A stretch of DNA of 24,885 nt from a virus. Position numbers and translations under genes: made by a program. Positions 1-24,885 of the stretch are shown in pieces. The DNA is taken from the IMG/VR virus record IMGVR_UViG_3300044825_002461, positions 1 to 24,885 of that record. The stretch is one strand, 5' to 3'. The notes beneath the pieces are model-generated. The model did not search any database. It was not told where the DNA came from and worked only from the letters and a program-made list of their open reading frames with translations. How positions within the stretch are numbered: position 1 is the first letter of the stretch; every line of letters begins with the position of its first letter.

Positions 1-803
1 TCAAGCACATCATATTTATCTTCAGGGATTGATACATAATGTTCTTCAAAAAGACCTCTCATTCCTTGGAGGAATGATTCGGTCATTTCGGTCTTAAGAC
101 CTTGCTCAATAACGAGTGCATTTTCTTGCATCCACTCGTCAGAAACATACTCAAGGTATGCATCTACGCGCTCAGCAAGTTCAGTCTTAATTTCTTCGAC
201 TTCTTCTGCAAGTGCAACTGCATACTGCTCTTCGATTGCCTCTTGAATCTGAGAAACCTTAGAGCGAAGAGCAGCTTCGAAGATGGTACGTGCTTTCTCT
301 TGGAATTCCTCGGAAAGCTCCTCACCTTCTAGTAGAGCATTGACATCTTCTTCGATGTCAAACTCTTCCTTCATTTCATCTTCGTCTTCATCTTCTTCAT
401 CTTCTTCTTTCTTACCTTTCTTCTTACCGCCCTCTTCCTCTTCCTCGTCTTCCTCTTCCTTAGCTTCTACGATTTCTTCATCGGTTTCTTCTTCGATGAG
501 GTCTTCATCTTCGAGTTCTTCTTCTTCCTTCACTCCCTTCATTGCATCAGCTGGCTTAGCACCTTTATTTACAACATCCTTAACCTGCTTTAAAGTTGAG
601 CCAGGAGTCTTCAGTTTTGCTGAATCATCGTCTGGACGATAGTTAGAAGGATCTGGACCACCAAGATCTTCCCACCCACCAGTTTGTCCTGGGGTTGCCC
701 CAGAAAGATTGGGCATCGAATCCGCTGCTTTAGCATTAGCATTCACAGCGGTTCTGGATTGCTTTGTGCCTACTTCCATTTCTTGTAAATCTCCACGAGA
801 CAT
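1..803 (-). CDS. 22: Prohead core scaffold protein gp22 (3' end beyond window)
   Basis: Likely the T4 gp22-type scaffold, which forms the inner core of the prohead and is degraded by gp21 before DNA entry. It was found by translating the open frame from ATG 803; no stop occurs before the window edge, so only about 267 residues are visible. The first 90 residues are polar with a Gly/Pro-rich part. They are followed by a very acidic stretch (about residues 92-165) broken by a short lysine cluster (GGKKKGKKK), then by a helical Glu-rich region. The start is supported by GGAGAG five bases upstream and a perfect TATAAATA at 849-842. Position directly after the gp21 protease gene matches T4. Identity rests on composition and synteny rather than a catalytic motif. 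Confidence 0.85.
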   Translation of the reverse strand, partial: MSRGDLQEMEVGTKQSRTAVNANAKAADSMPNLSGATPGQTGGWEDLGGPDPSNYRPDDDSAKLKTPGSTLKQVKDVVNKGAKPADAMKGVKEEEELEDEDLIEEETDEEIVEAKEEEDEEEEEGGKKKGKKEEDEEDEDEDEMKEEFDIEEDVNALLEGEELSEEFQEKARTIFEAALRSKVSQIQEAIEEQYAVALAEEVEEIKTELAERVDAYLEYVSDEWMQENALVIEQGLKTEMTESFLQGMRGLFEEHYVSIPEDKYDVL

Positions 804-841
804 TTGAACTCTCCGTTTAACCTTACGTTATAAACTATATT

Positions 842-849
842 TATTTATA
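842..849 (-). promoter_or_regulatory. Late promoter TATAAATA upstream of gp22
   Basis: Exact match to the T4 late promoter octamer on the minus strand, in the gap between the gp21 stop (860) and the gp22 start (803). Transcription would begin roughly 6 nt downstream, leaving a leader of about 30 nt containing the GGAGAG ribosome-binding site. T4-like late promoters consist essentially of this element and are read by the phage sigma factor gp55. Confidence 0.8.
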
Positions 850-859
850 ATTTAATAAA

Positions 860-1513
860 TTACAATGAATTTAAAAAATTATTGAATAAAGATAACTTGT
901 ATTCTTCTAGAATACCTTGATCTACTAGAGTGTTTATCCTATGTTTGGTATTCTCTGCTACTTTTTCTCTTAACATTCCACCATCCCACACCCACTCTTT
1001 TCCTTCCATGATTCCCTGAACAAATGCATCGGGAGCAGAAGGATCCGCAACAATATCGGCAGCGGTGGCAAGCATGAAGTCTTCGCCAACTTCGTTATAT
1101 CCTTCTTTTGTTGGTCTTACTGATCCAATACCACGAGAAGAAACGCCAAGAGTAACTCCTTCTTTGAGAAGTGACTCTGCAATTTTACCCATTGGTGTAG
1201 AAAGAATTTGTGCCTTACCAATAAAATCGTTTCCTCTTTGAACAAGTTCAACAATTTTGTGCGAAACTCTATCCAGATTTACAGTGGGTCCATCTGGATG
1301 TCCAAGTTCACCAAGAGCACGACCTTTATTTACATACTGTTCAGTATAACGTTTTACCTCTCTTTCCATAACAGGCATACGGTATATCCTGTTATTGCGA
1401 TTGGGTTGTTCAGTTTGTAGGAAAGGACCCCGAATATAGAGAGTTTGTTTACCATTCACCGTTTCGGTAAGAACTTCTACTGATTCGATTTCTTCGGTAA
1501 TAAGTTTCATCAT
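860..1513 (-). CDS. 21: Prohead core protease gp21
   Basis: Maturation protease of the T4 prohead, a serine protease with a herpesvirus-assemblin-like fold that cleaves scaffold and internal proteins after (I/L)xE sites. The 217-residue product shows GELGHPDGP with probable catalytic His72, the SSRG motif with the probable nucleophile Ser at 125/126, and a DIVADPSAPDAF segment with a possible third catalytic acid. Its length is close to T4 gp21 (212 aa). The start is ATG 1513, whose ATGA overlaps the stop of the upstream gene, with AGGA about 8 nt upstream; the next codon is also ATG (1510), so the start could be one residue later. It lies immediately before the scaffold gene, as in T4. Confidence 0.95.
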   Translation of the reverse strand: MMKLITEEIESVEVLTETVNGKQTLYIRGPFLQTEQPNRNNRIYRMPVMEREVKRYTEQYVNKGRALGELGHPDGPTVNLDRVSHKIVELVQRGNDFIGKAQILSTPMGKIAESLLKEGVTLGVSSRGIGSVRPTKEGYNEVGEDFMLATAADIVADPSAPDAFVQGIMEGKEWVWDGGMLREKVAENTKHRINTLVDQGILEEYKLSLFNNFLNSL

Positions 1514-2061
1514 GCTTGTCCTGAAATTTGTACTTGTTGTGCGTATAATGTACCTGCACTACCCTCTGTTCTTGCTGCAAGTCTTAGAGAATTTCTGAGA
1601 CTTGCATCTTTTGAGGAAAATGCAGTACGAATTCCACTTGAGTTATAATCGACAATAATTCTGCTTTGGAAATACCCATCATAACTTGAAGAAGTATCTA
1701 CAGATAAAACTCTGGCATGATTAAAATTGTATAATGCTTCCAAGGCACCAGATAAAGAAACGTGATCACCAATACCAAATGGAGATTGAGTTCCTTGAGC
1801 AAAATCAATCGTAGTAGTGGTTCCAGTAGTAACTCCAACAACCCTATTTGATGCTTTTGTCAAAGCAAGAGTTGCACTAGATCCTGCAGGAATATAATAA
1901 TCGGAAGTAGTTGCAGTTGGATTTGCTCCAACAGAAACAAATACTCCACTAGAAACTGCAACAACTCTTAGTACATCAGATTGAACTGAAAATGATGTTG
2001 TTAATCCTGAAGTGGCACTTGTTGTAAGTGAAATGCCAGCACCAACTGGTCTATGAGCCAT
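1510..2061 (-). CDS. Probable virion structural protein (beta-rich, Ser/Thr-rich, 183 aa)
   Basis: I do not recognise a named family. The protein has no signal peptide or membrane segment and is rich in Ser, Thr, Val and Gly in alternating patterns that suggest a beta-sandwich (for example VVGVTTGTTTTIDFAQG near residues 72-89). Similar short beta-rich proteins in marine T4-like phages are annotated as virion structural proteins. It sits inside the prohead block between the 458-aa structural gene and gp21. It has its own late promoter at 2090-2083 and its stop overlaps the gp21 start (ATGA), implying translational coupling. Being made with the head genes suggests a capsid-associated or decoration role, but that is inference. 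Confidence 0.6.
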   Translation of the reverse strand: MAHRPVGAGISLTTSATSGLTTSFSVQSDVLRVVAVSSGVFVSVGANPTATTSDYYIPAGSSATLALTKASNRVVGVTTGTTTTIDFAQGTQSPFGIGDHVSLSGALEALYNFNHARVLSVDTSSSYDGYFQSRIIVDYNSSGIRTAFSSKDASLRNSLRLAARTEGSAGTLYAQQVQISGQA

Positions 2062-2082
2062 TATTGTAAATACACTTTTAGT

Positions 2083-2090
2083 TATTTATA
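2083..2090 (-). promoter_or_regulatory. Late promoter TATAAATA upstream of the 183-aa gene
   Basis: Exact T4-type late octamer on the minus strand, 22 nt upstream of ATG 2061 and 8 nt after the tandem stop TAATAG of the preceding gene. The predicted leader is only about 16 nt. It should also drive gp21, whose start overlaps the 183-aa gene. Confidence 0.8.
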
Positions 2091-2098
2091 AATCTCTA

Positions 2099-3475
2099 TT
2101 ACCTGCTAATTTCTTCCCAATCCATTGATGCGTGAATATCTGCGCCATTAGCATCAGAAGCACATACAATAGAAAGTTCATAAGGTGTTCCAGTTAATCC
2201 ATCTCTTTCTAACTGAAACTTAAATAGTGCTTCTTTAAGAATATCCACTGGTGTTGAACCTTGATTGGAACCAAACAAATATCCAGATGCTAATATTCTT
2301 CCGCCAGTATAAGTTCCACCATCAATCTTATATTCGACAGCACTATCAACACCAGCATCAACCCAAGTTCCACCAACAGATGTTCCAGTTGCTCTTACCT
2401 GCCAGTTATAGGTTGCATTATTTGTAGTACCTAAAATAGAAAGTGCGGTCATAATTACAATTGCATCCAATCTATTTGGAGTTGCTTTGAGACGAATTGA
2501 TAGAACTGTATAATAAGTTCCTGCTGTTGTTAAATCAACTGGTGTTTGGACTGGTGTTCCTACTGCTTGCTGCAATCCACGAAGTTCATAACCACCTTCA
2601 GAAATTACAGTGGAACAAACTTGTTTCAGTGTGCTTGCACTCGTTGTAATTCCAGTATTTGCAATCTCATATCTCAAAGGTAATGATGCTGTTGTGATAT
2701 AAGTTGTATTGATAAGATTTGCGTGATGGAATGAGTGGCAGTGAATAAACTTACCATCAACTACAAATCCCAGTCTTACCGTCCCAAGTCCTAACCATTC
2801 AATATCCATCCACATAATCTGTGCTTTGGAAATATCTAATGTGACACCAGATGGATTGAGATGTCCAGGACCAAGCATCGTATCAATATTCCATTCATGT
2901 TGAGATTTTCTGGTTTCTGTTACAAATCCTGGAACATAAGTTCTCTCCACAAAATATAATGTATTCCCATCAAGTTCCAAATACATTCCATTATCTGCGC
3001 CATAATATCCCACTCTTTGGCGAAGATTTGCTTTTGCTGGATTCATTACAAATGTATTCAATACCTGTAATGATTTTCCTGGTTGATATGAAAATACTTT
3101 TGTTGTTTCTCTGATGACTGATGCAGTGCTTCCAACACCAACAGTCATATCAATCAAACCTTGTGCAGTTGAAAATCCAACTGTGGAACCAGCACCAACA
3201 GCTAAACCACTCCAAAGATTATTATCTCTATATCTATGAGAACTATCGAAAAGTGTGAGTGGGGTAGACATTCTTTGTCTACCAAATGCATCAGTTGATG
3301 TTGAAGGTAGAGTAACTGATACTGTTGATGATGTAGAAATTCCCATCGTCCCAGTAACTGGAAATGGGTTTTGGAGACTAATTATTTGCCCATCACTTGA
3401 CGCAACACCTACAACTTCAAATAAAGATCTTTCTTGATTTAAATAATCTTGTGTTGTTATATTCCACTGAGCCAT
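2099..3475 (-). CDS. Virion structural protein with DAFGRQR motif (458 aa)
   Basis: A 458-residue probable structural protein. Residues 62-80 carry a DAFGRQRMSTPLTLFDSSH signature, which I associate with a family of structural proteins in marine T4-like phages. It is followed by a beta-rich region with SYQPGKSLQVL (about 129-139), MLGPGHLNPSGVTLDISKAQI and GFVVDGKFIHCHSFHHANL, resembling a jelly-roll-like fold. There is no membrane segment or enzymatic motif. The gene starts 3 nt after the stop of the capsid-targeted 106-aa gene and so is probably translated from the same message. Placement between portal and protease genes suggests a head-associated protein. T4 has no equivalent at this spot. 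Whether it is a decoration, fibre or neck protein cannot be told from sequence. Confidence 0.65.
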   Translation of the reverse strand: MAQWNITTQDYLNQERSLFEVVGVASSDGQIISLQNPFPVTGTMGISTSSTVSVTLPSTSTDAFGRQRMSTPLTLFDSSHRYRDNNLWSGLAVGAGSTVGFSTAQGLIDMTVGVGSTASVIRETTKVFSYQPGKSLQVLNTFVMNPAKANLRQRVGYYGADNGMYLELDGNTLYFVERTYVPGFVTETRKSQHEWNIDTMLGPGHLNPSGVTLDISKAQIMWMDIEWLGLGTVRLGFVVDGKFIHCHSFHHANLINTTYITTASLPLRYEIANTGITTSASTLKQVCSTVISEGGYELRGLQQAVGTPVQTPVDLTTAGTYYTVLSIRLKATPNRLDAIVIMTALSILGTTNNATYNWQVRATGTSVGGTWVDAGVDSAVEYKIDGGTYTGGRILASGYLFGSNQGSTPVDILKEALFKFQLERDGLTGTPYELSIVCASDANGADIHASMDWEEISR

Positions 3476-3478
3476 TTA

Positions 3479-3799
3479 TCAATCAATCCATTCTAATTTT
3501 GATGGGTGGTATCTTTGTGCGTTTTTTATATTTAAATTTTTCTCTGTTACTGGATAAATTTGATGAACAACTGCTCCTGGATAATCTGATTGCAGTTGTT
3601 CACCAAGTTCTCTAGTGGAAGGGATTCCAGTTTTTGTCACTAGTTCTAATCTATAAAAACTTCCATTCCACATTACATCGGCAACATACTCTTCACCGAC
3701 TTGTTGTGGTTGTTCCGATTGTGAGTTGATATAAAGATTTCCCGTGAAATCACCAGCAATATTAACTGATTCTGAGATAAATTGCTTGAAAGATTTCAT
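3479..3799 (-). CDS. Putative internal/prohead core protein with capsid-targeting N-terminus (106 aa)
   Basis: The protein begins MKSFKQFISES, which matches the capsid-targeting sequence of T4 internal proteins (IPIII starts MKTYQEFIAE). The expected gp21 cleavage site IxE lies at residues 8-10, the same position as in T4. It would be packed into the prohead core, trimmed after Glu10 and perhaps ejected with DNA. Residues 38-80 form a small beta/alpha-looking domain (VMWNGSFYRLEL, then EQLQSDYPGAVV) that recurs in the 584-aa protein at 12234-10480. ATG 3799 is preferred over an in-frame start 30 nt upstream: it lies 1 nt after the gp67 stop with GAGGAA just ahead, and only this start exposes the targeting sequence. 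The position is that of T4 gene 68, but I see no clear gp68 similarity. Confidence 0.75.
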   Translation of the reverse strand: MKSFKQFISESVNIAGDFTGNLYINSQSEQPQQVGEEYVADVMWNGSFYRLELVTKTGIPSTRELGEQLQSDYPGAVVHQIYPVTEKNLNIKNAQRYHPSKLEWID

Positions 3800-3800
3800 A

Positions 3801-3962
3801 TCATTCCTCTTCTTGTTCCTCTTGACCAAACATATTCATTGCTACTGCTGGACGAAATTCATCAATTTTTTCCGCAGACTTATTAAAAAGCAATTCTTTA
3901 ATCTTGTCACTAATTTGTGAAGGAGATTCATCAGAAGCGATCATATCTAAAAGGTCATCCAT
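3801..3962 (-). CDS. 67: Prohead core protein gp67 (53 aa)
   Basis: Small acidic core protein, equivalent to T4 gp67 (80 aa), which helps shape the prohead and is cleaved to internal peptides. The 53-residue product starts MDDLLDMIASDES and ends with an acidic tail (GQEEQEEE). It shares with T4 gp67 an N-terminal short helix, the pattern I/LD-E-x(2)-A-x-A-x-NF/MF (here KIDEFRPAVAMNMFG) and the acidic C-terminus. It lies between the portal gene and the next head gene as in T4. It is preceded by a late promoter at 3994-3987 and AGGT about 9 nt before ATG 3962. The tail is shorter than in T4. Confidence 0.75.
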   Translation of the reverse strand: MDDLLDMIASDESPSQISDKIKELLFNKSAEKIDEFRPAVAMNMFGQEEQEEE

Positions 3963-3986
3963 TTTTAATACCTAAGTAATTTTCTT

Positions 3987-3994
3987 TATTTATA
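3987..3994 (-). promoter_or_regulatory. Late promoter TATAAATA containing the gp20 stop codon
   Basis: Exact T4-type late octamer. Its central TAA (3992-3990) is the stop codon of the portal gene (GAG ATA TAA ATA). ATG of gp67 is 25 nt downstream. It should drive gp67, the 106-aa gene and the 458-aa gene. Confidence 0.8.
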
Positions 3995-5669
3995 TCTCAC
4001 CACCCTTGGGCATTTCTGCAATTTTGCTACTTGCTTCGGTAGCAGCGCCTTGAGCATCAAGATCTGGTTCCATTACTGGTTGTCCAAGATCCATTTGTGA
4101 TGTTTGATCTAAGGGCATTCCGGTCATTGGATCCACGGGTGCATTTGGATCGGGAATAATACCATCTTCAATTTCTTTTTTCATAATCTTATCTTGTTCT
4201 AGAATTTCTTCATCTGTTTGGCGAAGAATCTTTCTTCTCAAATAATCCTGAGAAAAATATCTTCCAACATATGGTTCAGCAATTTGAACCATATTCAGTC
4301 TTTCATTGAGAAGTTCAGCGTCTTTTAATTCTGCAAAATGGTTATCATACAGAAAATCATATTGAATATGCTCTTCCATGATACCCCAGTCTTCTGGAGT
4401 AATAATATTTTTGAGAATCAATTGAGTTCTAAGCATATCGTGGAACAAATATGAGAATCTCTTTCTCAAACGAGCAACAAATTTGCTGAATTTAACTTCA
4501 TCCCTAAGAATTTCTGAAGAACGACCAAGATTAAATCCGCCATCTCCACCAATTCTTGTTGTGGGAACGTTCAAAGACCTATAGAGTTTTTCTTGAAAAT
4601 AATTAATATCTGTAATTTCTCCAAGATTCTGACCGCCAGGAAGAGTGGAGATTTCAGTTCCTCTTCCACCTTCTCTTCTTGGTAACCAAAAATCTTCAAG
4701 CATTGCCATGAATTTTTTATCGTCACGAATTTCGCCAGTACTTGCATCATATACTAGTTTGTTGCGATATCGCATCATTACATCACGAAGATATTGTTCT
4801 GCCTTTACCTTAGGAAGATTGCCAACATCAATATAGAAAATTCTACGTTCTGGAGCACGAGACAAACGATAGATAACTAAAGAGTCCTCAATCATGCGAA
4901 GTTGGTTGAGGGATTTAATTGCTTTGTGAAGATAAGAAAGAGTTGATCCTTTATTTCTATCTACCAATCCTGAAGTGCAATATGTAATAGAATCTTTTGA
5001 CATCTTAATTCCGGCAGTTCCACCGAGAGATGATGGATTGTTTGCGGGAAATGTCATTTTTGGATTGTAAATAAAATATTCCTCAATTTCTGGGAATTCA
5101 AAATCCATCGGATTATCTGTATTAATATTTGATAATCTATATCTGTCCTTCTCGCTCTTTTTCTGTTGTCTCACATATCTCATTTTCATTGGATCTATGT
5201 AACGAAGTTCTTGAATTCCTTCGTGTGGATTTTTTAGATCAATTACTTTATGATAATAAAGTCTTCCGTCAACATACCAATTCCTATAAATTTCATGCGA
5301 CTTTTTATCGAAATCTAGCAATGAAAGGATATGTTTAAATTCTTGTCTTATTTTTTTCTTAATACCGTCACTGGCATTTAGATTTGATAATTCAATCTCT
5401 ACCGGAGTATCATTTGTATCCGATACAATAGCCTCATTTACGATATCTTCAATGGCACTATCACACTCTGGGTGAAGTGCCATTTCTCTATATCTTTTGA
5501 TTAGGTCAAATTCTGTTCTATAGACTCCTTCAATATCAACATAAGATCCAAAAAAACCACTACTCAGATAGTGATCAGTCCCGTCCTCATTATTTTGAGG
5601 AACAGGACTGACTATACCTGGTGATAGTGGTTCTTTATCATCAATAGAGAAACCAAACAACCTTGCCAT
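3990..5669 (-). CDS. 20: Portal vertex protein gp20
   Basis: Dodecameric portal at the unique capsid vertex through which DNA is packaged; it also initiates prohead assembly and docks the terminase and neck. The 559-residue product is close to T4 gp20 (524 aa). It has typical segments: YREMALHPECDSAIEDIVNEAIV near residue 60-85, ELRYIDPMKMRYVR near 155-170, YLHKAIKSLNQLRMIEDSLVIYRLSRAPERRIFYIDVGNLP near 245-285, and LNVPTTRIGGDGGFNLGRSSEI near 365-390. The C-terminus is Pro/Met/Asp-rich. The start ATG 5669 lies 28 nt after a CATAAATA promoter. The following gap carries another late promoter, so gp20 and the core genes are separately initiated. Confidence 0.96.
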   Translation of the reverse strand: MARLFGFSIDDKEPLSPGIVSPVPQNNEDGTDHYLSSGFFGSYVDIEGVYRTEFDLIKRYREMALHPECDSAIEDIVNEAIVSDTNDTPVEIELSNLNASDGIKKKIRQEFKHILSLLDFDKKSHEIYRNWYVDGRLYYHKVIDLKNPHEGIQELRYIDPMKMRYVRQQKKSEKDRYRLSNINTDNPMDFEFPEIEEYFIYNPKMTFPANNPSSLGGTAGIKMSKDSITYCTSGLVDRNKGSTLSYLHKAIKSLNQLRMIEDSLVIYRLSRAPERRIFYIDVGNLPKVKAEQYLRDVMMRYRNKLVYDASTGEIRDDKKFMAMLEDFWLPRREGGRGTEISTLPGGQNLGEITDINYFQEKLYRSLNVPTTRIGGDGGFNLGRSSEILRDEVKFSKFVARLRKRFSYLFHDMLRTQLILKNIITPEDWGIMEEHIQYDFLYDNHFAELKDAELLNERLNMVQIAEPYVGRYFSQDYLRRKILRQTDEEILEQDKIMKKEIEDGIIPDPNAPVDPMTGMPLDQTSQMDLGQPVMEPDLDAQGAATEASSKIAEMPKGGEI

Positions 5670-5696
5670 AATTTATTTTTTTTATATCCTTTAGTC

Positions 5697-5704
5697 TATT
5701 TATG
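5697..5704 (-). promoter_or_regulatory. Late promoter CATAAATA overlapping the gp19 stop codon
   Basis: Seven of eight bases match TATAAATA. The tube gene ends GAA GCA TAA ATA, so the stop TAA (5702-5700) is inside the octamer. The portal ATG is 28 nt downstream, after an A-rich leader with a weak AAAGGA about 20 nt from the start. Confidence 0.7.
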
Positions 5705-6266
5705 CTTCCTCAGTTGAAGGAGTCCAGTATTGAACTTGGAACTCTACTGTAAATTCTTCAATAGTATCAGAACTATCGTATGATAGATCAATTGCAGAAA
5801 CATTAGTTGGGAATACATCATAGAATTTATAAGTCGCTGCGACTTCCAATCCAGATCCAAATGGAGTGTTTTTGCCAACACTACTCTTTGATCTCTTGAA
5901 CTGTTTAACAAAAGCATTTCTCATATAATTTTCTGGATTTGTAAAACCACTAGCGTCACCATACTGACCAATAGACTGCATCCATGCTTCCATAGCATCG
6001 CGAATTTCAAATCTTTCGTCATTGATAATTGTCACAGTCCAAGTATCAAAAGTTCTGTCTCCAGCAACTTTAAAAATTCTTCCTCTAAAGGGAACATCAA
6101 TTGAAGCAATATTTGATGCAGGTAAGGCAGCTGCCTTACATAAAATTGGGAAGTTATTGGTTAAATTTACTCCAGATGGTGGAGTTGGGATAGTTACCTC
6201 AAATAGATTGGGGCGGGCGCCGCCCCCAATGAGTGCTGATTTAAAATCCTGAATTGAGTGTGCCAT
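5700..6266 (-). CDS. 19: Tail tube protein gp19
   Basis: Subunit of the inner tail tube that forms hexameric rings under the sheath. The 188-residue length is near T4 gp19 (163 aa). Recognisable parts are the N-terminal MAHSIQDFKSAL-x-GGGARPNLFEV, the PASNIASIDVPFRGRIFKVAGDRTF segment (about 49-74) and the C-terminal FTVEFQVQYWTP strand. The gene follows the sheath gene as in T4. No ATAAATA motif lies in the 37-nt gap, but there is a very strong GAGGAGGAA ribosome-binding site, so it is probably co-transcribed with gp18 and translated at high level. Confidence 0.95.
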   Translation of the reverse strand: MAHSIQDFKSALIGGGARPNLFEVTIPTPPSGVNLTNNFPILCKAAALPASNIASIDVPFRGRIFKVAGDRTFDTWTVTIINDERFEIRDAMEAWMQSIGQYGDASGFTNPENYMRNAFVKQFKRSKSSVGKNTPFGSGLEVAATYKFYDVFPTNVSAIDLSYDSSDTIEEFTVEFQVQYWTPSTEEA

Positions 6267-6274
6267 TTTTTAAG

Positions 6275-6283
6275 TTCCTCCTC
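6275..6283 (-). promoter_or_regulatory. Strong ribosome-binding site for gp19
   Basis: GAGGAGGAA on the minus strand, 8 nt before ATG 6266. It is the best Shine-Dalgarno match in the window and fixes the start codon. It fits the need for many tube subunits from a message shared with gp18. Confidence 0.8.
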
Positions 6284-6303
6284 GTTTTTGTTTTAATTTA
6301 AAA

Positions 6304-8502
6304 TCAAACAGTACCAGCAACTTCTTCAAACGAAACACCCGTTCTGGTAGCAACGAATGTTAGCGTTACATAGTTAATAGATTTGGCAGGTTTCAGGAAA
6401 ATGTCAGCTCTAAATTCATTGTTATCGATAACATCTGGAGTGTTATTTGATGCGTCGCAAATGACTAAGAATCCATAAAGACCGCGTTTTGCTTGGACAT
6501 CACGGAGGTAAGGTTCGACAATATTTCTAAAGTTTGCCCTCGTAATCTCATCATTCAATTCAAATAGTTGAGCTTGAGCACTTCTCTGAAGTGCTTGTTC
6601 AACCGTAAGGAACAGACGACGAACATTAATCCTATCAAAAGCAGAAGCATATCCAAGAGCAGTCTTATCGCCAAATAGAATAATGCCAATACCTGGTTGG
6701 TTGATAATGGAATTAATTCTTTGTGGATAAAGTTGATCTCTTTGTGCTTTGTTTGGATTGTATGCAAGTTTAATTGCGTTGTTTATAATTCCTCTCTGCT
6801 GACCTGCAGGTGAGAACCAAGGATAAGCAACGATAGAAGTTCTAACCATCAATCCAGCAACGTCTGGGTTGCAGGGGATATAACGGAACTTGTTATTAAA
6901 TCTATCATATGTATACTTATAACCAGAATCAAAAACAGCATATGATGAAGATGATAGTGGAGAGAAGAACTCTAAAACGTTATCGGTTTGAGTATCCGAA
7001 TTTGTAATATCCACAACATCTTGTCTATGTGGAGAAATTACTGCAACACAGTCTTTTCTCGAATTAGCAATCGAAATTAAATGATTTGCTTTTGCTTGAG
7101 ACTCAAACTTATTTGCTAATCCCGGACCCATTATCAAATAATCAAGTTCAACCTCATCTTTGTTGGAGAATAAATTATATGAAGTAAACAGATCTCCAAG
7201 AGTCGCTACCATTCCCCCATTATTACTATAATCCTTACCACCAGACAAGTTGTAAGTGACATTACCTAGAGCACTATAAGTTTTGTCCTGAACATCAATG
7301 TTCCAGAGACCTTCACCATTTGTTAATTGGACAAATCCTTCGGAGAATCCTGTCGCAACAACGGGTTCATTTACGTTTAGATCGTCCGATGGATTATCTC
7401 CAGCATAAACATATTTTGAATAGAGTGAAAGATAGTCTTTCCACCAAATTTTCTGTGGCGCATTAACCGCAGAAACTGCATCTTTTGCTTTAGAAATACC
7501 TAGGTGCTTTTCTAAGAGATTACCTTGGATACCAGTAACAGTTCCAGTGTCATCAACAATAACTACGTGAATTTCGTCACTTCTTCCGTTTCTGTTTACT
7601 GCGTATTGGGAAGTTCCTGGTTTTGGTGCAATGGACGACCAAAAAATTGAAGTATTTGAAAGTGTTAAAGTTTGTTCGTTATACCAATCTCTGATTGGAT
7701 CAGATCCAGTATCGATTGTGGAAGAGGTTGTTGCAACTCCGGCACTAGTAACTAGATTGACGATTAAACTACCACCGGTGGAACCAGATCTAAATGATCT
7801 TAGTTGGGACTTTGGTGCATATGTAACTAGTGTCTCTGTTCCACCAGCAGAAACGTTAGAAACAACCTTAACTTCAATTGTACTTACGCCAATTCCAGTA
7901 ATAATTCCCTTTAAGTAACCATTGAAAAGGGAAGTTGATCCATCTCCGGGAGAAGAAACATTAACCAGAGTAGTTGTTACTCCCATTCCAACTTGAGCGC
8001 GTGTAGTAAATGCTGCGCCAACGGTTAGAATTTGGTCTGCTTTATCATCGATAACGCATACCTTCAGATTATTTGCCCAAGAACCTGGAGTTTTTGCTGT
8101 AAAAATGTAATTTGCAATATCATCTGAGAAATTTGCCTCATAATCATCAAAGTTTTTAATCTTGAGTGTTGGTTCCCCTGCGGTAGAAACACCAGATGCG
8201 TTGCGGATAGCATTGGCATTTACTAGATTGTCACCATCTACTCGAACAACTTTAAGAACGCCGCCATATGAAAGGAATGATGATGCGCTCATCCAGTATT
8301 CATATTGCGCATCTGTAGAAATTGGTTTTCCGAAAACATTAATCAGTTCGTTTTCTGTAGTAATGTCGGTCGCATCATCCACGGGACCAATTGCAAAAGG
8401 ACCTGCAATTGCGCCAATATTATCTAAAACATTATCAGCTCTTCCTACAGTTAAATCAACCTCCCTAACTAATACGCCGGGAGATAATTGAGGAGTCGCC
8501 AT
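6304..8502 (-). CDS. 18: Contractile tail sheath protein gp18
   Basis: Sheath subunit that surrounds the tail tube and contracts to drive injection. At 732 residues it is longer than T4 gp18 (659 aa). Conserved parts are the N-terminal LSPGVLVREVDL, GAIAGPFAIGPVDDAT, FGKPISTDAQYEYWMSASSFLSYGG-x-L-x-VVRV, and the C-terminal half with FRYIPCNPDVAGL, GDKTALGYASAFDRINVRRLFL, SNNTPDVIDNNEF and INYVTLTFVATRTG, all alignable by eye with T4 gp18. The central part (about residues 130-330) is the variable, surface-exposed region. The gene has a late promoter at 8544-8537 and GGAG 6 nt ahead of ATG 8502. Confidence 0.97.
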   Translation of the reverse strand: MATPQLSPGVLVREVDLTVGRADNVLDNIGAIAGPFAIGPVDDATDITTENELINVFGKPISTDAQYEYWMSASSFLSYGGVLKVVRVDGDNLVNANAIRNASGVSTAGEPTLKIKNFDDYEANFSDDIANYIFTAKTPGSWANNLKVCVIDDKADQILTVGAAFTTRAQVGMGVTTTLVNVSSPGDGSTSLFNGYLKGIITGIGVSTIEVKVVSNVSAGGTETLVTYAPKSQLRSFRSGSTGGSLIVNLVTSAGVATTSSTIDTGSDPIRDWYNEQTLTLSNTSIFWSSIAPKPGTSQYAVNRNGRSDEIHVVIVDDTGTVTGIQGNLLEKHLGISKAKDAVSAVNAPQKIWWKDYLSLYSKYVYAGDNPSDDLNVNEPVVATGFSEGFVQLTNGEGLWNIDVQDKTYSALGNVTYNLSGGKDYSNNGGMVATLGDLFTSYNLFSNKDEVELDYLIMGPGLANKFESQAKANHLISIANSRKDCVAVISPHRQDVVDITNSDTQTDNVLEFFSPLSSSSYAVFDSGYKYTYDRFNNKFRYIPCNPDVAGLMVRTSIVAYPWFSPAGQQRGIINNAIKLAYNPNKAQRDQLYPQRINSIINQPGIGIILFGDKTALGYASAFDRINVRRLFLTVEQALQRSAQAQLFELNDEITRANFRNIVEPYLRDVQAKRGLYGFLVICDASNNTPDVIDNNEFRADIFLKPAKSINYVTLTFVATRTGVSFEEVAGTV

Positions 8503-8536
8503 GTTTTTCTCCGTAAATCTCAGTTTAACTAAAAAA

Positions 8537-8544
8537 TATTTATT
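8537..8544 (-). promoter_or_regulatory. Late promoter AATAAATA upstream of gp18
   Basis: Seven of eight bases match TATAAATA. It lies in the 81-nt gap between the zinc-finger gene and the sheath gene, 35 nt upstream of ATG 8502. It would drive sheath and, by read-through, tube. Confidence 0.7.
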
Positions 8545-8583
8545 AAAATCATACTTTTCACAGGGGAAACGTGACGTGAATAT

Positions 8584-8814
8584 CTACCAATCGGGATATT
8601 CCCATCTACCAAGAACTTTACTTGTCATCTTACTGGATACAATTCTTTTAATTGTACATTCCTTACACTCATATGAATATGATGATAAAACAGGACCCCT
8701 ATCTTTTCTTGTTCTATAAAAACTGTCTATTAAATTTTTTATTTCTCCACACACTCTGCATTTTCTATCAGTAAGTAGTAAATGCCCCAATAGTATTTGC
8801 TTATCTAAATCCAT
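8584..8814 (-). CDS. Small CxxC...CxxC zinc-finger protein (76 aa)
   Basis: A 76-residue basic protein with two CxxC knuckles at Cys19/Cys22 and Cys50/Cys53, separated by a KNLIDSFYRTRKDRG-type loop and followed by TIKRI. The knuckle pair resembles the zinc ribbon of HNH-like phage proteins, but no HNH catalytic histidines are visible, so nuclease activity should not be assumed. Such short proteins recur in marine phages without known function. ATG 8814 overlaps the gp17 stop by one base (TAATG), implying coupling to the terminase. A GTG 18 nt upstream in frame would give 82 residues but lies inside gp17. Nucleic-acid binding is the most that can be inferred. Confidence 0.7.
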   Translation of the reverse strand: MDLDKQILLGHLLLTDRKCRVCGEIKNLIDSFYRTRKDRGPVLSSYSYECKECTIKRIVSSKMTSKVLGRWEYPDW

Positions 8815-10463
8815 TATGTTAAATAATCCCACATATAAGATCTATCTCCATATTCATCGACATACCATCTGTCCCCATCTCCATCAACAAAACTTGCTTC
8901 ATCTAAACCGTCAGAAATAAATCCAAATGGTGCCATGTCTTGTTCAATTTGATTTTTTTGCTCTTCATATAAACGTTTTCTTACATCTTGATCCGTTAAT
9001 TCCTTAAAATAATCTTGCGCAACTAGCCAAGCATAAATTACCAGACACATTGCCAAGTCGTCGTTGCATCCTTCTTCCGCCTCAAACGAATTATGTTTTT
9101 GAATAAAAGTTGTCAGTTCACTAATAATTTCATAATCATTCAAGTATAACTTGTTTTCCTCTATCATTGTTTTCAGATTTAGGCATCCAACTTTTTTTAC
9201 AGTTTTGGACATTTTAACGCCTAGTTGAGTTTTTTTCCCACTAAATCCTTGTCCAACAATTTGCCCTGCCCTACCTCTCATTGAACACATGAGAAGATTA
9301 TTATATTCTAGATCATACTGCAAAATACTAGCTACCTGATCACCAACATCGTTTACTTCACATAAAATGTATGAATTATTATATGCAACGGCTGTCTCGT
9401 GAATTATACTTGGAAACAGCATAGGTTTGATTTCATTATTCCTATATTTTGCAACTACTCTATGGGGGAACTGAGTAATATCAACCACGGCAAATGCAGA
9501 ATAGTCACTCCCAACTCCTCTCGCAACATCAACTGTAATTAAGTAATCGTGATTTTCCTCCGGATCCACATAAACATCTAAACCAGCACTGCGTGTTTTT
9601 GGATGATCGTAAACTAATGTTCTAAGTTTACTCGGAGCGATGAGAGTATCAACAGAACCTAAAAATTCGCATTCAAACTCTACCTTAAATTGTGATTCGC
9701 TAGTGTTAGCAATTGTTTGCTTTTTCCACTCTTCATCCCTGCCAGGAACTTCACTCCAGTGAACATCAGTAAAGACATATTCATTTTTTCCCTTTTCGGC
9801 ATCGTGCCACATTCGGTAGAAATGATTCATACCATGTGGCGTAGATACGATTATGACTTTTGTTTGTTTACCGGAAGTAATAGTAGGATAAACAGATGCA
9901 AAGAAGGAATCTGCGATATGGTTTGGAACGAAAGCGAATTCATCGAGAAAGAGGATATTGAACGACATGCCTCGGACAGCACTTGCAGATGTAGAAGCAG
10001 CCAGAATCTTTGATCCATTTTCTAACTCCAGTGAACCTTTATTCCAAGATATAATACCCTGCTGCATCCACTTGGGTAGGTTTTCATATGCAGTCTGTAA
10101 CCTATCCAGAAGCTCCCTAGCGGTCGCTGCTTTGTTTGCTAGGATGCCTATGTTAACGTTATCATTAAATACCGCATAGTGAAGCAGGAAAGACACAACA
10201 GTGGTTGACTTGCCAGTCTGTCGTGGCATTTTGCAGATATTAAATCTGTGCTTATGGAAATTATTGATTAATTTTTCCTGAAAATGGTATGGGTTGAAAG
10301 TTTGTAACCCATGATCCAACGTAACAATTTTTACATAATTATTAGCGAAATACACAGGATCTTCCTGGCATTTGACAAACTCCAGAATTTGTTCCTGACT
10401 AAATTCAATTGGAGTATTCGCTTTTTTTAATAGAGGATTACCGAGATAAACATCATTTGGCAT
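8814..10463 (-). CDS. 17: Terminase large subunit gp17 (packaging ATPase/nuclease)
   Basis: Motor that pumps DNA into the prohead through the portal and cuts the concatemer. At 549 residues it is somewhat shorter than T4 gp17 (610 aa). The ATPase domain has Walker A RQTGKST (81-87), Walker B ILFLDEF (170-176, Asp174/Glu175) and the coupling motif STPHG (207-211). The RNase H-like nuclease domain has VDVARG (Asp312), CEVND (Glu369) and CNDDLAM (Asp468/469), matching the three-acid site. All key residues are present and the gene looks intact. ATG 10463 follows the 584-aa gene by 16 nt with a GGTAGG-like ribosome-binding site. In T4 the small subunit gene is directly upstream; here the 584-aa gene lies between. 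Confidence 0.97.
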   Translation of the reverse strand: MPNDVYLGNPLLKKANTPIEFSQEQILEFVKCQEDPVYFANNYVKIVTLDHGLQTFNPYHFQEKLINNFHKHRFNICKMPRQTGKSTTVVSFLLHYAVFNDNVNIGILANKAATARELLDRLQTAYENLPKWMQQGIISWNKGSLELENGSKILAASTSASAVRGMSFNILFLDEFAFVPNHIADSFFASVYPTITSGKQTKVIIVSTPHGMNHFYRMWHDAEKGKNEYVFTDVHWSEVPGRDEEWKKQTIANTSESQFKVEFECEFLGSVDTLIAPSKLRTLVYDHPKTRSAGLDVYVDPEENHDYLITVDVARGVGSDYSAFAVVDITQFPHRVVAKYRNNEIKPMLFPSIIHETAVAYNNSYILCEVNDVGDQVASILQYDLEYNNLLMCSMRGRAGQIVGQGFSGKKTQLGVKMSKTVKKVGCLNLKTMIEENKLYLNDYEIISELTTFIQKHNSFEAEEGCNDDLAMCLVIYAWLVAQDYFKELTDQDVRKRLYEEQKNQIEQDMAPFGFISDGLDEASFVDGDGDRWYVDEYGDRSYMWDYLT

Positions 10464-10479
10464 AACAAAAACCTACCTA

Positions 10480-12234
10480 TTAATTACAATTCCAGCGACG
10501 AAGTGCCTTATTAATTCTTGAATCTGGATCTCTTGCTGTTTCTGCTGAGGTTAATCTCTTTTTCATACCGGACATACGACTACAAAAATTTTTTCTTCTC
10601 TGCGCTCTTTTACCGGATGGATTTTTTTCAGTAACAGCAGTCTGGAGTTTCGAACCTGGATTTTCGCGACGATATGCATTTACTGCTTTTTGACTTAAAC
10701 CATCTGTATTATCCTTACGGTTTACTTTTTGCCAATCTTCATCAACTTCAATTTCTTCTCCCATCATTCCCGTAGGTTTTATATAGTTTTTATTTGACCC
10801 AAGTTTTGCTAAACTACCACCTTGAGGTCCAAATGATTGGATTAGAGGCTGTCCTGGTTGGAGTTCAGAGACTGAATGACTGACTACAATTGATCCGGGA
10901 TAAACTTTTTGCAGTTCATCATTAATCTCTTTGCGAGTTGGAAGTTTGACTTGTGGGAAGAACATTCTGAAAGAATAATACTTTCCTCTCCAAGAAACAA
11001 TAACTGCAATTATATTTCCAGTCTGTGCTTTAATACGTGTTGCTTCTTCTATTTGCGATTTAAATCCCTTAATTGGTTCTGGCTTAATTAAATCTACAAC
11101 TTCAGCAAAAGTATTACCGTCTGCATCTTCAATGGTGGCATCTTCTGCCTTTACGCAGCGATTATACTTTTTACCAAAAAGTTTCTGTGTTCCTTTCTTT
11201 TTATATCCTGGCCAACACTTCATCTCATCCATTATTTTATCAACTATTTTTTCTTCTTGCATTTCTCCACTCATAACATAATCTGCGGCAGTATCAATGT
11301 AATCTGCTGCTTTAGTAATTTTTGATTGTACCCATGCTTCAAGGTTACCCTCACCTTTCCCTATTTTTGCATTAAGTCTCTTTGCTGCATTCATCAAGGT
11401 TCCAAGTTCTGATCTCACCATTGAATATTCTTCATCTTTAACTGAAACTTTATCCCACGCCCTTTCTCCATAAGAGCACTCAGATCTTGATTCTCTTTTA
11501 TTGCATAATGGGCAATATCTTTCTTCTTCGTGCATTATTGCCTCCGACTTAGTTCCCCAATTTGCAGCACCAACTTTACGACACTTAACAAGTGCTCCAG
11601 AAGCATATGCACTTGGCCAGACACTGTATCTTGACTTTACTTTATGGTAACAAGCGTCTTTTTTGCCACTACTTTTGCCTGGTTTATCTTTGACTTCTTG
11701 TAAATCCATTTCTTCAGTTCTAACGTTTGTTGGTTTTGCTGCTCCACTTTTTTGTGGTTGATTTGGATCTTGAATATTCTTTCTACGTCTTGCTGCCTCT
11801 TCTTCATCCTTAGAAAGTGCTCTTTTTATTTTAGAACTTCCGCATTTTGGTGTAGAAGTTTGTCCAGGTTGGCGAGCACAGGGTTTTCCTGCCCACTTAC
11901 CTCCAAGTTGAACCCATCCTTTTTTTCCGTCAGATGATTTTGATTTATTGAACCAATCATGAAGACCTTCATCCCCAGATTTAGTTTCTTCTTTGACATC
12001 TTTAAATTTTTTATGATGCTTTTTGGCATCTGCTTCCATTTTCTTCAATCGAGTGTAGTAATCTGGAATTTCATCAAGATGCTGAAGAGCAATATCTCTT
12101 GCAAGATCGTGATCTTTGGTATGCTCGTGCTCAATGGGTTCTCCCATGTCAAGTTGCCTTTGTATGAAAGAAACATCGAGACGATGCTTCTTTGCAATCT
12201 GTTCAACTGTTTTGTGAGATTTAATATTACCCAT
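10480..12234 (-). CDS. Modular protein of small marine-phage domains (DUF5661/DUF5872/DUF6321-like), 584 aa
   Basis: A string of small modules joined by charged linkers. Residues 1-70 resemble DUF5661 (HEHTKDHDLARDIALQHLDEIPDYYTRL). Residues 90-173 resemble DUF5872 (HDWFNKSKSSDGKKGW, Cys119, Cys131, SGAAKPT). Residues 191-228 hold a two-Cys module (KDACYHKVKSRY...GALVKCRKVGAANWG). Residues 240-325 have CPLC-x8-C and a helical segment LEAWVQSKITKAADYID. Residues 338-362 have a CWPGYKKKGTQ...NRCVK pair. Residues 409-452 repeat the domain of the 106-aa prohead protein. Residues 500-584 resemble DUF6321 (NRKDNTDGLSQKAVNAYRRENPG, ending RRWNCN). Family names are from memory. The N- and C-terminal modules and linkers are strongly basic, so DNA binding or packing in the capsid is plausible but unproven. 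The start is ATG 12234, not the TTG just upstream; a late promoter lies at 12265-12258. Confidence 0.75.
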   Translation of the reverse strand: MGNIKSHKTVEQIAKKHRLDVSFIQRQLDMGEPIEHEHTKDHDLARDIALQHLDEIPDYYTRLKKMEADAKKHHKKFKDVKEETKSGDEGLHDWFNKSKSSDGKKGWVQLGGKWAGKPCARQPGQTSTPKCGSSKIKRALSKDEEEAARRRKNIQDPNQPQKSGAAKPTNVRTEEMDLQEVKDKPGKSSGKKDACYHKVKSRYSVWPSAYASGALVKCRKVGAANWGTKSEAIMHEEERYCPLCNKRESRSECSYGERAWDKVSVKDEEYSMVRSELGTLMNAAKRLNAKIGKGEGNLEAWVQSKITKAADYIDTAADYVMSGEMQEEKIVDKIMDEMKCWPGYKKKGTQKLFGKKYNRCVKAEDATIEDADGNTFAEVVDLIKPEPIKGFKSQIEEATRIKAQTGNIIAVIVSWRGKYYSFRMFFPQVKLPTRKEINDELQKVYPGSIVVSHSVSELQPGQPLIQSFGPQGGSLAKLGSNKNYIKPTGMMGEEIEVDEDWQKVNRKDNTDGLSQKAVNAYRRENPGSKLQTAVTEKNPSGKRAQRRKNFCSRMSGMKKRLTSAETARDPDSRINKALRRWNCN

Positions 12235-12240
12235 CAATAT

Positions 12241-12280
12241 AAAAAAGAACCTTTATGTATTTATTATTCCAAAGGTTCTT
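12241..12280 (-). terminator. Terminator-like hairpin at the end of gp16
   Basis: A perfect 10-bp inverted repeat AAGAACCTTT / AAAGGTTCTT (12280-12271 and 12254-12245) encloses a 16-nt loop and continues into six T residues on the minus strand, the layout of an intrinsic terminator. The stem is AU-rich with three G-C pairs, so it may be weak. Its first arm is the last codons of gp16, and its loop contains the gp16 stop and the AATAAATA promoter of the next gene. Confidence 0.55.
12258..12265 (-). promoter_or_regulatory. Late promoter AATAAATA overlapping the gp16 stop codon
   Basis: Seven of eight bases match TATAAATA. The stop TAA (12266-12264) runs into the octamer (GAA TAA TAAATA). ATG of the 584-aa gene is 24 nt downstream. 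The site lies within the loop of the hairpin at 12280-12245. Confidence 0.65.
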
Positions 12281-12698
12281 GAGTTTGTTGTTTTAGTAGT
12301 TTTGCTAGTTCTGCAGTAGATCCCACAAAAAGTGCATTATTTACTGTTGTTGGACCTTTACCAACTTTTTCTTCTTCAATATCTTTCAATTTCTTTTGCA
12401 AATCCATTAGCTTATCAGTTGCATCTGCAACATTCTTTATCAATTGTCCTGCAACTTCATATGCTCTCGGCATTTCACTCTCTTGCGCTAACTCCAGAAT
12501 ACCGTTAATCGCCTCTTGTCCTTTTTCTATTAAACTATACAGATTTCCTCTGGTGTATTCATAATCTTTTTTTACATCATCTACCGATGAAGAAATACTT
12601 TCAATCTTTGCAATGGGAGATTCCTTTTCAACACGCATTAAATCACTCTCAATGTTAAAGGTTTGGTTTAGATCATCGAATTTTTTTGACATTTTCAT
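12264..12698 (-). CDS. 16: Terminase small subunit gp16
   Basis: Ring-forming regulator of DNA packaging that works with gp17. The 144-residue product is close to T4 gp16 (164 aa) and is almost wholly helical. Its segment YEYTRGNLYSLIEKGQEAINGILELAQESEMPRAYEVAGQLIKNVADATDKLMDLQKK (about 46-105) is typical of the family, with a coiled-coil-like central hairpin and a flexible C-terminus ending VNNALFVGSTAELAKLLKQ. ATG 12698 is 6 nt after the gp15 stop; a second ATG two codons later (12692) is possible. No promoter motif precedes it, so it is probably expressed with gp15. Confidence 0.92.
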   Translation of the reverse strand: MKMSKKFDDLNQTFNIESDLMRVEKESPIAKIESISSSVDDVKKDYEYTRGNLYSLIEKGQEAINGILELAQESEMPRAYEVAGQLIKNVADATDKLMDLQKKLKDIEEEKVGKGPTTVNNALFVGSTAELAKLLKQQTQEPLE

Positions 12699-12704
12699 AT
12701 TCTA

Positions 12705-13706
12705 TCAAGTTAAACTTTCACTAAAACCAAAATCGTCACCCTCTTCAATTAAAGAATTATCTTCAGATGTAATAGACTTGATAGGCGCTCCGGCAAGATG
12801 TGATGTAATTGTCGTACCATCTTTTCCTCTTTCAACCTTAATAACATTACCAGTCTTTTCTTTCACAAGTAATCCTTCACCTTCAAGGTCAATATAAGTA
12901 TTAACAGAAATAGAATTTGCATTATTTACGGTTATACTGGTATCATCTTTTCCAACATCTGTGGACAGATTTGTAACAACAATCCCCGTATAGTTTTTTA
13001 TCGCTCTTGGTTCCACGGAATATACAACTTCTCTTGTTGGGGAGTTTGTATAATCTCCAGAAATATAACCAATAGAACTCTTTTTGACGATATCTCTTGT
13101 CGCAGAAGAAATAGGTCCAAAAAGATATGTTTTCACTGTAAATCTTAAAGTATAAATTAAAACTCTTCTTGTCGTAAAATCTCCCTCATAATCATCCTGC
13201 ATTGTAATATTTTCTAGAATTACGGGAACATCTCTTTTTTCGTTAATTGAATCGACCAACTCAACTGTCATCGTATACGCTGGTTGAAAGTATGGTAAAA
13301 TTTGCTCTACAATTTGAAGAGCGTCATCATTTAGTTTTGACATAATGCTCAATTCAAATTGCATATTATATGGAACTGGAAGATATGATTTTTTTACTTC
13401 TGTCCCATCTGTTGCAGATTTTGCAGTAAAAAATTGTGTGGTTGTGGATTTTCTTGATGCATCATAGGTTAATCCGGTAAATTCAAATGACATTCTCGGC
13501 AATGTAATTTGAACGGGTTTATTTAAATCCGGAGATTGATTAATCCTCGCAAGAAATTTTTGTGTTGGTCCATATGCTAATGGAACTTTAATAGAACTCA
13601 CTACTTGATCTGAGTTATTTTTATGCTTAATCGTTATACTATTGAACAAAGAACCAAAGGAAATTACAGTTCTTCTTAAAATTTCGTTATAAAAATATTC
13701 AAACAT
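12705..13706 (-). CDS. 15: Tail sheath stabiliser / tail completion protein gp15, with C-terminal extension
   Basis: Forms the ring that caps the finished tail and connects it to the neck. Residues 1-200 align by eye with T4 gp15: MFEYFYNEILRR, RISLPRM-like ITLPRMSFEFTGLTYD, and the strongly conserved DDALQIVEQILPYFQP (128-142), then TTRRVLIYTLRFTVKTYLFGP. The 333 residues exceed T4 gp15 (272 aa). The extra C-terminus (about 240-310) contains YIDLEGEGLLVKEKTGNVIKVERGKDGT, a small beta module also seen in the 834-aa baseplate/fibre protein. A GATAAATA motif lies 37 nt upstream of ATG 13706. Confidence 0.95.
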   Translation of the reverse strand: MFEYFYNEILRRTVISFGSLFNSITIKHKNNSDQVVSSIKVPLAYGPTQKFLARINQSPDLNKPVQITLPRMSFEFTGLTYDASRKSTTTQFFTAKSATDGTEVKKSYLPVPYNMQFELSIMSKLNDDALQIVEQILPYFQPAYTMTVELVDSINEKRDVPVILENITMQDDYEGDFTTRRVLIYTLRFTVKTYLFGPISSATRDIVKKSSIGYISGDYTNSPTREVVYSVEPRAIKNYTGIVVTNLSTDVGKDDTSITVNNANSISVNTYIDLEGEGLLVKEKTGNVIKVERGKDGTTITSHLAGAPIKSITSEDNSLIEEGDDFGFSESLT

Positions 13707-13742
13707 ATGACTAACTTACTATTAAAGCCAACTAATAACTAA

Positions 13743-13750
13743 TATTTATC
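13743..13750 (-). promoter_or_regulatory. Late promoter-like GATAAATA overlapping the gp14 stop codon
   Basis: Seven of eight bases match TATAAATA. The gp14 gene ends CCA TGA TAAATA, so the stop TGA (13751-13749) supplies the first two bases. The gp15 ATG is 37 nt downstream. It would drive gp15 and gp16. Confidence 0.6.
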
Positions 13751-15161
13751 ATGGCATACCAAAAGGATTTCTTTCACTAAAGTCTATAATTTTATCTGCT
13801 TCGATTTCAATCTCTTCATTTGCTGCATATCCATCATCAGCAGGAAATGCATCAATCGATCTTAAATAATGTGATGCACTTGATGCCGATCCCACTATAT
13901 TTTCGCCTGGAATAAAGTCTCCTGTTAATTTGGAAACCTGGAGTAAATTGGACACAGCGTTCCAATATTCAACTCTTGCAGTCACTCCACTTTGAGATCC
14001 AGTAATCACCTCTCCCAAATCAAAGTTTCCAGAAGACACTAATAATGGATTCCCAATTGTGATTGTTGGAGCAACACTATATCCAAGTCCAGCATTTGTG
14101 AGATATATTGATGTGATTGATCCTGCCGTAGAAACCACGGCAGTGGCAGCAGCAGAGACTGTGCATAAACCATTAAAAGTAATTATCGGTGAATTTACAT
14201 ATCCAGATCCGCGATTAGTTACTGTAATAATACCTACGATAGAATCTCCTATTGTTGCAGTTGCAGCTGCTCCACTACCTCCACCACCAATAAATCTTAC
14301 TCCGGGTGCAGAAGTGTATCCATATCCCGGATTAGTTATTAAAACTCTTTGAACAGACTTTGATTGTGGATTGATATTATCATTACAAACAACAATACCA
14401 CTGATCATTTCTGCAACTGCTGTAGCAGTTTTTCCTCCCGATGGAGCAGATGATATACCAACTAAAGGTGTTGAGGTATATCCACTACCACGATTGTTTA
14501 CTGTTATAAGTCTCACTCCACCATTTACTAATGAAGCAGTTGCAGTTGCGGTAACCCCAATTCCTGCCATGTAAAGGTTGACAATATTTCCGACAGGTTT
14601 TCTTTCCGGATCATCGGGATCACTACCAGATACTAATTCATCAATTTCATCAATATTAGTGTCAATGACTTCATCTTCATATCTAAACAGTTCACATCTG
14701 AGTTGATATGTATATAGACCTTGAAGTTGGTAGAATGGTTTTTCATGTTCTACGTATTTAATTTCAAACAAACGCTTACCCAAAGGGAAATAAATTATAT
14801 CGCCTTCTTTAGGTCTTGATGATATCTTAATATTATCTTGATTTTTAATTAAAGATGAGATATAAGTTTGATACCTTTCTCTCGAAATAATTAATGTAAT
14901 CTCGTTGAGTGCTTGAATTCCGAATTTTGAAAGAATTGTTGGATTATCTGAATATCCATCATAAGTGTCTACATATGCCTCAATCGGATATGCATCATTG
15001 AATTCAGATTCTATTACTTCTCTTAAAACGGTTTTTTCCGTAACGTATTGTCTAGGTAAATAATAAACTTCAACGCCATACATCCTCAATTGCTCATTAA
15101 TCAAATCTTGAATGAGACTTTGCTCTGATTTGGAACCTTGAAGAAAAAATGGATTTAACAT
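13749..15161 (-). CDS. 14: Neck protein gp14 with beta-repeat insertion
   Basis: Neck/head-completion protein that joins capsid and tail with gp13. Residues 1-160 resemble T4 gp14: MYGVEVYYLPRQYV, DTYDGY...LSKFGIQALNEITLIISRERY, RPKEGDIIYFPLGKRLFEIKYVE, PFYQLQGLY. At 470 residues the protein is much longer than T4 gp14 (256 aa). The difference is an insertion of about 230 residues (roughly 195-425) with four (N)xGxGYxxxP repeats near 223, 277, 316 and 356, then a GEVITGSQSGVTARV unit. The family C-terminus ADKIIDFSERNPFG follows. ATG 15161 lies 4 nt after the gp13 stop and is preferred to an in-frame TTG that overlaps gp13. Confidence 0.92.
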   Translation of the reverse strand: MLNPFFLQGSKSEQSLIQDLINEQLRMYGVEVYYLPRQYVTEKTVLREVIESEFNDAYPIEAYVDTYDGYSDNPTILSKFGIQALNEITLIISRERYQTYISSLIKNQDNIKISSRPKEGDIIYFPLGKRLFEIKYVEHEKPFYQLQGLYTYQLRCELFRYEDEVIDTNIDEIDELVSGSDPDDPERKPVGNIVNLYMAGIGVTATATASLVNGGVRLITVNNRGSGYTSTPLVGISSAPSGGKTATAVAEMISGIVVCNDNINPQSKSVQRVLITNPGYGYTSAPGVRFIGGGGSGAAATATIGDSIVGIITVTNRGSGYVNSPIITFNGLCTVSAAATAVVSTAGSITSIYLTNAGLGYSVAPTITIGNPLLVSSGNFDLGEVITGSQSGVTARVEYWNAVSNLLQVSKLTGDFIPGENIVGSASSASHYLRSIDAFPADDGYAANEEIEIEADKIIDFSERNPFGMP

Positions 15162-15165
15162 ATGA

Positions 15166-16014
15166 TTAACCAATCATATCTAGAGGTGGAAGTTCATAAG
15201 TACTGGACATTTTTTCCATTAAAATATCAATTTCTCTTTGCGCATCGTCATACATTTGTCTTCCATTCAATTCAACTCCTCCCGGAAGTTTGACTCCAGT
15301 AAACTTCATCATATTTTGTCCCCACTGTCTTTTTATAAGAGAAGTTAAATATGGTTTTAAGAAAGAATCATTCCAAACTCTAGAGTAATCATTTGGATCT
15401 AAAGTTGAATAGCAGTCAATGACAAAATATCGATCTGTAGTTACTGATCCCCAATCGATGTCTAGGTACAATCTATCTTGTCTTTTATTGAATCTTATTT
15501 GTTTTTGCGTATTCAATAGAAAATCAAGATCTTCAAGATATGTCTTAACCATCGCATAACTTAATAGTTCTGTGGTTCCCCAGTAGTAAATATCATTCAA
15601 AAATAGTTGATATTTAACGCTAAACATGTTGTGCGTAATTGTGTTTGCTCCATCAAAAGTAAATATTTTATTTACTCCGATTACGTTAGGTGGAACTTGT
15701 AAGTAATTACTATTTTCATAAAAAGAAAATGTAGTTGCTGAACCAACTATGTTTGTCGTTACATTTGTTGTGGTTATGCCGGATGCACTACCGGTGTTTG
15801 GTCTTGCTCTACCTCTATCAATATCCTCTTGAGTTACTTTATACTTATAAAATGTTGGGTATACCCCATCAAAATGCCTTTCTTGGAAGAATTGAACTGC
15901 ATCATCTACTAAATCTTCAATTTGCTCATCCGCAACATTTATTTCCAAAACTGGGGCTCCCAGTTTTCTCTTACAGTAATCAATAAGTTGTTGTCTAGTA
16001 GATGGTTGTGCCAT
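15166..16014 (-). CDS. 13: Neck protein gp13
   Basis: Head-completion protein that forms the first neck ring beneath the portal. The 282 residues are close to T4 gp13 (309 aa). Typical segments are the N-terminal RQQLIDYCKRKLGAPVLEINVADEQIEDLVDDAVQFFQERHFDGV (8-52), YLEDLDFLLNTQKQIRFNKRQDRLYLDIDW (about 160-190), and SFLKPYLTSLIKRQWGQNMMKF-x-GVKLPGGVELNG (about 219-253). ATG 16014 shares one base with the stop of the upstream 54-aa gene (TAATG), so translation is probably coupled. It is the first gene of the neck-terminase series. Confidence 0.95.
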   Translation of the reverse strand: MAQPSTRQQLIDYCKRKLGAPVLEINVADEQIEDLVDDAVQFFQERHFDGVYPTFYKYKVTQEDIDRGRARPNTGSASGITTTNVTTNIVGSATTFSFYENSNYLQVPPNVIGVNKIFTFDGANTITHNMFSVKYQLFLNDIYYWGTTELLSYAMVKTYLEDLDFLLNTQKQIRFNKRQDRLYLDIDWGSVTTDRYFVIDCYSTLDPNDYSRVWNDSFLKPYLTSLIKRQWGQNMMKFTGVKLPGGVELNGRQMYDDAQREIDILMEKMSSTYELPPLDMIG

Positions 16015-16178
16015 TAGAAATTGGATATTACTTCTTGTTGTTTTAGATAAAGTTTTATGTAAGATTTTGCATAATTACGCAGAACATCAAGATCATCTAT
16101 ACTATCTATATCCCTAGCAAGTTTCTCATATTCAAATGATTTATTGAGGTTATCTAAAATAATTTTATCTGGATCCAT
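16014..16178 (-). CDS. Small conserved-type protein upstream of gp13 (54 aa)
   Basis: Found by translating the gap before gp13. The 54-residue product starts MDPDKIILDNLNKSFEYEKLARDID and is acidic and helical, with a second helix VLRNYAKSYIKLYLKQQEVI. It overlaps the gp13 start by one base and the end of the 78-aa gene by 14 bases. Tight coupling and a plausible codon structure make it a real gene. Proteins of this size and pattern precede gp13 in other marine T4-like phages as far as I recall, but no function is known. No promoter motif lies nearby. Confidence 0.7.
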   Translation of the reverse strand: MDPDKIILDNLNKSFEYEKLARDIDSIDDLDVLRNYAKSYIKLYLKQQEVISNF

Positions 16179-16401
16179 TTGAAAGATTCCTAAGTAAATT
16201 TTTAATTTCTTCTAGGTCATTACGTATGATGTTCATTTCAGTTTCAATATTATCTACTCTCCTTTCTTCATCTTCTTTTATTCTCTTTGTAAGTATGTAA
16301 TTTTCGTAATCGGTCATGTTTAAGTTTAAAATTGCTTTTGTTGTTTGATCTCGCACTAAACTTGAGTGCCCTTCAACTTTAATATAATTTTTATTGTTCA
16401 T
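16165..16401 (-). CDS. Small coiled-coil protein (78 aa)
   Basis: A 78-residue protein starting MNNKNYIKVEGHSSLVRDQTTKAILN, a pattern I associate with small proteins next to the gp13 gene in marine T4-like phages. The second half (about residues 43-72) is a charged heptad-like helix (ERRVDNIETEMNIIRNDLEEIKNLL) suggesting a coiled coil. ATG 16401 lies one base after the stop of the 834-aa structural gene and is preferred to an in-frame TTG 15 nt upstream. Its end overlaps the next small gene by 14 bases. Function unknown; a minor neck/baseplate component or assembly factor is possible. Confidence 0.7.
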   Translation of the reverse strand: MNNKNYIKVEGHSSLVRDQTTKAILNLNMTDYENYILTKRIKEDEERRVDNIETEMNIIRNDLEEIKNLLRNLSNGSR

Positions 16402-16402
16402 A

Positions 16403-18907
16403 TTATGCAAGTGCAATAACTCTAAAGTCAGTCATTCTTGGTGGGAAAGCCTGATTGGTTCCGGATCCTATCATTTTAATACTGAAATATTTAAATGGGG
16501 GTAAATCGGAAGTTGTAAATTCATAATCACGGTATTCCAACTCATTAATAAAGTAACCAATTGTTGAAGTTTTAATGACTTTCTTGTCCGAAGTGCCATC
16601 ACTTAACGAATCGTCTGAAACTCTCCCATCTTGTGTTTTGTTTGAGTAACCTGGGAAGGGATAATAAATTGTTGGATCATTAGGATCATTTTTAATTGAA
16701 TATAGAACTCTTAAATCACTAGAGGTATTTACATATGCAGATACAATAACTTTAAGAGAAGTAGCGGGAATTTCTAATTGAACAGGATTAGTAGCATATA
16801 TGAATGAAGATGGATCATCCTTTATCGTATTAACTCTGTTATCTGTTTTATAATCTCTTATAGGACTGTTAATTCTATTTGTAGTAAATACTGCGGCCGC
16901 TCGGTCTAAATCAACAACAGGAGACAAATAAGGCTCAGAAGATGATAAGAATAAATCTAATGTTAATGATTTTTGATTTGGGATAGTTGTCAATCTTTCC
17001 TTTTCATTTACTTCCGAACAAATTAATCTAGGAGAATCAAAATAAGTAGTTTTTTCAAGTTCCATATTGGTAAATCCTTTATCTTCAAATGAAGTCTCTG
17101 TGCCATCAGCACTAGTTCCTGAAATAGTTCTCACCCTAGAAGTAATATTAGTTCCATTTAATATTGTGGTCTGTATATTAGGCTTCAATATTTCATACTG
17201 AATATTTTGAGTTGCTGTTACGTTTCTTCTTCCCCCAAAAGAACCAGATTCATTTGCATATAGTTTTGGGAAAGATGAACCAACACTTCTATCTACCTGA
17301 CCTAATGGTAGAGGGTCTGTCTTTCCGGCACTAGATGTATCAATTTTAATAGTATAAAAATCAAAATCAATTGGATCAGATACAGTTGCATCTTGAAGTG
17401 TATGTTGCCTATTGATCCTTCTCAAGGATATTCCATCAATTTCATATTTGTATACTTGTGTTCCTTCGTTATATGAAAAAGATAAAGTTTGATCAATATT
17501 TCTAGTTATGCCTGTTAATGTATTTCCAGTAATACCTTCGTATGCGATAATTTCATTATCAATTAAAATATATCCTGGATTTGTGCTGCCAACTCCAACA
17601 TTTTCAAAAGTAGAAAAGTTTACCGCACTATCTAAGGTAATACTTTGAGTTGAATCTGAAGGATATGTTGAAGTTAATTTGGCAGGTTTTACATCACTTG
17701 GAGTATTGTTGATTACAACAATGTTTTCGCCAGCGTGCATTCCGTGGTTTTTGTGATTTACTTTAATATTGAGTCCATCAGATAATACTAAAATTCCTTC
17801 ATTTTGTATTAAAACATTCGCTCCCAATCCATTTAAATCTGTTGCTATTCCTAAATTGTTAATGTACTGTATTGTTTTTCCGACTCCAGTAAGAAAATCT
17901 CCCTGAACATTATCTAAAATAAGTTCATTAAATCCACTCAAATTTGAAACAGAAATTTGTAAACTTTTACCTAAAGATTGATTACCTAATTGATTTACTG
18001 ATAATACATCTCCAATCAAATATCCAGAACCTCCGGAATTAATTGTTGCCGCTATAGCAACGCCATTTTCAATAGCAATATTTGCTGTTGCATTTCTACC
18101 ATTTCCAGTTATGGTAGTTAAAGCAACTCCAGTATATGATTGATATCCTAAAGAAGGCGTATATCCAATACCGGGGTTTATAACCGATAACGTACCACTT
18201 GCGATTCCTGCATATTCAACTAAATTTCCTTTAGCATTGGATTCTCTCTGTAAAATTGTATTCCCAAGTTTAAGATTTGGATCAGATACTGTAGTACCAA
18301 GACCAACTCTTACAATTCTTGATGAAAATTCGAGAGGATTTGAAAGTAGAGTTGCTATTTGTCTATTTCCTCTACTTAGTGCTGGATTAAAAAATCTAAA
18401 ATTTCCTTGATTTGAGGTAAATCTTGCTCTAAGTAATCTGAATTTTAGATCTTCGAAAGGACTTTCATTCCATGTTGCCGCATTTTGTGATTTAAAAAGA
18501 CCACCCAAAGTTGGTTGTTTTGTAACTAAAACTTGTCTAGATTCGGCAAGAGCAATTGTTGATACGTCAACTTCATTAAGTCTAGAAACCCAAACATTAT
18601 AGTTTTCCGATACTGATAGTATCACAATAGCATGAAACTTATTTCCTTCTAAAAATACTGGAGATGGAAAAGTTACTCTCGTACCAATTGTTGCGTCATC
18701 CGAAGTAAAAACTTGAATGGGGTCTAATACTACTTCCCCAAAAGGATAAACTTTCTTTTTTGGGATTCCTAGTTCCATCGGTCTTAGTTGAACTGTTACC
18801 GGCAGAACGGGATCTTTCGTGGTGAAATAAAGATCCACAGAAGTAATGAAACAACCTTTTCGGTCATCAATAAAAAACGACTGTGCTAATGGATCTATGA
18901 CTTTCAT
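16403..18907 (-). CDS. Baseplate/tail-fibre structural protein with DPLAQSFF domain (834 aa)
   Basis: A large structural protein. Residues 5-130 carry the DPLAQSFFIDDRKGCFITSVDL...PVTVQLRPM...VYPFGEVVLDP...VWVSRL domain that, as I recall, lies C-terminal to DUF4815 in marine T4-like baseplate/fibre proteins. Residues 240-300 contain GIGYTPS and GGSGYLIGDV repeats. Residues 384-405 have a NHKNHGMHAGENIVVI module. Residues 446-480 have an ILIDNEIIAYEGITGNTLTGITRN module like the gp15 extension. The C-terminus ends LPPFKYFSIKMIGSGTNQAFPPRMTDFRVIALA. There is no signal or membrane segment. ATG 18907 follows an AATAAATA motif by 23 nt. Here this module is a separate gene rather than fused to DUF4815. 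Confidence 0.8.
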   Translation of the reverse strand: MKVIDPLAQSFFIDDRKGCFITSVDLYFTTKDPVLPVTVQLRPMELGIPKKKVYPFGEVVLDPIQVFTSDDATIGTRVTFPSPVFLEGNKFHAIVILSVSENYNVWVSRLNEVDVSTIALAESRQVLVTKQPTLGGLFKSQNAATWNESPFEDLKFRLLRARFTSNQGNFRFFNPALSRGNRQIATLLSNPLEFSSRIVRVGLGTTVSDPNLKLGNTILQRESNAKGNLVEYAGIASGTLSVINPGIGYTPSLGYQSYTGVALTTITGNGRNATANIAIENGVAIAATINSGGSGYLIGDVLSVNQLGNQSLGKSLQISVSNLSGFNELILDNVQGDFLTGVGKTIQYINNLGIATDLNGLGANVLIQNEGILVLSDGLNIKVNHKNHGMHAGENIVVINNTPSDVKPAKLTSTYPSDSTQSITLDSAVNFSTFENVGVGSTNPGYILIDNEIIAYEGITGNTLTGITRNIDQTLSFSYNEGTQVYKYEIDGISLRRINRQHTLQDATVSDPIDFDFYTIKIDTSSAGKTDPLPLGQVDRSVGSSFPKLYANESGSFGGRRNVTATQNIQYEILKPNIQTTILNGTNITSRVRTISGTSADGTETSFEDKGFTNMELEKTTYFDSPRLICSEVNEKERLTTIPNQKSLTLDLFLSSSEPYLSPVVDLDRAAAVFTTNRINSPIRDYKTDNRVNTIKDDPSSFIYATNPVQLEIPATSLKVIVSAYVNTSSDLRVLYSIKNDPNDPTIYYPFPGYSNKTQDGRVSDDSLSDGTSDKKVIKTSTIGYFINELEYRDYEFTTSDLPPFKYFSIKMIGSGTNQAFPPRMTDFRVIALA

Positions 18908-18929
18908 TTATCTTTTTACTATTATTGTT

Positions 18930-18937
18930 TATTTATT
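18930..18937 (-). promoter_or_regulatory. Late promoter AATAAATA abutting the SET gene stop
   Basis: Seven of eight bases match TATAAATA. It begins immediately after the TAA stop (18940-18938) of the SET-domain gene and lies 23 nt upstream of ATG 18907 of the 834-aa structural gene. Confidence 0.65.
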
Positions 18938-19336
18938 TTAGTTATCAAAACTAACATCACCATAATTTAAAGTTAATTCTTCGCCGACATCAATATCACG
19001 CAATGCATAATGCCTCATAACTTCATTTATCTTATCGACTTCATAATCCACATTTGATTTGTCTCGATTATGATTATACAGACCGGCAAATCCCATTCCT
19101 ATTATGTAATAATCGTTGCAATAGTAATAACTATAATTTTCGCATATTGCAGAACATTTAATTTCATCAGTAGGAACTTTAAAATAGGGAGACTCTTCTA
19201 GGATTTCATATTTTTTTATTTTTTCCCTAGCAAAAACTCCCCACCTATGAATATCCGATCTTTTAATGATTAATTTTTCGGAGAATAAAAGTTCATCTAA
19301 ATGCATTGATCTAGGTAAATTTGGGTCAATTCTCAT
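18938..19336 (-). CDS. SET-domain protein, putative protein-lysine methyltransferase (132 aa)
   Basis: Residues 20-127 form a compact SET domain, a fold that transfers methyl from S-adenosylmethionine to lysine side chains. Visible motifs are the N-terminal HRWGVFAREKIKKYEIL (30-46), the cofactor-binding knot element GLYNHNRDKSNVDYEV (85-100, the NHS/NHC equivalent), and ALRDIDVGEELTLNYGD (111-127) with probable catalytic Tyr125. No pre- or post-SET cysteine clusters are present, as expected for bacterial and viral stand-alone SET proteins. ATG 19336 directly follows the stop of the S74 fragment, with GAGGTG 6 nt upstream. The gene is flanked by fibre/baseplate genes, so a virion protein is a candidate substrate; a host target is equally possible. 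Confidence 0.82.
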   Translation of the reverse strand: MRIDPNLPRSMHLDELLFSEKLIIKRSDIHRWGVFAREKIKKYEILEESPYFKVPTDEIKCSAICENYSYYYCNDYYIIGMGFAGLYNHNRDKSNVDYEVDKINEVMRHYALRDIDVGEELTLNYGDVSFDN

Positions 19337-19603
19337 TCAATTCACCTCATTTTTATCTTTTAAAAAATCTACTTCCTTTTTTAATTCCTTTATTGCTTCA
19401 ATCATAACGGGAATCAATTGCATATAATCAACAGCTAAATAACCATTTTCCTGTCTTTCTACCATCTCAGGAAATTCTTTTTGAACTTCCTGAGCTATGA
19501 CTCCGTATGCGTTTCCAGTAACCCCGGTAATCTCCTTCATTTTTTCATTCCACTCATAATATTTTCCATTTAACTTTGTTACTTTGTCAAGATAGAACCC
19601 CAT
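19337..19603 (-). CDS. C-terminal part of S74 intramolecular chaperone domain (88 aa)
   Basis: This frame encodes most of a peptidase S74 / endosialidase-type chaperone domain: LNGKYYEWNEKM (about 11-22), YGVIAQEVQKEFPEMVE (33-49), GYLAVDYMQLIPVMIEAIKELKKE (54-77) and a short coiled-coil tail. Such domains trimerise at the C-terminus of phage fibres, guide folding and then cut themselves off. The usual N-terminal start of the domain (SDINLKDNI) is instead in the preceding long gene, in another frame, with 17 bp overlap. ATG 19603 has no clear ribosome-binding site. Either the chaperone is split, or a one-base change or +1 frameshift at GGGG (19601-19598) joins them. Confidence 0.75.
   Translation of the reverse strand: MGFYLDKVTKLNGKYYEWNEKMKEITGVTGNAYGVIAQEVQKEFPEMVERQENGYLAVDYMQLIPVMIEAIKELKKEVDFLKDKNEVN
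19343..19348 (-). promoter_or_regulatory. Ribosome-binding site for the SET gene
   Basis: GAGGTG on the minus strand, 6 nt before ATG 19336. It lies inside the end of the S74 fragment gene and supports ATG 19336 as the true start of the SET gene. Confidence 0.65.
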
Positions 19604-22600
19604 AATTCAAATTAAGTTCAAACAATCTATTTAGCGCATTGTCAATAGGTTGGATATTATCCTTAAGGTTTATATCACTCATACCCATTCCACCGCCTCC
19701 ACCGCCGCCGGAACTTCCACCGCCGCCTGACATACCGCCACCGCCGCCACCGCCGCCGCCACCGCCGCCGCCGCCGCTGCTACCCATAGAACCGCCGCCG
19801 CCGCCACCGCCGCCGCCTCCTGAGCTTCCACCACCGCCGCCGCCACCGCCGCCGCTGCTACCCATAGGACCACCACCACTGCTTCCACCAGCCTGTGATG
19901 GTGGAGTAGATGGAGTACTGCTCATAGCTGGTCCCGGAGAAGGTTGATTCATTGGACCGGAATCATTACTCATAGATCCACTCGACATCGAATCTCCGCT
20001 TGACATCGAATTATTATTATTTGCTGCAGCCATTGGTGTGTCTGGATTCATGTCATTACCAGAACTCATATTGTTATTGCTATTTGATGCCATTGATCCA
20101 TCATTTCCTTTGTCATTGGCTCCCATTCTATCTCCTGGACCAATCTTAGAACCTTCAGCCCCAACGGCAGCCATTGCTTCAATCCTCATTGCTTCTCCCG
20201 GTTGAGCTGTTGTAATTACCTGGGACATCATGGCATTGTTCGTATTTAGAACATATCCATTTTCTTGAGCATACTCTGACATATTGAATTTGTTAACAAA
20301 CTTAGTTTGTTGTGCAGCAGGCATATCCTTATCAACCTTCATAGCTTGATCCTTCAAACCAGCTTCCCTCAGGAGTTGTTTAAATCTATCAGCTCCAGCA
20401 TCATATAACATTGGAGTTCCTCTATTATAATAAAGATTAGTCACACTCATAGGTGTAGGTGTAGGTCCAATTGGTGTAGGTCCAATTGGTGTAGGTCCAA
20501 TTGGTGTAGGACCAATTGGTGTAGGACCAATTGGTGTAGGACCAATTGGTGTAGGACCAATTGGTGTAGGATCAAAAGGACCAAAAGGTGTAGGTTCAAA
20601 AGCAGGAGGAACCGGTGTAGGACCAGGAGCAACCGGTGTAGGACCAGGAGCAACCGGTGTAGGACCAGGAGCAACCGGTGTAGGACCAAAAGGTGTAGGA
20701 CCTGGTACTGGTGCTGGTACTGGTGCTGGACCGGGAGTTGGTGGATCTGAGTCACCAAATTCAACTCTTATAGGTCTCGATACTATCAAGTTTTCTTGAA
20801 CTGTGTTTATCTTTCCTTCAGCAACATATTTTTCTTCCCCAGACGTGGTAAATGTACCAAATACTAAAGAATTTGTGGAGCTACTGGTTAATCGGAATAT
20901 TTTAGTTCCACATTCAAATTTGGGATTAATATCAATATTTGGATTAGGGATGAAGAAACTTCCTAGAATAGTGCCATTTTCATTTGTTACTAGTCTATTA
21001 TTTGTTACTATTGCTTCAGCTCCACTAGTTAATCCTCTCAAGATCATTCCCGAAGTAATATATCCAGAAAATTGACCTTGTGGTTGATTAGCTAAACTAA
21101 ATGTGTCTACATTTAATATTGTTGATGTGGATGAATATGTTTCCGGAACAACCACAGATGGTGAATATGGATTTGCTATAAAGAAATCAGATGGATTATT
21201 AAAAGTTCCATACTTATGATTTTGGTTGGCAACTCTAAATGTTATTGTTGATGCGCCTGTCCGTAGAGGATATCCAACAACAGTTTCTCCTACTTGAAAT
21301 ACCCCTCTAGACATTTGAATCTCAAGAAGTTTTGGTACAATAAATTTATTAACATCTATTCCACCAAAGAAAGAATAAAGTCTCGTGAAAGGTCTAAATC
21401 GTTTTGCGATAAATTCGACATTACGGGACCTCATAAATGGTATTACTCTTGTGTCTAGTACTCTATCGCCAAAGGAAGTTCTTTTTTCTGGTATAATCCA
21501 AGTTTTTGTGACAGCATCCCATGTGCTTCCCGCATAACCTGATTGGGGATCTGAGTTTAAAATATTCTCAAGTTCTTGTTCTTCTCTATCAAGAAGAAGA
21601 ATATTTGCGGCATTTCTTACTTGATCTACCCAAACATCTGACGATGGGTATAAGAAAATAGTTCCGGTGAAAAAGTCTTCAGCGTATGGATTTACGTTGA
21701 CAGCTCTAGTTGCAAATGGTTGATCTATGAAAATCTGCTCTTGATAATCTAAAGTAATAACTTGACCAGTTTTTCTTACTCCTTGACCATTGACAGTTGT
21801 TAAAGTTCTAAAGTCTGCTGTTCCTATTCCTGTAACATTAGTATCGAGTAATAAATCAATAGATGTTGTGAAATGAGGAGGTCTTAGTTCCAAATTTACA
21901 TTATCAATTGAGTTTTTGGCAATTACACTTCTGTCTTGAGTGTCTCTAGTGGAGAAGTTATCGACGAAAAATCCAGATTTAAATCTATCAATCCCTTTAG
22001 AATCTTTTACCGGAAAACTAGAAGCATTTACTTCAAGTAAAGAAAGGGATGTGTAGAATTCTAGATTTTCAATTCTATCTTCTAGTTTATTAATATCTAA
22101 CATCCTATATCTTTTATGTTCTTTCAAATCAATATCAATTTCATTAATATTGGTGATATATGGAGGAAGATATGCTGTAGCTACTTCTAAAGCATCTTCA
22201 TTAAGAACAGGTTGCTGTGGTTTCTCTGAAGGAGCCCCAAGTTTTAACTGGAAATTTCCAGATTTATCCAGAAGAATCTTATCAATTCTCGGCAAATAAT
22301 AGGAATATGATAATACAATATCTTCATCTGCGGCTAAAATATTGGATGCAGAATTTCCGGATGATGTAAAGTCTCTTGATAAAAATTCAAATGGAGATCT
22401 AGAATTTTCTGTGGGACTTATTGGAGAAACTCTTGGTCTTACATCTAGTATATCGGAATTTCTTAGTGTGCTATATGTATTTTTTATTAGAGAATAATCA
22501 AATTGACTGTAAGAATTTACTGTTGTTATATCTCCAGTATCGGATGATGAAAAACTTGCAGATTCGAAGACAATTTTTAATTTTCTTTTTGGCTCTTTGG

Positions 22601-24885
22601 CAATAGAGGTATCCCTAATAAGTTTGGAAAAATCATAAATGGTTTCCTTTTGATTTGGATCGAAAATAAATGATCTGCTTATATCAAAGTCACCTCCATC
22701 ATATACTGAAATTAAAGCCGTAATTCCAGATTCAGTAAATCTTACCCTCTCACCTTCAGTAAATATATTTGAATTTAAGTAACAAAATCCTATTTTTAAA
22801 TCATTAATTCTTTCTGCTAAAATTGCAACAGCTTCACTATCTTCTCCTACTATTTCCTCGCCTATAATAAGATCTGTAGTTTTGCCTGTTGGTCCATTAA
22901 GAGACGTTAGAACAGTTGATGGTAAATCTGGAGTTAAAGTGTTATTTGATTCATAAATTCCATAAACAGATGTAACATCTGACTCAAGTAAACAAATTTC
23001 TTCGTCTTGAACTCTTGTTCCATATGGATAATTTCCATACGTAAGACCATCATTTAAAGTAGTTGTGCCAATTCCCGAGGAAGAATATTTTGACTTATCG
23101 ACAATTATTGATTTAATTCTGTTTCTATTTTTTACTTTTGCTTTTACGTTAATTTTTCTAAGAGTAGCAATTAATTTTCCTGGACCATTTCCAGACAATC
23201 CACTTATTATTAGTGATTTTCCTCCATTAAAAATTTCAAACATGTCAGATCGCAAAGACTCGACCGTTCCATTTTGACGTACTAAAACATATCTTTCTTC
23301 ATCAAAGGGTAAAAACGTCTGATCAGTATCTGCATTTATTGTTCCCGTTGAATTGGAAGTAATTGTTACATCATATTGTTTTCTTATTATTAGATTAGAA
23401 TCAGTTAAATCGACATCGGAAACATATGATTTTGGAAGAATTGTATATAAAGAATTATCTATAGAATTTTGTAGAGAAGATCCTAAAATTGTAAAATCAG
23501 ATACTGATATAGTTGATTGTGGTAGACCACCATCACATATACCAGTAACAGTAGTAACTCCACTGATTGTCAGAGAATTTGCAGATACTGATTCAATTTT
23601 AGCAAAAGTAGCTGTAGAGAAACCAGGATTTGAAAACGACACTAAGTTTCCGGTACTAGCTACTCCAACAAATTCGCCTTTAGCACTAGTAACAGTGCTG
23701 ATTCCTGCGTTGGAGCGTGCTGTTATAGTTACCTGACCAATATTTATTAAAGTGCTTTGAATTACATCTCCTGAAAATGTATATGAAGTTCCTACTTGAC
23801 CAAATATTGATTTTACATCAGATGTTCCAAATGATCTAACCGTTCTAGTTACTCTTGTATTTTCTATTCCATCAAAAATGAGTTTTTCTCCAAGAGAAAA
23901 TTTTCCACTTGTACAATAAGCAGTTATTGCCGTTCCCGCAGAAACATTAAATCTTAAAAATCCAACAGCACCACTCTCTTTTCCTTTTATATGTGTTGGA
24001 GTTCTTAAAGTTATTGGTTCATTTAATGTAATATTTGTATATGTTTGAACATCGTAAAGTGAAATATCCCATTGATTTTGATTTAAATTTGATGTAATAT
24101 ATGATCCGGTTTCGAGAGCAAAATCATAAACTCGCGCTAGACCAATCTCATTTCCTGCAGCAATAGTTGCTGCAGATCCTACTCTGGAGTCTCTAAGACT
24201 TACAATATATGTTGTCGCCGCACTGACAATAGGAACTCCATATACTCTATTTAAAGTAAAAGTTGGTCCAGTGTAGTAATTAATACTTTGTCCTTTTAAA
24301 GTATTGCTACTCCTTGTTTTGGGGAAGTCTAAAAATGTTGGACTAAAAGTTTCAATTTCAAATCCTCTTACATATGCCTTAAGTGGAGATATGTTATAAA
24401 CCCCCAAATTGGTATTTGGGACATTTCCGTCGTATGTTAATTGCCCCTCTCTAAAAACTCCGTTATTACCTCTTAAATTATTTAAAGATTCTTGAGTGTT
24501 TATGATAGGAGGAACAACATAATAATCTCCGGATTCATCATAAGTTCTTCTAGCAAATTCTTGAGCTAAAACATTATACTGTGGATTATTTGTGGTGTTG
24601 GTCAATTGACCAGCATTAATTTCCATTAATTGAACAAAATTATCAGTTTCATTAGATAATAAAGGTATTTTGTCAAGCTTTACTGAAATTGATAATCTAT
24701 CTGCTCCAGGAGCGGCAAAATTAGAAAATCCCTGTGCATTATCATATAAATCTGGATCATCGAAAGCATTTTTGACAGTTTCAAAGACTCTAAATCCAAC
24801 TTTATAACTTGGTATATTTGAGTATGGATCCAAGTATAAAATACTTGTCGGGACAGATACAAAAAATCCTCTGATGAAATAAATT
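19587..24885 (-). CDS. Giant baseplate/tail-fibre protein, DUF4815-like, with low-complexity tip and S74 start (5' end beyond window)
   Basis: The frame is open to the window edge. A TTG at 24833 is not the start, since the sense codons upstream (YFIRGFFV...) continue the same domain, so at least 1765 residues are coded. Most of it (24885 to about 20780) resembles the DUF4815 baseplate/fibre family of marine T4-like phages (SYKVGFRVFE, LSPLKAYVRGFEIE-like ISPLKAYVRGFEIET, and later FRPFTRLYSFFGG). It then changes character: proline-rich repeats (20750-20455), an unrecognised globular-looking segment (about 20450-20120), a Met/Asn/Ser-rich stretch (about 20110-19890), polyglycine runs up to 14 Gly (19889-19683) and SDINLKDNI, the start of an S74 chaperone domain with its usual self-cleavage site before Ser. 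It stops in VLS, 17 bp into the 88-aa frame. Confidence 0.85.
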   Translation of the reverse strand, partial: IYFIRGFFVSVPTSILYLDPYSNIPSYKVGFRVFETVKNAFDDPDLYDNAQGFSNFAAPGADRLSISVKLDKIPLLSNETDNFVQLMEINAGQLTNTTNNPQYNVLAQEFARRTYDESGDYYVVPPIINTQESLNNLRGNNGVFREGQLTYDGNVPNTNLGVYNISPLKAYVRGFEIETFSPTFLDFPKTRSSNTLKGQSINYYTGPTFTLNRVYGVPIVSAATTYIVSLRDSRVGSAATIAAGNEIGLARVYDFALETGSYITSNLNQNQWDISLYDVQTYTNITLNEPITLRTPTHIKGKESGAVGFLRFNVSAGTAITAYCTSGKFSLGEKLIFDGIENTRVTRTVRSFGTSDVKSIFGQVGTSYTFSGDVIQSTLINIGQVTITARSNAGISTVTSAKGEFVGVASTGNLVSFSNPGFSTATFAKIESVSANSLTISGVTTVTGICDGGLPQSTISVSDFTILGSSLQNSIDNSLYTILPKSYVSDVDLTDSNLIIRKQYDVTITSNSTGTINADTDQTFLPFDEERYVLVRQNGTVESLRSDMFEIFNGGKSLIISGLSGNGPGKLIATLRKINVKAKVKNRNRIKSIIVDKSKYSSSGIGTTTLNDGLTYGNYPYGTRVQDEEICLLESDVTSVYGIYESNNTLTPDLPSTVLTSLNGPTGKTTDLIIGEEIVGEDSEAVAILAERINDLKIGFCYLNSNIFTEGERVRFTESGITALISVYDGGDFDISRSFIFDPNQKETIYDFSKLIRDTSIAKEPKRKLKIVFESASFSSSDTGDITTVNSYSQFDYSLIKNTYSTLRNSDILDVRPRVSPISPTENSRSPFEFLSRDFTSSGNSASNILAADEDIVLSYSYYLPRIDKILLDKSGNFQLKLGAPSEKPQQPVLNEDALEVATAYLPPYITNINEIDIDLKEHKRYRMLDINKLEDRIENLEFYTSLSLLEVNASSFPVKDSKGIDRFKSGFFVDNFSTRDTQDRSVIAKNSIDNVNLELRPPHFTTSIDLLLDTNVTGIGTADFRTLTTVNGQGVRKTGQVITLDYQEQIFIDQPFATRAVNVNPYAEDFFTGTIFLYPSSDVWVDQVRNAANILLLDREEQELENILNSDPQSGYAGSTWDAVTKTWIIPEKRTSFGDRVLDTRVIPFMRSRNVEFIAKRFRPFTRLYSFFGGIDVNKFIVPKLLEIQMSRGVFQVGETVVGYPLRTGASTITFRVANQNHKYGTFNNPSDFFIANPYSPSVVVPETYSSTSTILNVDTFSLANQPQGQFSGYITSGMILRGLTSGAEAIVTNNRLVTNENGTILGSFFIPNPNIDINPKFECGTKIFRLTSSSTNSLVFGTFTTSGEEKYVAEGKINTVQENLIVSRPIRVEFGDSDPPTPGPAPVPAPVPGPTPFGPTPVAPGPTPVAPGPTPVAPGPTPVPPAFEPTPFGPFDPTPIGPTPIGPTPIGPTPIGPTPIGPTPIGPTPIGPTPTPMSVTNLYYNRGTPMLYDAGADRFKQLLREAGLKDQAMKVDKDMPAAQQTKFVNKFNMSEYAQENGYVLNTNNAMMSQVITTAQPGEAMRIEAMAAVGAEGSKIGPGDRMGANDKGNDGSMASNSNNNMSSGNDMNPDTPMAAANNNNSMSSGDSMSSGSMSNDSGPMNQPSPGPAMSSTPSTPPSQAGGSSGGGPMGSSGGGGGGGGGSSGGGGGGGGGGSMGSSGGGGGGGGGGGGGGMSGGGGSSGGGGGGGMGMSDINLKDNIQPIDNALNRLFELNLNYGVLS
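19683..19889 (-). repeat. Polyglycine-coding GC-rich repeat
   Basis: About 200 bp of GGC/GGT/GGA triplets broken by SS, MGSS and MSG interruptions, coding Gly runs of 7-14. It is strikingly GC-rich in an AT-rich genome. The repeated MGSSG unit suggests expansion by duplication. On the plus strand the same tract gives meaningless poly-Pro frames. Confidence 0.9.
20458..20562 (-). repeat. Seven tandem 15-bp units coding IGPTP
   Basis: Plus-strand unit GGTGTAGGWCCAATT repeated seven times without interruption. The three units at the left carry GGTCCA and the next four GGACCA, showing recent tandem expansion. The encoded stretch is a pentapeptide IGPTP array, probably an extended polyproline-type stalk in the fibre protein. 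Confidence 0.95.
20611..20688 (-). repeat. Three and a half tandem 21-bp units coding APGPTPV
   Basis: Plus-strand unit ACCGGTGTAGGACCAGGAGCA occurs three times in perfect tandem, plus a partial fourth. It encodes heptapeptide APGPTPV repeats next to the 15-bp array. Both share the core GGTGTAGG and probably grew from one ancestor. Confidence 0.9.

Follow-up and report, generated by a model that had tools for sequence, protein, structure and literature searches.

What is encoded between gp16 and gp17, two genes that overlap in T4 itself, in a T4-like cyanophage where the interval holds an entire 584-residue protein? The locus lies in a virus record of 24,885 bases, analyzed over its whole length and referred to here as the window, which is a late gene cluster with every gene on the minus strand. 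The candidate gene starts with an ATG at 12234 and ends with a stop at 10480-10482, so that the originally predicted coordinates (10480-12234) are correct, and matches to the flanking genes confirm its position between gp16 (12264-12698, PF11053/phrog_445) and gp17 (8814-10463, PF03237/PF17289). The window runs from a gp22 fragment through gp21, two ORFs, a small ORF (3799-3479), gp20, gp19, gp18, an endonuclease VII-like gene, gp17, the candidate, gp16, gp15, gp14, and gp13, where gp13, gp14, gp18, gp19, and gp20 were named via gene order against S-SM2. The gp21 gene is intact, and the sole other match to the candidate protein in the record is the small ORF, which is M6-like (Table 1). Elsewhere in the window, a SET-domain protein (PF00856, E 2e-10; 18938-19336, minus strand) is encoded within the structural gene cluster, and two overlapping ORFs (19337-19603 and 19587-24833, minus strand) share an apparent single C-terminal chaperone region (SDINLKDNI... 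/ ...YGVIAQEVQKEFPEMV), a split that looks like a frameshift or sequence error.

The gene had also been predicted to have its own late promoter. A T4-type late motif, ATAAATA, is located at 12258-12264 on the minus strand, in the loop of a hairpin, and the coding minus strand carries every one of the window's 11 copies (e.g., 838-848, 3987-3993, 5697-5703, and 13743-13749), although 11 copies are not above chance (12.8 expected). A scan for sigma-70 promoters returned 18, with 16.6 expected.

Table 1. Features of the candidate gene and related elements in the window, including predicted gp21 cleavage sites.
Feature	Position	Strand	Support or remark
Candidate polyprotein gene (T4-GC 119 / phrog_727)	10480..12234	-	584 aa, pI 9.4
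11-bp hairpin and U-tract, ATAAATA in loop, just upstream of candidate	12245..12280	-	shuffle z -4.0
M1, DUF5661, four-helix bead	11998..12216	-	pLDDT 81-93
Predicted site 1, VKE82/E (cut after E82)	11989..11991	-	P1 Glu 97%
M2 (LHDWF...C...C)	11743..11973	-	profile; stand-alone homologues exist
Predicted site 2, LQE180/V (cut after E180)	11695..11697	-	P1 Glu 98%
M3 (DACYHKVKSRYSVWPSAYASGALVKCRK)	11542..11676	-	profile
Predicted site 3, MHE236/E (cut after E236)	11527..11529	-	P1 Glu 98%
M4 (CPLC) + M4b (LEAWVQSKITKAADY), single unit without internal site (0/64)	11260..11526	-	profile
Predicted site 4, MQE327/E (cut after E327); alternative MDE337	11254..11256	-	P1 Glu 75%
M5 (CWPGYKKKGTQKLFGKKYNRCV)	11131..11232	-	profile
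Sub-module M6a (DADGNTFAEVVDLIKPEPI)	11047..11130	-	
Predicted site 5, IEE397/A (cut after E397)	11044..11046	-	P1 Glu 100%; P1' Ala 62/65
M6, YPG domain	10837..11043	-	pLDDT mostly 77-88
Predicted site 6, MGE493/E (cut after E493)	10756..10758	-	P1 Glu 95%
M7, DUF6321	10486..10737	-	Pfam; family modelled alone
M6 paralogue, phrog_1742, T4-like capsid-targeting N-terminus MKSFKQFISE/S (cut mark after E)	3479..3799	-	
gp21 prohead protease (Peptidase_S77), predicted processing enzyme	860..1513	-	profile matches

Family membership and modular architecture

The locus had been put forward as the best candidate for an undescribed system, and this claim is not supported. The phrog_727 profile matches the candidate with an E-value of 4e-114, which together with the gp16-gp17 position places it in the T4-GC 119 / phrog_727 family, and by tblastn 510 phage records contain relatives, most of these being phages of Synechococcus and Prochlorococcus. 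The S-SM2 relative, SSM2_109, is annotated T4-GC 119 and sits between gp16 and gp17, an interval that was named a hotspot by Sullivan et al. 2010, with credit to Millard et al. 2009 (PMC3037559). The hotspot has been known since 2009-2010, and the family was also known, without a function; members had been called 'hypothetical', 'structural', or 'virion protein', and no mechanism had been attached to them. What is new here are the phi-x-E sites in the linkers, the free-standing module genes, and the capsid-targeting sequences (CTS) at the N-termini of single-module cousins, all of which were missing from the original prediction.

Profiles were built for eight units of the chain, of which M4 and M4b behave as one. 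Pfam recognizes DUF5661 at residues 11-67 (E 8e-14) and DUF6321 at residues 507-581 (E 3.5e-15) in the candidate and nothing beyond these two; the third domain originally named, DUF5872, gives no match in the candidate at the Pfam cut-off and reaches at most a sub-threshold match in stand-alone M3 cousins. The phrog_1742 profile matches the YPG domain (403-451) weakly and the window ORF 3799-3479 (starting MKSFKQFISES) strongly. The AlphaFold2 model of the candidate (70 sequences) has a pTM of 0.22, with confident islands at M1 (pLDDT 81-93) and M6 (70-88) and linkers of pLDDT below 50 at residues 75-88, 155-193, 218-235, 364-400, and 465-499. As modelled, the candidate is a string of beads, and the distinct profile units and confident islands joined by such linkers bear out the mosaic that had been predicted. 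A stand-alone protein of the M7 family was modelled with a pLDDT of 88 and a pTM of 0.69. A PDB sequence search gave no match for the candidate modules, Foldseek returned nothing significant for the full candidate model or M7, and there was no fold match in support of DNA binding. Similarity of M6 to the YkzG/ribosomal LX fold was too weak (E 0.76 and worse) and was set aside.

The original prediction had named a survey of module shuffling in relatives as its own test, and it withstood that test. From 326 loci we obtained 274 proteins with at least four bead kinds including M7, falling into 47 clusters (60% identity), and these 274 relatives display more than 50 module orders, with partial proteins at contig ends counted. 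M4b may precede M2, precede M3, or follow M4, M1 and M4 are gained or lost, and M7 is almost always the last bead. In some relatives a whole DUF192 domain is an additional bead (E 4e-24 and 1e-25). Instances of DUF192 as an added bead or fused to M6 are L003:5704-7830 and L135:5829-7994, both confirmed by Pfam, and L157:1096-2742 and L164:2269-2967, both called by eye.

The modules also occur singly outside T4-like phages. Among 160 loci obtained with stand-alone queries, those without detected T4 genes encode 92 M7-only, 67 M3-only, and 31 M2-only proteins, many of which are small and start at a bead boundary, the point at which the T4-like chain is predicted to be cut (MAKSPAW..., MAKKKDACY..., MSLRKWF...). 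In P-SCSP1b, HTVC023P, and HTVC104P, the capsid gene is followed, at a distance of one to three genes, by an M7 gene. The cryo-EM shell of P-SCSP1u holds the major capsid protein only, so that a P-SCSP1b-like M7 protein, if made there, is not an ordered shell component. Sampling 18 chain-bearing records gave Peptidase_S77 in 15, against 0 of 19 single-module records. This contrast cannot be separated from ancestry (T4-like or not), and the records are possibly incomplete. One record initially listed as single-module (L458) has Peptidase_S77, and its protein resembles by eye an M2-like/M3 fusion. A strict rule of fusion only with gp21 was rejected as absolute because two large records (L472 and L483) have module fusions and gave no Peptidase_S77 or T4-type capsid protein.

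Prohead-protease motifs between the modules

T4 gp21 cleaves after L/I-x-E (PMC9026906). Six of the seven junctions of the candidate carry phi-x-E, with phi usually M, V, I, or L, the exception being M4-M4b, and this match to the gp21 cutting site suggests that the chain may be split into individual proteins within the new head. Motif placement was assessed with the 47 cluster representatives against shuffles that preserve composition. [LIVMF]xE lies within 18 residues upstream of 195 of the 234 module starts, compared with 91.6 ± 6.6 in the shuffles (0 of 500 reach the observed value), and with A/G/S/E/D also required at P1' the count is 159 versus 41. Upstream of the same starts there is no enrichment of the control motifs [LIVMF]E (81 versus 96 shuffled) and [LIVMF]xD (46 versus 43) or of the motif with K replacing E (47 versus 76), and the mild enrichment of [LIVMF]-x-x-E (130 versus 87) is expected because of phi-x-E-E runs. 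These shuffles and position controls rule out that the motifs arise by chance from Glu-rich linkers. With a small or acidic P1', the motif occurs at 23.2 per 1000 aa in linkers versus 1.9 inside modules, a 12-fold difference.

The sites are also conserved. In 64 distinct proteins of the same architecture, the six junctions bear a site in 61-64 and the M4-M4b junction in 0. Five of the six main sites have a P1 Glu conserved at 95-100%, compared with a mean linker conservation of 0.71, and a second motif near site 6, VDE499/D (cut after E499), is 98% conserved. According to AlphaFold2, the predicted sites lie in or next to low-pLDDT linkers. What is broadly expected of a gp21 substrate, L/I-x-E in accessible segments, is present in the candidate as conserved phi-x-E in or next to these linkers, with P3 being M, V, I, or L; that P3 is often M or V is wider than the L/I rule of T4 and counts against the polyprotein reading. 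Cutting at the six sites would give pieces, from N to C, of 82, 98, 56, 91, 70, 96, and 91 aa with net charges of +1, +6, +8, -3, 0, +7, and +10; five of these seven predicted domains of 6-11 kDa are net positive and five have two or three Cys.

It should be noted that site counts are not independent, because many relatives share descent, and that the motif case draws its strength from where the sites lie and how well they are conserved rather than from raw counts. Indeed, in a genome-wide control that ranks ORFs of at least 100 aa by motif excess, gp22 is first and gp21 second in the window, and the excess in the candidate alone is mild (z 1.6). In S-SCSM1, gp22 is first, gp21 third, and the relative S-SCSM1_29 13th of 200, and in S-CREM2, with 145 ORFs ranked, the first four are gp137 (T4-GC 119 family), gp21, gp160 (M2-M5-M3), and gp22. 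A degraded protein, gp22 has 14 motifs in 268 aa.

Could the protein instead work uncut in the head or virion, as a flexible multi-domain chain for packaging, DNA condensation, or ejection? The phi-x-E motifs would then be relics of single-module ancestors whose capsid-targeting sequence ended in -xE, relics that the single-module CTS cousins described below could provide, and the finding of relatives in virions fits such a chain. Relics are expected to decay, however, yet in these fast-evolving linkers five of the six sites retain the P1 Glu at 95-100%, the motif is also present at junctions of non-homologous neighbors, and the modules exclude it. We therefore regard the uncut chain as unlikely.

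Virion association and capsid-targeting sequences in relatives

A place in the virion had also been predicted, and here relatives provide the evidence. S-SCSM1_29 carries the GenBank label 'virion protein', and S-SCSM1 virions were analyzed by mass spectrometry (PMC9602691), while the S-CREM2 virion proteome contains gp137 (4 peptides, 4.1% coverage) and the module protein gp160 (7 peptides, 13.1%) (PMC10665884). These detections in purified virions concern the relatives, not the candidate itself, and they make virion association of the T4-GC 119 / phrog_727 family highly probable. A non-virion intracellular late protein that co-purifies with virions, such as a terminase/packaging regulator or an anti-host protein, would be in keeping with a gene between the terminase genes and with the few peptides in S-CREM2, and the authors of both proteomes warn of co-purification. 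Detection in two independent CsCl-purified phages, along with gp160, and the absence of terminase subunits from the detected proteins of both phages lead us to consider this very unlikely.

About 75 distinct single-module cousins were found, nearly all of them M6, and in many cases a single-module M6 gene is directly downstream of the candidate's relative. Most begin like MKSFKQFLSE/SVNI (the slash marks the cut after E). The candidate's own N-terminus (MGNIKSHKTVEQIAKK) has no recognizable capsid-targeting sequence, which is limited to paralogues and cousins (window 3799-3479; L006 4779-5276). As a check on the signature, S-CREM2 has four annotated proteins with a capsid-targeting-like N-terminus and all of them belong to its 52 virion proteins (hypergeometric 0.003), one of two such proteins in S-SCSM1 is labelled virion, and for the two phages together at least five of six in virions has a probability of 0.002. 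The CTS-bearing M6 protein in S-SCSM1 has no virion label, and, going by gene order, the S-SZBM1 proteome lacks both the M6 and the M7 CTS protein. A tail- or neck-associated protein (a fiber or adhesin accessory) would fit the tail-fiber-like annotation of many genes in the gp16-gp17 hotspot and the fiber-like neighbors in S-SM2, RN05-S, and S-SCSM1. We consider it very unlikely, since the candidate has no fiber repeat or fold, single-module homologues in podoviruses are encoded next to or close to the capsid gene, and the CTS-bearing cousins indicate the head.

Two virion-detected NMNAT/cytidylyltransferases have N-termini of the same kind, MKNFSSFLTE/A in S-CREM2 gp154 (L327:109-969) and MKSFLQFLKE/A in S-SCSM1_91 (L497:39819-41048), and the S-CREM2 SAM hydrolase gp6 begins with the capsid-targeting-like MKDFDSFLEE; such N-termini offer a simple explanation for the repeated detection of NMNAT and SAM hydrolase in cyanophage virions. 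The N-terminus of S-CREM2 gp160 (L327:3843-4736) contains a stretch, GATGFTGAAAPEGPVAGYDPLM, resembling the mature major-capsid-protein N-arm, GADGFTGAAAPGGPNAGFDPVM, and the virion protein S-SCSM1_97 (L497:44121-44306) has a similar stretch; these are possibly capsid-docking mimics.

A proposed mechanism and its relation to known head proteins

We propose that the candidate is a late head polyprotein whose cleavage by gp21 would set free about seven small domains, basic for the most part, that would remain with the DNA, a reading that we consider reasonably likely. It is based on the modularity, the placement and conservation of the motif, the virion-detected relatives, and the free-standing genes in phages without gp21. 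Specifically, the candidate would be made late in infection and taken into the prohead, where activated gp21 would cut after the Glu of phi-x-E in the disordered linkers. The freed domains, about seven of 6-11 kDa, would remain in the head alongside the packaged DNA and probably exit with it at infection. Judged from sequence, gp21 cleavage at the linkers is the best-supported mechanism, and we hold it with moderate confidence. We further suggest, as an idea that falls somewhat short of probable, that the chain is an exchangeable delivery cassette in which beads, even DUF192, are added, lost, and reordered with a protease site after each, so that a single targeting event would load many separate proteins for injection into cyanobacteria. 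Injection and effector roles of the beads are a shade more tentative still, and the multi-effector protein originally envisaged is possible.

In its predicted action the candidate resembles the internal proteins as a substrate of gp21. It shares with T4 IPI-III and Alt the gp21 motif, small basic domains, and, as predicted here, a head-internal fate, and the N-termini of its cousins (MKSFKQFISE/S) are nearly identical to those of T4 IPIII and IPII (MKTYQEFIAE/A, cut after E). The T4 internal proteins, however, are single proteins that lose terminal propeptides and have an N-terminal capsid-targeting sequence, whereas for the candidate, a chain, about six internal cuts are predicted. The candidate falls outside the T4 internal protein family as defined, because that targeting sequence was looked for and not found. 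The prohead core proteins gp22, gp67, and gp68 of T4 likewise have multiple phi-x-E sites, late expression, and neighboring genes, but in gp22 the sites are scattered and the protein is degraded, while those of the candidate are confined to linkers and spare the modules. In the giant phages SPN3US and phiKZ, one x-x-E protease cuts one head protein repeatedly, similar to the several cuts predicted here, although the extra cuts strip long propeptides and the accessible part of that source reports no shuffled domain chain (PMC10052503).

If gp21 does cut the chain, a sequence rule would follow, namely phi-x-E between beads or an N-terminal MK-S/T-F-x-x-F-L-x-E. The proteins that cyanophages inject alongside their DNA are largely unknown, and the rule, if true, would predict which proteins these abundant ocean viruses package. 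The candidate would then be, to our knowledge, the first described tailed-phage protein built as a cleavable multi-domain polyprotein.
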